From positions 1 through 41,094 of the IMG/VR virus record IMGVR_UViG_3300048927_000767: DNA of 41,094 bases. One strand, given 5' to 3'. This document shows positions 1 through 41,094 of this stretch, in pieces. Source of the DNA: a virus. Within the stretch, counting starts at the first letter, position 1. Each line of letters begins with the position of its first letter. Under the pieces are notes generated by a model. That model saw only the letters and a program-made list of their open reading frames with translations, did not search any database and was not told where the DNA came from. The position numbers were made by a program, and so were the translations under genes.

Positions 1-462
1 ATGGAAATGTACCACTGCTGCATCACCCCGCTTGAGGTGGGTTCTGTCATTTTGCCGGGAAACTGGGGGCGAATTATCAAGCTCTACACATCTGCTGAAG
101 GCAACGTCCACATTGCCTATCGCGAGAAGATCCTCGAAGATCACAGGCAGGCAAACTTCCCCAACAAGCCCAGCAGACTTGATGGTGTCTTCGGCTGTCG
201 CGATCTCATGGACGCAATACAATATAAGCTTGAGAATGCACGCTGGTCGATAATCTACAGAGTAGAAACAGTCACGCAAGACCATCGAGTTCATCACGCG
301 CCCTGGACGTTCGATTACAACGATGCGAGAAAATTTTATTTCGAGGGGACACATGCCGTAGCCAACACATATTGGCAAGAGCACCCTCTCACCCAAGACA
401 TGGAAACGCTCGTCGACTGCCCTGTTCGAGTAGTCGAGCGCATACACGTGTCCGCCGCATGA
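1..462 (+). CDS. DUF2441-like protein, possibly ADP-ribosyltransferase fold; 5' end uncertain
   Basis: A 153-residue protein whose first visible ATG is base 1, so the true start may lie outside the window. It opens with a tyrosine-histidine pair (Y4-H5) and a G-N-W-G-R stretch at about 21-25, then R-E-K-I-L-E-D-H-R near 41-49 and P-S-R-L-D-G-V-F near 57-65. This resembles DUF2441-type proteins, which I recall as related to ADP-ribosyltransferase-like folds; that link is memory plus inference and no catalytic residue is proven. It is transcribed rightward, opposite to the phage late genes, so it could be a cargo gene at the phage left end or a host gene. No transmembrane segment or signal peptide is visible. 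Confidence 0.5.
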   Translation: MEMYHCCITPLEVGSVILPGNWGRIIKLYTSAEGNVHIAYREKILEDHRQANFPNKPSRLDGVFGCRDLMDAIQYKLENARWSIIYRVETVTQDHRVHHAPWTFDYNDARKFYFEGTHAVANTYWQEHPLTQDMETLVDCPVRVVERIHVSAA

Positions 463-566
463 CCTTTACTTCTTTACACTTTATCTATGAACTCACTTCG
501 ACGGTCCTTCTTGTCGCATGATTCACTCGTGTCAGCACCCCATCCCCAAAAAGGAAAGATAGCGCT

Positions 567-785
567 ATGGATGCAAAGAAAGATGCCAAAGGCGATTTGG
601 TAAACATACGATCCAAACTGGTGGAGCTCCGGCGCTCGCTTGCTACATACGGGCTTAAAAATGATATCGAAAATGCAGCAGCGCGGATCTCAGAGGTTCA
701 GGCAAACATAGAAGCAATTGATCGCGCCATCGCGGATGAAGTGGAATTGAACCGCAGCCCAATGACGATCAAGAACATCGGATAG
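567..785 (+). CDS. small helical (coiled-coil) protein, function unknown
   Basis: A 72-residue charged protein, almost wholly helical by its heptad-like spacing of Leu, Ile and Ala (residues about 11-60). The start is supported by an AAGGAAAG ribosome-binding site at 551-558, eight bases before the ATG. It is immediately followed by a strong hairpin terminator (796-827). I do not recognise a family. It is 104 bases after the gene ending at 462 and on the same strand, so the two may be co-transcribed, but the gap is long enough for a separate promoter. Confidence 0.5.
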   Translation: MDAKKDAKGDLVNIRSKLVELRRSLATYGLKNDIENAAARISEVQANIEAIDRAIADEVELNRSPMTIKNIG

Positions 786-795
786 CCTTAACGAC

Positions 796-827
796 AAAAG
801 CCGCCCGGATCGCTTCGAGCGGCTTTT
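796..827. terminator. bidirectional intrinsic terminator between convergent genes
   Basis: AAAAGCCGC (796-804) pairs perfectly with GCGGCTTTT (819-827) across a 14-base loop. A-tract and T-tract flank the GC stem on the two sides, so the hairpin can stop transcription in both directions. It lies between the rightward gene ending at 785 and the leftward gene ending at 844 and therefore marks the end of the phage late operon. Confidence 0.8.
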
Positions 828-843
828 GTTAAACAGCGATGCT

Positions 844-1170
844 TTACACTTCCTGTTGGGGAAGGAACAACATGTTATTTTCAAACATGTATGTCGGCCT
901 TCCTTCGAAAAGATGATGATAATGGGCTTGCTGCGGATCATTCAGTGTTCGCCCAACAACAACCCACTTTTTCCATTTGTTTGGTTCTGGGTTTACGGTG
1001 TCAACAACCGGGTCGATACCATATCCTAGAGCTGTAGAATTGGCGGCGGGATTGTCGATCTCTTCCGGCTTCGTTTGCGCTGGTGGATTGGTATCGGTAA
1101 TCGCCTTGATCGCATCGAACAAAGCCTGATCGCAGATGAAATATGCCTGCGAGATAATGTTGACTGCCAT
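844..1170 (-). CDS. phage hypothetical protein, last gene of late operon
   Basis: A 108-residue protein without a recognised domain. It is the final gene of the leftward late operon: its ATG is one base after the stop of the preceding gene (1172), with a GGAG at about nine bases, and a bidirectional terminator follows at 796-827. Asn/Pro-rich central segment, no signal peptide or membrane span. Its position next to the putative adhesin-like protein 1172-2017 suggests a distal virion or receptor-related role, which is inference only. Confidence 0.6.
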   Translation of the reverse strand: MAVNIISQAYFICDQALFDAIKAITDTNPPAQTKPEEIDNPAANSTALGYGIDPVVDTVNPEPNKWKKWVVVGRTLNDPQQAHYHHLFEGRPTYMFENNMLFLPQQEV

Positions 1171-1171
1171 T

Positions 1172-2017
1172 TTAATTTGCTCCTATTGCGCTCAAGTACG
1201 CAACCACTGCGTCACGTTCCGTCTTGATCATCGCGCTGGTCGCTATTCCGCCAACGCCCATGAAGGCTAGGTTGTCGCGCCCGTAACCAGTTCCGAGGCG
1301 CAGGAAGAGCAATTCCTTAACCTGCATCGCGGCGCTTGCCCGTGTAACGGGACCACCCAGAGGCAATCCATCAGATCCATAGAACTGGTACTGATTGGCG
1401 CTGATACGCACCACGGCCTTGTAACCGAGGCGCGTTCCACCAACAGATGCAGAGTTGTCATTCGTCGTGGCATTGATGCGCGCGCCCATACCGCCAGTGC
1501 CATCACGCGGGCGAACGAAAGTCAGTGTTCCGGCTGTTGTGTCCATCCCAACAACAGGATCATTGTTTTGTCCGTCCGAGAAAGTGCCGTTGATATAGAA
1601 CCGCAAGCTTGAGCCATCTTGCGTGAACAGGTTTCCTGCAGCCGTGAAAATGTAATTGGTTCCCAGATACGCCACGACGCCGTCACTGGTGTATCCTTTG
1701 TCAATCACGGCAATGGGGCTGTTGATCGGCACCAAGCTGTTCGGCCCGGTTGGATTTTTTGCATTGAGGTTCATCGCCTGAAGTGCGTGGGCAGCGGGCA
1801 GATAAAGCAGATCCGATATCGGCCAGGTCGAAGCCTTCCACGCAAGCATTAGGGTGTTGAGCAGACCTTTTCGCGTGCTATCTGCCGATGTGGTCATGGC
1901 GTTAAACCATTTCACGGCATCCGCATCGTATACCGGCGCAGGAGGCGCCTGATTGCGTGCGCCAAAGCCTTTGCCCAAACCTATTCCAAGGCCAAATCGC
2001 GGGGCAAGAACACTCAT
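1172..2017 (-). CDS. putative distal virion/adhesin-like protein
   Basis: A 281-residue protein with a Gly-rich start, a helical segment at about 30-85, and a beta-rich body (about 100-260) with alternating hydrophobic residues and many Gly, Asn, Asp and Thr. This pattern resembles lectin-like (concanavalin-type) tail-associated or receptor-binding proteins, but no specific motif is diagnostic. It overlaps the upstream gene by four bases (ATGA), so translation is probably coupled. It lies at the distal end of the late operon, after lysis genes, where accessory fibre or decoration genes are often found. Function not assigned. Confidence 0.55.
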   Translation of the reverse strand: MSVLAPRFGLGIGLGKGFGARNQAPPAPVYDADAVKWFNAMTTSADSTRKGLLNTLMLAWKASTWPISDLLYLPAAHALQAMNLNAKNPTGPNSLVPINSPIAVIDKGYTSDGVVAYLGTNYIFTAAGNLFTQDGSSLRFYINGTFSDGQNNDPVVGMDTTAGTLTFVRPRDGTGGMGARINATTNDNSASVGGTRLGYKAVVRISANQYQFYGSDGLPLGGPVTRASAAMQVKELLFLRLGTGYGRDNLAFMGVGGIATSAMIKTERDAVVAYLSAIGAN

Positions 2018-2292
2018 GCACGCGTTTCCTTCCAGCCCCTCACCACCGGTGTCGTTGTCGCTCCAGCACGAAAATAAACAAGGTCGTTGGCCGCAAGGTC
2101 CACGACGAGCTCGCGTGTGCCACTCATAGAAAGTTCGATGTAATCCTGCGTTGCTTCATTTGGCGCAGCCTGTCCAATGAACACATGAGAGGTCACCCAA
2201 GACACCGCCTGCAGGCCAGCCCTGCTAAAACTGGTACCGTTGACGATCTGTTGAAACGTACCAGCGCCAGGCGCACTAAATGTTGCAGTCAT
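2014..2292 (-). CDS. small putative virion protein
   Basis: A 92-residue beta-rich protein with no membrane segment. The S-M-S-G-T-R-E-L-V-V-D-L stretch and final W-K-E-T-R-A give it the look of a small virion or fibre-associated domain. It is coupled to the next gene by an ATGA overlap at 2014-2017 and follows the lysis cassette by 9 bases. No family recognised; the assignment as a structural protein rests on operon position and composition. Confidence 0.5.
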   Translation of the reverse strand: MTATFSAPGAGTFQQIVNGTSFSRAGLQAVSWVTSHVFIGQAAPNEATQDYIELSMSGTRELVVDLAANDLVYFRAGATTTPVVRGWKETRA

Positions 2293-2301
2293 GATTAACC
2301 C

Positions 2302-2667
2302 TCAGCCTTTCCCGATCGCGCGGATGAATGGAATGATTTTGTCTTGCAGCCAGATCACGATGCCGCCACCGCCGATGGCCCCGGCCACTGAAGCGCCGAG
2401 CAGGTAACCGCGCCCCATGATCTTCATGCGCTCGAATGTGGCGGCGGCATCTTCACCCTTCGCCACACGTTTGTTCATGGCGTCGAGACCTTCGAGCACC
2501 TTGGAGAGGTCGCGCTCTATCTTTTCGATGCGCTCATACTGCGCCTTGCGACGCCCTTCATCTTTCTCGAAATCCTCGAAAAGGCTTTCGACCTGGGCTC
2601 CGATGACGGCGACAGTCTGGTAGAGCTGGATATCGACAGGAAATTGTGGTGGAGCTGGAGGCCTCAT
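2302..2667 (-). CDS. coiled-coil membrane-anchored protein (DUF1515-like)
   Basis: The chosen ATG (2665-2667) overlaps the Rz1-like stop as ATGA; a longer version from 2730 is possible but would run deep into that gene. The 121-residue protein has a Pro-rich start (M-R-P-P-A-P-P), a long charged coiled coil (about 25-75) and one C-terminal hydrophobic segment rich in Gly/Ala/Ile (about 88-110). This resembles the DUF1515-type proteins of rhizobial phages, by memory. Sitting in the lysis cassette, it may be a holin-like or antiholin-like protein; that is not established. Confidence 0.5.
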   Translation of the reverse strand: MRPPAPPQFPVDIQLYQTVAVIGAQVESLFEDFEKDEGRRKAQYERIEKIERDLSKVLEGLDAMNKRVAKGEDAAATFERMKIMGRGYLLGASVAGAIGGGGIVIWLQDKIIPFIRAIGKG

Positions 2668-2957
2668 TTCGCCCCCTGCGCCTGCAGCGCGCGAATGACG
2701 TTCGCCTTTTCCGCATTCATTTCCCGGCACTCAGCGAATAGCCGGCGATCCTGCCCCCATAGACGCCACTGCGCATCGTCGGAAGCTTTGGGCGGGATGA
2801 TCACGAGATCCTTGCACTCGGCCAGCGCGGTTTCTGAAACATGTGCAGCGCGCGGACGCGTATCAGTTGCCGAGGCGTCCGATCGCGTTGAGAGCGTTCC
2901 GCACGCTGTCAGGCATAAACTCGTGACAAACAGCAAGATCATCTTCAGCAGCAGCAT
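2664..2957 (-). CDS. Rz1-like outer-membrane spanin lipoprotein
   Basis: A 97-residue protein whose start (ATG 2955-2957) has a GGAG/AGAGGG ribosome-binding site just upstream. It begins with a hydrophobic signal sequence ending in the lipobox L-T-A-C at about residues 16-19, so the mature protein would start at a lipidated Cys. The mature part is short and polar. In phages, such a lipoprotein pairs with an inner-membrane Rz to fuse inner and outer membranes at lysis. It starts inside the Rz-like gene (2863-3327) in another frame, the classic Rz/Rz1 overlap. Recognition is from architecture and position rather than sequence identity. Confidence 0.7.
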   Translation of the reverse strand: MLLLKMILLFVTSLCLTACGTLSTRSDASATDTRPRAAHVSETALAECKDLVIIPPKASDDAQWRLWGQDRRLFAECREMNAEKANVIRALQAQGAK

Positions 2958-3327
2958 TCTTTTCCCTCTCCAGCTCGATCGCTTGTTCAAGCGCCGAGTA
3001 GCGAACATCATTGATTATGGATGCATCGAGACGCGCCTTTTCAGCCGCATCGATTTTCGCTTGCGCCACCAGGCGTTCTTCATCGCGCATGATATCCAGA
3101 CGCCGCTGTTTTTCCTGCCAGACCAGACGCTCTGAAAGCGCACCCTCTTCGCGCGCCTTTGCGACCTGCAATGGAACACGACCGGCCAGCAACTCGCGCA
3201 CCATCGGCACGCGATCGATAAGAGGAATGTCGCGGACAACGGGCACGCCTTCATAGAAGGCCAGCATAAGCAGGATTGCGGGCGCACCAACAACTACGGC
3301 ATTAAGCAACAGCGAAACGGCCCTCAT
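2863..3327 (-). CDS. Rz-like inner-membrane spanin
   Basis: A 154-residue protein starting at ATG 3325-3327, which overlaps the lysozyme stop as ATGA. One N-terminal membrane segment (about residues 3-23) is followed by a short linker and a long charged coiled coil (about 50-125) rich in Arg, Glu, Lys and Ala. That is the i-spanin layout. The Rz1-like lipoprotein begins within its 3' third in a different frame. Together with the holin (3880-4125) and lysozyme (3324-3917) this makes a complete Gram-negative lysis cassette. Confidence 0.7.
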   Translation of the reverse strand: MRAVSLLLNAVVVGAPAILLMLAFYEGVPVVRDIPLIDRVPMVRELLAGRVPLQVAKAREEGALSERLVWQEKQRRLDIMRDEERLVAQAKIDAAEKARLDASIINDVRYSALEQAIELEREKNAAAEDDLAVCHEFMPDSVRNALNAIGRLGN

Positions 3328-3917
3328 AGACCGCTCACACACAGCTCGGCCTCACCGATCCGCTGCGCATCACCCATCTCGCGGCGATTGACGAGGCCGG
3401 TGTAGACATTGCCACCGGCTTGATTGAACGCAGTGGCGGCTTCACAACTCGCCAGCATGTGCCCTGCCCGCGCCATCCGTGCAGCCGTTGAATTGCAGGC
3501 TTTAACCGGCCCGATGTTGTAGGAAAGCGAGGTCATCGACGCCTGCCAGCTGAGCGGCTTCTGCTCGAAGCCCACGATGCAGCGCGTCAGAGGCCGGAAG
3601 TAGTCGCGCGTGACACGTTGCTCCAAACGTCGATCGCATCCTGCAGGCGTCTCGACCATGCCGGGCTTGACGTTTTCAGTGTCGCCGTCGCAAATGGTCC
3701 ACACAGGAGGTTTTGCCAACCGGTCGAAGTAAGCGACAAGCTTGCGGCCTTCCCACGGTTTGATCAGCTCCTTGATCGCCAGCGTCACGGCCGGAGGTGT
3801 GTCGACGGTAGGCGCGCCGTATTGAACGTAAGCCGCACCGCCTGCAGAGAACGCAGCAACAACAGCAGCGATCGCGGCCTTAGCCCTGCGCGTCGGGACG
3901 ATCTTGTTGATCGGCAT
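3324..3917 (-). CDS. endolysin, GH24 lysozyme with SAR-type N-terminus
   Basis: A 197-residue muramidase. The start ATG 3915-3917 has AAGGT eight bases upstream. Residues about 11-33 form a weakly hydrophobic Ala/Gly-rich segment, typical of signal-anchor-release endolysins that are exported by Sec and held in the membrane until holin or pinholin action. The GH24 catalytic block follows: K-P-W-E-G-R at about 53-58 gives the catalytic Glu, with an Asp nine residues later and W-T-I-C-D-G-D-T after it. Several Cys residues fit thiol-regulated SAR lysozymes of the P1/P21 kind. It overlaps the holin gene by 38 bases. Confidence 0.85.
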   Translation of the reverse strand: MPINKIVPTRRAKAAIAAVVAAFSAGGAAYVQYGAPTVDTPPAVTLAIKELIKPWEGRKLVAYFDRLAKPPVWTICDGDTENVKPGMVETPAGCDRRLEQRVTRDYFRPLTRCIVGFEQKPLSWQASMTSLSYNIGPVKACNSTAARMARAGHMLASCEAATAFNQAGGNVYTGLVNRREMGDAQRIGEAELCVSGL

Positions 3918-4125
3918 TGGAGATACCTTTCTGCGCAACCAGGCGCGCGACAAATGCGCCGCCAACCGACAGAAATGTCAGGGCAGCAAAAATACCGGTT
4001 GGAATGGGATAGATGCCGCCGAGCAGCGGCAGCGCGACTTCAAGGCCGGACAACACACCGGCAAGCACAATGAGGCGCACGGACCAGGCGCGTTTCAGCA
4101 CCTGCCGCCAATTAGAGACGAACAT
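3880..4125 (-). CDS. holin-like small membrane protein
   Basis: An 81-residue protein with two hydrophobic segments (about 17-38 and 44-66), a basic N-terminus (W-R-Q-V-L-K-R-A-W) and a charged tail. ATG 4123-4125 has AGGA at eight bases. It lies directly upstream of, and overlaps, the lysozyme gene, which is the normal holin position. The family resembles small holin-like proteins of alphaproteobacterial phages; no functional residue can be pointed to, so the role rests on topology and location. Confidence 0.65.
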   Translation of the reverse strand: MFVSNWRQVLKRAWSVRLIVLAGVLSGLEVALPLLGGIYPIPTGIFAALTFLSVGGAFVARLVAQKGISNADQQDRPDAQG

Positions 4126-4217
4126 GGAATATGTCCTGATTTATAGAAGTTTGATGCCGCAGACCGGGCTGCAGATTATTCCGCCATCAATAAGCAATGC
4201 AGCGCATCACTCGTCGA

Positions 4218-5372
4218 CTACCCATGATGGTTGGAGGACTTTCTGTTTCCAGAATAAAAGTTTGGCAGCAAGGCATTCATGGCAGGACCGAGGTAGCGTG
4301 CACTGACCAACTCCAACACCCACGCAGCGGCCAATGATATGAGTACGACGAGCGCCACAGAGAACAGAGGATTAATGCCAGCCAACTGAGCAGCAAGCAT
4401 TGTCATCACGGGGAGGTGAACCAAATACAAAGGATAAGACAACTCCCCGATCATTCGATCGAACGACCAATCCTTCGTTAAATGGAACAGACAAGGCACG
4501 GCCAGGAATGCCGCGATCAGCGCCAGTGAAGAGTTTATCGAGATTGAGTAAACCCGATATTCCGGGAACAGTGGGTAGATTACCAACGCGACCATAAGTG
4601 CAAATGCATAGGCCGGATGGAGAAGCATTCCTGCGTTGTAAACTCGGTGCGCCACCATCCCACCCACGAAGAATGTCAACTCGAAGGGGAAGAAACGGTA
4701 ACGCCAGGGATCGCCATCGAAACCCAATTGATAAGCCACCACACGAAGCAATCCAACTCCCAACGCGATAAGGACGAGAGTTGTCGTTTTTCTTTTCGAG
4801 AACCATGGCGCCAAGCAGTAGAACATCAGTTCAAGGCTCAGCGTCCATGAAGGCACTATCAGTAAAAGGTTGTATGGTTGAGGGCCATCTCCTCGACCCA
4901 AGGCATCTACCAAGACTGTGCCCATCTCGGTTACCTTGGCGAAAAACAGTCCATCTTGACCAAACAGAACAACGTTCGAGATCGTCGCCCAAATTGTATA
5001 AAGCGGACCGAGTTCACTGGCGATTTCAAAAATATTGGACTGCGAGAGAATAGCCCAAATCAACACGCAAACCAACACCAACCAGTACGCAGGATAAATT
5101 CGGATTGCTCGAGCGATGTAAAAATCTGTTAGCCTAAGACTGCCGTCCGCTTTTCGGTACTTACCCGAAAGGACCAGAGACATATAGAAACCAGAGATTA
5201 TAAAGAAAATCTCGACAGCCACTTCACCGCCAACAAGTGGACGGAAACCGACCCACCACGAAGGCAAATGCGCAACGATGACCGAAATTGCAAGTATAAG
5301 TCTAAGAGCACCCATATTGGCTCGCTCGCATGATGTACCATTCATGTCAAGCAAGACGCGCCGCCCCGTCAT
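4218..5372 (-). CDS. acyltransferase family 3 membrane protein (probable LPS/O-antigen-modifying moron)
   Basis: A 384-residue integral membrane protein with about ten hydrophobic segments. The acyltransferase-3 signature is present: a conserved His in V-A-H-L near residue 34 at the end of TM1, G-E-V-A-V-E-I-F-F-I-I-S-G-F near 48-61, and R-A-I-R-I-Y-P-A-Y-W near 88-97. Members such as OafA and Oac O-acetylate surface polysaccharide. The start ATG 5370-5372 overlaps the upstream stop as ATGA; a later ATG at 5345 is also possible. It lies between the tail-fibre genes and the lysis cassette, and parts are visibly more AT-rich than its neighbours, which suggests a separately acquired lysogenic-conversion gene. 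Confidence 0.85.
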   Translation of the reverse strand: MTGRRVLLDMNGTSCERANMGALRLILAISVIVAHLPSWWVGFRPLVGGEVAVEIFFIISGFYMSLVLSGKYRKADGSLRLTDFYIARAIRIYPAYWLVLVCVLIWAILSQSNIFEIASELGPLYTIWATISNVVLFGQDGLFFAKVTEMGTVLVDALGRGDGPQPYNLLLIVPSWTLSLELMFYCLAPWFSKRKTTTLVLIALGVGLLRVVAYQLGFDGDPWRYRFFPFELTFFVGGMVAHRVYNAGMLLHPAYAFALMVALVIYPLFPEYRVYSISINSSLALIAAFLAVPCLFHLTKDWSFDRMIGELSYPLYLVHLPVMTMLAAQLAGINPLFSVALVVLISLAAAWVLELVSARYLGPAMNALLPNFYSGNRKSSNHHG

Positions 5373-5851
5373 GGCCAATATTGATCTGACGTAAAGTCAG
5401 AGGCAATTTCAGGCATATCCTTGATCGCACGCGCAGCAAATATGTGCGCCTCTTCATGGGCCGCAGCAGCCTGGCCAAATGCGAAACACGTTTGAGCGTC
5501 CATCTCCGTCATGCTGTTATCATCAGCAATCCAGCGAAACGGTTGCTCACCGCCATGCCAATGCAGATCACCCGCCTGCGAACCATTTGAGATAGCAAAC
5601 CCTGCCAACGTTCCAGCGCCGGTGACCCTTTGCCTGCTGATGGGATCGAAAGCATAGCGCTTGCCGGTGAAGCTGAAACCTGCATGAATGCGACGGTCTC
5701 GTTCTTCATTCACATCTGACGCGGTCGGCTTCTTTTCGATAAAGTTACGAAATTCTGGATCTTCAGCATCGATCTCGTCAGTACCGTCCTGCTCAGCAGC
5801 GTAGAAGCCAACAATCTTGCCGAGTTCACGCTTTACATGCACTTTACTCAT
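5369..5851 (-). CDS. DUF4376-domain protein, tail-fibre associated
   Basis: A 160-residue protein. The central and C-terminal part has the DUF4376 pattern: R-D-R-R-I-H-A-G-F-S-F near 51-61, then a beta-rich stretch and the helical A-A-A-A-H-E-E-A-H-I near 128-137. DUF4376 proteins are normally encoded just after tail fibres, often as C-terminal parts of fibres or fibre-assembly proteins. It overlaps the fibre gene by four bases and the acyltransferase gene by four bases, so it is translationally coupled on both sides. Confidence 0.7.
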   Translation of the reverse strand: MSKVHVKRELGKIVGFYAAEQDGTDEIDAEDPEFRNFIEKKPTASDVNEERDRRIHAGFSFTGKRYAFDPISRQRVTGAGTLAGFAISNGSQAGDLHWHGGEQPFRWIADDNSMTEMDAQTCFAFGQAAAAHEEAHIFAARAIKDMPEIASDFTSDQYWP

Positions 5852-6924
5852 GCTTCTCTCCCAAGCGAGATATCAGTCCAGCCATGGCCTCGCAGTACGA
5901 AGGCGGGACTTACTGGAGCGTTTCCAACAGCAAGTGTTCGGCGCCCGATCTGTCTGGATGTGTTGGTCAAAACCACCTCTGTTTCTGCAGTTACGGTGGT
6001 GTTGTTTGGCGTATTGACGGCTGTCGCGACATTAATGGCGCCACCACTTGTAATGTTGCCGCCATTGGCCAGTGCTAGCGTAAAGCCCGAAGTTGCAGCC
6101 GCACCGGACATCGTGAGTGTCAAAGCCAGTATCGGCTGCACGATGATGCCGGAAGGAACGCTGGAAAGCGTAATTGCCGACAGAGCTTGCAAGCTTGTTT
6201 CCGTAAGTTCTGTGACCGAGTTTGTCAGCGTGAAGCGATTAACAACTTGAGTAAACGGTTGAATATTGCCACTTCCATCCACCAGCACAGACCCAAGCCG
6301 CTGAACACGGCTCCAGCCAGTTGGCAAAGTCGGCGCAGCGACCGATAATGAAAACAGGCTATCGAAAACACCGGTCGTGTTATTGACCAGTGAATGCAGA
6401 TGATAAGTTAACCCGGCAGTTTTCGCCCCAGTATCAAGCCCGCCATTGCCAGTGCCAGCAGACCAAGCTGCATCCAACCGTTTGGTAATCACAGCCTCAT
6501 TGACAACACTCAGCCCTCCGCGCTTGGCGGATCCGACATCGATATCGATATCGTTGCTTGGATCGCTCGAATTGTTTGAAATCCGAAGTCCCTGCTTGAA
6601 ATCAGCACTCAAGGCCAACAGGCCAAGGTTCGTCTGCGCTTGCTGACGCTCCGGAATGGTTAAGGTCTGCGCAGCGTCGAAGCGAAGACGTTTTGCAAGC
6701 GCCCCATTCACTTTGGTCAGGAACTCTGGATCATCACCAAATGCATCAGCGATCTTGGAAAGGGTATTGAGGCCTTCAGGCGCATTACCCGTCACCAGCG
6801 CATTGACTTGCGCCAGTGTAAGATAGCCACCAACACCATCAAACATGACAGCAACCAGGTGCTCGCCACTTGCTTCAGCAAATGGCACAAGCTGATCGAT
6901 CCGGCGTAGTACGAGATCTGCCAC
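5848..6924 (-). CDS. tail fibre protein
   Basis: A 358-residue protein with a phage-fibre layout: an N-terminal attachment part, the helical repeat motif L-N-T-L-S-K-I-A-D-A-F-G-D-D-P-E-F (about 53-69), which is widespread in tail fibres, and a long Ser/Thr/Asn/Gly-rich beta body (about 110-340). It is followed by a DUF4376 gene and preceded by a second fibre-like gene (6930-7841) with a 5-base gap. It probably determines receptor binding; the receptor cannot be read from sequence. Confidence 0.75.
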   Translation of the reverse strand: MADLVLRRIDQLVPFAEASGEHLVAVMFDGVGGYLTLAQVNALVTGNAPEGLNTLSKIADAFGDDPEFLTKVNGALAKRLRFDAAQTLTIPERQQAQTNLGLLALSADFKQGLRISNNSSDPSNDIDIDVGSAKRGGLSVVNEAVITKRLDAAWSAGTGNGGLDTGAKTAGLTYHLHSLVNNTTGVFDSLFSLSVAAPTLPTGWSRVQRLGSVLVDGSGNIQPFTQVVNRFTLTNSVTELTETSLQALSAITLSSVPSGIIVQPILALTLTMSGAAATSGFTLALANGGNITSGGAINVATAVNTPNNTTVTAETEVVLTNTSRQIGRRTLAVGNAPVSPAFVLRGHGWTDISLGREA

Positions 6925-6929
6925 GGCGA

Positions 6930-7841
6930 TTACGCTCCCAAGTTAAAGTCGAGATAACCAGCAGAACTGGCAAAGGCTGCCGATGATTGCCAGTCGGTCC
7001 GGACCCGCGCCTGCGCCGTGTAACGGTTTACGTCGATGCTATCGACGAAAGCAGCCATATGGTCCATGGAAGCGGCTGGCGTTACATCGGCAGTGATGGA
7101 TCCTGCCACCGATTTGATAGTTGGCGTTCGTGCCCAACCAACAGTTTGCGTCGCAGAGTAGGCAAGTGTCCCCGCCCCAAGGCCACCGGGCTGGCCAGTC
7201 TTACGCTCACTCAGGGCAAGCCTGTCGAAGTTGACGAGATTGGTAATTGTCGCAACGTTACCGCCGCTGGTCGTCACGCGCGAAACCAGCATGTCGTCAT
7301 ATTTACTGTCGAAAAGCGGGGAAGCATCCGCCAGTGCACCGGGATTGTAGGTGGCGTTAGCCAGATCCTTCAGAGCGAAGCCATCTGTAGGGTTCCAACG
7401 AAGGTGATAGGTCTTGTTAGGCAACGTTGGAAAATCCATCTGCGCCGTCACGATATTGAAAATACCACGATGCAGAAAATTGGTGCCTGATGGCAAACGC
7501 ACCTGACCATCACCAGCAGAGACAACAGGAATGATCCCGGTCGATGTTTTGACATGCGGGAAGATCGGCAGGTTGGCGCGGGCCTGCGTCATCAAGACGT
7601 AGTTTTCGTCACCAGCACCACCTGTCGCTGCATCAATCAGTTTTCCGATTGCTTCGAGTAGCTGGTCAACCTTTTTGGGATCTGGGACGATACCGGCAGC
7701 TTCAATGACGGACATGATCTCGCGCTGCGGATGCTCGATCGCCTTTGCCGGGATCTTGGAGCCAGAAACAGCACCAGGTGTGTTTCTATCCACATAAGGG
7801 GCATTCGGGTCAGCACTGCCATAAGGCGCGTTATATTCCAT
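6930..7841 (-). CDS. tail fibre/collar-type protein
   Basis: A 303-residue protein immediately after the gp48-like baseplate gene. The N-terminal segment (N-A-P-Y-G-S-A-D-P-N-A-P-Y with K-A-I-E-H-P-Q-R-E-I near 34-43) is of the kind found in baseplate-proximal fibres of Mu-like and rhizobial phages, followed by a beta-rich body. Likely links the distal fibre 5848-6924 to the baseplate. No enzymatic motif seen. Confidence 0.7.
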   Translation of the reverse strand: MEYNAPYGSADPNAPYVDRNTPGAVSGSKIPAKAIEHPQREIMSVIEAAGIVPDPKKVDQLLEAIGKLIDAATGGAGDENYVLMTQARANLPIFPHVKTSTGIIPVVSAGDGQVRLPSGTNFLHRGIFNIVTAQMDFPTLPNKTYHLRWNPTDGFALKDLANATYNPGALADASPLFDSKYDDMLVSRVTTSGGNVATITNLVNFDRLALSERKTGQPGGLGAGTLAYSATQTVGWARTPTIKSVAGSITADVTPAASMDHMAAFVDSIDVNRYTAQARVRTDWQSSAAFASSAGYLDFNLGA

Positions 7842-7847
7842 GTTTCC

Positions 7848-8636
7848 TCACAAGGTCACAGCGATGGCATTGCCATATTCGTCAACAAGAATGACCCCGT
7901 CTTCTGGAGAAAGGGCCGCGAGATTTATCCACGGCTCCAGCACGACCTGTGTCCAGGCCGGTGCCATTTGCCGTAAAAGGCAGAGAATTCTTTCAGCCTC
8001 ACCAATCGAGAAAAGTGGGTCATAGCCGCACTCACCAACACCACATTCGAAGTAGCTGAAAGCAGCGCCATTGATGCGCACGATCCAGTAAGTTTCCTCG
8101 ATGTAAGAGCCGGTCGTATGCTCGCCGCCGCACTCGGAGAAACCGCACTCGAACATAGCCGGCTCCTCGATTTCGATTTCGAAACCGTAATCTGCGGCCA
8201 GCTGTACGAAGTCTTCAGGGTGCGTTACCCCTTCGGCCCTCACCTTTCGCTCAAGCGCCGTCATGCGTTGCGCGGTGGTTTGTTCCGCATCTGCAAAGCA
8301 AGGCTCCGGCAGGCCGTAATCATTCTCCCATTCGGGTAGAAGCTCACTTACGCCCTGCAGGCTGGCCTCACGCATCAGCCGCCACGCACGCGCATAAAGC
8401 CATTCAAAATCGGAAATCAGCACCCGTGTGAAGCGCGCCAGATTACTGGTCAGCGACATCGCCTGCCCGTCCGGCGTTCCCCATGCAGGACCACTCGGCC
8501 AGAAAGATAACGTGGCTGAAATCAGGTCGTCATTGCTGGGCGCACTCAAGGCGTCGTGCGGATCCGCCATGGTTAGCTTGGCATAACGCTCCCGCCCCGA
8601 TCGCGTGACCGTGTTGAAAGCTGGATCACGCGCCAT
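7848..8636 (-). CDS. baseplate/tail protein, Mu gp48 (DUF2313) family
   Basis: A 262-residue protein. The core L-S-F-W-P-S-G-P-A-W-G near 43-53, followed by a helical segment and L-P-E-W-E-N-D-Y-G-L-P near 99-109, is the DUF2313/Mu gp48 (P2 gpI-like) pattern. A Cys-containing repeat F-E-C-G occurs twice at about 160-205. The ATG at 8636 has GGAG at eight bases and overlaps the gpJ-like gene by 11 bases; an internal ATG at 8570 lacks such a site. The protein normally attaches between baseplate wedge and fibres. Confidence 0.8.
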   Translation of the reverse strand: MARDPAFNTVTRSGRERYAKLTMADPHDALSAPSNDDLISATLSFWPSGPAWGTPDGQAMSLTSNLARFTRVLISDFEWLYARAWRLMREASLQGVSELLPEWENDYGLPEPCFADAEQTTAQRMTALERKVRAEGVTHPEDFVQLAADYGFEIEIEEPAMFECGFSECGGEHTTGSYIEETYWIVRINGAAFSYFECGVGECGYDPLFSIGEAERILCLLRQMAPAWTQVVLEPWINLAALSPEDGVILVDEYGNAIAVTL

Positions 8637-9708
8637 AGGTCACCACTCCCGGCACAGGGAATTGCCCGTTAGTCAGAACAATATCGTCGAGTGGCCACGC
8701 CAACACATGCCGATCTTCACCGGTCGCTTGTGAAATGGCTTCCCCGATCCATGAGCGGGACAGTGTGAAGGTGTCGCCCTCGATACCGGGCCTGCACCGT
8801 TCCAGATACATCGCGGCAAGGCTTGTGTTTATCGCCTCACGAACCTCGGTCGTGTCGTTAGCCAACCGGTGGACTTCAACATCGATCGGCAATGGCGTCG
8901 GCGCGATCGCTACACTGTCATCGATCCGAATAAGCCGCTCGGCATCGATTGCCGCCTGCACAACCACAACATCGCCTGCCGTCGGAATACCGTTCGGCCT
9001 GCCCTCAAACAGAAAAAACAGCGCCAGATATCCCGGAGCAAGCGGACGGCGAAACGCCCACACCTTGAACACACCGGGAACCGAAAGAGCCACGGTTTCG
9101 TAATCCGTCAACCTGCCGCCAGATCGCGGATTACGTTTGCGGTGCAATGCGCGTGCGCGAAGATTATCATCATCCTCAACATCAGCACCGCCACCAAGGC
9201 CCGCTGCACCAACCGTCGCCTCTTCACCAATCGAAGGCCACAGCACCGGATCTGCAAGTGTCAGAATGCCGTCAGCATCACGATTGGTGTTGGCACCGGT
9301 TGGCTCGGCCTTCACCTGAAGAACAAGCACACCCAACGGCGAAGCTGTTGCAGGTGCCGTGCTAACGTAGGTTATGCCGCCAGACACAAAGCGGATGCCC
9401 GCCGCGTAGGTGACGTTTGCAGCTGCCGATGCAGATATCGTTCCGGATGCCCCGGAAGCGCCCTTACGGAATATGCCGATATCACTTGCATGCAGCGCCA
9501 GAAAACGGCCGGTCGCGGTGGAAAGGAACAGCTGCTTTGTCAGCCAGGCCATGCGCAGTTCGAATTCGTGACTGATACCGGCCAAAACCTTGGCAACGAC
9601 AGTCACGAAGTTGGTGTTGAGCGCAGCATCCGTGCCCTTCATATACTGGCGGAATGCGCCGCGTGTGCGCGCGGAAATGTCAGCCAGCGAGCGGATTGTC
9701 CACGCCAT
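8626..9708 (-). CDS. baseplate wedge protein, gpJ/Mu gp47 family
   Basis: A 360-residue baseplate J-like protein. It starts with R-S-L-A-D-I-S-A-R-T-R-G-A-F and has the central Gly-rich G-G-G-A-D-V-E-D-D-D-N-L-R-A-R motif near 172-186, followed by R-K-R-N-P-R-S-G-G-R-L-T-D-Y, which is typical of gpJ proteins. It is the main wedge component in contractile-tail phages. Overlaps the upstream gp46-like gene by 29 bases, and its neighbours are in exact Mu order. Confidence 0.88.
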   Translation of the reverse strand: MAWTIRSLADISARTRGAFRQYMKGTDAALNTNFVTVVAKVLAGISHEFELRMAWLTKQLFLSTATGRFLALHASDIGIFRKGASGASGTISASAAANVTYAAGIRFVSGGITYVSTAPATASPLGVLVLQVKAEPTGANTNRDADGILTLADPVLWPSIGEEATVGAAGLGGGADVEDDDNLRARALHRKRNPRSGGRLTDYETVALSVPGVFKVWAFRRPLAPGYLALFFLFEGRPNGIPTAGDVVVVQAAIDAERLIRIDDSVAIAPTPLPIDVEVHRLANDTTEVREAINTSLAAMYLERCRPGIEGDTFTLSRSWIGEAISQATGEDRHVLAWPLDDIVLTNGQFPVPGVVTYGA

Positions 9709-10216
9709 CTATCTGCCTCCATAGCAATTCGTATCTTTTGTCAAAAGTGACTTCGCCGTTTCGCCCGTAGATCGTGACAGCGAGATCGAGGCGACTGTTT
9801 GCGCGGTCCGCTACGGCGGCGACATCGATGCGGGCAACAGCACTTTGCGAGAGGAGCGGCTGCAGCGCCTCACGCGCATAATCCTGCGCCTCAATCTCTA
9901 CGCCGTCAGTAAGAGCGCTGCGCCTCAACAGCCACAAGCGCGAACCGATCGGCTGCTCACCATCCATCACATCGAAACTGTCACCAAACCAGCCACGGTT
10001 ATCATCGCCGTCGCGCAGCTCGCTTTGCTCGACACGCGCATCGGTCATCAGATGGATGAGAACCTGCGTTGCAAGACCCTGCTCTGCCCGAAGATCTCCG
10101 GGTGCATCCGGATGCGTCAGCGGATTGATTGCGAGGTCACCAACGACGCCGTCCCATATGAGATCAGGCGCGCGGTAAGGCTCCTCGGCGTCATCGACCG
10201 GAATGATTTTCAACAA
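9680..10216 (-). CDS. baseplate wedge protein, Mu gp46 family (gpW/gp25-like role)
   Basis: A 178-residue protein with the gp46 pattern: D-L-A-I-N near 28-32 and the polar L-R-D-G-D-D-N-R-G-W-F-G-D near 67-79, a hallmark of Mu gp46. Its C-terminus R-Y-E-L-L-W fits this family. The start appears to be TTG (10214-10216, or the next codon, also TTG) with AGG about eight bases upstream; no ATG is available at a sensible position. It lies between the spike (gp45) and the gpJ-like gene. Confidence 0.8.
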   Translation of the reverse strand: MLKIIPVDDAEEPYRAPDLIWDGVVGDLAINPLTHPDAPGDLRAEQGLATQVLIHLMTDARVEQSELRDGDDNRGWFGDSFDVMDGEQPIGSRLWLLRRSALTDGVEIEAQDYAREALQPLLSQSAVARIDVAAVADRANSRLDLAVTIYGRNGEVTFDKRYELLWRQIDGVDNPLAG

Positions 10217-10227
10217 GATTGAAACCT

Positions 10228-10686
10228 TTAAACTGGTTCGGCAGTCTGCGATGAACCGGTCACGACACCGCCATGGCGGTGGGTATCGCCGATGTCCTTG
10301 CCGTTATGGGTGATCCGACCACCGGTGATTTCGATGCCTGAAGGCGATATCACCATGACAACATCTCCAGATTTGAGGCGCATACTCGTTCCGACCAGAC
10401 TGATAATGTTGCCGCTGGCGTCATAAATCGCCGTGCCACCGCCAGGAATATTCTGTGGCCGGTGCGACGGATGCTCACCACCGATTACATAGGCCTGATC
10501 AGGGTCATCATTCGGGGAAATCAACAGCGCCTTGGCACCCTTGACCGGCATCGACATAAAACCATGAGACTCGATACGGTGGACACGGGTGTATCCATCC
10601 TTGAACATTCCGCGACCTGAAACGAACTGTTGGCCACCACGCTCGACATTGTCGCCATCAAGTTCAATGCGCTTGCCGGACATCAT
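10228..10686 (-). CDS. baseplate spike/assembly protein, Mu gp45 (gpV) family
   Basis: A 152-residue protein with an OB-fold-like N-terminal half and a beta-helical C-terminal half. The C-terminus carries D-T-H-R-H-G-G (about 136-142), the H-x-H motif that binds iron at the tip of contractile phage spikes (known for P2 gpV and phi92). The stop-start overlap with the gene upstream is four bases. It would form the membrane-piercing needle at the tube end. Confidence 0.85.
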   Translation of the reverse strand: MMSGKRIELDGDNVERGGQQFVSGRGMFKDGYTRVHRIESHGFMSMPVKGAKALLISPNDDPDQAYVIGGEHPSHRPQNIPGGGTAIYDASGNIISLVGTSMRLKSGDVVMVISPSGIEITGGRITHNGKDIGDTHRHGGVVTGSSQTAEPV

Positions 10687-11735
10687 TCATCCTCATATTC
10701 GACATTGATCTTTCCGGGCGCGCTGTAAGCCTTCGACGATTTACCGCGGGGATTTTCACCACCGAGAGCGCGGGGATCTGCCAGCGTCAGCGTTGCGGTG
10801 GTTCCTGCGCTGTCACCAGCGGTTTCCTGCGAGAGCGATACAGACTTGATCACCATCATGCCCTTGATGCCGATCCAGTCATCCTCAACGTAAACCAGCC
10901 AGTTGCGAGACCAGATCTTTCCGCCCGCATCGCGCCATCCGGTAACTGTAATGGTTGCTGTCGCGCTGTTGCCAACGCCGCGCTTCACCGCCCAGTCAGC
11001 CCGCTTTCTCAACCGATCGAGCGTGGTTTCACCTTCATGCGGAATGATCAGCGTGCGAGACCGGGAAACTCCCTTGTCGCTGGCAGTCGTTTCGCCACGC
11101 AGCTGCTGCTTGGCTGTGCCGTCAGTCGCCTGACCACGAACCCGCACCTTGCTGTAGCGACCACGTTCGGTCAGTTGCGATGAAGCGCTTTCGATGTTCT
11201 TACCGAAATACAGACCACCCTTATGAGTGCCTTCCGGCTTGGTTGCCAGTTTCAGCTTGCCTTCCGGCGTGTCGTAGATAAGGACGCCGCGTCCACGCGC
11301 ACGACGCTCCAGTGTTGAGAACAAGGTTTCACCGGTTCTCAGTTTGTGGCGAGGCTCGATTGGCAGAGAGCCATCACTTTCAATGCCGATACCGGCACTG
11401 TCAAATTCCTTGGCAATCGCAGCGAGATCCTTGTCCAGCACTTCACCGGACGCATGCTCAACCGAACATTCTGTTGCATCAACCGTGCGCGAGCACACCG
11501 AAACCGACAGTGATCGACCTGTGGCATTGTGCGCCGGGCTGACATCCCGCACTTGGCCCGTAAGCAGCAGATCATCGCCAGCCTTGATTGTAACTTTTTG
11601 ACCCGGTGAAACCGGCACACCATTGCCGGTAATGACTAGGTCGAGACTGGCGGTGCGTACCGCCTCTTCTGCCGAGCTGTCGATCGTGATCGACTTGTAA
11701 GGTGGCAGGCCATCAATAGTCAGCGTCTCAAACAT
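10683..11735 (-). CDS. baseplate hub protein, Mu gp44/gpP (gpD) family
   Basis: A 350-residue hub protein. An N-terminal beta-barrel-like part (S-P-G-Q-K-V-T-I-K-A-G-D near 43-54), then a central helix-beta region with S-T-L-E-R-R-A-R-G-R-G-V-L-I-Y near 140-154 and a C-terminal barrel (E-D-D-W-I-G-I-K-G near 284-292) match the gpP/late control gpD-type hub. It forms the ring between tube and spike. It lies in Mu order between gp43-like and gp45-like genes. Confidence 0.85.
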   Translation of the reverse strand: MFETLTIDGLPPYKSITIDSSAEEAVRTASLDLVITGNGVPVSPGQKVTIKAGDDLLLTGQVRDVSPAHNATGRSLSVSVCSRTVDATECSVEHASGEVLDKDLAAIAKEFDSAGIGIESDGSLPIEPRHKLRTGETLFSTLERRARGRGVLIYDTPEGKLKLATKPEGTHKGGLYFGKNIESASSQLTERGRYSKVRVRGQATDGTAKQQLRGETTASDKGVSRSRTLIIPHEGETTLDRLRKRADWAVKRGVGNSATATITVTGWRDAGGKIWSRNWLVYVEDDWIGIKGMMVIKSVSLSQETAGDSAGTTATLTLADPRALGGENPRGKSSKAYSAPGKINVEYEDE

Positions 11736-11743
11736 GGAAACCT

Positions 11744-12376
11744 TCAGGATGCCAAGGCATCAAATGTGGTTGGCATCACCAGTGACGTGGCAGCACCCGC
11801 TATATCGACCATGCCTTGAGCGCGCTTCGCATCTCCATAAAGCTGGTAAGCCAATACCGTCGAAGGCAGCGAAATGCCGGTTCGAACATTGACAATCGGC
11901 GCAGCATTCGCGGCGATATCGGAAATCACCCGTACAGAAATCGCAACGATCGACGACAGCCAGGCGTAAAGATCCGCACCGTCACCGCCGAGACTGGAAG
12001 CAGCAGACAATCCTGCATCACCAGCCTCGGACACGCGAGAGCGTATCCGCCGTGCCTCCGGTCGGGATGGCCATGTTATCCGTCCACCGGCAATCGAAAG
12101 CGCAAGCGCCTGCATGATGCTGCAGACGGAAAGCGTGTTACCAGTGACGACGGGCAGCAATGCGAGTTGATCAAAATGAGCGGGCGCACTGGCATTCTCT
12201 GCAACTACACGCATCAGGTCGAGCACCTCCGGCGCAAAGTCTTCCGCCGTCAGTTTGGCCGCGATTACAACGCGCGTTGTGATGTCAGCCAGATCCTCTT
12301 CATCAACAACGATGGAGGCTGACAGATCAGATATCCAGTTGAGTATGATTTGCCTGTCAGCAGCCATGCGGTTCAC
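11744..12376 (-). CDS. gp43-like protein, C-terminal partner
   Basis: A 210-residue largely helical protein. In Mu the corresponding place is taken by the C-terminal half of gp43 (the N protein, about 490 residues). Here the N-terminal DNA-circularisation-type domain is a separate gene directly upstream (12373-12834), overlapping by four bases. I therefore read this as the second half of a split or compact gp43. It may contact the tape measure or hub; nothing in the sequence gives a direct function. Confidence 0.6.
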   Translation of the reverse strand: MNRMAADRQIILNWISDLSASIVVDEEDLADITTRVVIAAKLTAEDFAPEVLDLMRVVAENASAPAHFDQLALLPVVTGNTLSVCSIMQALALSIAGGRITWPSRPEARRIRSRVSEAGDAGLSAASSLGGDGADLYAWLSSIVAISVRVISDIAANAAPIVNVRTGISLPSTVLAYQLYGDAKRAQGMVDIAGAATSLVMPTTFDALAS

Positions 12377-12834
12377 CGAAAGAAGGAAGCCATTTGTGAT
12401 GCGGCAGCAATAAAGGCATTGCTGACCGCAACGCTGATATCTGCCGGTGAAAGAACAGCCCCGGCATTAATCTGCCAAGGGATAAAGTTTGCATCAAAGG
12501 CGATGTAACCGGCCCGATCTTTTGTGCGGCTGCGGCGGAAAGTGGCGCAGGTCGCCATCATTCCACCGTCCATTGGCAGAACCAACCGGCCCGCACCTTC
12601 GGCAAGGCAAACAGTTTGTAGTGCGAGCGCCTGTGCATCAGCAAGGTCACTGACCAGATAGGCTGTCACGTCAAACTGTGGCGTCAGCAGTCCAAGCTCT
12701 TCCAGCTCGGTTACCCGGCCACCAGCCTTTTCATGCAGCGCCAATCTTTTGCCGCCGCTGAAATCATCCCAGTCGACCCAGAAGGGAACGCCGCGATAAC
12801 TGGCGCGGCGCAATGTCTTTTTCCAGTCTCTCAT
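12373..12834 (-). CDS. DNA-circularisation N-terminal domain protein (Mu gp43 N-terminal part)
   Basis: A 153-residue protein with the family opening W-K-K-T-L-R-R-A-S-Y-R-G-V-P-F near 3-17, then L-H-E-K-A-G-G and E-E-L-G-L near 32-48, the pattern of the DNA_circ_N domain. Despite the historic name the protein acts in tail/baseplate assembly in Mu. It ends after the N-terminal domain; the following overlapping gene 11744-12376 probably supplies the rest. Upstream lies the tape measure gene, 12 bases away. Confidence 0.75.
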   Translation of the reverse strand: MRDWKKTLRRASYRGVPFWVDWDDFSGGKRLALHEKAGGRVTELEELGLLTPQFDVTAYLVSDLADAQALALQTVCLAEGAGRLVLPMDGGMMATCATFRRSRTKDRAGYIAFDANFIPWQINAGAVLSPADISVAVSNAFIAAASQMASFFR

Positions 12835-12846
12835 GACAAAGAACCC

Positions 12847-14703
12847 TTAGAAACTGCCACCCGGCGTATTGGCCGAAGGTGGCATCGAGCGGCCCCGATC
12901 GGCATTGACTGGCCTTCCTTGAGACGCAGCACCCAAAGCTGCATTGGCGGTATTAAAGCGGCTGGCGGCATCTGCGAGTTTTTGCGCCGCAGCCATGATT
13001 TGCGCACCGACATCGACACCTGCCACCTTCAGGAAGGCTGCACTCTCTTCCACCGCCTTGCCAGCATCCCGTCCACCGTCAGCAACCGCCTGACCGGCTT
13101 CTGTGCCCCGCTCTTTCAGGCTGTCGATTTCGATCTTGAGAGCATTTTTCCACTCATCCTTCGTCGGCATGGAAATCGGAATGGATGCGACACCGGCCAT
13201 CGGTGGCGCTTGCGGTATGTTTCGCGCCTGCAGCTCGGCGGGAAGTCCACCGGGTAATGTCGGCAACGAAGGCAGAGGTATCGGCTTTTGTCCTGGCACA
13301 GGTATCTGGCCGGTACCACCGCCCGGAAACTCCGCATTCGGTGGTTTCCATCCCGCAGGTGTATTCGGCCCTTGCTGGAATTTCTTGAGAAACTCCGGAT
13401 CGTTCAGACCGCCCTCGTACGCCAACTGGTCGCTGCCTTCACCGCGCGACCAGTAACCCAAAGGCATGTTTTTCAGCATCCATGTCTCTATTTCCCAATA
13501 GGACATGCCACGCTTTTCGAGGCCTTTTCGAACGGCCTGACCGTAGTCGACATCTTCCGTGACTGCATCCATGGTTGCGGTAGCAGGCTTGGCAACAGCA
13601 CCGCCGATGCTGGTCCACATCTTGCTCCAGCTATTCGACATGCGGTCGATACTAGCCTGCGTGTCACCGAGAACACGATTGAGGTCACGGAAAACAACGC
13701 CGTCGACCTCAGCACCATTCACCGTTTTGAGGAACTTCTGCAGGCTCTCTTCCGAGGTGATCAGAGACTGCATGCCAAGGCGGAACTCTTGGTCAGAGAA
13801 CAGCAGCGGCAACTTGGAGAGGTCGCCCTTCATGGCCTCTTTCGAGATCCGAACGAAAGCGGTTACCGCATCCTCACCTGCCTTTTGGGCCGCCTGCAGT
13901 TCTTTCCGGAGGTTGACGCCAAACTTGGCAAACTTGTTGGCCGTTTCCTCAGAATACATCTTGCCGAAAATGTTCTGCGCCTGGGTGGCAGCTGCCGACG
14001 CGTCGCCGGTATCTTCACGGATCGTCTGCAGGATTGCGACAAGCCGCTTCAAACCATCTTCGCCCTCATAACCAAGGCTGGCGAAACTGTTGGCCAGACC
14101 GGGAATATACTGCGCCATATCCTTCAGTTCGAACTGACCGGCTTTGCCGCCCATGACCATGATGTCAAAGGCACGCTGCAACTGGTTCGCCTCAATCTTG
14201 AGGGCAGATGCCGCTTTCAGGCCGGTATTGGCAATGTCTGTTGTTGCAGCGCCGGATGCCTGCGCTGTGGCAAGCACTGAAGGAAGGAACGCCAGCGCCT
14301 CCTCCAGAGATTGACCGGACGCTACAAGCGTATCAAGCGCCTCGATGGCAGGCGCAACGCTTTCATATCCAAGTTCCTTGGTGATGCGCTGCGCCTCTTC
14401 AAAGGCGCGTTTGGTCTGGTCGGCAGAGGCATCGGCAGTCACGCCGATGCGGGTCATCTGCCGTTCCAGAGCCGCGAAGTCGGTCAGCGCTGCCTTGGCA
14501 CCATACGCAATCGCCGCTGGAGCTGCGTATCGGGCAATGGTCGCAAAGGCTGCTGCCGATGTGCGGGCCATAATGCCCTGCTGCCGATTAAGAGCAGCTG
14601 CACGTTTGTTGATTTGCTCCATCTTGCCAGCAACGTTTTTCAGGACATTGCCAGTCCGATCGACAGCAGAGATCCGCAGTCTGGCTTCGACTTCACGTGT
14701 CAT
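12847..14703 (-). CDS. tail tape measure protein
   Basis: A 618-residue protein with a helical N-terminus, an Ala-rich TP901-type core (about 60-350: F-A-A-L-E-R-Q-M-T-R-I-G-V-T-A near 91-105 is characteristic), and a Pro/Gly-rich C-terminal third (about 440-520). Its length sets tail length, and 618 residues would imply a short-to-medium contractile tail. The ATG at 14701-14703 overlaps the stop of the frameshifted chaperone frame (TGA 14700-14702). Confidence 0.88.
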   Translation of the reverse strand: MTREVEARLRISAVDRTGNVLKNVAGKMEQINKRAAALNRQQGIMARTSAAAFATIARYAAPAAIAYGAKAALTDFAALERQMTRIGVTADASADQTKRAFEEAQRITKELGYESVAPAIEALDTLVASGQSLEEALAFLPSVLATAQASGAATTDIANTGLKAASALKIEANQLQRAFDIMVMGGKAGQFELKDMAQYIPGLANSFASLGYEGEDGLKRLVAILQTIREDTGDASAAATQAQNIFGKMYSEETANKFAKFGVNLRKELQAAQKAGEDAVTAFVRISKEAMKGDLSKLPLLFSDQEFRLGMQSLITSEESLQKFLKTVNGAEVDGVVFRDLNRVLGDTQASIDRMSNSWSKMWTSIGGAVAKPATATMDAVTEDVDYGQAVRKGLEKRGMSYWEIETWMLKNMPLGYWSRGEGSDQLAYEGGLNDPEFLKKFQQGPNTPAGWKPPNAEFPGGGTGQIPVPGQKPIPLPSLPTLPGGLPAELQARNIPQAPPMAGVASIPISMPTKDEWKNALKIEIDSLKERGTEAGQAVADGGRDAGKAVEESAAFLKVAGVDVGAQIMAAAQKLADAASRFNTANAALGAASQGRPVNADRGRSMPPSANTPGGSF

Positions 14704-15121
14704 TTATTTTTCCCGTCTACAAACCGCCGTGCCCACCAGGCGATCTGGCTCAGCGTCATTTCCTCTACTCTTGAGGCATCCCATCCGAGCCGGAAGACAA
14801 AGGCGTCGGCGGCGTCGAGACAGCCGGCTCTTCCCGAAAAAAACCGCACACCGCATTCTGCAGACGCAATGAGTCCACGGCGTTCAGAACGTGCAGATAT
14901 TCATAGCCGGGAGATACACAGATCCGCTGCAGATACTGGTCCACCCTCTCAGGGTAGACCAGAAAAGCCGCTCCGCCCGGAACTGGCTGCAACTCGCGCG
15001 GCTCACCAAAACCAGCAAGAAAAATTTCCTTGTAGGTAGGCTCACGCAGTTCAACTTCGCTGAACGTCTTTTCATCCGGGCCAGACGTGTACGACTTGGT
15101 AAGAGCGACCTTGACCGTCAT
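14700..15121 (-). CDS. tail assembly chaperone, long form by -1 frameshift
   Basis: The zero-frame product is 118 residues and ends at 14765. The codons for residues 94-95 and the preceding base form T-TTT-TTT (bases 14837-14843), a classic slippery heptamer. Slipping by -1 at that point opens a frame that runs 45 codons more (14837 to 14703) and stops at TGA 14700-14702, overlapping the tape measure ATG. The added tail contains D-A-A-D-A-F-V-F-R-L-G-W-D and E-M-T-L-S-Q-I-A-W-W-A, a convincing protein segment of the E'/GT type. The long product would have 140 residues. Both forms are normally needed to coat the tape measure before tube assembly. Confidence 0.75.
14765..15121 (-). CDS. tail assembly chaperone, short form (Mu gp41/P2 gpE type)
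   Basis: A 118-residue protein between tail tube and tape measure, the invariant site of tail assembly chaperones in phages with tape measures. It begins M-T-V-K-V-A-L-T-K-S and has L-R-E-P-T-Y-K-E-I near 25-33, like gpE/gp41 proteins that start with a beta strand and an R-x-P segment. The start overlaps the tube stop by four bases. Residues after about 95 are read only when the ribosome does not shift at 14837-14843. Confidence 0.8.
   Translation of the reverse strand: MTVKVALTKSYTSGPDEKTFSEVELREPTYKEIFLAGFGEPRELQPVPGGAAFLVYPERVDQYLQRICVSPGYEYLHVLNAVDSLRLQNAVCGFFREEPAVSTPPTPLSSGSDGMPQE
14837..14843 (-). promoter_or_regulatory. slippery heptamer for programmed -1 frameshift
   Basis: Seven T residues in the coding strand, in register T-TTT-TTT with the zero frame (Gly-Phe-Phe). 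The -1 frame downstream is open to the tape measure start. Conserved -1 frameshifting in this gene pair is established for many tailed phages; here it is deduced from sequence alone. Confidence 0.7.
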
Positions 15122-15489
15122 GTGTTGGTTTTCCGGTACGTTTCGTAATTCAGTACAGCGCCCGTCACTTCACCATTCATACGATTGACTGAAGGATCAC
15201 CCGAAATGAAAGCCTTGGTGAAGTAATGGGTTACGCCGGAAAAATCTTCGATCAGCGTACCATTGAAACGCTCACCCGACAGAAGAGCATCCAAGTCGAG
15301 CCCAGTATCAGCAAAGCTGATTTCGCATGTGCCTGGCTTAACAGTTGCCGCCCGATCAACACTGCCATCCTGGTTGGCAATCGGCTCGATCGATGTTCGG
15401 GATGGCGACATATTAACGTTCGCACGAAGCGCGATTAACGTGCCATTGGAAAGGCGGAGTGTCATCCGTCCGCCGTAATCATTGCTCAT
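15118..15489 (-). CDS. tail tube protein (Mu gp40/gpM type)
   Basis: A 123-residue beta-rich protein directly after the sheath gene. N-terminal N-D-Y-G-G-R and the following alternating pattern, with S-P-S-R-T-S-I-E-P-I-A-N-Q-D-G near 29-43, fit the Mu-type tail tube. It forms the inner conduit for DNA. It overlaps the chaperone gene by four bases and is 26 bases after the sheath gene. Confidence 0.82.
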   Translation of the reverse strand: MSNDYGGRMTLRLSNGTLIALRANVNMSPSRTSIEPIANQDGSVDRAATVKPGTCEISFADTGLDLDALLSGERFNGTLIEDFSGVTHYFTKAFISGDPSVNRMNGEVTGAVLNYETYRKTNT

Positions 15490-15515
15490 GGATCAATCCT
15501 TTCGTGAGCGACCGC

Positions 15516-16997
15516 TTAGCGGAACTGACTGTAAACGCGCGCGACACCTGCAAAGATGTCGAACGCATTGACGAAATCGAGCGGCAGGTGAACGTTGACG
15601 CGGTTTTTGTTGTCTGCATCCAGAACAACCACCATCGCCTCCAAGGCCGCTCCAGCATTTTCCAAGACGCCCGGCATCGACACGTACGAGTGATACAAGG
15701 TGGCCTTGATCTCTTTGAGAGTTGTGAGCGCATCAAGGTTTGTCAGGTTATCATCCCGAAGTCCTTTGTTTATGTGCTCGTAAGTCAAATCCGCTCGAAA
15801 CTTTTTCAGCGCGTAAGTCAGCTGGAACACTCGCTGAATGTCACGGAAGGTCGTGTCCGGTGCGCCGTTGGTTGTCTGCTGGTGCGTAACGATCTTGTCG
15901 ATACAAACATCGCCGCTACGGTTGACACTCCAGGTCGAAACACCGTTACCGACAAAGGCATTGCGGGTCGCGTAATCCATCCAGTAGAGACGATTGCGCG
16001 GCGCCGAAATGCCTTCGACGATGAGACCCGTCTGGTTGCGCGAAACGTCACCATTCGAGCCTCCACCAAGCCATGGTGCGATACGGGCAACGAACGCAGC
16101 GACCCATTCGTAATCCGGCTCTGCAAAACCACCGCTTGTAAAACGCGGGATCATTGTCAGGTGCCAGCTGTTGCGCGCCATCGCGAAAGTCGTCAGGTTC
16201 GCGCCGGTATCTGTCTTCGGATAGAAAACATGGCCGTAGATCTGCTGCGCATACGACCACCGGCCCGACACTTCACCAAGGAAGTCATCAAGAATGGCCA
16301 AGTTGGTGGCATCACCGAACGGGCAAACGATGATTTCAAATGGATCGTCACTGAGTGCGGCGAGAACATTGCTCAGCGACGGTGCACCAGCACCAGGCGT
16401 TGCCGTGGCGAAAGTAAGCAAGCCAGCGAATGCATTGATGCGATCGAGGTCAGGCACATAGACATCCAGGCCGCTGGCATAGGTGCCCTTGTGGCGCGCA
16501 GTCAGCGTGACCACGTTTGTCGCGACTGTAGCGGTGACCGGCAGGCTCTTGCCATTAAGGCGGTTGTAACAACCATTGATCGCAGCACCCAGCGCTGTGG
16601 CAAGCTGTGCAGCCGTCATTGCCGCTGGCAATTCAACCGAGACATTCTCACCGGCAATCTGCAGAACGCCCTGCCCGCCTTCAGCTGGAGGCGCACCAAT
16701 GGTGATTGTGCGGATCTCGGCGGTACCGGCGTCAGCGACGCGACCGATCCAGATTTCCTGTGTCGGCGCATTCTTGCGGGCAGCAATAAACATGCTTTCC
16801 AGCATCGAGCCAGCACCAGCAAGGATACGGGCATCATTGCGCGTGTTGCAGATGACAATGCCGTTTTCCGGTAGCTCGCCATCCGTCGTTCCGTGGCCGA
16901 GGATCAGCATGCGGGTTTCCGCTTCGAACTGCCCACCGGACTGCACGTCGAAGGTGAAGATTGGAGCCGTGAGATTGGCAGGAATATTGGATGCCAT
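15516..16997 (-). CDS. contractile tail sheath protein (Mu gpL type)
   Basis: A 493-residue sheath protein, near the usual size for Mu gpL. It begins with I-P-A-N-L-T-A-P-I-F-T-F-D near 5-17 and has R-M-L-I-L-G-H near 29-35 and a long C-terminal domain with R-V-N-V-H-L-P-L-D-F-V-N-A near 467-479, all standard for this family. Its presence makes the phage a myovirus. The ATG overlaps the DUF2635 stop (TAATG at 16995-16999). Confidence 0.92.
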   Translation of the reverse strand: MASNIPANLTAPIFTFDVQSGGQFEAETRMLILGHGTTDGELPENGIVICNTRNDARILAGAGSMLESMFIAARKNAPTQEIWIGRVADAGTAEIRTITIGAPPAEGGQGVLQIAGENVSVELPAAMTAAQLATALGAAINGCYNRLNGKSLPVTATVATNVVTLTARHKGTYASGLDVYVPDLDRINAFAGLLTFATATPGAGAPSLSNVLAALSDDPFEIIVCPFGDATNLAILDDFLGEVSGRWSYAQQIYGHVFYPKTDTGANLTTFAMARNSWHLTMIPRFTSGGFAEPDYEWVAAFVARIAPWLGGGSNGDVSRNQTGLIVEGISAPRNRLYWMDYATRNAFVGNGVSTWSVNRSGDVCIDKIVTHQQTTNGAPDTTFRDIQRVFQLTYALKKFRADLTYEHINKGLRDDNLTNLDALTTLKEIKATLYHSYVSMPGVLENAGAALEAMVVVLDADNKNRVNVHLPLDFVNAFDIFAGVARVYSQFR

Positions 16998-17182
16998 TAT
17001 TTGGCCCCTCCATTTTTACCGGTCGCGACCGGTGTTTCGACTTTGACGAGATCGCCATCGGCAACGAGACGCGCCTCCCAAGCGGAGGACGAATTCACCG
17101 TTCGCCCGTCATCAGGCCAGTCCGGCTGACCAAAGGGCATCGACACGCGCTTGCCCGGCGCGGGTTTGTAAATATCAGGCAT
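16997..17182 (-). CDS. DUF2635 protein (Mu gp38 position)
   Basis: A 61-residue protein: I-Y-K-P-A-P-G-K-R-V near 4-13, P-D-W-P-D-D-G-R near 20-28, and a final D-G-D-L-V region give the DUF2635 pattern found before the sheath gene in Mu-like phages. The ATG at 17180-17182 with GGAG seven bases upstream is much better than a longer reading from 17362 that would run into the gene upstream. Role in tail assembly is unknown. Confidence 0.82.
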   Translation of the reverse strand: MPDIYKPAPGKRVSMPFGQPDWPDDGRTVNSSSAWEARLVADGDLVKVETPVATGKNGGAK

Positions 17183-17196
17183 GGGAAGGCTCCAGA

Positions 17197-17898
17197 TCAG
17201 GAGGAGGGAAAATTGACCGTTGCACCAGGCACGATACTGCCGGTGCGCATGTCGACACCTTGAAGAGGCGTCACTGTCTGCACAGGGAAATGCGCTGCGA
17301 GTGCCAATAGCTTGCCACGCGCGTATGATTTTTCGGGAAGAGCGGCCAGCACCGAGGCGCAAGGCTCTGGCAGATTACCGCCCTCGAACTTATCGTCGCG
17401 GATCGAGCATCGTACGACCATGGTGATGCGCTGCCACCTCACACCAAGCGAAGGAGCCGCAAACGTCTCCTCCTCGATTGAGATGATATGACGTACGATG
17501 TGTCGCCACACGCTGCCCTGCGGGCTTCGCTCCAGAAGAAAGCGAACCTGACTGCAAAGCGCACCCAGCACCAGACGCGCTTGCGGATCTGTATCCGCCG
17601 TTGCGTCAGCGCCATCGCCATCAGCAACCGCCAGCTCTGCAACGATTTCCAGCGTTGCTTCTGCTGTCGTGTCCCAAGCCGCCGAGGCGTTACCGGCCAG
17701 TTCAACCTTACTGCGCGCCGTGTAGAGCGCCAGTACCGGCGTGTATTCCCTTTCGGGGTCAAGATCCTGCAGGGTGACTTCGCGGCTATCGAGAACGTTA
17801 CGACCGGCAAGGGTCGGATATCCGTCATCGTTGAGCAACGCCTGCGTCGGACACAGGGTCTCGATCGCAGCTAGCCGCAAAGCTTCAGCAGAAAGCAT
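17197..17898 (-). CDS. tail completion/connector protein (Mu gp37 position)
   Basis: A 233-residue protein between the head-tail connectors and DUF2635, where Mu has gp37. It has an N-terminal helix, a central acidic stretch (D-G-D-G-A-D-A-T-A-D near 98-107) and a C-terminal beta part. The ATG 17896-17898 has GGAG at six bases; a GTG just before it is an alternative. Probably a tail terminator or tail completion protein, inferred from position. Confidence 0.65.
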   Translation of the reverse strand: MLSAEALRLAAIETLCPTQALLNDDGYPTLAGRNVLDSREVTLQDLDPEREYTPVLALYTARSKVELAGNASAAWDTTAEATLEIVAELAVADGDGADATADTDPQARLVLGALCSQVRFLLERSPQGSVWRHIVRHIISIEEETFAAPSLGVRWQRITMVVRCSIRDDKFEGGNLPEPCASVLAALPEKSYARGKLLALAAHFPVQTVTPLQGVDMRTGSIVPGATVNFPSS

Positions 17899-17901
17899 CA
17901 C

Positions 17902-18303
17902 TCACTCCGGTAGTGTTTGAACGATCGACATAAGGGCGAGCACTGTACCCAACCCGTCAGGATCCGCTTGACCAATCAGGAAGACAGAGCCGTCATCAAT
18001 CCGCTTCATGTAAAAGCCGGTACTCAATGCCTTGCCAGTCACGAGCGTAATGGATGCCTGTATCTGCGGAGAGCGATTGAGCATGCGACCGTTGCCAGTG
18101 AGCGGTTGAGCCTTGGACTCGTTTTCCAGCAGCGTGTTCTGAAAGAATGTCGCGACCGTTTGGTATTCGGCACCAGGCACAAGGCTTGGCTTGTCGTTCG
18201 GGCCAGTGGTCTTGCTGACCGGATAGATCATGACCGCTTTTCCATGCACCCGCTCCACCACAGAGCGGGACTTCATGGCGAGACGTTCAAACACGTTCAG
18301 CAT
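17902..18303 (-). CDS. head-tail joining protein (head completion position)
   Basis: A 133-residue mostly beta protein between the decoration protein and the gp37-like gene. The stretch I-Q-A-S-I-T-L-V-T-G near 80-89 and a C-terminal hydrophobic strand are compatible with small head completion proteins (lambda gpFII-like or HK97 gp7-like) that connect portal and tail. The two flanking genes are tightly spaced (2-3 bases), so it belongs to the morphogenesis block. Family not certain. Confidence 0.6.
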   Translation of the reverse strand: MLNVFERLAMKSRSVVERVHGKAVMIYPVSKTTGPNDKPSLVPGAEYQTVATFFQNTLLENESKAQPLTGNGRMLNRSPQIQASITLVTGKALSTGFYMKRIDDGSVFLIGQADPDGLGTVLALMSIVQTLPE

Positions 18304-18305
18304 CG

Positions 18306-18638
18306 TCAGACCGTCGTCGGGCCGAGGTTGAAGTCAACCCGTGGAGACGGATTGGCAGCGACCGAAACAGCAACACCCACAAGCGTATTGCCGCTGGCTG
18401 TCTTGTTCACAACATTGTTCGCCGCGTCATAATACACCTTGTCGCCGATAGCGATGGCGAGCGCCGACGTCTTGGCATAGTTGACAACACCCTTCGTCAA
18501 CAAAGGCAAATCCGCGCCGATGACCGCTGCCTTTTGAGCTACCCCAACAAGCGAGCCGATGACAACGAGCTTTCCAGAGGTGACATCAGCTGGTGCCGGA
18601 ACGGTAATAACAGCACCATCCTGTACGAAATTTTTCAT
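18306..18638 (-). CDS. DUF2190 capsid decoration (cement) protein
   Basis: A 110-residue protein with the DUF2190 pattern: K-N-F-V-Q-D-G near 2-8, V-T-S-G-K-L-V-V-I-G near 20-29, V-Y-Y-D-A near 68-72 and a late V-G-V-A-V near 87-91. This family forms trimeric cement proteins on capsids. It lies just after the capsid gene in transcription order, with 75 bases between them. Confidence 0.85.
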   Translation of the reverse strand: MKNFVQDGAVITVPAPADVTSGKLVVIGSLVGVAQKAAVIGADLPLLTKGVVNYAKTSALAIAIGDKVYYDAANNVVNKTASGNTLVGVAVSVAANPSPRVDFNLGPTTV

Positions 18639-18713
18639 TGAACTGACCTTTCAAAGGACCAAGAGGGAAAGAGACCGCCAGAGGTGACGGCCTCGAATTT
18701 CAAATGGCGAAAG

Positions 18714-20717
18714 TTATGAACCGACCTTGAGCATGCCTCGGAAGTCGAACGGTTTCACACCGGCATCAAGGCGAACCTTGAATTCCACACCATCGACGTT
18801 CCAGCCTTCCCGCTGTTCAAGCGTCGGAGTGTCGACGCCGTTGAGGTAAGCAACCTCGATAGTGTCGACGGCGTTCGGATCTGCCGCCATGTACCAGTTA
18901 CTGGCCGACGAGGCAGAGAGACGCGCCTCGGAAATGACCGTTGCGGTGTTGCGCGCAGGATTGGGAACGCGCTGGGTCTTGGAAGGATCAAACTCAGACG
19001 CCATCAGCACAGCTGCATCATCTTCAAGCTCAACCGGCACAAGCAAGAACTTTGGCCGGATGTTCAGACCACCGGCCGCATGTTCATCAACGTCTTTCTG
19101 AAGAGCCATAGCTGCTTTTGCAGCGCCCACTGAAGCCGCCGTAATGCCAGCCGCCGCCAAGAGGTTCTTGTGGCTTGCATGGAACAGCGCGATTCCATCA
19201 GACATGTTTGGATTAGACGTCAACACCGCATACACGAGATTGCCAACGGTACGCTTGGCAGCGCGGCCCATCTTTTGCGGGATGCGAGAGAATGCGCCGA
19301 CATCATCGTTGATGATAGCCTGACGGCTAATGCCAAACAGTCGACCATACGTGGCAAGCTGGATTGACTCTGCGCGATCACCCATGGTCGCGTGTTTGTA
19401 TTCAGCCCCTTCCTCGACCTTCGCAAGCGCGGGGAACAGTCCCGTATCAACACGGCTGCCAGGCTTGAAGTCAGTAAGAACGCCACGCGCTGTCCATTTG
19501 TCGAAAGTTTCTTCCACCTCGGTATAACCGCGCAGCATCGACTTATTGGCGATATTGGCGAGGATGTTGACGAAATCGGACGTGGTGTGCAGGCCGCTGA
19601 CCATGGTTGGCTGCATAGCGGCACCAACCATCATCAATGGATCCGAGAACGTTTTCTTGATGCCGCGCACATCGAGGGAATAACGAGCGATTTCGCGCAT
19701 TGTCATCCCTGAAAACTCATTGGCCTCGCCGCCTTCAAGGCCAGTCTTGAGAAGCAAAGCCTTCGTTGCACCAGTCGCGAACCGGTCGCCAGCATCTGCA
19801 GTAACGACTGCGGGAGAGTGGCTGATGGTTTCCGGACCGGATCGATCAGCCAGCATGTTGATGATAAGGTCGCGGGCAGAATTGGAATCGCCCTTGGCTT
19901 CCAGCATCACCTTTTCAGTTTCTTCCATAGTCAGCTTCGCAGAACGGCAACGAGCGAAGATATCCTGCGTGACATCGCGAATATCAGTCTGCGCCGTTGC
20001 AGCCGCGGGATTTGCAGGGGCCGGAGCGGCCGCAGGAGAAGTCGTCATTACGATTTCCTTTTGACGAGAGGCCGCAGCCTCGACAGTACGGGGTTCCGCC
20101 CCGTCACGGTTTTTCAACAGAGCCTCAGGGGCGTGCTTGAAGAGGGAGTATTTGAAGGTAGGCACAGACATCGTTTCGCCCGCCTCCTCCACATCGTCGG
20201 CAAAACCGAGTGAGCGCGCGACAGCACCGCGCATCCAAGTCTCAGCCGCCATCAATTCCAGGATTTCCTGCAGAGGTCGCTTGCTACGCGCTGCGTAAAT
20301 CTCCGCTGCAGACGCCGCGATTTCATCGAGCGTACCAGCAGCTTTCCGATGATCTTCAGCCGTTCCCCAAACGATCGTCGCAGGATTGTGGATCATGATC
20401 ATCGAGCCGGGTCGCATAACGACGGTATCGCCAGCCATAGCCACGACGGACGCAGCAGAGGCCGCAAGTGCGTCAACGTAGATCGTCACCTTGCCCGCGT
20501 AATTTTTAAGGGCATTGTAGATTGCGATACCCTGGAACGCGATGCCGCCGCCAGAATTGAGACGAACGGAAATATCGCCCGACATTTCGGCCAATGCCTC
20601 GACCACCTGCTCATCTGAGAATCCGGTGGTTTTGAAACCATCCTCATCCCAATCCCAGTCGCCGCCGACCATGCCGTAAAGGTGGAGCTCTCCATCCTTA
20701 ATCAGTTTGCTTGACAT
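18714..20717 (-). CDS. ClpP-type prohead protease fused to major capsid protein
   Basis: One 667-residue reading frame. Residues 1-195 are a ClpP-like maturation protease: S-G-G-G-I-A near 55-60, the nucleophile region A-A-S-A-A-S with Ser87, and M-I-H-N-P with His110. A Pro/Ala-rich linker (about 225-245) precedes a scaffold-like helical part, and the HK97-fold capsid protein occupies the C-terminal ~320 residues. ATG 20715-20717 has GGAG at eight bases. Such fused protease-capsid genes are known in phages; the protease would have to release mature capsid by self-cleavage. No internal start with a good ribosome-binding site stood out, so separate capsid expression is not evident. Confidence 0.88.
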   Translation of the reverse strand: MSSKLIKDGELHLYGMVGGDWDWDEDGFKTTGFSDEQVVEALAEMSGDISVRLNSGGGIAFQGIAIYNALKNYAGKVTIYVDALAASAASVVAMAGDTVVMRPGSMIMIHNPATIVWGTAEDHRKAAGTLDEIAASAAEIYAARSKRPLQEILELMAAETWMRGAVARSLGFADDVEEAGETMSVPTFKYSLFKHAPEALLKNRDGAEPRTVEAAASRQKEIVMTTSPAAAPAPANPAAATAQTDIRDVTQDIFARCRSAKLTMEETEKVMLEAKGDSNSARDLIINMLADRSGPETISHSPAVVTADAGDRFATGATKALLLKTGLEGGEANEFSGMTMREIARYSLDVRGIKKTFSDPLMMVGAAMQPTMVSGLHTTSDFVNILANIANKSMLRGYTEVEETFDKWTARGVLTDFKPGSRVDTGLFPALAKVEEGAEYKHATMGDRAESIQLATYGRLFGISRQAIINDDVGAFSRIPQKMGRAAKRTVGNLVYAVLTSNPNMSDGIALFHASHKNLLAAAGITAASVGAAKAAMALQKDVDEHAAGGLNIRPKFLLVPVELEDDAAVLMASEFDPSKTQRVPNPARNTATVISEARLSASSASNWYMAADPNAVDTIEVAYLNGVDTPTLEQREGWNVDGVEFKVRLDAGVKPFDFRGMLKVGS

Positions 20718-22197
20718 TTTGTGTCTCCTGAACGCCGTTCACCGGATGGCGACTGTCGCTGCTGTAAGTGAAGCCGTTTTTGTCGGCACGATCGTTGTCT
20801 GTTTTGATCTCTCGATCGAGATCTTCGGGATCGAAGCCGAGCTTTCGAACTTCGGCAGAACGCGACGACAACCCGCCGCGAATGGACTCGATTGAGGCCT
20901 TCACTTCCTTGGAAGGGTCGAACATCTCTCTGCGTGGCGGCGTCCACATGATCTTGGCTGGGACGCGACGGCCAGTTGTGGCGGCAATTCCATCCAGCAG
21001 CCATCCGCCGATCGGATCGCACAGATTAGGGATGGTCATATTCCACTGCCAGTTCTCAACTGAGCGATGGTATCTCAGCCATCCCATGCGGCTATTGGCG
21101 AAATTGCCCTGGCTGTTATCACCCGTCAGACTGGCGTAATCAGTCCCCAAGCCGACAGCAATTTTATGCAGGGTGACCGTCGAGAAATCACGGTAACCTT
21201 CGACTTGTGGAGGTACGCCAAAGGTAACGCTTTCCCCTTCGCGCAGGCGCATAACCATGCCCGGTTCCACGCCCTCGGCGGGCAACCCAGCATCGGACGG
21301 CTTCTGATCTTTTGCGCCAAGGAGTGGGTTTGAACCGCCGTCCGCCCTTGTGATGAAGGCCGCAAAACATGCAGCGATCTTCTGGCGCATCAGTTGCGCA
21401 TCTTCGTAATCTGCGAAGTCACGCATTGCCAGGATAACTGGTGCAAACCACGTAACACCGTTCATCTGACCGGCACGATCCATTCGATAAACGTGCGCTA
21501 CATCAGCTGCAGGGACACGGGAACTGTCGGGAAGACGATAGGTCGCAACGTTCCCGGGGTGCTCGCGAAAAAGGTGGTACGCAACTCTGCGTCCAAGGCC
21601 ATTGTATTCGACCCCATTAAGGATGAACCCGCCATCTGTCAGAGGGCCATCTTTCCGGGTATCGAGAAAATCCGCTTCCAATACCTGCAGCTGGAACGGC
21701 AGTGGCAACTTATCTTCCGCTCGACGAGGACGGCGACGGACTAAAATCTCACCTGACTCCACGACGCCACGCAAAACTAGATTTTCGATGCCGTAGAGGT
21801 TATTGCGACCATCCGCATCGATAGCGGTGCTGTCGCAATGATCCTTGATGAGCGCCATCATCTGATCCTTCGATGCAGCGACCAAAGTTTCGATACTTGG
21901 AATGATACCTGCGCCGACCACCCCCTCAGAAATGACTTGAACGCCGCGAGCCGCGTAAGGGTTATTGCGCACCATGTCGCGCGCGATCTCCCGCAACTTG
22001 TAGCCCTGCGAACGTATTTCAGCATTCGCATCGGTACCAATCGAGCGCCAACCTTGAGAACTGCGATTAGCGCTTGCTCCATCGTATCGCATCGCGGCGT
22101 TCTTCAGGTTTTCAGCCTGAATGCGGGCGAGCAGACGGTCGCGGCCAAGTCTTGGCGCGACAGCCAAAACAACCTTGTCGAGAATGTTGAGCTGCAT
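20698..22197 (-). CDS. portal protein, lambda gpB family
   Basis: A 499-residue protein. The conserved N-terminal R-D-M-V-R-N-N-P-Y-A-A-R near 73-84, the central A-D-V-A-H-V-Y near 230-236, and G-L-G-T-D-Y-A-S-L-T-G-D near 349-360 are hallmarks of the lambda-type portal family. It forms the dodecameric DNA channel. Its start is adjacent to the gpW-like stop, and it overlaps the protease-capsid gene by 20 bases, within the same operon. Confidence 0.9.
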   Translation of the reverse strand: MQLNILDKVVLAVAPRLGRDRLLARIQAENLKNAAMRYDGASANRSSQGWRSIGTDANAEIRSQGYKLREIARDMVRNNPYAARGVQVISEGVVGAGIIPSIETLVAASKDQMMALIKDHCDSTAIDADGRNNLYGIENLVLRGVVESGEILVRRRPRRAEDKLPLPFQLQVLEADFLDTRKDGPLTDGGFILNGVEYNGLGRRVAYHLFREHPGNVATYRLPDSSRVPAADVAHVYRMDRAGQMNGVTWFAPVILAMRDFADYEDAQLMRQKIAACFAAFITRADGGSNPLLGAKDQKPSDAGLPAEGVEPGMVMRLREGESVTFGVPPQVEGYRDFSTVTLHKIAVGLGTDYASLTGDNSQGNFANSRMGWLRYHRSVENWQWNMTIPNLCDPIGGWLLDGIAATTGRRVPAKIMWTPPRREMFDPSKEVKASIESIRGGLSSRSAEVRKLGFDPEDLDREIKTDNDRADKNGFTYSSDSRHPVNGVQETQNVKQTD

Positions 22198-22397
22198 CAG
22201 AAACCACGATGGAAACGGGCGACAACCGCATGGGATGGAGCCTCAATTGGATTGACCTCGCCTTTGATCACGTCGCGTACACGCAACATGTCGGCGACGC
22301 TGTGGTATTCGACCTCATGGGTCTGGAAGCGGACCCGCTTCGCTCCCGTGGCAATAGCCTCTTCGATTGCAGTCAGGTCCGCTGTAGTCCAGGCCAT
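22197..22397 (-). CDS. gpW-like head-tail joining protein
   Basis: A 66-residue protein between terminase large subunit and portal, exactly where lambda gpW lies. It starts M-A-W-T-T-A-D-L and has R-V-R-F-Q-T-H-E-V-E-Y near 21-31, the two-strand hairpin of gpW-type proteins. Its ATG overlaps the terminase stop (TAATG). It would stabilise packaged DNA and make the tail attachment site. Confidence 0.82.
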   Translation of the reverse strand: MAWTTADLTAIEEAIATGAKRVRFQTHEVEYHSVADMLRVRDVIKGEVNPIEAPSHAVVARFHRGF

Positions 22398-24415
22398 TAT
22401 CGGTTCCTTGAAAGCCAGCCCCTACGTGCGCTGGTGATTTGTGGATTTTCAGAAGGCGGCGGCGCGATAGTCGGCTCCTCAACAGCCTGACGGGCGTGGT
22501 TCTGTGTTTGGACAACCAGTGGCGCTGGAGCGAAAAGATCCGCATTCGCGACATCTTCGGGAACTCCTCGCAGTGACTGCAACTGTCGCCATTCATCTGG
22601 CGTCATTCGGTTGACGCCGAGATAATCGCCCAAGGCATCCCCGTAGACTTCACAGTCCAGAAGGTGGTTTTCATAACCGATACGCGGAATCCACTTCTGC
22701 AGGCCTTTAGCTTTCGCCTTGCCGCCTTTGCTTTTCGTGGTCTCATAACCGAGATATTCAGAGGTGATCTGCTTGAAATACTCCTCATCCATCCACTCGC
22801 CGAAATGGCAATAACCGGGTGGATCAGCATCTTTACCAGCAGCGCGACCTTCCTTGCGCAGGTTGGAATAGAAAGCACCTTTCAGAGACCAGGTACCAAC
22901 ACCCCACAACATGACGCCGTTGCGGATACGTTTTCCGTTCCAGTTGATATCCTGCGGCGTAGGCTGTCCCATCGGTGGCCGCGACCACCCATCAAGACCT
23001 TTGAGGCAAAACACTCCGGCCTTTCCGCGTGCCCACGTGTAAACCACGTGAGCGCGGTAACCAGTGTCTATGCCGAAGGCGTCAATCTGCCGTGTCCTGC
23101 CGAACGCGTCCTGCCACTGCTTTTGCCGAAACTCTTCTAGTTTGAGGAACGCACCACCATCAGGCTTGTCCGTATCGCCCTCGATATAACCAGCATCTAT
23201 CCGCCAACTTTGACCATCTGAGCCATAGGCTTTGAACAGATACCAGATGCCTTTCATCTGCACGTCAGCTGTTCCGACAAGGACAATGCCACCTGCCGGG
23301 ACCTGTCCGCGCCGCAGGTCTTTCGCCCGACGCTCCATCAACCGTACATGGTCAGGCGCATCGCCACGCATATCGAACGCCAGTCCGAGCGTCAGGTTGA
23401 AGAACGTCTTGAGCTTCTGCGGGTCACCATTGCAAGCGACGAAGCGTTCGGCGATTTTCTCCCACGGGACAAACGGCGAAGTCAGGGCGTCGAAGTGGTA
23501 GGACGGATATGAACCGGGCCGCGAAGCCTCAGGAATCCATTTACCCTTGCGATACAGCGCAACTTTTTCGTGGCTCTGAACAATCGAGCCGCAGCACGGC
23601 GTTGCGTAGTACGGTTCGTAGGGAAACTCATCATTGAACCGGAAATACTGCCGATCAAAGACGAATTTGAACTGCTCACCGCAACCAGGGCACGGCATGT
23701 TCCAGTAACGCTGGTCACCGGCCATGAACTTGTCGTCGATCTTCGACGAACCTTTCACGGTCGGCGTGGAAACATATGTCCGCAGCCAGTCACCAGAGAT
23801 CAGAAACGACTCTTGTCGCGCCTCGATCATTCCGAACGGATCACCCTGTCCGTCAAGATCTTCCGGGTACTCATCGATCTCATCAAGATACGCTTTGCGG
23901 ATCGTCGAGGAACGAAGGTCAGCAGCAGAGTTGGCGATCGCCAGTTTCAACGAGCCGCCCGGAAAGCGCTTCGCCAGAGCGGTCGAGCCTTCACCCGATC
24001 GGCTGGTCTGTTCGCGAACAAGTTTTTTCAATCCCGCTGTCTGCTGCAGCATGACCGACAGCTTCTCGCGATTGAATTCCGAAAGCGCGTTGGTCGTAGG
24101 CTGCACGATCATCATGCGGCACGGATCGTGCGCAATCGAATATGCTGCCGAGCAAAGCATCAGGGTTGTGAAACCGGTCTGCGCAGATTTGCGCACTGCG
24201 ATTTCATTATGGCCGCTTTCGACCATCGTCATCAGCAACGGCTCACGGATGTGAGGCGTCAGGCTGTCGTCCCAGGTATCGAGAGCGCGAGGTCCGTCCG
24301 GAACAACGATGGTCCGCGCATACTCAACTGCGTCCAGCCGTTCGGGAGGCATGATCGCAGCGGCCAGCGCTGCGGCAATGACCGCCAGCGCCGAGCGCTT
24401 CAACGTGACCTGCAT
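22397..24415 (-). CDS. terminase large subunit, lambda gpA family
   Basis: A 672-residue packaging motor and nuclease. The N-terminal ATPase has the variant Walker A R-K-S-A-Q-T-G-F-T-T at about 75-84 and Walker B A-Y-L-D-E-I-D near 175-181. A zinc-binding-like C-P-G-C near 242-245 with a later C-C-G is typical of gpA proteins. F-G-I-D-T-G-Y near 445 is in the nuclease domain. Members usually cut at cos sites. ATG 24413-24415 overlaps the small subunit stop; a GTG one codon earlier is possible. Confidence 0.93.
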   Translation of the reverse strand: MQVTLKRSALAVIAAALAAAIMPPERLDAVEYARTIVVPDGPRALDTWDDSLTPHIREPLLMTMVESGHNEIAVRKSAQTGFTTLMLCSAAYSIAHDPCRMMIVQPTTNALSEFNREKLSVMLQQTAGLKKLVREQTSRSGEGSTALAKRFPGGSLKLAIANSAADLRSSTIRKAYLDEIDEYPEDLDGQGDPFGMIEARQESFLISGDWLRTYVSTPTVKGSSKIDDKFMAGDQRYWNMPCPGCGEQFKFVFDRQYFRFNDEFPYEPYYATPCCGSIVQSHEKVALYRKGKWIPEASRPGSYPSYHFDALTSPFVPWEKIAERFVACNGDPQKLKTFFNLTLGLAFDMRGDAPDHVRLMERRAKDLRRGQVPAGGIVLVGTADVQMKGIWYLFKAYGSDGQSWRIDAGYIEGDTDKPDGGAFLKLEEFRQKQWQDAFGRTRQIDAFGIDTGYRAHVVYTWARGKAGVFCLKGLDGWSRPPMGQPTPQDINWNGKRIRNGVMLWGVGTWSLKGAFYSNLRKEGRAAGKDADPPGYCHFGEWMDEEYFKQITSEYLGYETTKSKGGKAKAKGLQKWIPRIGYENHLLDCEVYGDALGDYLGVNRMTPDEWRQLQSLRGVPEDVANADLFAPAPLVVQTQNHARQAVEEPTIAPPPSENPQITSARRGWLSRNR

Positions 24416-25038
24416 CACTCATCCCCGTCAAAATGGATATTGATGTTGACGCCATCGGCTTCCGCTTGCGCAGCCTCACCGGCCAGCGCCATCAAATGTT
24501 CTGCAACCAGCTTTCGCTGCTCTGCAATCTTGGTGCGGATCACGCGGCGTAGATGCGGCTCACCCTTGCGACTGGCCTCCATCAAATCATCAACCCACTG
24601 CATCGGCGTGCCGAGATCTCGCAGCACCTGGTCACAGATCTTGATCAGCGCACCTTCAATGCCGTTCTCGCCCTTCACAGGAATGACGAGGCCGCTTCGT
24701 TCCGCGAAGTCCAAGGCCTTGAGGCGTGCTTCGTATTTGGCACGCTCGGTCTGTGCATCGCGCAGTCCGGAGTTTTCCGAGCTGCCTTCGTCGCGCTTGG
24801 TCTGCGCACCGATTTCCTTTGCCGCATCGCCAACCGCACCAACTGCACGATCGTAAGCAGCCAGCTCAACCAGGCGCGACCGGCCTTCACGGCGTGTCGA
24901 GATCCTGCCCTCTTCCTCAAGCCGGTTCACGCGTTCGGCCACGGTCTGTCTGGTCAACCCTTTGCGTTGGGCCAGCTCAGCGACTGTTATCCAGAGGCCA
25001 CCGTCAATCGGCAGGCTATGCTGTGCATCTGTTGCCAT
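24415..25038 (-). CDS. terminase small subunit
   Basis: A 207-residue protein with an N-terminal winged helix-turn-helix: W-I-T-V-A-E-L-A-Q-R-K-G-L-T-R-Q-T-V near 16-33, then V-N-R-L-E-E-E-G-R near 37-45. A long charged helical part (about 75-110) and C-terminal helices follow. DNA recognition at cos/pac and its position just before the large subunit support the call. Its gene start is 3 bases from an array of GAGTCAGGT repeats (25041-25078), which could be its binding site. Confidence 0.78.
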   Translation of the reverse strand: MATDAQHSLPIDGGLWITVAELAQRKGLTRQTVAERVNRLEEEGRISTRREGRSRLVELAAYDRAVGAVGDAAKEIGAQTKRDEGSSENSGLRDAQTERAKYEARLKALDFAERSGLVIPVKGENGIEGALIKICDQVLRDLGTPMQWVDDLMEASRKGEPHLRRVIRTKIAEQRKLVAEHLMALAGEAAQAEADGVNINIHFDGDE

Positions 25039-25040
25039 TT

Positions 25041-25078
25041 GAGTCAGGTCGTCAGCTTTCGAGTCAGGTGAGTCAGGT
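25041..25078. repeat. three GAGTCAGGT direct repeats
   Basis: Exact 9-bp copies at 25041-25049, 25061-25069 and 25070-25078, just upstream of the terminase small subunit start. Direct repeats beside terminase genes often serve as terminase binding sites; this is a candidate, not a demonstrated cos or pac element. Confidence 0.55.
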
Positions 25079-25202
25079 CAGTTTTTTGCGCGCCGTCACT
25101 AGCGAAATTTCGGGGTCGCCCCGCCCCGCATGGCGGGGGTATCGGGGAAGGACCCAAAGGGGGGTGGGGGTCGACCGGGCGACCGATCGGGTCAGGAGCC
25201 GG
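25079..25202. other. GC-rich non-coding stretch, candidate packaging region
   Basis: 124 bases without a credible gene, between the Z-like gene and the repeats at 25041-25078. It contains G-runs and short inverted repeats such as CGGGG-tcg-CCCCG and CCCCGC with GCGGGG, and is much more G/C-skewed than its surroundings. Together with the adjacent GAGTCAGGT repeats and the lambda-type terminase, it is the best place in the window for a cos site. No cohesive-end sequence can be recognised directly. Confidence 0.4.
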
Positions 25203-25739
25203 CTATCGCGGCAGCAGCCGGTCGATCTCATGAAGGACACGCGGCGCAAGATGATCTTCGATGATCTCTGCCAACACCTTCAGGAACACATCCGGATTGT
25301 TGGTCACGTCATGCGCAGGGTTTGGCCCGTATAGTTCCTTGATCGGAAGCCGTGCCTTGCCTTCGCGGATCATGACACCCTGATGCCCGCTGTCCATTTT
25401 TGCGATGAATGCGGACTTGTAAGACCCTCTTGCCTTGACCCGCACACCGACTTTCGTTTGCGTTGCGCCCAACTTGTAGAGGCCGATCCATCCAGACCGC
25501 TCAACAATCTCGATCGAGTTGCCACCGGCATTGAAGTAGGCGGTTGTCAGCGCCCGGATTTCCTTCTGCGAAAGCTTCACGCGTTCCGCCGATCGCTTGA
25601 CCACACGTGTCTTGGCCATATCGCGCATGCGGCGCATGGACCGTGCCAAGGCCTTAGACTTGATATCACCCGGTAGACGACTGATCGCCCTGCCCAAGGC
25701 CTCAAGCTCTGATGTGTCAAAGGTTAGTTCGGCGCTCAT
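25203..25739 (-). CDS. minor tail protein Z-like
   Basis: A 178-residue basic protein resembling prophage minor tail protein Z: S-E-L-E-A-L-G-R-A-I near 9-18, then basic helical residues and the beta segment W-I-G-L-Y-K-L near 84-90. The ATG 25737-25739 is preferred to an upstream TTG. Unusually for a tail protein it lies ahead of the terminase genes, as the first virion gene of the late operon. Tail completion role is inferred from family. Confidence 0.7.
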   Translation of the reverse strand: MSAELTFDTSELEALGRAISRLPGDIKSKALARSMRRMRDMAKTRVVKRSAERVKLSQKEIRALTTAYFNAGGNSIEIVERSGWIGLYKLGATQTKVGVRVKARGSYKSAFIAKMDSGHQGVMIREGKARLPIKELYGPNPAHDVTNNPDVFLKVLAEIIEDHLAPRVLHEIDRLLPR

Positions 25740-25755
25740 AACCCTAATACGCAAA

Positions 25756-25779
25756 GAGGCGACCGGTTAAGGTCGCCTC
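25756..25779 (-). terminator. strong hairpin ahead of the late operon
   Basis: GAGGCGACC (25756-25764) and GGTCGCCTC (25771-25779) form a perfect nine-base stem with a six-base loop. Read leftward it is followed only by a TTT, so termination would be moderate. It lies between the NusG-like gene and the first late gene and could be the terminator that an antiterminator must overcome. Confidence 0.5.
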
Positions 25780-25907
25780 ATCAAGTCCGCCATAATCTCA
25801 TAGCTGTAGCACTGGCCCTGAATCGGTGTCTCGCTTCGGGAGACTGTCAGAGCTGGGTGCGGGCGTGAAACGAAATCGCCACTAAGAACCGCATCGACCA
25901 TGCGCAT
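25767..25907 (-). CDS. possible small protein (46 residues)
   Basis: An open frame starting ATG 25905-25907, seven bases after the NusG-like stop, with an AAAAG before it. It ends inside the hairpin at 25756-25779. The peptide has V-S-R-P-H-P-A-L-T-V-S-R near 13-24 and C-Y-S-Y-E near 34-38. No family recognised; kept because it fills the gap in the tightly packed leftward operon. Confidence 0.3.
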   Translation of the reverse strand: MRMVDAVLSGDFVSRPHPALTVSRSETPIQGQCYSYEIMADLMRRP

Positions 25908-25914
25908 CTTTTAC

Positions 25915-26568
25915 TCACACTTTTTCCAGCATGACAAGAGGCATGTTAAACACGGTCGGCTTTCCGAAAATCAGGATGGTCACAACAGCGTCACCGTTAC
26001 CGGCTCCCGCGAATGCATCAATGCGCACTTCGTAACCAACAAATGGTCCGCTTGTGATCCTGACTGTCTGACCCTTATAGAAAGCGCTCGAAGAACGCTC
26101 CCAGTCGTAGTCACCATTTTCAGCCATCACCTTGAATGAATTGATGACTTCCGCATCAATCGGAACAGCCCTTTCCCCGTTCATGATGATCCGGTTAACG
26201 TGTTTGAAGCCCAAAACACCGCGTAAAGCTTCACCGATATTGAGGCAAAAAACAAACACGACACCGTTGAAAACTGGCATCGATTGAGCGGGCAATCGCT
26301 TGCCGTGGCGCTTGCGCTCTGGCCCCATCCGCATGGGAACGCACGCCTCAATGTCCGCCTCCAGCATCGCCCTTTCCACAGCCTGTTCATGACCAAACGC
26401 GACTTGCACCACCATCCAGCAAGAATCAGCGGTGTTTTTAGCCAGCCACCGGCTCGCCGATTCGCGCTCTCGCGCAATCTGTGCGGCTTCCTCAGCGATG
26501 CGATCCAGCTTGAGCATGCCTTTAAGGGAAACGTGTTTGGATATGTCGTCGAACTTATGCTGCATCAT
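25915..26568 (-). CDS. NusG-family transcription antiterminator (phage paralogue)
   Basis: A 217-residue protein. After a helical, Glu/Arg-rich N-terminal extension (about 15-45), the NGN domain begins at W-M-V-V-Q-V near 51-56 and includes A-C-V-P-M-R near 74-79, R-K-R-H-G-K-R near 84-90, P-V-F-N-G-V-V-F-V near 97-105. The C-terminal KOW domain is Y-K-G-Q-T-V-R-I-T-S-G-P-F near 164-176 ending in L-E-K-V. This is NusG/RfaH architecture. ATG 26566-26568 has GAGGGG upstream. It lies immediately before the ~25-kb late operon, implying control of late transcription by processive antitermination; that role is inferred. Confidence 0.8.
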   Translation of the reverse strand: MMQHKFDDISKHVSLKGMLKLDRIAEEAAQIARERESASRWLAKNTADSCWMVVQVAFGHEQAVERAMLEADIEACVPMRMGPERKRHGKRLPAQSMPVFNGVVFVFCLNIGEALRGVLGFKHVNRIIMNGERAVPIDAEVINSFKVMAENGDYDWERSSSAFYKGQTVRITSGPFVGYEVRIDAFAGAGNGDAVVTILIFGKPTVFNMPLVMLEKV

Positions 26569-27769
26569 CGTTACGCCCCTCAATTACCGTTCGTTCAAAC
26601 TCAGCCATCGCATCGGCCACAGCCCCATCCAGATCATCAGCGCCCTCATCGACATGAGGAAGCCAAAGCCACTCCAGCCCCGGAGCGTGTGGCAACCATG
26701 GCCAGCCCTTGCGCTCATGCAGCCGTTGCCATGCAGCCGCCACGTCACCACCAACATGCGCCTTTCCAAAGCCCTCAGAGATCCGCAGCAACGCAGGCGT
26801 GACGGTCATGCCTTTGTGGTCAGAAGCCCGCTCGTGCATGGTGTTGACCTTTGGCCAGCCATATTTTTGCTTACGCTCAAGCACGATCTGGCGAGCGACA
26901 TCACCGCCAGCCTCCAGCATTCGTTGCTGCATGGCGGTTGGCGCTGGCACCGTGGTGGCAATTGGTTGGGTTAGCTCAAACAGGCGCAGCGCATGCCAAG
27001 GGCGTGAGAACGGCTTGTGCATCGTCGGCAGGGCAACTTCAGACTTCGGGTCATCCAGCTTTTCCCAATCCCGGCCATTCAGGTACACACCGGCATACGG
27101 CACCCTCACGCCCTTGGTGGCATTGGCCCGTTCGATGTAGAGCGGCGACTTGGCAATGCAGTCGGCTCGCTGTTCTGGTGTCAGTGCCTGCCAAGCCTTC
27201 TCGGCAGCATGGGTGCTGTCGCTCTTGCGGGTTGGCCAATCGCCGTACCAGCGTTTGAATGCACGGTAACTTGCCTTGGCATCTTCACCAGAAACACTTT
27301 CCCGCGCATCTCCCTCTTGCTCAAAATCAGTATTTTCTAAGTTTGAGTTATTACTATGTGCCGATTTTACCGGCGACGGAGAAACCGGCGACGGTTTTAC
27401 CGGCGACGGCATTTCAGTCTGCGGTAGAAATGCAACACTCTCGTTTTCCGCACCTTCAGCAGCAGTGCGCGGCTCATCGTAAATGACGAAGGAAGCGGCG
27501 CTAAAACGGCCATCTTCGCGCGTCTGCTCGCGTTCCGCGTAACCGGCATCAACCAGCTCCGAAATCATCTTGCGCGCCTTGTCGCGCCCGCAGTTGCCCT
27601 TGTTGACGATATCCCCGATCACGACCTTCCAGTGATCAGGCTTCGACAACAAATAGCCGAGCAGCCAGCGCGCATCCATCGACAGGCGCGTATCTTCAAA
27701 CACGTGGTTTGGAATGGCGGAGTAGCGCGCATTGCGCACCCCGCGACGGATTGAAGCCTCACCGCTCAT
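26555..27769 (-). CDS. winged-helix replication initiator-like protein
   Basis: A 404-residue protein. The N-terminal ~95 residues form a helix-turn-helix domain: L-S-M-D-A-R-W-L-L-G-Y-L-L-S near 29-42, then V-V-I-G-D-I near 49-54 and G-R-D-K-A-R-K-M-I near 61-69. A linker with P-S-P-V repeats (about 120-135) follows, and a C-terminal helical domain with W-Y-G-D-W-P near 174-179. This layout resembles phage initiators such as lambda gpO, with DNA binding first and a helicase-recruiting part later. The DNA coding the linker has iteron-like repeats beside an AT-rich patch (27321-27409). Overlaps both neighbours by a few bases. Confidence 0.65.
   Translation of the reverse strand: MSGEASIRRGVRNARYSAIPNHVFEDTRLSMDARWLLGYLLSKPDHWKVVIGDIVNKGNCGRDKARKMISELVDAGYAEREQTREDGRFSAASFVIYDEPRTAAEGAENESVAFLPQTEMPSPVKPSPVSPSPVKSAHSNNSNLENTDFEQEGDARESVSGEDAKASYRAFKRWYGDWPTRKSDSTHAAEKAWQALTPEQRADCIAKSPLYIERANATKGVRVPYAGVYLNGRDWEKLDDPKSEVALPTMHKPFSRPWHALRLFELTQPIATTVPAPTAMQQRMLEAGGDVARQIVLERKQKYGWPKVNTMHERASDHKGMTVTPALLRISEGFGKAHVGGDVAAAWQRLHERKGWPWLPHAPGLEWLWLPHVDEGADDLDGAVADAMAEFERTVIEGRNDDAA
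27321..27409. other. candidate replication origin inside initiator gene
   Basis: Three exact ACCGGCGACGG copies at 27369-27379, 27384-27394 and 27399-27409 with a 15-base period. The 27321-27358 segment beside them is strikingly AT-rich relative to the rest of the gene. Iterons plus an AT-rich patch inside an initiator gene is the lambda-type origin arrangement. The repeats also encode P-S-P-V-K/S units, so a protein-level repeat is the alternative. Confidence 0.5.
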
Positions 27770-28059
27770 GCCAAGCCGCCTTTCTTCACCAGCGACTTGA
27801 GAAAGCCCCGCGCAGTGATGATCATCTGCTCGATTTCACCCGGTATCTTGCCGTCCAGGTCGCGCGCCGACAGCAGCCCGGAAATCTCAAGGTCAACCAG
27901 CTCGACACCACGCATGAAGCGCGCCGCGCGCAGCACACGGTAAATGTTGGTCTGGTCACGATAGAAGATGAAGGCAGGCACACTCAGCAGCCATTTCGCC
28001 CGCTCCGCATCGTTGATGCATTCTTCCAATAGTTCAGTCACTGGCAGCATCCCCGTCAT
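27766..28059 (-). CDS. phage early protein, unknown function
   Basis: A 97-residue protein between the initiator-like gene and a 186-residue unknown gene, with four-base overlaps on both sides. Mixed helical content; motif E-C-I-N-D-A-E-R-A-K-W near 12-22 and basic C-terminus. By position it could be a helicase-loader-like partner of the initiator, but no Walker motif or other functional signature is visible, so no function is assigned. Confidence 0.6.
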   Translation of the reverse strand: MTGMLPVTELLEECINDAERAKWLLSVPAFIFYRDQTNIYRVLRAARFMRGVELVDLEISGLLSARDLDGKIPGEIEQMIITARGFLKSLVKKGGLA

Positions 28060-28616
28060 GCCTGCCCCCTTTTTCGCTTGTAGGCCTCAAAGTCGGAACG
28101 CAGATCGATAAACGCCGTCTGCGCCCGTGCCTCTCGGTTCAGTTGTGTTTTGCTGGTGATGCGCAGGACGCGCTTGAGCGCGGCGTCTGCCTGTTTGGCG
28201 TCGTAGATCGCGCCTTCCGTATCTTTCATCTCAAGGAACCGGTGAAAGTCAGGTTCCGCGCAGAGAATGGCGGCGTTGGCGGCATAGTTGCGGTCCCGCA
28301 GCCTATCCTGTTGCTGCCCATGGTTCGGCTGCTGCTGACCTGACCGCAGCGCGTTGATTGCCCTTTGGCGAAGCGTCAGGAACAGAACCGTGTTTTCAAG
28401 AGCACCGGTTATCAGCGCCACTTCATCAGGCAACGCATCCGGATAGATGGTGCAGATGACGGTCCGTTCGCCCGTAGAACGTTTGGTCAGGATGTGGATC
28501 TGATCACCATCGGTATCGGCAGACCAGGTGTCGCCAAAGCACCGGTCAGCGATCAACGCCAACCGGTGCACCTTCGCCTTTTCCCGATCCAGTGCGGCTT
28601 GTGCTGGTGAACTCAT
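28056..28616 (-). CDS. phage early protein, unknown function
   Basis: A 186-residue protein with a beta-rich first half (W-S-A-D-T-D-G-D-Q-I-H-I near 31-42), a helical middle, a Gln-rich linker (about 93-105) and a charged helical tail. Not recognised. It overlaps the methyltransferase-like gene upstream and the 97-residue gene downstream by four bases, so it is translated as part of the leftward early operon. Confidence 0.6.
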   Translation of the reverse strand: MSSPAQAALDREKAKVHRLALIADRCFGDTWSADTDGDQIHILTKRSTGERTVICTIYPDALPDEVALITGALENTVLFLTLRQRAINALRSGQQQPNHGQQQDRLRDRNYAANAAILCAEPDFHRFLEMKDTEGAIYDAKQADAALKRVLRITSKTQLNREARAQTAFIDLRSDFEAYKRKRGQA

Positions 28617-29323
28617 GCCGTCACCTCAAGCGCATGACCGCCCCATTGCAGGGCCATCGCCGCAGCCATACCGGGCGGTGTCTGTGAACGGATTTTCCAA
28701 CGATCCGGCCCCGGCGAGGCGCGATGCACCTTCGACCACCGCTTGTGCTCGACCGTCCCTGCCTTTGGTGGAACGAGCCGGTCCGTGGCGACAAGTGGCG
28801 GTAGATCCTTGAGATAGAACGATGTGCCCTTGAATGAGGCGTCACCGAAATGCCAAGGCTGCACGGTCTGCGCCGCGCGGCGATAGTTGCGTATCTTCGA
28901 CTTGGCGTGGCAATGCATTACAGGGTTTTCGATGGCGAGACGCTTGATCGGCGCATTCCAGCAATCGGAAAACAACGCCGCACCCTCATCGAGCAGACGC
29001 CACATGATGCGCAGCCGGTCATCACGCGACAGCACCGGCCAAGCCAGTTTTTCGGCTTCCGTCGCTTCGTTGGGCGCGTTTTTAGGCGGCTCTTTCAGCC
29101 ACCGCACGCCGCTGTTGCAAAGTCGTGTGCAAGGCGGATGCATGACCGCCATCAAATCCCAACCATCATGGAGCAATTCTCTGACATCGCAGACGATGTG
29201 CCGGTTGCTGCCATCATCGGCAGGCAACAGATCGCAAGACCATACGTCATGACCGAGCGCCGCAAATGCGCGCCGAACAACCCCAGATGTTTCGCAGCCG
29301 ATAAGAACTTTCAGCGGGGTCAT
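28613..29323 (-). CDS. DNA cytosine methyltransferase-like protein
   Basis: A 236-residue Rossmann-type protein. Motif I-like C-E-T-S-G-V-V-R-R-A-F near 10-20, acidic C-D-L-L-P-A near 31-36, then H-P-P-C-T near 63-67 (motif IV with the P-P-C nucleophile context), and A-I-E-N-P near 121-125 (motif VI-like E-N). These are the core of C5-type methyltransferases, in a compact phage form that seems to lack a large target-recognition domain. ATG 29321-29323 is chosen because the family motif begins right after it; an upstream GTG at 29392 is possible. It may protect phage DNA from host nucleases. Confidence 0.68.
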   Translation of the reverse strand: MTPLKVLIGCETSGVVRRAFAALGHDVWSCDLLPADDGSNRHIVCDVRELLHDGWDLMAVMHPPCTRLCNSGVRWLKEPPKNAPNEATEAEKLAWPVLSRDDRLRIMWRLLDEGAALFSDCWNAPIKRLAIENPVMHCHAKSKIRNYRRAAQTVQPWHFGDASFKGTSFYLKDLPPLVATDRLVPPKAGTVEHKRWSKVHRASPGPDRWKIRSQTPPGMAAAMALQWGGHALEVTA

Positions 29324-29356
29324 GCGGCCAACCCCCGTGAATTCGATACGGTAGCC

Positions 29357-29403
29357 CGCACATTTTTGTGCGATTTTATTTGCAATCCGCACAAAATTGT
29401 GCG
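29357..29403. promoter_or_regulatory. hicAB promoter with two operator palindromes
   Basis: CGCACA-N4-TGTGCG occurs at 29357-29372 and 29388-29403, 31 bases apart. A promoter-like pair, TTGCAA (29380-29385) and GATATT (29403-29408) with a 17-base spacer, surrounds the second copy, so binding would block RNA polymerase. HicB antitoxins with a helix-turn-helix usually repress their own promoter, and these are the obvious candidate sites. Confidence 0.68.
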
Positions 29404-29451
29404 ATATTCAAAATCAAGGAAGGCAACTAATTGAGAGGGGGTGAATGAAAA

Positions 29452-29643
29452 CTGACGCGCGAGCAACTTCTTCAAGAACTTCGCAAAACGGCCAGAAAGA
29501 ACGGAATTGAGTTCTTGGTCTTTACGAACAAAGGGAAGGGCTCGCACTACCGAGTTAAGTTCGGAGAACGCATGACGACAATCAAGTCTGGCGAACTTAC
29601 CCCGGGATATGTGCGGCTCATCAAGGAACAGTTGGGGATCTAA
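29452..29643 (+). CDS. hicA: HicA family toxin, no ordinary start codon
   Basis: The frame encodes a full HicA-like RNase domain: L-L-Q-E-L-R-K near 6-12, G-K-G-S-H-Y-R near 28-34 with the catalytic His at about 32, T-T-I-K-S-G-E-L near 42-49 and a final helix. There is no ATG, GTG or TTG at the 5' end: TGA at 29446-29448 precedes it, then AAA and CTG (29452). An ATG at 29445 is one base out of frame; removing one A from the AAAA run would fuse it as M-K-L-T-R-E. So the gene either uses CTG (an AGGGGGTG lies nearby), depends on frameshifting, or is inactivated. HicA normally cleaves mRNA and is neutralised by HicB, encoded next. Confidence 0.68.
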   Translation: MTREQLLQELRKTARKNGIEFLVFTNKGKGSHYRVKFGERMTTIKSGELTPGYVRLIKEQLGI

Positions 29644-29651
29644 TGATCCCC
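29634..29651 (+). repeat. short hairpin spanning the hicA stop codon
   Basis: GGGGATC (29634-29640) and GATCCCC (29645-29651) pair perfectly around TAAT. There is no T tract, so it is probably not a terminator; it may adjust translation or RNA stability between hicA and hicB. Confidence 0.5.
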
Positions 29652-29706
29652 AACCCCTCGGGAGCCTAAAACTAAACCACAGCGGATCGAAAAGGAGATT
29701 ACATGT

Positions 29707-30132
29707 ATGGAGTTTATCTATCGTGCTAACGTAATCGATGACCCCGATGGGGGTGTATTGGTAACGTTCGCAGATGTACCTGAAGCTATTACTCACGGCG
29801 TCGATAAGGAGGACGCCATGAGTTCCGCTTCCGAAGCTCTCGGATTGGCCTTGCGCGGCATAGTCGCGCAAGGGCGACCATTGCCACAACCGAAGGCCAC
29901 AGATGGCGTCCAGGTGGCAGTTGATGCGGAAGACGCACTCAAGCTTGCGGTTATTTCTGCCTTTAACGAGGCAGGAATTTCTAAAAGTGAGCTTGCTCGC
30001 CGTCTTTCGAAATCCGAGAACGAGGCGCGGAGAATTCTTGATCCTGACCACAGCACCAAGCTTGGTCCTCTTCAAGATGCGCTTCGGGTACTGGGTAAGG
30101 CAATTGTCATTTCCATAAAGGAAGCGGCATAG
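29707..30132 (+). CDS. hicB: HicB family antitoxin with C-terminal helix-turn-helix
   Basis: A 141-residue antitoxin. Residues about 1-65 form the partial RNase H-like HicB fold: D-P-D-G-G-V-L-V-T-F-A-D-V-P-E-A near 12-27 and A-L-G-L-A-L-R-G-I near 44-52. Residues about 80-125 form a DNA-binding helix-turn-helix (G-I-S-K-S-E-L-A-R-R-L near 90-100). AGGAG precedes the ATG by about nine bases. It would bind HicA and repress the promoter at 29357-29408. The module ends with its own terminator (30140-30169). Confidence 0.85.
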   Translation: MEFIYRANVIDDPDGGVLVTFADVPEAITHGVDKEDAMSSASEALGLALRGIVAQGRPLPQPKATDGVQVAVDAEDALKLAVISAFNEAGISKSELARRLSKSENEARRILDPDHSTKLGPLQDALRVLGKAIVISIKEAA

Positions 30133-30139
30133 TCTATCG

Positions 30140-30169
30140 GGGCGCAGCGAACCGCTGCGCCCTTTATTT
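30140..30169 (+). terminator. intrinsic terminator after hicB
   Basis: GGGCGCAGCG (30140-30149) and CGCTGCGCCC (30153-30162) form a perfect ten-base stem around AAC, followed by TTTATTT. It ends the rightward hicAB unit 8 bases after the hicB stop. Confidence 0.85.
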
Positions 30170-30218
30170 CTTACTACCCTTACAAAATACGCATTTGAAA
30201 CTAAGGCGACAGCGAAGC

Positions 30219-31796
30219 TCATTCCGCACCGCCTTCTGGCGTTCCGGCCTGATTACCCCAAAACTCCCAGTTGCCGTTGAGGCGCACGTCATCAGGCGCA
30301 AGACTATCCTTGCGCTGGAAAAGCTCGACCTTGCGCAGCTCCGGCCACAGACGTTCGATCTGTTCGGCAAACCACACCGGCTTGCGGCTGTGTTCGGTCT
30401 TGGCTTCGGAATAAAGGCTTTCGGGCTGCGTACCCATTAACGGCGCAAGCGAGATAGATCCGCGTTTGCCGATAAGCAGGATCTCATGACGATCGCGCAC
30501 CCACCGGCCCATGCCTATCCGTTGCTTGTCCCACACCATGCAAGTGGCATATTCGAAGCCCCAAGCCTGCATTACCGCAATGCCGTCTGGAAGGCGGTTT
30601 GCTGTCACCCACAGCAGCAGCACGGCATCGCGTGTGAACGGTGATTTGTCGCCAGCACATAACGCCTTGATCTCATAGAGCGGCATTGAGGGATACTTCA
30701 GCCCTTTATCTTGACCGGTTTCCTCACTCCATTGCTCTTGCTCCCACGGCGGATCCGCATAACCGATCGGAAATGCAGATAGCGGCATCTCGACACCGGC
30801 TTTGCGGCCATGCTGCGAGATAAGATTGACCATGCGCAGGCGAGACTGACGGTTATCAGCCTGTTGCGCCGTGCGGATCTGCTTGCTCTTGGCAGCAATG
30901 GCCTTGTCCGAGGCGATCAGTTCGCGAACGAAGTTTTCCTGCGCTTCCGCAGTTTCCAGCCGCTTGATCTTGTCGAGAACGACACCCTTATTGTGGGCCG
31001 TGCTGCGCAACATCTGCAAAGCCATGGGCGATATCTTTTCGCCGCGCTCAACATCACGACGAATGGTCCGCTCATCCTGCCCCGTCGCTTCCGCCGTAGC
31101 AGCGGTAAACCGTTTTGGCGGCTCGGTTTTCAAGTGGCCAATTTGTCCACTTGATTTGCGATCGCCGCCATGCGCCGTTTCCGGGTGCTTGATGAGATAG
31201 ATTTCCTTACGGCGGGCAAGGAACAGCGCGCGGTCTGCTGGCGACAGATCCTCACGGATCAGGTTTTCGTCGATCTCGCAAAGCTGGCGGTCGAGGTCAT
31301 CCCCTTCGTAGTGGAAGCAGAGAACCTTGATGCCGAGACGGCGGCAGGCTTCCAGCCGGTGGCCACCCGCACCCAGCTTAACAGTTGCGTCGGTCTCTTT
31401 GCCATAAACCTCAATCGGCTGATGCTGTCCGACGCGTTGAAAAGCCTCCATAAGCGCAAGCACGGTGCCTTCACCGAGGTCACGCAGCCGGTCGTCTGAA
31501 TTGATAGTGGCAGGATCGCGAAGCACCGCAACCTTGCTGCCTGATCCGGTTTCAGGGTCGACAGCTGGCAGTTTGCCAAGCTCACGCGCCCTATCCAGCA
31601 TGCCGATAGCATGTTCACCAGGACGAAACATATTGCCGTCTTTTGGGTCACGCGTAAGGTAGCGCTGCACCACACACAAATTGGCGGCAATAGTTTCATT
31701 AGTGCTTTTGCTGCGATACTCGCCATCGCGAACAGCGGCGGCAACTATCTCAATACCCAGAACCCTTGGCAGTGGAAACTCGATAGCCGCCATCAC
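30219..31796 (-). CDS. ParB/sulfiredoxin-like domain fused to MT-A70 adenine methyltransferase
   Basis: A 525-residue protein. Residues about 95-200 are ParB-N-like: G-A-G-G-H-R-L-E-A-C-R-R-L near 142-154 and I-D-E-N-L-I-R-E-D-L near 175-184. A helix-turn-helix lies around 228-255. The C-terminal half is an MT-A70 methyltransferase with D-P-P-W at 348-351 and W-V-T-A-N near 396-400. It probably makes N6-methyladenine at sites the ParB-like part helps locate. Such fusions are known in phages. The start overlaps the 70-residue gene upstream by four bases. It is separated from the second methyltransferase by the inserted hicAB unit. Confidence 0.85.
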   Translation of the reverse strand: MMAAIEFPLPRVLGIEIVAAAVRDGEYRSKSTNETIAANLCVVQRYLTRDPKDGNMFRPGEHAIGMLDRARELGKLPAVDPETGSGSKVAVLRDPATINSDDRLRDLGEGTVLALMEAFQRVGQHQPIEVYGKETDATVKLGAGGHRLEACRRLGIKVLCFHYEGDDLDRQLCEIDENLIREDLSPADRALFLARRKEIYLIKHPETAHGGDRKSSGQIGHLKTEPPKRFTAATAEATGQDERTIRRDVERGEKISPMALQMLRSTAHNKGVVLDKIKRLETAEAQENFVRELIASDKAIAAKSKQIRTAQQADNRQSRLRMVNLISQHGRKAGVEMPLSAFPIGYADPPWEQEQWSEETGQDKGLKYPSMPLYEIKALCAGDKSPFTRDAVLLLWVTANRLPDGIAVMQAWGFEYATCMVWDKQRIGMGRWVRDRHEILLIGKRGSISLAPLMGTQPESLYSEAKTEHSRKPVWFAEQIERLWPELRKVELFQRKDSLAPDDVRLNGNWEFWGNQAGTPEGGAE

Positions 31797-32005
31797 GCAC
31801 CAGCCTTTCGCGCCGACATGCGCGCATCGACCGATTGCAGCCTTTCAGCACAGCGTGCGGGCGAAACGCCCCGCAGCAACATCTCTTCCGCCGTGCGCGG
31901 TTGAAACTCGAAGGCAGAACCGTTGATCACGGCACGTACCGCAGGTGGCAAAGCATCAAACCGTGCCATGCGGACCTGATAGACGTTGGAAACGGCAGCG
32001 CTCAT
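31793..32005 (-). CDS. small early phage protein, unknown function
   Basis: A 70-residue protein with four-base overlaps at both ends (the CII-like gene and the ParB-MT-A70 gene). It has F-E-F-Q-P-R-T-A-E-E-M-L-L-R-G-V near 32-47 and a basic C-terminus. Not recognised. Coupled translation in the leftward early operon supports that it is real. Confidence 0.6.
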   Translation of the reverse strand: MSAAVSNVYQVRMARFDALPPAVRAVINGSAFEFQPRTAEEMLLRGVSPARCAERLQSVDARMSARKAGA

Positions 32006-32496
32006 TCGTCACCGCCTTTCGCAACTGCCTTGGCAAGTTTGCGGTGGATCTTGCGCTCAAGCGAAACCGCCGAACGGCTCACGTCCTGCACTTTCGGCAG
32101 CAACTCCAGCATTTCACGGTCCGAGAACTGTCCGTCGCTCGCCGCTTCCGAAAACGCGATGAAGAACTCCGCATGTTCGGCCATCAACTTTGCAGAACCG
32201 GCATGCAGGCAATCACGCCCCCGCACTTCACCCGAAGGATCAAGGACGCTTGCCCCGGTCAACATTGCAATGGCGCGAGACACCACCGGCCTGCCCAGAT
32301 CGTTTTCCAGCATAATGATTTCCCACTGCGCCAGCAGATCCGGGTCATTCCAGTTGTTGCAGCGACCAATCTGCCCGGCAGAACGCCCAAGCAGCACCGC
32401 CGCGCGGTCAATGCCGCCGACAGCTTTGATAAGGTCGCGCTGCGCGCCTTTGACGGTTTGAAACCAGGGCTGTTTTGACAGTTCGTCTTTTTTCAT
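32002..32496 (-). CDS. CII-like phage regulatory protein
   Basis: A 164-residue mostly helical protein starting at ATG 32494-32496, which has GGAG at seven bases; ATG 32500-32502 is too close to that site. The N-terminal L-I-K-A-V-G-G-I-D-R-A-A-V-L-L-G-R-S near 21-38 is a helix-turn-helix, and the whole matches the phage regulatory CII/CP76 type. It follows cro and a terminator, as cII does in lambda. A palindrome at 32525-32551 sits in its 5' region. Confidence 0.65.
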   Translation of the reverse strand: MKKDELSKQPWFQTVKGAQRDLIKAVGGIDRAAVLLGRSAGQIGRCNNWNDPDLLAQWEIIMLENDLGRPVVSRAIAMLTGASVLDPSGEVRGRDCLHAGSAKLMAEHAEFFIAFSEAASDGQFSDREMLELLPKVQDVSRSAVSLERKIHRKLAKAVAKGGDE

Positions 32497-32524
32497 CGCC
32501 ATGCTCCAGACAAGCGAAAGCGCA

Positions 32525-32551
32525 ATGAGAAATTTCCTGAAAAATTCTCAT
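32525..32551. promoter_or_regulatory. operator-like palindrome before the CII-like gene
   Basis: ATGAGAA (32525-32531) and TTCTCAT (32545-32551) are exact inverted copies, and the next four bases on each side of the centre nearly match too. It is about 28 bases upstream of the CII-like start. Differs from the repressor operator, so a separate regulator (possibly CII itself) may bind here. Confidence 0.45.
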
Positions 32552-32623
32552 CGAACGCAGGGACCAAAAATTGCAAAGGTGGACGGGAGTCAGATGCCTA
32601 TGGAGGCCCGCATGCAAAACGAG

Positions 32624-32668
32624 AAAAACCCGCGCCGGAGCGAGAAGAAGGAAGAACCCCGGCGCGGG
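32624..32668 (-). terminator. tR1-like terminator between cro and the CII-like gene
   Basis: CCCGCGCCGG (32629-32638) and CCGGCGCGGG (32659-32668) form a perfect ten-base stem with a 20-base loop. On the minus strand five T residues follow (AAAAA at 32624-32628). It falls after cro and before cII, the place of tR1 in lambda. Confidence 0.85.
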
Positions 32669-32716
32669 ACGCAGCAGGCAGGGAGGAGCACCCGCGCGAT
32701 TGGAGATGAAGGCCAC

Positions 32717-32968
32717 TCATTCAGCGGCCTCCAAAACGGAAGCAACGGCAACGCCACGAGCATGGCAATTCGCTCGATAAATCGTTTCAGCCGAGTGACC
32801 GCTTAAACCTATAATGATTGGCCAGTGCCTGTCGGGTATTCCAGTCGAAACCCACTTGTAGACAGCGTCGCGACCCAATTTGACACCCGCAGCATGAAAG
32901 GCACGCCCTAGAGCCGTAGCTCCACCAGCGTCTTTTATGATTTCAGCGATGCAAATCACAGGTTCCAT
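32717..32968 (-). CDS. Cro-like repressor
   Basis: An 83-residue protein starting at ATG 32966-32968; a longer reading from 33271 would run through the operator and antisense to the repressor and is rejected. G-G-A-T-A-L-G-R-A-F near 15-24 and G-R-D-A-V-Y-K-W near 32-39 give a Cro/YdaS-type helix-turn-helix, with W-P-I-I-I near 49-53 after it. It is divergent from the repressor gene and separated from it by 85 bases containing the operator. It probably competes with the repressor during lytic growth. Confidence 0.78.
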   Translation of the reverse strand: MEPVICIAEIIKDAGGATALGRAFHAAGVKLGRDAVYKWVSTGIPDRHWPIIIGLSGHSAETIYRANCHARGVAVASVLEAAE

Positions 32969-32980
32969 GCTCACATCGTT

Positions 32981-33041
32981 ACTGGAATTAAATTCCAGTT
33001 TCAAGGTGCATGAATTCCATACCTGAATTTTTTTCCGAAAG
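32981..33041. promoter_or_regulatory. operator region between cro and repressor
   Basis: A 19-bp perfect palindrome ACTGGAATT-A-AATTCCAGT lies at 32981-32999, with weaker related sites (GAATTCC at about 33012; CTGAATTTTTTTCCG at about 33023). A TTGAAA (32999-33004 on the minus strand) places the palindrome between the -35 and -10 of a leftward cro promoter, although its -10 is weak. The same core TGGAATT...TTCCA recurs at 34075 and 34115. Confidence 0.7.
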
Positions 33042-33047
33042 TATGAT
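33042..33047 (+). promoter_or_regulatory. -10 element of repressor gene (possible leaderless mRNA)
   Basis: TATGAT at 33042-33047 ends six bases before the repressor ATG (33054). No -35 close to consensus is seen and there is no clear ribosome-binding site, so the transcript may start at or next to the ATG, as lambda cI does from PRM. Confidence 0.45.
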
Positions 33048-33053
33048 GCAGCC

Positions 33054-33758
33054 ATGAAGTGGTGGGAACGTTTAGCAGAAGAAATTAAAACACTTGGCTG
33101 GAGCAAGGCCGAGTTGGCGCGCCGTTCTGAGATTTCATACGACAACATCAACAAGTATCTTGGAGGCGATGTTGACCAACCGCGTGGAGACACGCTGGAG
33201 CGACTCGCCCTTGCCATTGGTCGCACCGAACAGTGGTTACGTGACGGCGCTGACGACGGCGCTAAGATCACTACCCTGTACCCACAAGACCTGGTTCCCG
33301 TGCCCGTCGTGGGAAAAGTTGAGGCTGGCGCTTTCCGTCAAGTCGACGACCTGGATCAGTCAGAAACGCACACGCTTTCCATGCCTCGCGATGCCAGGTT
33401 TCCAAACGCGCGCTTGATGGCCTTTGATGTATCCGGCGATTCTATGAACAATCTCGCCCCAAGACCTATCTTTCCGGGTGATCGTATTATTTGCGTGGCA
33501 TTTGAAGATGTTGCGCATGAAGTTCCCCTGCGCGACGGCATGGTTGTCGTTGTGGAACGAACGACGCTGGGCGGACATATTCGCGAGTGGTCCGTCAAAC
33601 AGATCGAGCTATACCAAGACCGTACAGAGTTTCACCCTCGCTCGACCTCGTCCAAGCACAAACCAATAATCGTTGACCAAAACTACTGGCAGGATGACGG
33701 ATCCGAAGTGTCGGTCATCGCCGTCGTTCGTCGCATCGTAAACGACTTACCGATCTAA
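33054..33758 (+). CDS. CI/LexA-type phage repressor with S24 self-cleavage domain
   Basis: A 234-residue repressor. Helix-turn-helix at about 16-37 (S-K-A-E-L-A-R-R-S-E-I-S near 17-28). The C-terminal LexA-like peptidase has the cleavable Ala91-Gly92 in V-E-A-G-A-F, nucleophile Ser130 in S-G-D-S-M, and the general-base Lys182 in W-S-V-K-Q. It should be inactivated through RecA after DNA damage. It is divergent from cro and converges with the zinc-ribbon gene (four-base overlap at 33755-33758). Likely operators are the TGGAATT...TTCCA palindromes at 32983, 34075 and 34115. Confidence 0.9.
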   Translation: MKWWERLAEEIKTLGWSKAELARRSEISYDNINKYLGGDVDQPRGDTLERLALAIGRTEQWLRDGADDGAKITTLYPQDLVPVPVVGKVEAGAFRQVDDLDQSETHTLSMPRDARFPNARLMAFDVSGDSMNNLAPRPIFPGDRIICVAFEDVAHEVPLRDGMVVVVERTTLGGHIREWSVKQIELYQDRTEFHPRSTSSKHKPIIVDQNYWQDDGSEVSVIAVVRRIVNDLPI

Positions 33759-33991
33759 TAAGCCTCCTCCGGCGTGACGCATCTTACGTGCGTCAACATG
33801 CCTATGCGGCTATCGCATTGCTTGCATTTGAAGCACAGGTTCCCAAGCACAGCGCTACCTAAGAACTCATCCACATCTGCTGGAGCATCGTCGACGCGTG
33901 GAACGTCGACGCTCTGCGCTGTCTCGCGATAACAATTTTCACACCTAATCGACAGCTCGTATGTACGAAAGACAGTGTAGCCCCCCAGCAC
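33755..33991 (-). CDS. small zinc-ribbon protein
   Basis: A 78-residue protein starting at GTG 33989-33991 with GAGGTG about five bases upstream. It has C-E-N-C near 17-20 and C-F-K-C-K-Q-C near 53-59, suggesting a treble-clef or zinc-ribbon fold with four or more Cys ligands. Acidic linker between (V-D-D-A-P-A-D-V-D near 33-41). It is transcribed from the same divergent region as the rightward early operon. Function unknown; small Zn proteins near phage switches often act as regulators or host-takeover factors. Confidence 0.65.
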   Translation of the reverse strand: MLGGYTVFRTYELSIRCENCYRETAQSVDVPRVDDAPADVDEFLGSAVLGNLCFKCKQCDSRIGMLTHVRCVTPEEAY

Positions 33992-34074
33992 GGTTTCACC
34001 TCACGCAGCACTTTGTTCTCCATGCGTTCACGTTATCGTTGTTTTTTTCGTCTTGTCGAGTCGATTCCTCTATG

Positions 34075-34129
34075 TGGAATTTATTTCCATTTTCTATCTT
34101 GACTAAATTTTAATTGGAATTAATTTCCA
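34075..34129. promoter_or_regulatory. rightward early promoter with two repressor operators
   Basis: TGGAATTTATTTCCA (34075-34089) and TGGAATTAATTTCCA (34115-34129) match the 32983-32997 palindrome almost fully. TTGACT at 34099-34104 is a good -35; a TAATTT (34121-34126) 16 bases later is a plausible -10 and overlaps the second operator. Repressor binding would shut the rightward operon, and possibly the divergent zinc-ribbon gene. Confidence 0.68.
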
Positions 34130-34162
34130 CTTCATCCAAGCCAAACCGCACGGCATGGAAAT

Positions 34163-34209
34163 AGACCGGGCAGCGTGTCCATTCCCCATTCCCGCACGCT
34201 TCCCGGTCT
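34163..34209 (+). promoter_or_regulatory. long structured hairpin in early leader RNA
   Basis: AGACCGGG (34163-34170) pairs with CCCGGTCT (34202-34209), and inside it AGCGTG (34172-34177) pairs with CACGCT (34195-34200), with one C/T mismatch between the two stems and a 17-base loop. No T tract follows, so it is not an ordinary terminator. It is 22 bases upstream of the first gene of the operon. Confidence 0.65.
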
Positions 34210-34231
34210 CCCTCAAGGATGGAGAGACGTC

Positions 34232-34414
34232 ATGAACGAGCGCACGCCAGCAGAACGAAAGATCATCAAGGACATGGCAGATGAAATGCTGCGCCTTGGC
34301 GATGGCTGCACGGAGCGGCAAATGCTGCTGAAATTCACCCAATCGCAAATCGATACATATGGCGAAGAAGCCCGCGCGATCGCCAACCGGCTGTCGCAGC
34401 GCGTAGCGGCCTGA
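34232..34414 (+). CDS. small conserved-looking early protein
   Basis: A 60-residue helical protein starting at ATG 34232, with GGAG eight bases upstream; an upstream in-frame start at 34175 lies inside the hairpin and has no such site. It has R-T-P-A-E-R-K-I-I-K-D-M-A-D-E near 4-18 and C-T-E-R-Q-M-L near 27-33, a helix-turn-helix-like spacing. First gene of the rightward operon. Not recognised. Confidence 0.6.
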   Translation: MNERTPAERKIIKDMADEMLRLGDGCTERQMLLKFTQSQIDTYGEEARAIANRLSQRVAA

Positions 34415-34418
34415 CCAG

Positions 34419-34468
34419 CATCCGTTTCGGTGACCGCCTCCCGATCGAGGCGGCATCCCAAACGGATG
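34419..34468 (+). promoter_or_regulatory. nested two-stem hairpin between early genes
   Basis: CATCCGTTT (34419-34427) pairs with AAACGGATG (34460-34468); within it CCGCCTC (34434-34440) pairs with GAGGCGG (34447-34453) around a six-base loop. It fills the gap between the 60-residue gene and the 43-residue gene, ending two bases before the AGGAG of the latter. No T tract is present. The design resembles the 34163-34209 hairpin. Confidence 0.68.
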
Positions 34469-34483
34469 ACAGGAGATCGTCGC

Positions 34484-34615
34484 ATGTTCCTCATTACCCC
34501 CATGGTCACGACACCCCCACCAAGCGCGCAGGACATTCGTATCCTGCAGACGGTTGTCGGCGTGTGCAGCGCAGCCCTGCTGATCGCGGCTTTCGCGCTC
34601 TACCGGAGCCTGTAA
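34484..34615 (+). CDS. 43-residue single-span membrane protein
   Basis: Starts at ATG 34484 with AGGAG at eight bases. A short polar Pro-rich start is followed by one membrane segment (about residues 20-40: V-V-G-V-C-S-A-A-L-L-I-A-A-F-A-L) and Y-R-S-L at the end. Function unknown; small phage membrane proteins can block superinfection or alter host envelope functions. Confidence 0.55.
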   Translation: MFLITPMVTTPPPSAQDIRILQTVVGVCSAALLIAAFALYRSL

Positions 34616-34618
34616 GCA

Positions 34619-34894
34619 ATGCGGCACATCGTTATCAATCCACCAAAGTTGCCGAAACCGGACGTGTTGCGGAGGCTTGTACGGCAAGGCCATGGCCGCA
34701 ATCAGATCGCCGCTATTTACGGCGTGCAGCCGGAGCGCGTGCGCAAGCGGCTCAGGGAGTTGCTCCTTGAAACTCCGATCGATCAGGAGCCGCACGACTT
34801 CATGAAACACCGCCCGCTTTCGATCAAGCTCCACGGTGGTCGCGTCACCCTGCCTTTTGTTTCGATGATTGCAGATATGGAGAAATACGCATGA
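34619..34894 (+). CDS. small helix-turn-helix protein
   Basis: A 91-residue protein. Residues about 14-48 form a helix-turn-helix: V-L-R-R-L-V-R-Q-G-H-G-R-N-Q-I-A-A-I-Y near 16-34, then R-V-R-K-R-L near 40-45. The C-terminal third is basic/hydrophobic. It starts three bases after the stop of the membrane peptide, so the two are coupled. DNA-binding regulator or replication accessory role is possible but unproven. Confidence 0.6.
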   Translation: MRHIVINPPKLPKPDVLRRLVRQGHGRNQIAAIYGVQPERVRKRLRELLLETPIDQEPHDFMKHRPLSIKLHGGRVTLPFVSMIADMEKYA

Positions 34895-35232
34895 GTATTT
34901 TCAACCGCACAGTCACCGTGGACTTCGCTGCTCAGAAGGAAATTGGCGTTGCTGACTGGCTTTCAAATGTTGGGCTGACTGGCCGCGAACTGCCGCCGCT
35001 TACTGTTGTTGCCAAAGTTCAGGTTGATCTGAGTGACTTCGACGAAGAGGAGATCTCTGAGGCGTATGACAATTTCAACAAACCGGACCGCTATAGCCTT
35101 GAACAGATCTACCGCTTGATGGCCGAAGGCGACATCCAGGCGGCGATGGACGAAATGCATCGTCAGTTCGACCTGCCCCTCCCTAGTCACGAAAAGAAGG
35201 TCGCCGACCTTCTCAGTCGCGGCAGGGCGTAA
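34891..35232 (+). CDS. early phage protein, unknown function
   Basis: A 113-residue acidic protein between the helix-turn-helix gene (four-base overlap) and dnaN (4-base gap). It has D-L-S-D-F-D-E-E-E-I near 47-56 and a helical C-terminus with the E-M-H-R-Q-F-D-L-P-L-P-S-H stretch near 87-99. The Q-F-D-L-P-L-P segment has the look of a clamp-binding motif (Q-x-x-L/M-x-F/L type), and the gene adjoins a sliding clamp gene; that is speculative. Confidence 0.55.
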   Translation: MSIFNRTVTVDFAAQKEIGVADWLSNVGLTGRELPPLTVVAKVQVDLSDFDEEEISEAYDNFNKPDRYSLEQIYRLMAEGDIQAAMDEMHRQFDLPLPSHEKKVADLLSRGRA

Positions 35233-35236
35233 CTCC

Positions 35237-36361
35237 ATGGGTAATGTATTGTTCAAGGTCCACCGCACGGAACTGCTTGCCGCCCTTGAGGCTGCAACGC
35301 AGGCCGTTGACGCAAAAGGCACTATCCCCATTCTCTCCAACATCCTCCTCAAGCCGGAGGGCGGTCGCTTGATCGTCTGTGGCACAGATTTGGATATCGA
35401 GATTCGGACGTCGTGCGACCTGATCGAGGCGCAGTCTGGAAGCGCGGTGACCGTTGCGGCAAAAGAGTTGCGAGAGATCACGCGCGCTGCGCCAGAGAGT
35501 GCAGAGATTGTTTTCGAGGAAGGTCGCGCCGACTACCAGATAGGCATTCGTGCGGCTCGATCCCGTTATTCACTCCATACATTGCCCGACAGTGATTTCC
35601 CTTCGATCGGAAAGACGCTTCCGGATCTCTGCATCACGGCGGGCTCTGCGCTTCTGTCTGAGGTGTTGGGCAAGGTCTATTACGCTATCGAGAAAACCAA
35701 CAAGACGCGCATGTACCTCATGGGTGCGTACCTGCACGCGTCTGGCGACCGACAGCTGACTATTGTTGGATCTGACGGGCGTCAGATGGCAGTCGTCAGG
35801 ATGGATGTTGATGAGCAGGTGGATTTCCCCAGTGTGATCCTACCTGTCAAAACGGTTGCGATTTTCCGCAAGTTGTTCGGCACGATGAAAACGCCCTGCA
35901 AGGTGTTTATCAGCGACTCCAAGATAGCGTTCGAAAGCGGAGATACGACCTTGATATCTCGCCTGGTCGACGGAACGTTTCCTGATTACAGCAGGATCAT
36001 GCCGCGTCGTCTGCCGGACTTCGTTACTGCGGATCGGGACGCGATGAAGGCAGCAATCAAACGCACTTGCGTTGTTGCCGCCGACACGAGCAAGGACGGC
36101 CTGAAGGTTTCTATCAGCCAGGACGGCCTGCAGCTGCAGCTGGTTTCAAAATCTGGCGAAACTGCCAGTGAAGCAGTGGATGCAGATTACGCCGGAGAAA
36201 GCTACGAGATCGGCTTTAACGGCTCCTATCTTTCCAGCCTACTGGAAAGCATTTCCACCACATCGTTCCGCATGCACGGCTCAGACCCTGCGATGGCAGG
36301 TCTTTTCACGCCCGATAACGATGCCGACGAAGATTACATCTTAATGCCGATGAGGGTTTAG
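35237..36361 (+). CDS. dnaN: DNA polymerase III beta sliding clamp (phage-encoded DnaN)
   Basis: A 374-residue full-length clamp, close to the bacterial size. Three repeated clamp domains are visible: K-G-T-I-P-I-L-S-N-I-L-L near 27-38 starts domain I, L-P-D-S-D-F-P-S near 114-121 opens the linker to domain II, and the end M-P-M-R-V at 370-374 matches the bacterial C-terminus that lines the peptide-binding pocket. It would tether polymerase at the fork, perhaps favouring phage replication. It lies in a repressor-controlled operon. Confidence 0.92.
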   Translation: MGNVLFKVHRTELLAALEAATQAVDAKGTIPILSNILLKPEGGRLIVCGTDLDIEIRTSCDLIEAQSGSAVTVAAKELREITRAAPESAEIVFEEGRADYQIGIRAARSRYSLHTLPDSDFPSIGKTLPDLCITAGSALLSEVLGKVYYAIEKTNKTRMYLMGAYLHASGDRQLTIVGSDGRQMAVVRMDVDEQVDFPSVILPVKTVAIFRKLFGTMKTPCKVFISDSKIAFESGDTTLISRLVDGTFPDYSRIMPRRLPDFVTADRDAMKAAIKRTCVVAADTSKDGLKVSISQDGLQLQLVSKSGETASEAVDADYAGESYEIGFNGSYLSSLLESISTTSFRMHGSDPAMAGLFTPDNDADEDYILMPMRV

Positions 36362-36363
36362 CT

Positions 36364-36579
36364 GTGGCCGAACCCTTCTTTTCTGCAGAGCGTCCGACAC
36401 CCATCCCGACCGACTGGGATGTACAGTGCCCCGCGTGTGGCGAGAACATTTCCTGCGAAATGGAGCAGGAAGTCGACGGCAGTTTCTCGAAAGCAGACCG
36501 TGATGGCGATCCAGTCGTGAACTGTGAGTGCGGATGTTTCTTCATCCCAGCAAACGTAACCGTGAGGATTACAGCATGA
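36364..36579 (+). CDS. small zinc-ribbon-like protein
   Basis: A 71-residue protein starting with GTG 36364, two bases after dnaN. C-P-A-C near 22-25 and C-E-C-G-C near 54-58 form a four-Cys zinc-binding pattern, with an acidic stretch between. Its stop overlaps the start of the HD gene (ATGA at 36576-36579). Function unknown. Confidence 0.6.
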   Translation: MAEPFFSAERPTPIPTDWDVQCPACGENISCEMEQEVDGSFSKADRDGDPVVNCECGCFFIPANVTVRITA

Positions 36580-37139
36580 TACACAACATCATCAGCCCTA
36601 CAATTCTTCTGGGGTCTGGCACTTACTTCGACTTTGAAAACCCGGAAGACGCCGAACTGACGATTGAAGACGTGGCGTACAGCCTTTCCTTCCAATCACG
36701 CTTCACCGGTCACTGTGTAAGCCGTCGCACCGGCAACCGAGTTTACTACCCAATCTCGCAGCACTGCGTGATCATGGCGCACTACGCCAAGCCGGAACAC
36801 AAGCTGGCGGCGCTGATGCACGAAGTCGGCGAAGCCACTTGCGGCGACCTGAATTCACCCCTGAAAGGGGAGTGCCCCGACTACCGAAGGATAGAAAAAC
36901 GATGCGAAGCCGCAGGCCTGAAACGGTTCGGCATAACCATGTCGGACCCAGCCTACATCAAGCATCTGGACATGCGAATGCTGGCAACCGAGCGCCGCGA
37001 CTTGATGCTGTGGCATGGTGAGGAGTGGCAAGGCACAAGAGCACCTTTCGATGCTGAGATTGTTCCAATCGAAGAGCCGCACGTCGCTGCGCAGCTGTTC
37101 CTCGAAACCTACCACGCGCTGCGGGAGATCTCCCGATGA
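36576..37139 (+). CDS. HD-domain phosphohydrolase (YfbR-like), with HE in place of HD
   Basis: A 187-residue protein from ATG 36576. I-S-Q-H-C-V near 60-65 gives the first His, M-H-E-V-G-E-A near 81-87 replaces the usual H-D with His82-Glu83, and C-G-D-L-N-S-P-L-K near 89-97 gives the last Asp. This is the pattern of phage HD hydrolases related to 5'-nucleotidases that act on deoxynucleoside monophosphates. It may adjust nucleotide pools beside a replication clamp. The Glu substitution could alter metal binding, but close relatives may share it. Confidence 0.72.
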   Translation: MIHNIISPTILLGSGTYFDFENPEDAELTIEDVAYSLSFQSRFTGHCVSRRTGNRVYYPISQHCVIMAHYAKPEHKLAALMHEVGEATCGDLNSPLKGECPDYRRIEKRCEAAGLKRFGITMSDPAYIKHLDMRMLATERRDLMLWHGEEWQGTRAPFDAEIVPIEEPHVAAQLFLETYHALREISR

Positions 37140-37378
37140 GCAAGGCATCCAACTACAACCGCCGCAGAGCGGCGTACAAGAAAGGTTACGAGGCCGGAAA
37201 AGCCGAGGTGCTCACGGCACAGTCGACCGTGCTTTCCAACGTGGTTTCTCGGCTGATCAAGTGGGACACTGATTTTCCGGTCAACTGCCACAACGGCTAC
37301 GCCGGACTTAAGGAGCTGGACAACATCATAGCTTCCGGAAAGGCAGCTCTGGGGCTTCCAGAGAAAGATCCGCTATGA
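37136..37378 (+). CDS. small early protein, unknown function
   Basis: An 80-residue protein with a basic N-terminus (Y-N-R-R-R-A-A-Y-K-K-G-Y near 7-18) and a helical body. It overlaps the HD gene and the HNH gene by four bases each, which supports it as a real, coupled gene. No family recognised. Confidence 0.58.
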   Translation: MSKASNYNRRRAAYKKGYEAGKAEVLTAQSTVLSNVVSRLIKWDTDFPVNCHNGYAGLKELDNIIASGKAALGLPEKDPL

Positions 37379-37713
37379 GCACAAGACGCGAGCGCATCCG
37401 CGCCAAGATCATGGCGCGCGTCAACATTGATGAAGATACCGGCTGCTGGCTGTGGACGGGACCAACATCCGGCACAGCGGGCAGAGGAGCCGGCTATCCC
37501 CGCATGTCTCTGGACGGTCAGACTGTGGCTGTCCATATCGCTATGTGGACAAACGAACACGGCTACATTCCCGGCAAGAAAGAACTGGACCACGTGTGCC
37601 GCAATCGCCTGTGTGTCCGTTATGACCCTGATCACCTGGAGCTTGTGACCCGTAAACGCAACGCATTGCGCCGCGAGGAAGCCAAACGACTGAGATGCGT
37701 GGAGGTTATGTGA
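37375..37713 (+). CDS. HNH endonuclease
   Basis: A 112-residue protein. C-W-L-W-T-G near 24-29 begins a phage HNH fold; A-V-H-I-A-M-W near 52-58 and L-D-H-V-C-R-N-R-L-C-V near 71-81 carry the metal-binding His and Cys, and D-H-L-E-L-V-T near 86-92 the third His. Such small HNH proteins are often nicking or homing endonucleases. It lies in the rightward operon before the integrase. Confidence 0.82.
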   Translation: MSTRRERIRAKIMARVNIDEDTGCWLWTGPTSGTAGRGAGYPRMSLDGQTVAVHIAMWTNEHGYIPGKKELDHVCRNRLCVRYDPDHLELVTRKRNALRREEAKRLRCVEVM

Positions 37714-37940
37714 TGGCTCAGGCAGAGGCAAACCAGAGACGCAAAAGGCGACCGACTATCCGCGCCAGCGACCTGAAAGCGACTCTTGCCGCCCTGAAAA
37801 GCGGCGGGCTTTCGCCATCAGCGCTGGATGCATTGCCAGACGGCACGTTTAGATGGCATTTTACGACCCCGACTCCAGGCGTTGAAAACGACTTGGATCG
37901 AGAGTTAGCGGAGTTTGATCGAAAGAATGGTTACAGTTGA
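37713..37940 (+). CDS. small protein upstream of integrase, unknown function
   Basis: A 75-residue protein. The ATG at 37713 overlaps the HNH stop (TGATG). A basic N-terminus (R-R-K-R-R-P near 10-15), L-K-A-T-L-A-A-L-K near 21-29, and an acidic C-terminus. It overlaps the integrase start by 14 bases, a typical place for an excisionase or directionality factor, but the sequence is not a recognisable one. Confidence 0.58.
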   Translation: MAQAEANQRRKRRPTIRASDLKATLAALKSGGLSPSALDALPDGTFRWHFTTPTPGVENDLDRELAEFDRKNGYS

Positions 37941-38949
37941 GCTCAAGGGCATTCACACCGTAAAAGCCAAAGGCACGACCTACTATTATGCCTGGCGCGG
38001 TGGCCCACGGCTCAAGGGCGAACCCGGAACACCTGCTTTTATGGCCTCGTACAACGAGGCCGTCGCCAACCGGACAGAGCCGGAAACAGGCCGGTTCAGA
38101 TCCATTATCACCAATTACAAGGCAACGGCTTTCAAGAAGGTTGCGGATTCCACAAAGCGCGTCTGGACGCCGTGGATTGATAGGATTTCTGAACATTTCG
38201 GAGATCTCAGCATCGCACAGTTCAATCGCACAGACAAAATCCGCCCTCGAATTCGCCAGTGGCGCGGTCAATATAGCGAAACCCCACGCGCAGCTGATAC
38301 CGGCATGCAGGTTCTCTCGCGCATCCTTTCGCACGGCGTCGACCCCATGGGAGTTTTAAGCTCCAACCCTGCCGAGGGCATCAAGCACCTTTACAGTTCA
38401 GACCGATCCGAAATCATCTGGACAGACGCAGACATTGAGCAGGTGAAGGCGTGCGTATCCGACGAGGTGAAGTGGGTCATTGATCTGGCGGCACATACCG
38501 GCCTGCGTGTCGGAGATTTGCTCAGGCTTTCATGGTCCCATGTTGGCGCGGATGCTATCGTTGTGACCACCGGCAAGAGCAAGCACAAACGTGAAGCGAT
38601 GATCCCCCGCTACGATGCCCTGAATGAAATTCTCGACCGTATTCCAAAGCGCTCACCGGTCATCCTGACCAGCACAAAAAAGCAGCCATGGAAGCAGGAC
38701 GGGTTCAACACCATGTTCTGGCGCGCGAAGGAGAAGGCCAACATGCTGGACCGAGACTTGCACTTTCACGACCTGCGTGGAACTGCAGCAACCAAGTTTT
38801 ACATTGCTGGCCTATCGGTGCGCGTAATCGCGGAAGTAATGGCATGGGAAGAAGCGACTGTTGAGAAAATTATCCGCCGTTATGTTGGTCGCCAGTCCGC
38901 GACCAAGGAGATGATTAGGCAACTAAATGAGGCTAGGCGTCAACCTTGA
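37927..38949 (+). CDS. int: tyrosine recombinase (phage integrase)
   Basis: A 340-residue integrase. Catalytic residues are visible: Arg194 in H-T-G-L-R-V-G, Lys217 or a nearby Lys in G-K-S-K, H-D-L-R with His281 and Arg284, Trp307 where many have His, and Tyr319 in R-R-Y-V-G. The N-terminal ~150 residues are the arm-binding and core-binding parts. ATG 37927 is preferred to a TTG at 37915. It converges with the TAC operon and points toward the tRNA. It would integrate at the tRNA-Gly 3' end. Confidence 0.93.
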   Translation: MVTVELKGIHTVKAKGTTYYYAWRGGPRLKGEPGTPAFMASYNEAVANRTEPETGRFRSIITNYKATAFKKVADSTKRVWTPWIDRISEHFGDLSIAQFNRTDKIRPRIRQWRGQYSETPRAADTGMQVLSRILSHGVDPMGVLSSNPAEGIKHLYSSDRSEIIWTDADIEQVKACVSDEVKWVIDLAAHTGLRVGDLLRLSWSHVGADAIVVTTGKSKHKREAMIPRYDALNEILDRIPKRSPVILTSTKKQPWKQDGFNTMFWRAKEKANMLDRDLHFHDLRGTAATKFYIAGLSVRVIAEVMAWEEATVEKIIRRYVGRQSATKEMIRQLNEARRQP

Positions 38950-38958
38950 GCGCTCGAG

Positions 38959-39447
38959 CTATTCGTCCTCAGTGACCGCCATCAGCTCTGGCTCCGGTTC
39001 CGCAAATGAGCTTACTCCAGAGGCACCAACACCTCCTGGCGAGGGCGGGAGTGGAGGGAATGGCGCTCTCATCTGATGAGATACTACAGCGAATAGTGAA
39101 GTAAAAGCGTTCCAGACTGATGTCGCAACATATCTTTTACAAGAAGCTGCGACCTTAAGCATGTCGTCTGACGAGTTCTGAAGGATACAGGCATACGTGG
39201 CCATAACCGCCTGCAACTCTTCATCTGTATCCGAGTTTCTCTTCACTACCGAAAAGTTGCACCTAAAGAAGAACTTGTTTTCACCGATTTCTTCCGGCGT
39301 ATCCAACATCGCGGAATACCGCAACTCGACCTTATCACTCTCTACTACTTCGGGCCGCGCTACCAGATCCACTTCGACTAGGGACTGAGCGAGAAGCTTT
39401 GATGTAACAGTGGACGGTTCTTTTTTTGATTTGGCTGATTTAGCCAT
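38959..39447 (-). CDS. SecB-like chaperone of a toxin-antitoxin-chaperone module
   Basis: A 162-residue protein. The region about 55-75 (N-K-F-F-F-R-C-N-F-S-V-V) and 108-137 (A-T-S-V-W-N-A-F-T-S-L-F near 108-119, then M-R-A-P-F-P-P-L-P near 126-134) aligns in pattern with SecB, where the same place reads Y-x-R-E-x-x-x-x-L-T and P-P-L-x-L. Overlap with hicB at 39440-39447 places it as the third gene of the operon. In characterised TAC systems (for example Rv1957 with HigBA) a SecB-like protein protects the antitoxin from aggregation and degradation. The match is by pattern and context and needs structure-level confirmation. Pro-rich C-terminal tail after about 130. Confidence 0.65.
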   Translation of the reverse strand: MAKSAKSKKEPSTVTSKLLAQSLVEVDLVARPEVVESDKVELRYSAMLDTPEEIGENKFFFRCNFSVVKRNSDTDEELQAVMATYACILQNSSDDMLKVAASCKRYVATSVWNAFTSLFAVVSHQMRAPFPPLPPSPGGVGASGVSSFAEPEPELMAVTEDE

Positions 39448-39985
39448 GTAACTTCACTTTATCGCCTGCTTTGAAATTAAACGCGTGCCATGCTCCAGCG
39501 TCTTCACTGACGTAAGCCAGCCTAGCCTTGTCATAGGTGCCATGATAGAGCGTCTCTGGAACCAAGTTTTGCTGAACTTGAAGCAGTTGAACCGTCGCCG
39601 CCACACTCATTTCTTGGCGCTTCTTCGAAAAAACGCCGTCGAAACGGTCTGCTATTCCGTTGCAATCAAGCTTCTCTGTAACCGCCATGCAGATCCAAGC
39701 ATTCAAAGACACACCGATATCCGCAGCAGCCATTGCAGACTTGCGGTGTAAATCGGGTTCCATGCGAACATTAAACGACCCTTTGAACGGCTTCTGGGGC
39801 TCGCGGCCTTCCTCCACACACGTATCGATATAGTCATCGATAAGGGCCTTCGCGCACGCTTCTACTTCGGAAGCTGCGTCGCATTCCGCTACCAGCAGAT
39901 CATCGATATGCAAAACCTTAATGAAGAGGCTTCCGTCCTCCCATTCGACAGAAGCTTGATAACCTTTATAAGTGATCGGCTTCAT
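39440..39985 (-). CDS. hicB: HicB antitoxin with long C-terminal extension (candidate chaperone-addiction domain)
   Basis: A 181-residue antitoxin. Y-K-G-Y-Q-A-S-V-E-W near 6-15 and I-D-D-Y-I-D-T-C near 49-56 form the HicB RNase H-like part. A ribbon-helix-helix lies at about 70-106: F-N-V-R-M-E-P-D-L-H near 71-80 and S-L-N-A-W-I near 93-98. Typical members of this type end near residue 110. Here about 75 residues follow, with hydrophobic patches L-Y-H-G-T-Y near 146-151 and A-W-H-A-F-N-F near 165-171. In SecB-linked modules such an extension is the chaperone-addiction segment that makes the antitoxin unstable unless the chaperone binds. Four-base overlap with hicA. Confidence 0.8.
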   Translation of the reverse strand: MKPITYKGYQASVEWEDGSLFIKVLHIDDLLVAECDAASEVEACAKALIDDYIDTCVEEGREPQKPFKGSFNVRMEPDLHRKSAMAAADIGVSLNAWICMAVTEKLDCNGIADRFDGVFSKKRQEMSVAATVQLLQVQQNLVPETLYHGTYDKARLAYVSEDAGAWHAFNFKAGDKVKLHG

Positions 39986-40230
39986 AATTCTTTCCTGTCT
40001 ACGAGATAGTCCCGAATTTGTTTCACGAGATAGTGCTTTATCTCATTTCCCGGATGAGGCTCGTGGGCAATGATGACATTCGTGCGCTCTTTATGCACGA
40101 ACTTCCTTTTCGAACCTTGCCCGTTCCTGACCTCATAACCCAACCCCTCAAGCAATTTGACGAGCTTGCTATAAGGAAATGGGCCCTTGCATACCTTAAA
40201 CTCAGTTTTCAACGTGTCGAGGCGCGTCAT
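39982..40230 (-). CDS. hicA: HicA toxin of a toxin-antitoxin-chaperone module
   Basis: An 82-residue mRNA interferase candidate. P-Y-S-K-L-V-K-L-L-E-G-L-G-Y near 19-32, then G-Q-G-S-K-R-K-F-V-H near 37-46 and H-E-P-H-P-G-N-E-I near 56-64, with K-Q-I-R-D-Y near 70-75 at the end. This is the HicA subtype with G-S-x-x-x-F and H-x-P-H-P motifs. ATG 40228-40230 has GGA eight bases upstream and is chosen over a TTG at 40275. First gene of the leftward operon, followed with overlaps by hicB and the secB-like gene. Confidence 0.8.
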   Translation of the reverse strand: MTRLDTLKTEFKVCKGPFPYSKLVKLLEGLGYEVRNGQGSKRKFVHKERTNVIIAHEPHPGNEIKHYLVKQIRDYLVDRKEL

Positions 40231-40248
40231 CTGTCGTTCCGAAAACAA

Positions 40249-40425
40249 ACAAGCGGCGCAATCGTTCCGTCGCAACTGAATTCTAGTTGCAGGATTTTCC
40301 TATACATAGTTTCGGTTACGATCAAGTTAAATCCCTGCAACAAAATTACCACTCTGAGATACAGAATATAAAGCGATCAATCAATTTCAAATTGTGCTCA
40401 CTTAGAGACACAAGCGGCGCAATCG
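40249..40425. repeat. 16-bp direct repeat flanking the TAC promoter
   Basis: ACAAGCGGCGCAATCG is present at 40249-40264 and 40410-40425, 161 bases apart. The interval holds the TAC operator and promoter. It could mark a past insertion or recombination, or be recognised by a protein. It is not part of the tRNA. Confidence 0.65.
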
Positions 40426-40458
40426 ATCGACGCTCGGACCAGAGCGTGAACACCCGGC

Positions 40459-40478
40459 TGTAAAACTAGATGTAAAAC
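40459..40478. promoter_or_regulatory. candidate integrase arm-type sites
   Basis: TGTAAAAC at 40459-40466 and again at 40471-40478, a 12-base period, 51 bases from the tRNA 3' end. Paired short direct repeats beside the insertion site are typical of arm-type binding sites of tyrosine integrases. Confidence 0.4.
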
Positions 40479-40528
40479 CCACGCAGCTACTGGCAGATAA
40501 TTTCTGCTGAAAGCCTTGCTTAGCAGGG

Positions 40529-40602
40529 TGGAGCGGGTGAAGGGAATCGAACCCTCGTATTCAGCTTGGGAAGCTGCTGCTCTACCATTGAGCTACACCC
40601 GC
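40529..40602 (-). tRNA. tRNA-Gly(CCC), probable phage attachment site
   Basis: A 74-base cloverleaf including an encoded CCA end (40529-40531). The 5' G is at 40602; acceptor GCGGGTG pairs with CACCCGC, the T-arm has GGTTCGATTCC, and the anticodon loop TTCCCAA gives CCC, read by GGG codons. The 3' end faces the prophage at lower coordinates, and the integrase gene lies 1.6 kb away, so its 3' end is the likely attB core, restored by phage sequence. The first base pair of the anticodon stem looks non-canonical. Confidence 0.9.
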
Positions 40603-40674
40603 AATGGATAAAGAGATTCAACAGATCACCGCGGCTGTCAAGCCGCGGTCAGTTTTGGGTGGGCTGCCGCCCCA

Positions 40675-41094
40675 TCACATCCGGAAATGTTTGGAAAGCT
40701 TGAGGCCCTGCGCCTGATAGTTGGAACCTGCGCTGGTACCATAAAGGCCCTGCGGTTTTTCCAACATGTGTTCATAGACCAGACGGCCGACAATTTGGCC
40801 ATGTTCCAGAATGAAGGGCACTTCGTGGCTGCGCACTTCCAGAACAGCACGGCTGCCTGCGCCACCGGCGCTGACATGACCAAAACCGGGGTCGAAGAAA
40901 CCGGCATAGTGCACACGGAATTCACCGACCAGCGGATCGAAAGGTGTCATTTCCGCCGCGTAAAGCGGTGGCACATGCACGGCCTCTCTGGACACGAGAA
41001 TGTAAAACTCGTCGGGATCAAGGATCAGTTCGGAGCGGCCACGGTTATAAAGAGGCTCCCAGAAATCAAACACATCATGCTGCGCCTTGATGTC
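40675..41094 (-). CDS. dcd: dCTP deaminase, C-terminal part (cut by window end)
   Basis: The frame is open to the window end, so the 5' part is missing; 139 codons plus stop are visible. The host-type 2'-deoxycytidine triphosphate deaminase pattern is clear: G-E-F-R-V-H-Y near the middle, F-F-D-P-G-F-G, then G-S-R-A-V-L-E-V-R-S-H-E-V-P-F with the expected catalytic Glu, and G-Q-I-V-G-R-L-V-Y-E. The end carries S-N-Y-Q. It makes dUTP from dCTP for thymidylate synthesis. It is chromosomal and marks the host side of the integration junction. The longer alphaproteobacterial form of Dcd probably extends well beyond the window. Confidence 0.85.
   Translation of the reverse strand, partial: DIKAQHDVFDFWEPLYNRGRSELILDPDEFYILVSREAVHVPPLYAAEMTPFDPLVGEFRVHYAGFFDPGFGHVSAGGAGSRAVLEVRSHEVPFILEHGQIVGRLVYEHMLEKPQGLYGTSAGSNYQAQGLKLSKHFRM

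Follow-up and report, generated by a model that had tools for sequence, protein, structure and literature searches.

How might a phage use a NusG paralogue of its own, encoded directly before its late genes? The window analyzed here is a whole virus record of 41,094 bases, and the features of the locus are collected in Table 1. The late operon runs leftward for ~25 kb, from the ATG at 25739 to approximately position 844, and encodes neck/tail completion, TerS, TerL, portal, head protease, sheath, tape measure, and baseplate proteins. The preliminary description placed the nusG gene directly before these genes, and it does lie there, at the early/late boundary, but the description assigned it to the head of the late operon. 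The start of nusG overlaps the end of the replication initiation gene by 14 nt, and nusG is therefore better called the final gene of the leftward early/replication operon, just upstream of the late operon. Elsewhere in the window, a 525-residue fusion protein (30219–31796, minus strand) combines an N-terminal half resembling ParB with a second half of the MT-A70 DNA methyltransferase type and matches PHROG 3264, 359, and 21315 and Pfam MT-A70. An O-antigen acetylase-type acyltransferase (4218–5378, minus strand) lies within the late tail region and is a possible surface-modifying cargo gene, and a HicB-like antitoxin match (39440–39985, minus strand) lies near the integrase end of the genome.

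Table 1. Features of the nusG locus in the window
Feature	Position	Strand	Details and evidence
Replication initiation (HTH) gene	26555–27769	-	Upstream neighbor of nusG; PHROG 270, 1.1e-37
Phage NusG paralogue, 217 residues	25915–26568	-	ATG 26568, stop 25915–25917; translation MMQHKF...LEKV (starts MMQHKFDD); Pfam, PHROG, NCBIfam, profile against solved NusG, AlphaFold2 and fold search
NusG domain layout	Residues 1–46, 50–150, 160–217		Helical N-terminal extension, NGN, and KOW β-barrel, respectively; AlphaFold2, profiles
P1 domain, subtype A	25855–25899	-	Outer helix GG..UGCGG/CCGCA..CC around a small inner hairpin; compensatory changes
P2 with P2b	25815–25853	-	P2 GCUCUGA 25853–25847/UCAGGGC 25821–25815; covariation in 90-sequence alignment
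P2b	25844–25840/25832–25828	-	Apical hairpin of P2, GUCUC/GAGAC
P3	25799–25814	-	CA-GU-GC, tetraloop UACA, GC-UA-UG
Intrinsic-terminator-like hairpin	25756–25779	-	9 bp, loop of 6, then TTTGCG
Neck/tail completion, first late gene	25203–25739	-	ATG 25739; PHROG 27, 3.7e-28

The identity of the nusG product as a NusG paralogue is supported by profile and structural comparisons. Pfam NusG (PF02357) matches residues 50–145 (1.9e-10; 41.6 bits against a cut-off of 22.2), and with the window protein alone Pfam KOW matches residues 165–183 (0.0016; 18.7 bits, under the cut-off of 22.3). A profile of 78 relatives aligns residues 44–214 to E. coli NusG at E ~1e-33, and the NGN match (E ≤ 0.01) is present in all 78 members. 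The same profile matches RfaH and the NusG–RNA complex 8f5g, which we take to be a LoaP complex, at ~1e-16 (9e-17 for 8f5g). PHROG 6386, "transcription antiterminator," is a profile that also matches housekeeping NusG, and it matches residues 45–217 at 7.5e-31. The AlphaFold2 model (mean pLDDT 87.7) has an N-terminal helix at residues 15–37, an NGN fold, and a β-barrel KOW domain, and the NGN domains of NusG and RfaH rank first in a fold comparison against the PDB. By profile and predicted structure, then, the protein is a member of the NusG/Spt5 superfamily, and the earlier portrayal of a 217-residue product with NGN and KOW domains and an N-terminal helix is borne out. Its NCBIfam scores fall below the cut-offs for housekeeping NusG (TIGR00922; 39.5 bits, cut-off 135.7), LoaP (NF033641; 44.3 bits, cut-off 125), RfaH (TIGR01955; 30.6 bits, cut-off 144.5), and UpxY (NF033644; 56.8 bits, cut-off 100). 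The modeled KOW domain consists of strands without the autoinhibited α-hairpin of RfaH, a kind of prediction that can miss fold-switching. In a phylogenetic tree, 12 rhizobial housekeeping NusGs form one group with a support of 99; the phage proteins lie outside it and split into several deep branches whose branching order is weakly supported.

The order of a replication-initiator/HTH gene, nusG, and late or HNH genes is also annotated in five phages, Agrobacterium Rivra, Sinorhizobium phi3LM21, Rhizobium PPF1, Mesorhizobium MseS-P1, and "Nostoc" Nsp-JY10, and each has a short overlap between the initiator gene and nusG. Four of the five proteins are 27–33% identical to the window NusG, and the gene order is nonetheless kept. 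In five further loci, the large downstream genes are terminase and portal genes of two unrelated lineages (terminase PHROG 15 or 9). The NusG and leader RNA of Nsp-JY10 (L042; PP395642.1) are typically rhizobial, which puts its stated host, the cyanobacterium Nostoc, in doubt.

The 175 nt between the nusG stop and the first late ATG (25914–25740) are conserved over nearly their whole length in 15 close relatives, among which compensating changes are seen across the gap. The gap consists of a P1 domain, P2 with P2b, a P3 tetraloop hairpin, and then the terminator-like hairpin, and the structured element spans ~145 nt (25899–25756). The window-type P1 helix is also given as GG..UCCGG/CCGGA..CC, and P1 encloses ~25 to 110 nt across elements. 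The preliminary description had reported a strong hairpin after the gene; the hairpin is present, but rather than standing alone it is the 3' end of the ~145-nt element. Its sequence is GAGGCGACC-TTAACC-GGTCGCCTC followed by a short T run, and the first late ATG is only 16 nt past it. We did not detect a promoter-like site on the late-gene strand within the 175-nt leader. A scan with the Rfam 15 covariance models gave no match to E = 5 for the window or to E = 0.5 for ten other loci, and the Nsp-JY10 locus gave only weak antisense matches below the gathering score. With no match in Rfam 15, a known RNA family was rejected. A coding leader is ruled out by stops in all three frames of the window and by length changes that are not multiples of three.

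Distant relatives were sought with a DNA motif, as the protein alignment is without conserved blocks. The first motif, GGTCGATNNGGTTCTTAG, was taken from the window-type leader and matched 25 viral contigs; a nusG gene adjoins 24 of these sites, and the remaining contig ends at the element. The 3' core of the leader is common to four distant annotated phages. The core motif, CGAYTCARGGCNRGTGCNNNNGCTATG, matched at least 119 viral contigs and 50 host contigs, and the titles of all 50 host contigs are Rhizobiales. Among the matches listed, a NusG-paralogue frame ends 85–181 nt upstream of 145 of the 155 unique elements, and the other 10 are without upstream sequence. Wherever linkage was assessable (145/145), the element lies directly 3' of a NusG-paralogue gene, though it was sought by DNA motif alone. 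Covariance model R2 matches 38 of 346 host-family genomes and only 4 of 297 genomes of the wider order, two of them weakly; the core motif alone matches 1 of 385 genomes in the class, which is the center genome itself. All 33 strong loci retrieved from these searches have a NusG-paralogue frame ending 46–135 nt upstream, a set that partly overlaps the 155 elements through common contigs. Weak R2 matches at L212 and L213 (~24 bits), which are without NusG, were taken as chance. The window and the five annotated phages have one leader site per locus. In the reverse test, the core is present beside 7 of 13 phage-like nusG genes found by protein profile. Four of the 13, the Mesorhizobium-type loci L215, L220, L222, and L223, form a second leader class with a P1-like start, AGGACGAGCCGAAAGAGTCGCAC..GCCATCGGCCCCAG, and a different 3' hairpin replacing P2/P3; L214 and L224 have no clear element after nusG.

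Covariation was used in place of a single-sequence fold because the 5' hairpin of the minimum-energy fold of the window leader (z = −1.6) is not kept in relatives. RNAalifold on the 90-sequence alignment missed P2, and model R1 was poor. In model R2, P2, P2b, and P3 were named by hand, and shuffles and slid partners then served as controls for the helices. In the 90-sequence alignment, 91.4% of the cells in P2, P2b, and the two inner P3 pairs are paired, compared to 17–48% for slid helix partners. These helices contain 91 double-changed cells; the shuffled mean is 32, and none of 500 shuffles was as high. P2b is drawn as 35 different helices across the relatives. P1 subtypes A, B, and C have 17, 75, and 39 double-changed cells compared to shuffle maxima of 8, 35, and 20, values favored by deriving each structure from the alignment on which it was tested. 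The compensatory changes in subtype A are C-G/G-C, C-G/U-A, U-A/C-G, and G-C/C-G, and the larger P1 domains of subtypes B and C covary too. Because the search motif included the 3' arm of P2 and the letters of P3, the independent evidence comes from the 5' arm of P2, P2b, and P1, and the constancy of the P3 stem is not independent of the search pattern. Wobble pairs favor neither strand (42 versus 46); the strand of the leader RNA was assigned from gene direction and from the T run, which is short at the window terminator. Conservation and covariation of the entire leader rule out a chance hairpin. A conserved recruitment site in the leader was among the things the preliminary description proposed to look for, and the conservation, linkage, and covarying helices make this element a strong candidate.

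The RNA varies in type along the protein tree. The P1-domain subtype tracks the NusG tree (10 changes compared to 37.7 when shuffled), and the window subtype, A, is one clade. Close linkage of RNA and gene could explain part of this agreement, as the two are neighbors and being inherited together would by itself be enough to couple their types. Among the matches listed, the P3 loop is GNRA in 91 of 144 elements and UACN in 49. GNRA and UACN swap at least 7–12 times on the NusG tree, so the loop letters are probably not the specificity determinant.

A hairpin with a T run lies within 160 nt of the core in 123 of the 144 elements among the matches listed, compared to 10 of 364 control windows. 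These hairpins are mostly 10–27 nt past P3, a spacing that would place the RNA core close to the exit channel of the polymerase as the terminator is being transcribed. Of the 21 remaining elements, at least two have a terminator that the detection rule missed, and others have one beyond an insert; inserts push the terminator ~49–240 nt from the core in some loci. No clear terminator precedes the first late gene in a Mesorhizobium-type subset that has the RNA (L045, L058, L100, L175, L190, and others). Terminator stems are of at least three unrelated sequence kinds and their spacing ranges from 10 to ~240 nt, which disfavors attenuation through leader–terminator pairing; leader and terminator are thus not simply base-paired. 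The ~110-nt inserts between core and terminator in L136 (2215–2370) and L013 (8775–8905) have a tRNA-like look and end in a T-arm-like GGGTTCGAATCCC; ARAGORN found no tRNA in the L013 insert, and Rfam found none in that of L136. L162, L166, L142, L049, L070, and L203 have extra sequence between the core and the late genes, apparently small or opposite-strand genes, and L162 and L166 retain the terminator behind them. It seems that cargo genes can be inserted in the gap between core and late genes.

We propose RNA-loaded read-through because the anatomy of the locus matches that of the LoaP leader (PMC12691694). Judged from sequence and this analogy, the protein and the nascent leader RNA probably assemble into an antitermination complex through which the late operon is opened, a two-part cis-acting switch. 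The early transcript would encode the replication functions and lastly the NusG paralogue, and would then run through the P1–P2/P2b–P3 RNA before the terminator. In the early phase of infection or induction, the leader terminator would halt most RNA polymerases. As the paralogue accumulates, it would be recruited to polymerase fresh from the leader, most likely through the folded RNA at the exit channel, and the NGN domain would keep it there. Paralogue-bound polymerase would pass the leader terminator and then the later pauses and terminators of the 25-kb late operon. The early-to-late switch would be self-timed, because nusG lies upstream of the leader on the same transcript. We infer RNA–protein binding, termination, antitermination, and processivity as the steps of this scheme, which is consistent with the persistence of the order NusG, leader, and late genes despite protein identities of 27–33% and unrelated head modules.

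Other functions for the element were weighed against this proposal. It is unlikely that the leader is a device for ending the early operon, such as a stabilizing 3'UTR, an sRNA from the nusG mRNA, or a site of NusG self-repression, with the late genes using another promoter. A 3'UTR with an intrinsic terminator does resemble a 3'UTR-derived sRNA, and the short distance from the terminator hairpin to the late ATG favors such a device. However, the gap, without a promoter-like site found on this strand, is filled by the element, the element still precedes the late module where inserts split core and terminator, and its elaborate conserved structure exceeds a stabilizer's needs. The RNA could also act on RNA polymerase alone in the manner of HK022 put, with NusG adding processivity or competing with host NusG. 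In favor of this, the RNA is a large folded one whose strongly conserved core lies beside a terminator, and put shows that RNA alone can suffice (PMC9378689). This is quite unlikely at the present locus, as the one-to-one NusG linkage and P1 subtypes that follow NusG clades would then be unnecessary.

The two remaining explanations concern how the protein reaches polymerase. The compensating pairs of changes in P1, P2, and P2b are the mark of RNA structure and make it very unlikely that, as with RfaH, recruitment depends on a non-template DNA motif read by the paralogue at a pause in the leader, with the RNA fold secondary. RfaH is nevertheless the best-known paralogue and uses ops DNA, its NGN domain is among the best fold matches, and the invariant CGAYTCA and GTGC..GCTATG blocks, both of which were in the search pattern, could hold a DNA motif. 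That the protein is a host-like NusG acting in general elongation without targeted recruitment, next to a leader that serves as a transcription–translation or Rho-control site, is highly improbable. Its KOW domain has an IFGK/R-like stretch at the position of IFGR in E. coli NusG, but the protein is separate from the housekeeping group and below all NCBIfam cut-offs, and a general factor is not expected to have a dedicated RNA partner.

If the antitermination proposal is true, the locus provides a new RNA family whose protein partner is known and whose output is clear, and it makes a NusG paralogue the controller of a phage lytic program. Late-gene timing in rhizobial and Brucella/Ochrobactrum-type prophages, a large group, may then be explained. 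More than 100 natural variants would become available for studying how RNA recruits NusG paralogues, and the covariance model would mark the early/late boundary for annotators.

The preliminary description had presented a phage NusG antiterminator as a distinct solution to late gene control. The idea itself is already annotated in PHROG 6386 and six phage records, whereas the leader RNA family and its paired protein–RNA module appear undescribed. Rivra, PPF1, phi3LM21, Nsp-JY10, and MseS-P1 share the protein family and the gene position with the window, as annotation only. A text search of two papers describing phi3LM21 and MseS-P1 gave no mention of NusG or antitermination, and no note of the RNA element was found. 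In the open-access literature, the scope of the search, no paper on a phage-encoded NusG was found. The apparent novelty lies in the RNA family, in its being paired exclusively with this NusG branch, and in the view of late control that follows.

LoaP is the closest parallel in anatomy: it binds a leader RNA hairpin and reads through the leader terminator (PMC12691694). The dfn/mln leader of Bacillus velezensis, like the leader described here, pairs a specialized NusG paralogue with an RNA element, then an intrinsic terminator and a long operon (PMC12691694). The window has this succession with an RNA unlike the UNCG hairpin; the LoaP RNA is one small hairpin of that type, whereas the phage leader is a multi-domain RNA of ~120–190 nt. 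LoaP drives antibiotic operons and the phage NusG, which has an extra N-terminal helix, adjoins phage late genes. The phage system would be LoaP-like in its working, but the protein falls below the LoaP cut-off and the RNA is different. RfaH is likewise a NusG paralogue that prevents termination on long operons, and the NGN folds are similar (Z ~9). The phage protein differs in its low RfaH score and its modeled barrel KOW, and the conserved leader feature is an RNA structure in the phage compared to a short DNA motif for RfaH. Lambda Q, lambda N/nut, and HK022 put are phage antitermination systems that open late or early genes, and put and nut are nascent-RNA elements. Lambda Q and N are unrelated to NusG, Q is loaded via DNA, and put acts without a phage protein. 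The Caulobacter gene transfer agent has an antiterminator, GafZ, that opens an alphaproteobacterial virion-gene cluster (PMC11150451); GafZ falls outside the NusG paralogues, works with host NusG, and is believed to load at a promoter DNA element. On balance, the phage NusG and its own large leader RNA would be a cassette for an antitermination particle, present at one site per phage in rhizobial phages and in front of unrelated head modules, and would be a third kind of late control beside lambda Q and N/put.

Follow-up and report, generated by a model that had tools for sequence, protein, structure and literature searches.

A candidate HicAB-type toxin-antitoxin-chaperone module at the edge of a Rhizobiaceae prophage

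Known toxin-antitoxin-chaperone systems and the prophage-edge operon

In toxin-antitoxin-chaperone (TAC) systems, the antitoxin carries a C-terminal chaperone addiction (ChAD) region that destabilises it and recruits a SecB-like chaperone, and these regions vary in both length and sequence (PMC5105189). The HicAB-SecB system of Methylomonas methanica MC09, Mmet-TAC, has been shown in E. coli to be under the control of its chaperone (Bordes et al. 2016, PMC5105189), and in Mtb-TAC of M. tuberculosis (HigB1-HigA1-Rv1957) a ChAD peptide has been seen bound on the chaperone Rv1957 (5mtw; PMC6377645). Other TACs act against phages: CmdTAC defends E. coli against T4, whose capsid protein takes the chaperone off the antitoxin, which ClpP then degrades (PMC11618068), and MqsRAC protects E. 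coli against T2 (PMC9519451).

We analysed a 41,094-bp record (the window) of a virus dormant in the chromosome of a soil bacterium; its right end is host sequence. An ORF check of the record found three leftward genes with the strand and the overlaps that the earlier note had described, 4 nt between hicA and hicB and 8 nt between hicB and the third gene (Table 1). The interval it had assigned to them, 38959-40425, does hold the operon, but coding ends at 40230, and 40231-40425 is upstream DNA that closes with one copy of a 16-nt direct repeat. Its family assignments of toxin and antitoxin also stand: HicA matches Pfam PF07927 (3e-12, 46.8 bits against a cut-off of 27) and PHROG 8887 (1e-18), whereas the 181-aa HicB matches PF05534 (5e-20, residues 52-99) and PHROG 9151 (7e-28, residues 1-106). 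The extra C-terminal tail of about 75 residues is likewise there, as the HicB core ends at 107 and 74 residues lie beyond it. Gene order is the same in 11 further loci, with third proteins down to 19% identity, and the hicB stop overlaps the start of the third gene by 8 nt in 10 of the 12 loci and by 1 nt in the other two. Because order and overlaps are retained across 12 loci, the trio is not a chance arrangement. Mean identity among these loci is 62% for the HicB core (1-107), 54% for HicA, 28% for the third protein and 23% for the tail.

Table 1. Coordinates of the operon and its neighbours in the window
Feature	Position	Strand	Description
Tyrosine integrase	37915-38949	+	PHROG 1, 2e-34; converges on the third gene, ending 9 bp from its stop
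Third gene	38959-39447	-	SecB-fold chaperone (predicted), 162 aa; 8-nt overlap with hicB
hicB	39440-39985	-	Antitoxin, 181 aa: HicB domain and C-terminal extension; 4-nt overlap with hicA
hicB residues 139-181	39443-39571	-	Hypervariable part of the tail with predicted disorder; candidate ChAD region
hicB residues 108-138	39572-39664	-	Predicted linker helix opening with a CxxxxxRxDGVF-like pattern
hicB core, residues 1-107	39665-39985	-	End matches the stop of the shortest tailless relatives; AlphaFold2 pLDDT mostly 72-93
hicA	39982-40230	-	HicA-family toxin, 82 aa from a conserved ATG (MTRLDTLK...)
Upstream region	40231-40528		16-nt direct repeat and imperfect inverted repeat
tRNA-Gly(CCC)	40529-40602	-	Attachment site; its 3' end forms the right prophage border

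The anatomy of the operon, with a tailed HicB and a third protein of predicted SecB fold, makes it one of the TAC kind, and we consider it highly probable that it is a HicAB-type TAC module and belongs to the cargo of a temperate Rhizobiaceae phage. This agrees with the TAC reading of the earlier note, in whose favour the predicted fold and the strict co-occurrence of tail and chaperone gene both speak. In such a module HicA would be the toxin, and HicB would neutralise it and probably repress the operon; the tail (about residues 108-181) would render HicB unstable or misfolded unless bound by the SecB-fold protein, itself presumably translated from the overlapping third gene. Were the chaperone lost with the prophage, or occupied by, for example, the proteins of an infecting phage, HicB would fail and HicA would stop growth. 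We infer in this way the toxicity of HicA, the chaperone dependence of HicB, the release of HicA on chaperone loss or titration, and a stabilising or defensive role; keeping the prophage in place and excluding superinfecting phages would each be a plausible use.

The operon shares some features with the described systems and differs from them in others. Mmet-TAC likewise comprises a HicA, a HicB with a C-terminal extension and a SecB homologue, but it is gammaproteobacterial and, compared by description rather than by sequence, its HicB has 159 aa with the ChAD at 119-159, against 181 aa here. Mtb-TAC shares the antitoxin's C-terminal extension and the predicted Rv1957/SecB fold (Foldseek lists 5mtw at ranks 11, 15, 17 and 18), yet it is a HigBA rather than a HicAB system, the two chaperones are 8-10% identical in the fold alignment, and only the module described here has the prophage location. 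CmdTAC and MqsRAC follow the same logic of toxin, antitoxin and SecB-like chaperone; their toxins, however, are an mRNA ADP-ribosyltransferase and MqsR, CmdA ends in LAA, and defence has been demonstrated for those two. The same branch also includes tailless pairs, among them L018-L020, with HicAs 71-73% and HicB cores 69-71% identical to those of the window, but the HicBs of such pairs are 107-134 aa long and lack a SecB-like gene after them. PADLOC returned no match to the operon. HicAB-type TACs (Methylomonas) and anti-phage TACs are thus already known, and the operon is a remote additional member. As far as the sequences tell, it departs from the known kind in a chaperone unseen by profiles, a HicA without the canonical histidine and a HicB without an LAA degron. 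We raise only tentatively the idea of a separate, phage-spread TAC branch, in which the chaperone has moved past sequence detection and a HicA lacking the canonical catalytic histidine may arrest growth by other chemistry or by RNA binding.

A predicted SecB fold in the third protein

The earlier note had recognised a SecB pattern in the third protein and proposed comparing the predicted structure of the 38959-39447 product with SecB and Rv1957. The fold part of this claim is upheld, but sequence searches show no link to SecB. At E<=10 the third protein has no meaningful match in Pfam, NCBIfam, PHROG, PADLOC or the PDB sequences; the Pfam SecB profile PF02556 matches none of seven family members at the same threshold, and hhalign of the family against six housekeeping SecBs gives a probability of only 2.8%. 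In a genome with a copy of the module (G001), the Pfam SecB profile reports one gene, a housekeeping-type SecB. The AlphaFold2 model, built from 11 sequences (pLDDT 82, pTM 0.74), has a strand-rich first half forming a beta sheet, a 31-residue helix at 96-126 and then FPPLPP. Searched against the PDB with Foldseek, this monomer model matches SecB (1ozb, 1fx3, 1qyn, 5jtl) or Rv1957 with the HigA1 ChAD peptide (5mtw) at all of ranks 1-19, with E values of 2.8e-6 to 1e-3, identities of 8-14% and TM scores of 0.5-0.69; the first unrelated match comes at E 1.2e-2. The best viral fold matches include phage proteins annotated as SecB. We regard the SecB fold, in a protein where sequence detection fails, as well supported by the model. 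FPPL after the helix was considered as a TAC-specific mark and rejected, as housekeeping SecB carries FPPL too.

Scans made directly with the third protein found no relative in genome contigs, named phages or plasmids and only two close relatives elsewhere; divergent relatives were reached via HicA searches, and profile searches of genomes added one more. The resulting family has 12 proteins of 139-162 aa, the others being 19-62% identical to that of the window. It is nevertheless coherent: leave-one-out profiles built from the other eleven recover each member at 58-189 bits, and no shuffled sequence scores above 11 bits. An alignment of seven members held no block conserved enough for a motif scan, and dN/dS between loci L002 and L003 is 0.10, which indicates purifying selection on the third gene. 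Because homology searches miss such chaperones, current TAC counts are probably too low.

The family is sparse: one genome among 397 from the order and two among 148 from the genus have it, and at least 8 of the 12 loci have phage settings. An integrase lies near the operon in the window, L002 and L003, a CI-type repressor adjoins L014, terminase genes adjoin L027 and L049, and L013 and L015/L023 are provirus loci; in L026 no phage genes were seen and L017 adjoins a tRNA, with the gene order kept in both. The distribution is mobile and phage-associated, and its wider meaning is that TAC modules ride temperate phages as cargo. A second toxin-antitoxin-like pair lies near the L017 module (L074, 9003-9794), in which a short RHH-like protein accompanies a GNAT acetyltransferase (PHROG 1758).

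The HicB tail and its chaperone gene

AlphaFold2 models the HicB core with confidence but gives pLDDT below 50 over residues 139-181, and a fold search with this model gave uninformative matches. Since the tail is the variable, disordered part of the protein, as described for ChADs (PMC5105189), the ChAD reading is supported. The CxxxxxRxDGVF-like pattern is common to most tailed HicBs. Other TAC antitoxins have been noted to carry an LAA-type degron (PMC11618068); in our 12-locus comparison this C-terminal degron is absent, the HicB of the window ending in KLHG and other tailed HicBs in ANA, HA, VHG, RFH, WGN or similar. Overlap with the start codon of the next gene limits which residues can end the tails, and KLHG was accordingly rejected as a conserved tail motif, its CATG carrying that codon. 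A resemblance between WHAFNFK in this HicB and WHRLSSYR in the Mtb ChAD was dropped, as it is not retained in relatives. The window also encodes a second HicB-like protein (29707-30132, + strand; PF15919 at 7e-5, below the cut-off), an orphan antitoxin in that no HicA partner is evident.

If the tail creates a need for the chaperone, the two should be found together. Among 20 related HicAB loci, 12 have a tail of 59-80 aa and a SecB-like gene, and eight have a tail of 0-27 aa and no such gene; neither a tail without the gene nor the gene without a tail was found in any of the 20. As 18 of these loci are retrievable by searches with HicA only, they were sampled irrespective of the trait. On a tree of HicA and the HicB core the trait changes at least five times, with tail and chaperone always concordant. 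Fisher's test gives p 8e-6 for the association, a figure that ignores the relatedness of the loci; the contrasts on well-supported branches number two (sign test, p 0.5), and with so few phylogenetically independent contrasts the formal test has little power. The sharpest case is that of L017 (Rhizobium sp. AC27/96), with a 182-aa HicB and a chaperone, and L018-L020, with a 107-aa HicB and none. Such joint switching, even between close sisters, is what chaperone addiction would predict, and L017 and L018-L020 offer natural pairs for understanding how a two-gene system gains or loses chaperone addiction. The co-occurrence also provides a simple rule for finding such modules: where HicB has a long tail, an overlapping chaperone gene is to be expected.

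The tailed layout extends to plasmid relatives outside Rhizobiales. In Rahnella and on a Eubacterium plasmid, HicBs of 152 and 161 aa are directly followed by genes for 131 and 142 aa (L079, 2705-3100; L084, 2746-3174), whereas the HicBs of Azotobacter, Shewanella, Acinetobacter, Klebsiella and R. acidisoli have 110-118 aa and no such gene after them. Genes also lie directly after tailed HicBs in Alkalimonas (L031, 3591-4079) and Limnohabitans (L028, 3631-3969). SecB likeness was sought in the third genes of Rahnella, Eubacterium, Alkalimonas and Limnohabitans and none was shown; these are possible hidden SecB-like partners. The layout in Rahnella, Alkalimonas and the Eubacterium plasmid, which has phage genes, suggests that annotation understates how common hidden SecB-like partners are, in a Firmicute too. 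The Rahnella hicA is annotated as hexulose-6-phosphate synthase, evidently wrongly. Among the tailless pairs, those of L018 and L019 (near 3001-5460) lie just upstream of a phage-type portal gene, a site that is possibly a gene-transfer-agent cluster; L006 and L007 retain hicB beside the portal gene with no evident intact hicA.

The toxin, the prophage edge and alternative readings

The HicA of the window has GS-K41-R-K-F where well-studied HicAs show GS-His24, and H56-E-P-H59-P-G further on. A catalytic histidine at the His24-equivalent column, where strand 2 starts, is absent here and in all 20 aligned HicAs, which have K, A, G, R or S (20/20), and it is also missing in the distant relatives examined. 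The pairing of K41 with His24 depends on solved HicAs that head the PDB matches but do so weakly, at E 0.03-0.05, and two of which are seemingly His24-to-Ala variants, judging from the printed sequence. Because the canonical catalytic histidine is missing, HicA activity is not assured.

At the right end of the prophage, the stretch 40420-41094, searched as DNA, has matches in 392 of 396 Rhizobiaceae genomes, and most best matches start exactly at query base 110 (40529) and run through the downstream host gene. As chromosomal similarity begins at 40529, the 3' end of the tRNA contains or adjoins the right border. The operon lies between the integrase and the attachment site, where the earlier note had placed it. 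An att core repeat or left attachment site was searched for and not found in the record, whose first base is probably already within the prophage. Between hicA and the tRNA, an exact 16-nt direct repeat, ACAAGCGGCGCAATCG, occurs at 40249-40264 and 40410-40425, 161 bp apart, and could represent integrase arm sites or an insertion scar. Just upstream of hicA, an imperfect inverted repeat (40286-40298/40329-40341, 13-nt arms, 30-nt spacer) is a possible HicB operator. In L002 and L003 the integrase is 86% identical to that of the window and the operon occupies the same edge, with cargo inserted before the integrase. The cargo of L002 (1465-3688) comprises an NYN-domain protein matching the PADLOC candidate HEC-09 and a remote JetA-like protein, and that of L003 (1395-3134) a 579-aa protein with a metallopeptidase-like HETVH stretch; the integrase-operon gap looks like a cargo or defence hotspot.

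Could a two-gene HicAB working alone simply share its operon with an unrelated SecB-like chaperone that helps to assemble the phage or to take over the host? Phages and plasmids are reported to carry SecB-like genes (PMC4257090), viral proteins are among the fold matches, and HicA-HicB pairs without a chaperone exist, but tail and gene are never apart in the 20 loci, all 12 chaperone genes begin before hicB has ended, and the order persists in L026, without visible phage genes, and beside the tRNA of L017. We therefore judge this explanation improbable. Marginally less probable still is a toxin that is inactive or not a nuclease, with a module acting as regulator rather than addiction system. 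The non-histidine residue at the His24 position throughout this HicA branch and its distant relatives would fit that idea, His24 being required in other, studied HicAs (PMC12297915). Against it, G39, F44, H56, H59 and the HEPHPG motif do not vary among the 20 aligned HicAs and R42 hardly does, hicA is well conserved, with dN/dS of 0.07-0.08 between the window and relatives, and HicA-HicB pairs of this branch are common on conjugative plasmids; an inactive toxin would also leave the chaperone-linked antitoxin unexplained.

The TAC reading is compatible with a narrower form of itself, in which the module would be a dedicated anti-phage defence and a structural protein of a superinfecting phage would take the chaperone from HicB, by analogy with CmdTAC. 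We hold this to be possible, with some reserve. CmdTAC and MqsRAC set the precedent against T4 and T2 (PMC11618068, PMC9519451), and the same prophage edge in L002 houses candidate defence genes, the HEC-09-like NYN protein and the remote JetA-like protein; however, the position is explained equally well by prophage maintenance, and PADLOC does not recognise the operon, which does not exclude defence.

Elsewhere the window carries a phage-encoded DNA polymerase III sliding clamp (35237-36361, + strand) with three DnaN domains (Pfam, 3.6e-17 or better) and a phage-encoded NusG-domain protein (25915-26583, - strand; PF02357, 1.9e-10), a possible antiterminator. In the late region, an acyltransferase-3 protein (4218-5378, - strand; PF01757, 5e-21) is a candidate surface-modifying lysogenic conversion gene.
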